DNA of 13,731 nt from an uncultured beta proteobacterium (GTDB taxonomy: Bacteria > Pseudomonadota > Gammaproteobacteria > Burkholderiales > Burkholderiaceae_C). A model generated the notes under the pieces. The model was not told the origin of the DNA. It saw nothing but the letters and a program-made list of their open reading frames with translations, and did no database searches. The stretch covers positions 1-13,731 of the forward strand of contig CAJBVC010000688.1 in assembly GCA_903958915.1 (NCBI GenBank), given 5' to 3'. Shown piece by piece: positions 1-13,731 of this stretch (its first letter is position 1; each line of letters starts with the position of its first letter). Made by a program: the position numbers and the translations under genes.

Positions 1-789
<789 letters not shown>

Positions 790-845
790 CTATGAATTTG
801 GTAGCTGGTTACGCTTGCTGTACGGGCGTTAGAGGGGTGTTTCCT
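790..845 (+). repeat. Comamonadaceae-style intergenic repeat with small hairpin
   Basis: The sequence directly after the parE stop contains TAGCTGGTTACGCTTGCTG and then ACGGGCGTTAGAGG. From memory, this wording (tagctg, cgcttgctg, acgggcg, tagagg) resembles a short repeat scattered between genes in Acidovorax, Rhodoferax and related genomes. I cannot confirm this by search. As RNA it can fold as ACGCTTG (811-817) paired with CGGGCGT (823-829), with two G-U pairs and a five-base loop. No T-tract follows, so a simple terminator is unlikely. The outer limits are approximate. Confidence 0.45.
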
Positions 846-866
846 ATGTGTCCTTGGTGGCGGATC

Positions 867-938
867 GGCTGCCGGGGTATCGGCAATCGCCTCATGGTGG
901 GGTACCACAAATCGGCTATTGCCGATACCCCAGCAGCC
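867..938 (+). repeat. Hairpin repeat unit A: conserved core in a 14-bp perfect stem
   Basis: GGGGTATCGGCAAT (874-887) is perfectly complementary to ATTGCCGATACCCC (918-931). After one mismatch (873/932) the stem continues outward for six pairs, GGCTGC (867-872) with GCAGCC (933-938). Inside, after another mismatch, GCC (889-891) pairs with GGC (914-916). The loop carries the core CCTCATGGTGGGGTACCA (890-907), which itself holds a mini-hairpin TGGT/ACCA (895-898 and 904-907). The same core recurs inverted in unit B at 1029-1046. A competing small hairpin is ATCGGC (911-916) with GCCGAT (921-926). No protein is convincingly encoded here. The unit lies about 77 bases after the parE stop. Confidence 0.85.
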
Positions 939-952
939 TCCGACCGTAGAAC

Positions 953-976
953 GCAAATGATCTGGAATTTCATTGC
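953..976 (+). repeat. Small hairpin between repeat units A and B
   Basis: GCAA (953-956) pairs with TTGC (973-976), and TGA (958-960) with TCA (970-972). One A is bulged and the loop is nine bases. It sits in the spacer separating the two larger hairpin units. It is a short imperfect structure that could arise by chance; it is listed because the rest of the spacer is also palindromic. Confidence 0.3.
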
Positions 977-995
977 TTGGGCGTACCAAAGTATC

Positions 996-1071
996 GCGAT
1001 GTCGAGGGTTGGGTCGGCTGACGATTTTTGGTACCCCACCATGAGGAAGCTGCCCCAACCCTCGACATCGC
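996..1071 (-). repeat. Hairpin repeat unit B: same core inverted, unrelated 18-bp perfect stem
   Basis: GCGATGTCGAGGGTTGGG (996-1013) is perfectly complementary to CCCAACCCTCGACATCGC (1054-1071). After one mismatch (1014/1053) five more pairs can form: CGGCT (1015-1019) with AGCTG (1048-1052), one of them G-U. The loop contains TGGTACCCCACCATGAGG (1029-1046), the exact reverse complement of the unit A core. Counting the flanking AAATCG, the match between 890-914 and 1022-1046 is 24 of 25 bases. The stem shares no clear sequence with the unit A stem. The unit ends 38 bases before the parC start codon. No T-tract follows it. Confidence 0.85.
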
Positions 1072-1109
1072 AGCGCATACAGACAAGCCACACGAAAATT
1101 TGACAACCA

Positions 1110-3491
1110 ATGACCGACCAACCCTTACTTGACTATGCCAAACCGGAGGGCGGTGGCGACGACCAGCTCAATCTGGCGACATACGCCCAGCGCGCCTACC
1201 TCGAATACGCCTTGAGCGTTGTGAAAGGCCGCGCGTTGCCTGACGTGTGCGATGGCCAGAAACCGGTGCAGCGGCGCATTCTGTACTCGATGGCCCGCAT
1301 GGGACTCGGGTTTGGCGGGGCCAACGGCAACACCGGTGCGCGGCCTGTCAAAAGTGCCCGTGTGGTGGGCGATGTGCTAGGGCGCTTTCATCCCCATGGG
1401 GACCAGGCGGCGTACGACGCGCTGGTGCGTATGGCGCAGGACTTTTCGCAACGCTACCCGTTGATCGATGGCCAGGGCAATTTCGGCTCGCGTGATGGCG
1501 ATGGTGCGGCCGCGATGCGCTACACCGAGGCACGGCTGGCCAAGATCACCAGTTTGCTGCTCGATGAGATCGACCAGGGAACGGTGGATTTCCAGCCCAA
1601 CTACGATGGCTCCACGGAAGAACCCAAGCAGTTGCCAGCGCGGTTACCGTTTGCCCTGCTCAATGGTGCCAGTGGCATTGCAGTGGGCCTGGCAACCGAA
1701 ATTCCCAGCCACAACCTGCGTGAAATTGCCGACGCCTGTGTGGCACTGATCAAGACGCCGGCGCTGGATGATGATGCATTGGCTGCGCTGGTGCCGGGAC
1801 CAGACTATCCCGGTGGCGGCCAGATCATTAGCAGCGCAGCGGACATCGCAGACGCCTACCGTACCGGACGGGGCTCGCTGAAAGTGCGAGCCCGCTGGAA
1901 GATTGAAGAACTTGCACGTGGGCAGTGGCAACTGGTCGTAACCGAATTGCCGCCGGGTGTGAGCAACCAGCGGGTGCTCGAAGAGATTGAGGAGTTGACC
2001 AATCCGAAGGTCAAAGCCGGCAAGAAGGCGTTGACGCAGGACCAGACCCAGCTCAAGGCCAGCGTGCTCGCGGTGCTTGACGTGGTGCGCGATGAGTCCA
2101 ACAAAGATGCCGCCGTGCGGCTGGTGTTTGAGCCCAAGACCAGCCGCATCGAGCAGCAGGAACTCATTACCGCGTTATTGGCGCATACCAGTCTGGAAAC
2201 GTCGTCGCCCATCAACCTTACGATGATCGGTCTTGACGGACGTCCCACCCAGAAGTCGTTTCGGCAAATGCTGCAGGAGTGGATTGCGTTTCGCCAGGGA
2301 ACCATCGAGCGGCGTTCGCGCCACCGTCTGGGCAAAGTGCTGGACCGCATTCATATTCTGGAAGGTCGGCAACTCGTCTTGCTCAATATTGACGAGGTGA
2401 TTGCCATCATCCGTCAATCCGATGAGCCCAAGTCAGCGTTGATGGAGCGGTTTCGCCTGTCCGACCGCCAGGCCGAGGACATTCTCGAAATCCGGTTGCG
2501 CCAGTTGGCACGACTAGAGGCGATCAAGATCGAGCAGGAACTGACCGAACTGCGCACCGAGCAGGGAAAACTCGAGGAGATTTTGGGCAGCCCCGCTGCG
2601 CTGCGCCGCTTGATGGTGAAAGAGATTGAGGCAGACGCCAAAACCTTTGCCGACCCGCGACGCACCCTGATTCAGGCAGAAAAGAAGGCGGTGCTGGAAG
2701 TGAAGGTGGTCGACGAGCCGGTCACCGTGGTCGTCAGCCAGAAGGGCTGGGTGCGTGCCCGTACGGGACACGGCCACGAGGCTGCTGGGTTTGCCTTTAA
2801 AGCGGGCGATGCACTGTACGGAACGTTTGAGTGCCGCAGTGTGGATACCCTGCTGGTGTTTGGTTCCAATGGCCGGGTCTATTCAGTCGCTGTCAGCTTG
2901 CTGCCTGGTGGGCGTGGTGACGGTCAGCCCGTCACCACGTTGATCGACCTGGAGAGTGGTACCCAGTTGCTGTACTACTTTGCAGGCCCGGCCAACGCCA
3001 CTTTGCTGTTGAGCGGAACGGGGGGTTATGGCTTTGTGGCGACGGTGGACAACATGGTCTCGCGCCAGAAGGCTGGCAAGGCATTTGTTACCTGCAACGA
3101 CGGTGAGACCTTGTGTGGCCCGTCGCTGGTGTCCGGCGCGCACGGCAGGGTAGTGACGGCAGGGACCCCAGCGTTGCCGGTTGCACCGGCGACGCATGTG
3201 GCCTGCGCGTCGATTGGTGGACGAATCCTCACTTTCGACATGACGGAACTCAAGGCAATGGCCAATGGCGGACGTGGCTTGATGCTGATTGATCTTGAGC
3301 CGAAGGATGCGCTCGCCGGTGCGGCCGCCTATACCCGCAGTGTGCGTATAGAGGGTATCGGGCGCGGCGGCAAGGAGCGTGAGGAAACGCTGGAAATTCG
3401 CAGCTTGAACAACGCACGTTCTGCACGGGCGCGCAAGGGCAAAGCAGCTGACCTGGGCTTCAAGCCTGCCCGCATTACCCGTGTCGAGTGA
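1110..3491 (+). CDS. parC: DNA topoisomerase IV subunit A
   Basis: This 793-residue protein is the DNA-cleaving subunit of topoisomerase IV, partner of the upstream ParE. The N-terminal breakage-reunion domain shows [15 protein letters not shown] and the helix motif [13 protein letters not shown]. The catalytic Tyr138 lies in [10 protein letters not shown] and forms the covalent link to [23 protein letters not shown] and a coiled-coil region around residues 420-510 follow. The C-terminal beta-pinwheel begins near residue 541 with [14 protein letters not shown]. Length is slightly above E. coli ParC (752). At the position of E. coli Ser80 there is Gln99, and at Glu84 there is Asp103, in the quinolone-target helix. 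The ATG at 1110 fits family alignment, but no good Shine-Dalgarno sequence precedes it; the bases before it are TTGACAACCA. The stop overlaps the next start (GTGA), suggesting translational coupling with mdlA. Confidence 0.97.
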
Positions 3492-5278
3492 AAGAAGAGA
3501 CCATCACCTCGTCTGCTAAGACCCCGATGACGCTGACGGGCCTGATTTCCGGCTACGTGCGCCGCAACTGGCGCCCGTACCTGTTGTCGGCATTGATGCT
3601 GGCGTCGGTCAGCGCGCTGACGGTGTTTATCCCGCGCCAGGTTGGACGTGTGGTGGATGGTCTTGCCAACGGGAGCCTCGGACACGAAGCGTTGTTGTGG
3701 CAACTTGCCACCTTGATACTGACGGGAGTGCTGATCTATTTTCTGCGCGTCGCGTGGCGGCTGCAGCTGTTTGCCGCCAGCTACCGCCTGGGGGCCGAAC
3801 TTCGATCCCGGCTTTACGCACGGCTGTGCCAGCAAGGGCCCCATTTTTTCCACCAGCGGGGTACCGGTGATCTGATGGCACAGGCCACCAACGACATTGA
3901 TTCGGTGGAGATGGCATCGGGTGAAGCCATGCTGGCGGGTTTTGATGGCACGCTGACGCTGATCCTGGTGGTGGCCATGATGACCCTGGGCATCGACTGG
4001 CGCCTGGCAGTGGCTGCGTTGCTGCCGTTTCCGTTCATGGCGTTCGCCTTCTGGCGCATTTCCTCCCACATCCACCAGGCTTCCAAGGATTCGCTGGAGC
4101 GGTTTGGCAAGCTCAATGACCACGTGCAGGAGACGCTGACGGGCGTGCGCACCCTGCGCGCCTTGGGTCTTGAAGCGCGCAGTGCGAAGGTCTTTGCGGA
4201 GCTGGCAGAGAGTGCTGCCAGCGCCAGTCTGCGGGCGCAGCGGTGGGAGGCGGCGTTTGAGCCGGCCGTGGGTATCGCGCTGGTAAGTGCCACCGTGCTC
4301 ACCTTTGGCGTGGGCGGTATGCTGGTGTGGCAGGGTGACTTGACCATCGGCGCATTGACCGCATTCACCATGTATCTTGGGCAACTCATCTGGCCCATGT
4401 TTGCTGCAGGTTGGGTACTGGCATTGCTCGAGCGAGGTCGTGCCGCCTGGGGGCGCCTGCAACCGACGCTGGATGCTCCGCTGTCGATTGACGACCACGG
4501 TGTGCACGAATCCATAGCGCCTGGTTCTCTGGTTTTTCAGGACGTGACATTTTCCTACCCAGGCCAGTCGGCACAGGCGCTGGTGGCGCTCAATCTCGAC
4601 ATTCCTCTAGGGCATACGTTGGGTATCGTGGGCGCCACCGGTGCCGGCAAGTCAAGTGTGCTGCGTCTGATCTTGCGGCAATACGTGGCCCAGCAAGGCC
4701 AGGTGCGTTGGGGGCGCCATGCACTGCATGACTACACGCTGGATGCATTGCAGAAGGCCATCAGTTGGGTGCCGCAGGAGCCTTTCCTGTTTTCCGCATC
4801 GGTTGCTGAAAATATCACCCTGGGAAAACCTGGTGCGAGCCGGGAAGACATCGAGCGCGCTGCGCGCCAGGCGTGCATTCACGATGACATTGTGCGCATG
4901 CCACAGGGCTACGACACCCAGGTCGGTGAAAAAGGTGTGACGCTCTCTGGAGGGCAGCGCCAGCGTGTGGCGATTGCCAGAGCCTTGCTGGCTGATGCTC
5001 CTGTGCTGTTACTCGACGACGCGCTCTCTGCGGTGGATACACACACCGAGACAACGATCCTGGAGCATTTGGAGGACATGCGACGCGCCAGTACCAGAAG
5101 AATCACCATCATTGTCAGCCACCGCCTGAGTGCGGTTGCGCGTGCTGACAACATTGTGGTGATCGAGGGCGGGCACATTGTCGAACAAGGCAACCATGAC
5201 GCACTGGTCGCTGACGGCAAATGGTACGCTGCGCAGTGGCGCTACCAGCAACTGGAGGCGAGTCTGGATGCAGAATGA
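3488..5278 (+). CDS. mdlA: ABC multidrug exporter half-transporter, MdlA/SmdA type
   Basis: This 596-residue inner-membrane half-transporter has an ABC exporter transmembrane domain (about residues 20-320, six hydrophobic segments) fused to an ATPase domain. Visible ATPase motifs are Walker A GATGAGKS (382-389, Lys388), Q-loop VPQEPFLF, signature LSGGQ (486-490), Walker B LLLDD (Asp510, then Asp511) and switch His545. The usual catalytic Glu after Walker B is Asp, as in E. coli MdlA (590 residues), which marks the degenerate partner of a heterodimer. It should pair with MdlB encoded next; homologous SmdAB in Serratia is a multidrug pump. Substrates here are unknown. The GTG start at 3488 overlaps the parC stop and has no clear Shine-Dalgarno sequence. 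The ATG at 3527 (residue 14) is an alternative start. The gene overlaps mdlB by 11 bases. Confidence 0.9.
5254..5258 (+). promoter_or_regulatory. Shine-Dalgarno sequence for mdlB
   Basis: GGAGG lies nine bases before the ATG at 5268 and inside the end of mdlA. It decides the mdlB start. The frame stays open upstream to 5178, but those upstream methionines lack such a site and would lengthen the overlap with mdlA to about 100 bases. Confidence 0.75.
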
Positions 5279-7022
5279 CACCCCGTTCCAGCGGCGCAAT
5301 GTGCGCCGAGCCGTGGCGCTGCTGGTTCATTCCGCTGCCACCGAGCACCACCATGTGTGGAAAGGCTGCGGCTGGCTGATTGTTGCGGCCCTGCTCGAAG
5401 CAGCTGGTCCTTTGCTGGGCAAGTACTTCATCGATCACACGCTGCTGCCACGTGACTTTGATCTGACCCAGGTGGTGCTATTGCTGGGCGGCATCCTGCT
5501 GGCCGGATCGATTGGTAGCATCGTTCGCTACACGCAACTGACCCGGCTTGCCGGTGTGGCCATGCGCTCGGTGCGCCGCTTGCGTGAAGAGGTGTATGGG
5601 CATGTGATGCGACTGCCGATGGCATTCTTCGACAAAGCCATTACCGGGCAGCTGGTGAGCCGCGTGACCAACGACACCGAGCAGGTGAAGAACCTCTATG
5701 TCCAGGTGCTGTTTGTCATGCTGGTCAGCAGCATTGTGGTGGTGGGCGCATTTGCTGCCATGGCCTGGCTGGACTGGCGCCTCATGCTGATTGTGTTGAC
5801 CCTCGTGCCGGCGGTGGTGGTGATTGTCTGGTTCTACCAACGCTGGAGTGCGCCGGCGGTATCGCGGGCGCGGCAGAAACGCAGTGACATCAACGCGCAG
5901 ATGTCGGAGTCCATCGCCGGGATGGCAGTCTTGCAGGCCAGTAACGCACAGACACGGTTTCAGGCAAAGTTTGATCAGACCAATGCCGAGCACCTGTCGG
6001 CGCGTGTTGGCGAGATGCGGGTCAATGCCTGGCTCCTGCGGCCGATGCTGGATCTGATCAACGTCATGCTGCTGGCCGCTGTCATCTACAGTTTTGGCAA
6101 CATCGAAACCAGTGTTTTGGAAATCGGCGTTTTGTACGCCTTTGTGAGCTATCTGGGACGGGTGGTGGATCCACTCATCCAGATCACGCTGCAATTCGGG
6201 CAGTTGCAGCAGGCCATCGTCTCAGCCGCGCGCGTGGACGCACTGTTGCAGGAACATCGTCCGGCTGCAATCGGGGGGGCTGACAGGATATCCCATGGTG
6301 CTGTGAGTATTCGCCACCTGAGCTTCGGCTACAAACCCGAGACGGTGGTATTGCATGATCTGAATCTCGAGATTTCCGCTGGAGGTTTCTATGGGCTGGT
6401 AGGACACACCGGCAGTGGAAAATCCACTTTGATGGGGCTGTTGTTGCGGTTTTATCAAGCCCAACGTGGCGAGATTCGCATCGACGGAACTCCACTGGCG
6501 CAGTTCAGTGACGACCACTTTCGATCCGACGTCGGTCTGGTGCCACAAGACCCGTTTCTTCTGGCGGCAACGGTGCGTGAAAACATCGATATGGGTCGCG
6601 GCATCCCGTTAGGCGAGATTGAGTCGGCTGCACGCGATGCACATTGCCATGATTTCATCACGCAGTTGGAGCAAGGCTATGACACTTTCTTGGGCGAGGG
6701 TGGGGCACGCCTGTCTGTCGGTCAAAAACAGCTGATTGCGATTGCGCGGGCATTGGCAGGCAAACCCCGCATCCTGTTTCTTGACGAGGCCACAGCGCAC
6801 ATTGATTCCCAAACGGAACAAATTGTGCAATTGGCACTGACCGAATTACACGGGCGTGTCACCGTGATAGCCATTGCGCATCGCCTGTCCACAATCCGGG
6901 CCGCGGACTGCATTGTGGTGCTGAACCACGGCAAAATACAGGAGCAGGGAGCCCATGATGCCCTCATGGCGCTCCCCCAGGGCATTTACCAGCGCTTGTA
7001 CCTGTTGCAGCAGATGCAATAG
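5268..7022 (+). CDS. mdlB: ABC multidrug exporter half-transporter, MdlB/SmdB type
   Basis: This 584-residue half-transporter is the second subunit of the MdlAB exporter. It has about six transmembrane segments in the first 310 residues, then the ATPase domain. Visible motifs are Walker A GHTGSGKS (379-386, Lys385), Q-loop VPQDPFLL, signature LSVGQ (482-486), Walker B LFLDE (Asp506, catalytic Glu507) and switch His538. The departure from LSGGQ to LSVGQKQL is the same as in E. coli MdlB (593 residues). Its intact Walker B complements the Asp-substituted MdlA. The start at 5268 is chosen for the GGAGG nine bases upstream. It overlaps the mdlA end by 11 bases, so translation is probably coupled. 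It ends in TAG one base before the stop of a convergent gene, leaving no room for a dedicated terminator between them. Confidence 0.92.
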   Translation: MQNDTPFQRRNVRRAVALLVHSAATEHHHVWKGCGWLIVAALLEAAGPLLGKYFIDHTLLPRDFDLTQVVLLLGGILLAGSIGSIVRYTQLTRLAGVAMRSVRRLREEVYGHVMRLPMAFFDKAITGQLVSRVTNDTEQVKNLYVQVLFVMLVSSIVVVGAFAAMAWLDWRLMLIVLTLVPAVVVIVWFYQRWSAPAVSRARQKRSDINAQMSESIAGMAVLQASNAQTRFQAKFDQTNAEHLSARVGEMRVNAWLLRPMLDLINVMLLAAVIYSFGNIETSVLEIGVLYAFVSYLGRVVDPLIQITLQFGQLQQAIVSAARVDALLQEHRPAAIGGADRISHGAVSIRHLSFGYKPETVVLHDLNLEISAGGFYGLVGHTGSGKSTLMGLLLRFYQAQRGEIRIDGTPLAQFSDDHFRSDVGLVPQDPFLLAATVRENIDMGRGIPLGEIESAARDAHCHDFITQLEQGYDTFLGEGGARLSVGQKQLIAIARALAGKPRILFLDEATAHIDSQTEQIVQLALTELHGRVTVIAIAHRLSTIRAADCIVVLNHGKIQEQGAHDALMALPQGIYQRLYLLQQMQ

Positions 7023-7023
7023 G

Positions 7024-7335
7024 TCAATCCCACTTCGAATAGCGGGTGCACATCTTGTCGAGTTTCTTACCCGCGTCGCTGTCGGCGAACTTGGACAGAT
7101 TGCCCTTGAAGTCATCCGGTGTTTCATTCCACAGGCAAGTGCAATAGGCCTGCGCCTTGTTCTGTCCGGGGATAGGACTCTTTTCGTCGCCGCCTTCGTA
7201 CAACTTGTTCACGCGCACCAGACACTGTTTGTATTGCGCGTCTCCGGCGGGCACGGTGTTGTATTCCTGAGCCAATGTAGTGCCAGCAAAAGCGATCAGA
7301 CTGGTTGAAAACAATGCGGTCAGCAAACGGTTCAT
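7024..7335 (-). CDS. Small secreted four-cysteine protein of unknown function
   Basis: I do not recognise this gene as a named family. It encodes 103 residues. Residues 1-22 form a typical Sec signal peptide (MNRLL, a hydrophobic stretch, then TTLA), with likely cleavage before QEYNT. The mature part of about 81 residues is hydrophilic and contains Cys38, Cys65, Cys67 and Cys96, including a CTC motif. These could form two disulfides in the periplasm, or bind a metal or cofactor; this is inference. The start at 7335 is preferred over the upstream methionine at 7371 because AAGGG lies eight bases before it and the signal peptide begins there. The gene is convergent with mdlB, one base apart. 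It is on the same strand as the RND operon but after a 92-base gap with its own candidate promoter. The signal peptide and ribosome site make it very likely a real gene. Confidence 0.8.
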   Translation of the reverse strand: MNRLLTALFSTSLIAFAGTTLAQEYNTVPAGDAQYKQCLVRVNKLYEGGDEKSPIPGQNKAQAYCTCLWNETPDDFKGNLSKFADSDAGKKLDKMCTRYSKWD

Positions 7336-7343
7336 AAACGATT

Positions 7344-7348
7344 CCCTT
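7344..7348 (-). promoter_or_regulatory. Shine-Dalgarno sequence for the small secreted protein gene
   Basis: On the minus strand AAGGG stands eight bases before the ATG at 7335. It supports the internal methionine as the true start rather than the one at 7371. Confidence 0.6.
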
Positions 7349-7384
7349 CGGGTTAAATTGTTGAGCCCCATCGTGGGCGAAATT

Positions 7385-7390
7385 AGTATA
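7385..7390 (-). promoter_or_regulatory. Candidate -10 promoter element for the small secreted protein gene
   Basis: Reading the minus strand, TATACT matches five of six bases of the sigma-70 -10 consensus. It lies about 50 bases before the ATG at 7335, in the gap after the outer-membrane channel gene. No good -35 hexamer is found 16-18 bases upstream (ATCGGT at 17), so the promoter would be weak or activator-dependent. Confidence 0.4.
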
Positions 7391-7427
7391 GCGAAAGCCG
7401 TGCCACCACCGATCCGGGAACCTCAAC

Positions 7428-8801
7428 TCACTTCCATCCGCCTCCGAGAACCTTGTAAAGCGTCACCAGACTTTGCAGTTGTTGCAATTGCACTTGCATC
7501 AGCGCCTGTTGTGCGGCAAAGAGGGAGCGCTGGGCATCCAGTACATCAAAGGAATTTGCGGCACCGTGCTTGAACCGCAAGTCTACCAATTGCATGCGGG
7601 TTTTCTCTGCGTCCAATTGCGCGCTCTGTGCCTGTAGTTGCTCACGCAGACTGGCGCGGCTGGCCAACGCGTCCGACACTTCCCGAAACCCGGTCTGGAC
7701 AGCCTTTTCATACTGGGCCAGCGCTATATCACGCGCAACTTTGGATGCTTCGAAATTGGCCAGACTGCGACCTGCGTCGAAGATCGGCAGCAGCAACTGT
7801 GGCACAAAGTTCCATGCAGCCGACCCGTTGCTAAACAGACTCTCCAGATCGCTACTGACAGCACCTGCGCTACCCGTGAGCGTGATGCGCGGAAAGAACG
7901 CCGCCCTGGCAGCGCCGATATTGGCGTTGCTGGCCAGCAGTACCTGTTCGGCCTGACGGATATCCGGTCGATGGAGCAGCACCTCGGCGCTCAGTCCAGC
8001 GGGCAGGTCGGGAACCAGGCCCTGCTCCAGCAGCGCCTTGCCCTCGGGCAACTTGTCCGGCAGGGCTTGACCCAACAGCAACACCAGAGCGTTCTCGTCG
8101 AGCGCACGTTGCCGGGTGAACTGGGCCAGCGCCACTTTGGCGCTTTCCAGCAGCGATTGCGCCTGCACCAGATCCAGTTTTGACGCAGCCTCGTTGTCCA
8201 CTTTCAGTTGGGTCAGTTTGAGAGACTGTGCGCGGGTGGCGACGGTGCCACGGGTGATACGCAGTGATTCGTCATCGGCCAACAGACTGAGATAGGTGTT
8301 GGCCACGGACGCGATGAGACTTATCTGCACCGTCTTAACTGCCTCCTCGGTGCCTAGCAATTGTGCTTGGGCCGCCTGGCTCAATGCCCGCACACGCCCA
8401 AACAAATCGAGTTCGAATGCAGTTACGCTCAGCCCCGTGGAATAGGTGCTGACCGTGGCACCAGCGGTGTTGGGGCCCCGTGCCAGGCCGAGGCCCGCAT
8501 TGACTGTGGGCAACTCGTCTGCGCGGCGAAGTTGCAATTGCGCTCGGGTTTGCTCGATGTTCAGCACCGCTACGCGCAAGTCGCGGTTGTTTTGAAGTGC
8601 AATTTCGATGAGCTTGCGCAGTCGATCGTCCTTGAAAAAAGACCGCCATTCCAGGTCCGACGCAACGACGGGCGCGCTCTGGGGTGCATGACCCGCGAAG
8701 GTGGACGCAACCGGTGGAGCAGGGCGCTCATAGGTCGGCACAAAACTGCAGCTTGCAAGCAGTATTGCGGCACCCAAGGTGCCCAGGCGCAGCTTATTCA
8801 T
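7428..8801 (-). CDS. Outer-membrane channel lipoprotein of RND efflux system (OprM/NodT family)
   Basis: This 457-residue protein is the TolC-like trimeric exit duct of the efflux pump encoded just upstream. The N-terminus is a lipoprotein signal with lipobox LLASC; Cys18 would be lipidated. The +2 Ser gives no inner-membrane retention signal, fitting an outer-membrane location. CSFVPTYERPAPPV after it is typical of OprM-like channels. Two outer-membrane efflux repeats follow, rich in Ala, Gln and Leu helices (for example LNIEQTRAQLQLRRADELP and LDAEKTRMQLVDLRF). The C-terminal part contains FDVLDAQRSLFAAQQALMQ. The start at 8801 was chosen for the lipoprotein signal and GGGAG nine bases upstream, although the frame is open to 8984. 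It overlaps the end of the pump gene by 8 bases, consistent with coupled translation. It is last in the operon; no clear hairpin terminator follows. Confidence 0.93.
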   Translation of the reverse strand: MNKLRLGTLGAAILLASCSFVPTYERPAPPVASTFAGHAPQSAPVVASDLEWRSFFKDDRLRKLIEIALQNNRDLRVAVLNIEQTRAQLQLRRADELPTVNAGLGLARGPNTAGATVSTYSTGLSVTAFELDLFGRVRALSQAAQAQLLGTEEAVKTVQISLIASVANTYLSLLADDESLRITRGTVATRAQSLKLTQLKVDNEAASKLDLVQAQSLLESAKVALAQFTRQRALDENALVLLLGQALPDKLPEGKALLEQGLVPDLPAGLSAEVLLHRPDIRQAEQVLLASNANIGAARAAFFPRITLTGSAGAVSSDLESLFSNGSAAWNFVPQLLLPIFDAGRSLANFEASKVARDIALAQYEKAVQTGFREVSDALASRASLREQLQAQSAQLDAEKTRMQLVDLRFKHGAANSFDVLDAQRSLFAAQQALMQVQLQQLQSLVTLYKVLGGGWK

Positions 8802-11800
8802 CAGCTTCCACTCCCATCTGGTGACTGTGCTCCATATCGAACTGGTGCTGTCTCTCACTACCCTTGAAAATGCCACGGATGACGACGAAGAAGATTGGTA
8901 CAAAGATGACCGCCAGAATCGTTCCCAGCATGCTGCCACCGATGACACCCGTGCCGATGGCGCGTTGACTCGCTGAACCGGCACCGCTGGAAATCGCCAG
9001 CGGCAGTGTGCCCAGCATAAAGGCCATCGACGTCATGATGATGGGCCGAAAACGCAGATGGGCTGCTGCCAGCGCGGCTTCCACGGCTGTTCTGCCCTGG
9101 GCCTGCAAGTCCTTGGCAAACTCGATGATCAGAATCGCGTTCTTGGCCGAGAGACCAATGATGGTGATCAAGCCGACCTGAAAATACACGTCATTGGCAT
9201 AGCCACGCGCGACGGTCGCCAGCAGCACGCCCAGCACGCCCAGCGGCACCACCAAAATGACGCTCATGGGAATTGACCAGCTCTCATAAAGCGCTGCCAG
9301 ACACAGGAAGACCGCCAGAATGGCAAATCCGTACAGCACCATCGCCTGCGAACCTGCCAGTTTTTCTTCCCGCGACTGTCCGGTCCACTCATAGGCAAAT
9401 CCGGCGGGCAGTTGTGTCGCCAGCCGCTCCATCTCTGCCATGGCAGCACCCGTGCTGTAGCCTGGCGCGGCATTGCCGCCGATGCGCATGGCGGGGTAGC
9501 CATTGAAACGGATCGTTTGCATGGCGCCCTTGATCCAGCGTGTTGTTGCGAAGCTCGACAGTGGAACAGCCTTGCCCTGGGCATTGGACACATTCAGCCG
9601 CAGAAGATCGTCGGGTTGCATGCGTGCCACGGCATCGGCCTGAACCACAACGCGCTGCAGCCGACCCTGGTTGGGGAAGTCGTTGATGTATGCAGAGCCC
9701 AGGGCAGTGGAGATGGTGCTGTTGATGGCATCAAAGCCGACACCCAATGCACTGGCCTTGTCGCGATCAATGTCGAGTTGCAACTGGGGAGCATCCTCCA
9801 GTCCATCGGGCCGTATCTGGGTCAGTACCGGACTCTTGGACGCGATGCCCAACATCTGGTTGCGCGCCGCCACCAGGGCATCGTGGCCCTTGCCACCGCG
9901 GTCCTGCAAGCGGAACGTAAAGCCCGATGCGTTGCCAAGCTCGGAAATGGGAGGAGGGCTCAACGGGAAGATAAACGCATCGCGCACCCCCATCAGCGCT
10001 CCAAAAGCGCGGCCTGCCAGAGCCTGTGCCGAGTGCTCCGGACCCACGCGTTCGGACCAATCCTTGAGCGTGACAAAAGCCAGTGCAGCGTTTTGCCCTT
10101 GGCCGGAGAAGCTAAAGCCCAGGACACTGACCATGCCCTGCACTTCGGGTTGTTTCAACAGAAACCCTTCGACTTGCTGCATCACACCCAGCGTGCGCTG
10201 TTGTGTCGCGCCCGGCGGCAACTGCACGTTGACCAGAATCGTTCCCTGATCCTCGTTGGGCAGGAATGATGTGGGCAGGCGCAGGTAGATCACGGTCACC
10301 GCAGCAATGATGGCCACGTACACAATGAGGTAACGTGCTGCGCGTTTCAGGATTTTGGCGACCAATCCCTCGTAACTCCTGGCGGTGCTTGCAAAACCCC
10401 GGTTAAACCAGCCGAAGAACCCGGTCTTGGCATGGTGGTGGCCAGCCTCCACCGGCTTGAGCAGGGTGGCACACAAAGCGGGTGTAAGTGACAACGCAAG
10501 AAACGCCGAAAGCGAGATGGAGCTCACCATCACTGCCGAAAACTGCCGATAAATATTGCCCACCGAACCTTTAAAGAACGCGAGCGGCACAAACACGGCG
10601 ATCAGTACCACGGTTACGCCAATGATGGCGCCAGAAATCTGGCCCATGGCCTTGCGGGTGGCCTCCAAGGGCGGCAAGCCCTCGTGGCTCATGATGCGTT
10701 CGACGTTTTCCACCACGACAATGGCATCGTCCACCACAATCCCGATCACCAGCACCATGCCAAACATCGACAGCACATTGATGGAGAACCCCAGCGCCTG
10801 CAGCACACCGAAGGTTCCCATCAGCGCGACCGGCACAACGATGGTGGGAATGATCGTGTAGCGAAAGCTTTGCAGGAACAAAAACATCACCATAAACACC
10901 AGAATCACGGCAATCACCAGTGTCTCAGCCACTTGCGAGATCGAAATCTTCACAAAACGCGAACTGTCAAAGGGAATGGTCCACTTCACTCCAGGTGGGA
11001 AATAGGTCTGAAGCTGTTCCATCCGCGCACGTACGGCCTTGGCCGTGGCCAGCGCATTGCCGGTGGGCGACAACTGCACGCCCATACCCGCCGCCGGCTT
11101 GCCGTTGAGCCGAGCGGACGTTGCATATCCTTGCGCCCCGAGTTCGATGCGCGCCACATCCTTCAACCGCACCGATGATCCATCTGTGTTGGCACGCAAC
11201 ACAATGTTGCCAAACTGGGTTGGTCCAGACAATTGCCCGTTGACGACCACGGTGGCAGCGATGGACTGGCCGGTGATGTTGGGCAGATCCCCGATGGCGC
11301 CCGAAGATACTTGCGCATTCTGCGCACGAATAGCGCTATTGACTTCGGCCGCAGACAGGTTGAAGCCAGCCAGTTTGGCGGGGTCGATCCAGATGCGCAT
11401 GGCGCGCTCGGTACCAAACAACTGGGCCTGACCGACACCGGGAATGCGCTGCAGTTCGGGCAACACGTTGCGAGAGGCGTAGTCACCCAGCGCCACGATA
11501 TCGAAGTCCGGGTTGTCCGACGACAGCATGGTGAACAGCAGAAAGTTCGATCGCGCCTTATCGACCCGAACGCCGGCCTGCGTCACTGCCGCTGGCAGGC
11601 GTGGTGCTGCGCGCGACAGCCGGTTTTGTACATCCACCTGGGCCAGATCGGGATTGGTGCCGGTTTCAAAGGTCAGCGTCAGATTGCCCGAGCCATCTGC
11701 CTGGGCGACCGACTCCATGTAAATCAGTCCGGGAGAACCGTTCATTTCGCGCTCGATGACACTGATCACCGCGTCTTCGAGAGTCTGGGCTGAAGCGCCA

Positions 11801-11949
11801 GGGTAGGCCATGCTCACCACGATGGAGGGTGGCGCCACGGGTGGGTATTGCGACACGGGTAGCTGGGTGATGGACACCGCACCCACCACCAGAACAAACA
11901 GGGCAATCACCCACGCAAAGATGGGCCGGTTGATAAAGAACTGTGCCAT
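8794..11949 (-). CDS. acrB: RND multidrug efflux pump, AcrB/MexB-like (HAE1 family)
   Basis: This 1051-residue inner-membrane, proton-driven drug exporter is close in length to E. coli AcrB (1049). The N-terminus MAQFFINRPIFAWVIALFV is classical for the family. Proton-relay residues are visible: Asp407 and Asp408 in GIVVDDAIVVVEN, and Lys936 in LSAKNAILIIEF, equivalent to AcrB Lys940. The drug-pocket phenylalanine loop GFSFSGQGQN gives Phe612 and Phe614, and Phe625 follows in AFVTLKDW, matching AcrB 615, 617 and 628. Two large periplasmic loops and twelve membrane segments are implied. The start at 11949 is set by family alignment and AAGGA ten bases upstream, a site that overlaps the stop codon of the adaptor gene. 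The symbol denotes the AcrB-type family; MexB or TtgB would describe it as well. Substrates cannot be read from sequence. Confidence 0.96.
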   Translation of the reverse strand: MAQFFINRPIFAWVIALFVLVVGAVSITQLPVSQYPPVAPPSIVVSMAYPGASAQTLEDAVISVIEREMNGSPGLIYMESVAQADGSGNLTLTFETGTNPDLAQVDVQNRLSRAAPRLPAAVTQAGVRVDKARSNFLLFTMLSSDNPDFDIVALGDYASRNVLPELQRIPGVGQAQLFGTERAMRIWIDPAKLAGFNLSAAEVNSAIRAQNAQVSSGAIGDLPNITGQSIAATVVVNGQLSGPTQFGNIVLRANTDGSSVRLKDVARIELGAQGYATSARLNGKPAAGMGVQLSPTGNALATAKAVRARMEQLQTYFPPGVKWTIPFDSSRFVKISISQVAETLVIAVILVFMVMFLFLQSFRYTIIPTIVVPVALMGTFGVLQALGFSINVLSMFGMVLVIGIVVDDAIVVVENVERIMSHEGLPPLEATRKAMGQISGAIIGVTVVLIAVFVPLAFFKGSVGNIYRQFSAVMVSSISLSAFLALSLTPALCATLLKPVEAGHHHAKTGFFGWFNRGFASTARSYEGLVAKILKRAARYLIVYVAIIAAVTVIYLRLPTSFLPNEDQGTILVNVQLPPGATQQRTLGVMQQVEGFLLKQPEVQGMVSVLGFSFSGQGQNAALAFVTLKDWSERVGPEHSAQALAGRAFGALMGVRDAFIFPLSPPPISELGNASGFTFRLQDRGGKGHDALVAARNQMLGIASKSPVLTQIRPDGLEDAPQLQLDIDRDKASALGVGFDAINSTISTALGSAYINDFPNQGRLQRVVVQADAVARMQPDDLLRLNVSNAQGKAVPLSSFATTRWIKGAMQTIRFNGYPAMRIGGNAAPGYSTGAAMAEMERLATQLPAGFAYEWTGQSREEKLAGSQAMVLYGFAILAVFLCLAALYESWSIPMSVILVVPLGVLGVLLATVARGYANDVYFQVGLITIIGLSAKNAILIIEFAKDLQAQGRTAVEAALAAAHLRFRPIIMTSMAFMLGTLPLAISSGAGSASQRAIGTGVIGGSMLGTILAVIFVPIFFVVIRGIFKGSERQHQFDMEHSHQMGVEADE

Positions 11950-11962
11950 GGGCTTGTGTTCC

Positions 11963-13210
11963 TTACTTGCTGGCCGCAGCGGCTGGCGCAGATGCCGTGC
12001 TACCCGGCGCCGATGCTGCTGGCGCCGGTTTGCCCGCAGCAAGGCCGGTCCAGGGCACCGGTTTGACCGGTGCGCCCGGCACCATCATCTTCTGGAAGCC
12101 GTCCACGATCACCTGCTCTCCAGGTTGCAGACCGCCGAGGATCACCCACTGGTTGTTCTGGGAATTGCCCACCTTCACCGGGCGCGGGCCGGGCTTGCCA
12201 TCGGGTGCCACCACCAGCACGGTGTCGCCCTGATTGGTGCGCGTCACGGCCTGCTGCGGCAGGAGGATGGCCGATGGCAGTTCGGCCTGCGACAGTCGAA
12301 CCCGTACATACTGGCCCGGCAGCAGCATGCCATCGGCGTTGGGTACTTCCGCACGCAATGTGATTTGCCCCGAAGTGGCATCCACGGTCAGGTCCTGAAA
12401 CAGTAGCTTGCCGGCTTTGGGCAATTCGCTGCCGTCTTCCAGCACCACCCGTACCGCCACAGAGCCGTCACCGGTGGTGCGGAGCTGTTTGGATTCCAGT
12501 GCCTTGCGCAGGCGCAGCACGTCACCCGTCGACTGCGTGAAGTTGACATACACCGAAGCAGTCTGCTGAATGACGGCCAGTTGCGTCGCTTCGGCCTGGC
12601 TGACCAGCGCACCTTCGGTCACCAGTGCCTGCCCGATGCGACCCGAGATGGGTGCGGTGACGGTGGCGAAGTCGAGGTTAATACGGGCCGTTTGCTCGAC
12701 TGCCCGGGCGGTTGCCACATCGGCCTCGGCCTGCTTTTGTGCGGTGACCAGGGTGGTGTACTCCTGCTTGCTGACAGCATTGGCTTCCACCAGTGGTTTG
12801 TAACGCTCCACCTGTGCGGTCGCCTGTGCCACATTGGCTTGCGCCTTCAGCACGCTCGCTTGTGCACTGTCCAGCGCCGCCTTGTAGACCGATGGATCGA
12901 TCTGGTAAAGCACCTGGCCGGCCTTGACCTCACTGCCCTCGCGGAACATGCGTTGCAACACGACACCATTGACCCTTGCCCGCACCTGGGCGACCCGCAC
13001 CGGACTGACGCGTCCGGGCAGCTCGGTCTGCAAGGCCACCGCTCCAGGCTCGACGGCTACTACGCCGACTTCGGCCGGTGGCATCGCTCCTGGACCACCG
13101 GCAGCAGGCGCAGCGTCTTTGCCGCCACACGCTGTCAGTGCCACGGCCAGGGCGATGAAGCACAAGCGGGCAAAGTCAGCGGCTATCGGGTTGCGGTTGG
13201 GTGATGCCAT
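11963..13210 (-). CDS. acrA: RND efflux periplasmic adaptor lipoprotein (AcrA/MexA-like)
   Basis: This 415-residue adaptor links the inner-membrane pump to the outer-membrane channel. The signal peptide ends in the lipobox LTAC (Cys28), followed by a Gly/Ala/Pro-rich linker. The lipoyl half-motifs flank a helical hairpin: VRARVNGVVLQRMFREGSEV and VLYQIDP come before it, TVTAPISGRIGQALVTEGAL after it. The hairpin tip RYKPLVEANAVSKQEY matches the AcrA region that contacts the channel. Beta-barrel and membrane-proximal domains follow. The last 27 or so residues are a low-complexity Ala/Pro/Ser tail. The start at 13210 is supported by AAGGA seven bases upstream, although the frame is open to 13270. 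It is the first gene of the adaptor-pump-channel operon, 13 bases before the pump gene. The symbol is at family level. No TetR-type repressor gene lies next to it. Confidence 0.95.
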   Translation of the reverse strand: MASPNRNPIAADFARLCFIALAVALTACGGKDAAPAAGGPGAMPPAEVGVVAVEPGAVALQTELPGRVSPVRVAQVRARVNGVVLQRMFREGSEVKAGQVLYQIDPSVYKAALDSAQASVLKAQANVAQATAQVERYKPLVEANAVSKQEYTTLVTAQKQAEADVATARAVEQTARINLDFATVTAPISGRIGQALVTEGALVSQAEATQLAVIQQTASVYVNFTQSTGDVLRLRKALESKQLRTTGDGSVAVRVVLEDGSELPKAGKLLFQDLTVDATSGQITLRAEVPNADGMLLPGQYVRVRLSQAELPSAILLPQQAVTRTNQGDTVLVVAPDGKPGPRPVKVGNSQNNQWVILGGLQPGEQVIVDGFQKMMVPGAPVKPVPWTGLAAGKPAPAASAPGSTASAPAAAASK

Positions 13211-13217
13211 GGGAGGT

Positions 13218-13222
13218 TCCTT
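13218..13222 (-). promoter_or_regulatory. Shine-Dalgarno sequence for the adaptor gene
   Basis: On the minus strand AAGGA lies seven bases before the ATG at 13210. This favours that start, at the lipoprotein signal, over the upstream in-frame methionines at 13243 and 13270. Confidence 0.6.
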
Positions 13223-13270
13223 CGAAAAAACAGTTTCGGTCATTGATGCAATCGGCAAAGAGGCGATCAT

Positions 13271-13731
13271 TCAGGGCAATGCCACCATGGTGATGGGCAC
13301 GCCGCCTAACACGGCATTGCCGGAGAGCGGGTCTCTCAATTGGTCACTCAAGAGCGCATTGACATTGGCACCTGGGCGGTCGACGGCCACCCGCAGACGT
13401 GCGCCCGGCAGATCGTGGCCCCAGCCATGGGGAAGGCTCACCACACCTGGCATCATCTCGTCACTCACATGCACCACGGCTTGCACGCAGCGGGTTCCGT
13501 TGCGCAATTCGGCCATGGCGCCGTCGGTCAAACCGAGTCGGCTGGCATCCGTGGAGTGAACTAATGCAGTACAGCGAAACGGACCCTTGGCCAGGGTCGG
13601 GAGGTTATGCATCCAGCTGTTGTTGGTGCGCACATCACGCCGACCAATAATGACCAAATCGGCCGCAGGCGCTTGCAGGGCCTGCGTAGCACGCTTCAAA
13701 TCTTGTAGCAGAACGGGTGGTGCGAGTTCAA
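13271..13731 (-). CDS. Molybdopterin-dependent oxidoreductase, C-terminal part (5' end outside window)
   Basis: The frame runs from the window edge to the TGA at 13273-13271 and gives the last 152 residues. It matches the molybdopterin dinucleotide-binding domain at the C-terminus of large oxidoreductases of the DMSO-reductase superfamily (formate dehydrogenase or BisC-like). Visible family wording includes RRDVRTNNSWMHNLP, GWGHDLPGA and ANVNALLSDQLRDPLSGNAV, the last two typical of the cofactor-binding barrel. The substrate cannot be told from this fragment because the catalytic and iron-sulfur regions lie outside. It is on the same strand as the efflux operon and ends 60 bases before the adaptor start, so read-through is possible, but a functional link is not evident. 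Confidence 0.87.
   Translation of the reverse strand, partial: ELAPPVLLQDLKRATQALQAPAADLVIIGRRDVRTNNSWMHNLPTLAKGPFRCTALVHSTDASRLGLTDGAMAELRNGTRCVQAVVHVSDEMMPGVVSLPHGWGHDLPGARLRVAVDRPGANVNALLSDQLRDPLSGNAVLGGVPITMVALP

Follow-up and report, generated by a model that had tools for sequence, protein, structure and literature searches.

A dispersed family of paired hairpins with a conserved tip, drifting stems and strand-specific pairing

Introduction

The Rickettsia palindromic elements are repeats that have entered protein-coding genes without breaking the reading frame. The hairpin family described here also occurs in frame within genes (genomes G264, G217 and G189), but it differs from the Rickettsia elements in host group and in sequence, and to our knowledge neither its tip motif, nor its strand bias, nor its paired arrangement is a feature of those elements. 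In a Polaromonas genome (G064) the family forms an element of ~240 bp whose ends appear inverted, which recalls a MITE; no related transposon was found. The family also resembles the REP, BIME and REPIN sequences in consisting of short dispersed palindromes, mainly intergenic, that form inverted doublets separated by a spacer and reach up to tens of copies. According to passages of one account (PMC3733652), REPs bear GTAG or CGTC as a tag at the hairpin foot and have stems of 5–13 bp, whereas in the present family the foot is free, the outer stems are ~20–31 bp long and the fixed motif lies at the tip. Integron attC sites, as described in passages of PMC3053210, are hairpins read on one strand by structure, through unpaired bases. 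The present family likewise seems to be recognized from the shape of a single strand, but its hairpins lack conserved core sites at the foot (0.22 bits at most, 170 units), and no integrase or cassette array was noticed. Of the systems compared here, REP/REPIN and attC come closest.

Bacterial repeat families are normally recognized by their sequence, so that elements defined by structure only are missed. A literature search, largely confined to journals open without subscription, found no published account of this paired-hairpin family.

Results

Two hairpins with inverted cores in the parE–parC gap

The window, that is, the whole 13,731-nt stretch of DNA analyzed, begins with the 3′ part of an open frame that we take to be parE from its C-terminal motif and its position beside parC; the frame that follows is presumably parC, judged by its motifs. 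The gap between them contains two hairpins, units A and B (Table 1). The original prediction had placed two hairpins with an inverted shared core here, and the cores (890–914 and the reverse complement of 1022–1046) are indeed identical at 24 of 25 bases (96%). The stems, which it had described as perfect over 14 and 18 bp, extend further than that. Each unit has arms of 24 positions, 22 of which form Watson-Crick pairs (92% complementarity in unit B). According to the RNA folds, the two remaining positions are a U-G wobble and an A/G mismatch on the − strand of unit A, and a G-U wobble and a U/C mismatch on the + strand of unit B. The arm sequences of the two units are unlike each other. The GA opposite GA beside the tip of unit B may be a tandem G/A mismatch.

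Table 1. Features of the parE–parC region of the window (R1, covariance model built from 48 units)
Feature	Position	Strand	Basis
parE, presumed, 3′ part (upstream neighbor)	1..789	+	Open reading frame
Unit A hairpin	867..938	− (putative functional strand)	R1 match 871–934, −, E = 3.3e-14; RNA fold
Unit A 3′ arm of functional strand	867..890	−	Stem pairing
Unit A conserved tip, CGATTT – inner hairpin – CATGAG	891..914	−	Alignment, covariation
Unit A 5′ arm of functional strand	915..938	−	Stem pairing
Spacer between paired units	939..995	.	57 bp; range 27–191 bp over 44 pairs
Unit B hairpin	996..1071	+ (putative functional strand)	R1 match 1002–1065, +, E = 6.7e-13; RNA fold
Unit B 5′ arm	996..1019	+	Stem pairing
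GA opposite GA 1046–1047 beside unit B tip	1020..1021	+	Read from sequence; putative geometry
Unit B conserved tip, CGATTT – inner hairpin – CATGAG	1022..1045	+	Alignment, covariation
Unit B 3′ arm	1048..1071	+	Stem pairing
parC, presumed (downstream neighbor)	1110..3491	+	Open frame; N-terminus relatives in 30/30 genomes

A second dispersed repeat (CTATGAATTTGGTAGCTGGTTACGCTTG...) lies at 789–835 of the window. It matches numerous other places in the genome over part of its length and is also found, in varied form, 3′ of parE in two congeners (G125 and G287).

The hairpins belong to a dispersed family

The core occurs once more in the genome of origin, with one mismatch and enclosed by an unrelated 28-position stem. 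With up to three mismatches allowed, 26 of the 299 genomes searched from the same family contained the core pattern, and a control pattern gave no match among those listed. A scan of species genomes returned at least 118 stretches with the core pattern; the matches listed came from Rhodoferax, Limnohabitans, Polaromonas, Curvibacter and unspecified Comamonadaceae, Burkholderiales and Betaproteobacteria, and four stretches (L097, L113, L133 and L192) labelled as other phyla are probably mis-binned contigs. The original prediction had suggested searching for further copies in this genome and in related Burkholderiales and asking whether their flanks were self-complementary yet different between copies; such copies were found. 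A core-only pattern, applied to the window, L009 and L096–L213, gave 165 matches, 160 of which were enclosed by an outer stem (score ≥10), a score reached at 11 of 3000 random places; one of the five matches without an outer stem was interrupted by a contig end. Searching for core and stem together yielded 177 units, and none in reversed sequences.

Trained on 48 diverse units, the covariance model R1 detected 13 units in the genome of origin, every one with E ≤ 2.6e-5. Under stricter filters, R1 found units in 60 of the 299 genomes sampled from the same family, representing 39 of 141 genera, and in only five of 349 genomes drawn from the order, all five of them members of that family. In G064, 62 units were identified when 150 of 1250 candidates were scored, and in most copies the flanks did not align past the element ends, showing that the copies are dispersed. 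Viral contigs searched with one core pattern returned no stretch, and a phage origin was rejected on this ground.

The tip is fixed and the stems covary

On the strand that we call readable, a unit is laid out as 5′ arm – (GA) – CGATTT – inner hairpin – YATGAG – (GA) – 3′ arm. Fourteen columns were invariant across 48 units, every one of them in the tip. The loop core had been predicted to be conserved as a whole; its flanks CTCAT and AAATCG are fixed, but the inner hairpin between them varies, with CTGG/CCAG, GTGG/CCAC or CGG/CCG around a short loop and, within the genome of origin, quite different forms such as GTGCTCGCAC and GTGCGCATTTGGCAC. The two pairs next to the tip, GA opposite GA, were often unpaired (27 and 20 of 48 units).

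The covariation analysis that the original prediction had called for bore out selection for structure around a recognized tip. In the 48-unit alignment, double-sided changes were present in 23 of 25 pairs, which belong to the outer stems and the inner hairpin. Paired cells amounted to 93.1%, compared with a shuffle mean of 57.8%, and none of 500 shuffles was as high; when partners were slid by 1 to 3 columns, paired cells fell to 33–48%.

Stem mismatches favor the folding of one strand

Counted on the readable strand, the stem mismatches of 174 distinct units comprised 184 G·T, 18 A·C, 47 G·A and 7 C·T. The bias was alike in paired and single units and in units facing either way, and the G064 elements had 38 wobbles on the readable strand versus 2 on the other. 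Because paired units are oppositely directed, a replication or transcription bias of one chromosome strand would cancel out. The most economical interpretation is selection for the folding of one defined strand, and strand-biased wobble pairs would thereby reveal which strand must fold.

The RNA folds favor the readable strand in both units of the window (unit A, −54.9 kcal/mol on the − strand versus −52.2 on the +; unit B, −49.6 kcal/mol on the + strand versus −44.4 on the −). With DNA parameters, the readable strand is preferred in unit A (−31.7 versus −28.8 kcal/mol), and unit B shows no such preference (−25.9 versus −26.1 kcal/mol). It is conceivable, if rather doubtful, that the units are RNA elements, whose readable strand would be transcribed and whose tip would be recognized by an RNA-binding protein or nuclease, the inverted pair serving transcripts of either direction. 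RNA would account well for the tolerated wobbles and for the tandem G/A pattern, and the RNA folds above agree with it. At odds with this possibility, searches against Rfam gave no match at the gathering score in 11 loci and, in window positions 600–1400, four matches that were all far below it. A known Rfam family was rejected on the same results.

Units pair with a single handedness

Inverted pairs had been expected to be the rule, and this is what we observed. Among neighbors less than 400 bp apart (window and L096–L213), 45 of 49 were arranged −/+, three ++, one −− and none +/−; the exceptions seen came from loci such as L115, L184, L201 and L205, in which the second unit has extra copies in tandem. 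A neighbor within 400 bp was present for 94 of 176 units and absent for 82, of which 33 lay inside a GGGGTCAGA...TCTGACCCC inverted repeat. In G064, the 62 units comprised 29 pairs, all −/+, and three of the four unpaired units were at a contig end.

Gene context was obtained with a simple heuristic gene caller and is given as raw counts, without a background rate. The 44 pairs were located between tandem genes in 18 cases, convergent genes in 11 and divergent genes in 7, with 7 at edges and 1 in a long frame, and the corresponding figures for 87 single units were 36, 24, 8, 11 and 8. By this gene caller the copies are mainly intergenic, as predicted, although some lie inside long frames. Many units are 3′ of genes (35 of 104 placed units between convergent ones, again as raw counts from heuristic genes), which would suit an RNA element; such an element is harder to reconcile with the single units between tandem genes, whose readable strand coincided with the gene strand in 16 cases and was opposite in 20.

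Relation to REP sequences and Y1 transposases

A REP or REPIN variant, whose hairpins would owe their movement to the Y1 (RAYT-type) transposase present in single copy in these genomes, appears improbable. The inverted doublets match those of REPINs (45 of 49 neighbors −/+), and Y1_Tnp genes are present in 24 of 26 genomes with the core pattern. In addition, GGGGTCAGA...TCTGACCCC inverted repeats enclose 34 of 177 units (for example in L108, L122 and L147), and this repeat adjoins a Y1_Tnp gene in two of 16 loci examined (L231 and L232). However, 23 of 26 genomes lacking the pattern also have Y1_Tnp genes, although some of these genomes carry variant units, and none of the 30 Y1_Tnp loci retrieved contains a unit. 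The nearby Y1/REP transposase that, in the original prediction, would have supported mobility was not found in these loci. The stem length does not match the 5–13 bp of REPs and REPINs. At the hairpin foot, the highest information over 18 positions on each side was 0.22 bits in 170 units, and no tag like the GTAG or CGTC of REPs, as given in passages of PMC3733652, was found there. Because the foot is untagged and the Y1 loci contain no unit, we do not assign the family to REP/REPIN, although it may work in a related way.

Stems drift while the tip stays

We followed the evolution of the element in 21 G064 copies, which were picked by core pattern in 30 loci and therefore favor intact cores. 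Two lines of stems, alpha and beta, can be told apart, each with at least two Watson-Crick types in 15 of 23 column pairs. The mean pairwise difference was 25% in the arms, 27% in the spacers and 1.8% in the cores, and between nearest neighbors it was 17.8%, 14.5% and 1.2%, respectively; the core values are lower bounds because the copies were chosen by core pattern. A whole-element search of G064 found one further place (37 bp) without a unit when 40 of 50 candidates were scored, which limits this selection bias without removing it. The stem differences indicate inheritance of the stems, with drift limited by the need to pair. The stems of units A and B had been called unrelated, and their sequences are unlike, but the "unrelated" stems of the family are old relatives. 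The accompanying argument that shared descent preserves stem sequence does not hold, since related copies, within one genome and at orthologous positions, differ by compensatory stem changes.

Eight records, judged to represent one site by shared neighbor frames in overlapping sets and by alignable flanks, allowed a comparison in place. The 11 tip-flank columns differed by 2.3% (unit A) and 0.0% (unit B), compared with 10–20% in the arms, 22–26% in the inner hairpins, 33% in the spacer and 34% in the surroundings. This contrast implies that the copies are under selection in place, or that change is very slow at the tip only.

Template switching, in which a polymerase repeatedly copies one arm onto the other and no structural selection is needed, is very improbable as the sole cause, although it may contribute. 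It homogenizes arms and inverts spacers, according to passages of PMC8604942, and the spacer was in fact seen by eye in either orientation relative to the stems among G064 copies (for example L298 and L302) and matched its nearest neighbor in inverted form in 3 of 21 cases. Yet the 184:18 strand bias among mismatches, seen in units of both orientations, is not predicted by template switching, and it is on this ground that we disfavor it. Neither the single handedness of the pairs nor the constancy of the tips, beside spacers of the same age that differ by 27%, is predicted by it.

Presence and absence of the element could be seen at the parE–parC position itself. Units are present there in the window, L137, L213, L160 and L202, and the gap, 320 bp long in the window, measures 64 and 67 bp, with no unit, in congeners G125 and G287. 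In L160 (5480–7440) and L202, a restriction-modification island near parE–parC splits one unit at the tip; in L160 it encodes a DNA methylase (PF01555) and a BglII-type endonuclease (PF09195). The flanking repeats suggest that the island was inserted with a long target duplication, and for this reason site-specific recombination at the tip was set aside. We consider the identity and the evolution of the family, as real, widespread, strand-specific and structure-coded paired hairpins, to be well supported, with little room for doubt.

Units within UvrA-type genes

Some units are located within open frames, namely of 2143 aa in G264 (4 units), 2205 aa in G217 (5 units) and 2055 aa in G189 (2 units). 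UvrA domains were found in the long frames of G264 and G217, and similar long frames with one or more units exist in G125 and in the genome of origin. The in-frame units of L350, L351, L352, L356, L247, L249, L250 and L254 lie within such UvrA-type frames and encode peptides such as GSSYGGGTPKSSP and GDDFGVPPPYEEP. Since the units of G264 and G217, spaced by ~1.7 kb, are inside one UvrA-type gene, cassette arrays were rejected as an explanation. In the unpaired units in the UvrA-type frames of G264, G217, G189 and G125, the readable strand is antisense to the gene, which speaks against RNA elements; these units may be orthologous and hence not independent.

How the hairpins may be read

We see about an even chance that this is a dispersed two-hairpin element in which one strand of each hairpin is read, in folded form, by a trans-acting factor at the tip. 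The two hairpins of the window would then be one copy. The putative factor would read each hairpin as a folded single strand, on one strand only, and would recognize the helix interruption CGATTT/YATGAG between the outer stem and the small inner hairpin, pairing being the only requirement on the stems. The spreading unit would be the head-to-head pair with its spacer, presumably moved by transposition, and after insertion selection on tip and pairing would retain the copies. With the units in opposite orientations, one readable hairpin would be available on either strand of the locus, whichever becomes single. Against this explanation stand the 82 of 176 units that have no partner within 400 bp and the lack of a clear target-site duplication: the mean longest direct repeat in element flanks was 4.0, versus 3.70 in 300 shuffles, one of which was as high. 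The ends CTACG...CGTAC were present in most of the 21 aligned G064 copies and were not seen family-wide (170 units).

As to what is read, the balance between the readings is about even. We lean somewhat toward folded single-stranded DNA rather than RNA, since the units seem free to take either orientation with respect to genes (16 same, 20 opposite); the antisense orientation in the UvrA-type frames was counted in the same direction. On the other side, G·T tolerance fits RNA equally well and the DNA fold of unit B has no strand preference. Tentatively, and with more doubt than for the general scheme, we propose a structure-coded element: a strand-specific folded DNA hairpin that would need, as its sole sequence feature, a non-canonical interruption of the helix at the tip. 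Such hairpins would always be arranged as head-to-head pairs, with one site for each DNA strand, would be read by a putative host factor and would be kept across species, even in a DNA-repair gene. With single-stranded DNA as the target, the family would join integron attC as a second example of recognition through the shape of a single strand; with RNA as the target, it would be a widespread unlisted RNA motif of Comamonadaceae. The collected tips specify a target for binding with which a factor could be fished out.

Open frames near the units

Open frames between units ~1 kb or more apart (L108, L122, L129, L147, L160 and L188) included no transposase-like frame by eye, and two frames of L160 were also put through a family search; an autonomous element was rejected on the basis of the inspection by eye. 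Clustering of 411 frames near units gave clusters of at most seven loci, with no transposase seen by eye among the cluster leaders listed, and a recurrent neighbor gene was likewise rejected. In L188 (3017–4120), two units ~1.1 kb apart flank a 120-aa frame that, by eye, resembles a BrnA-type antitoxin.
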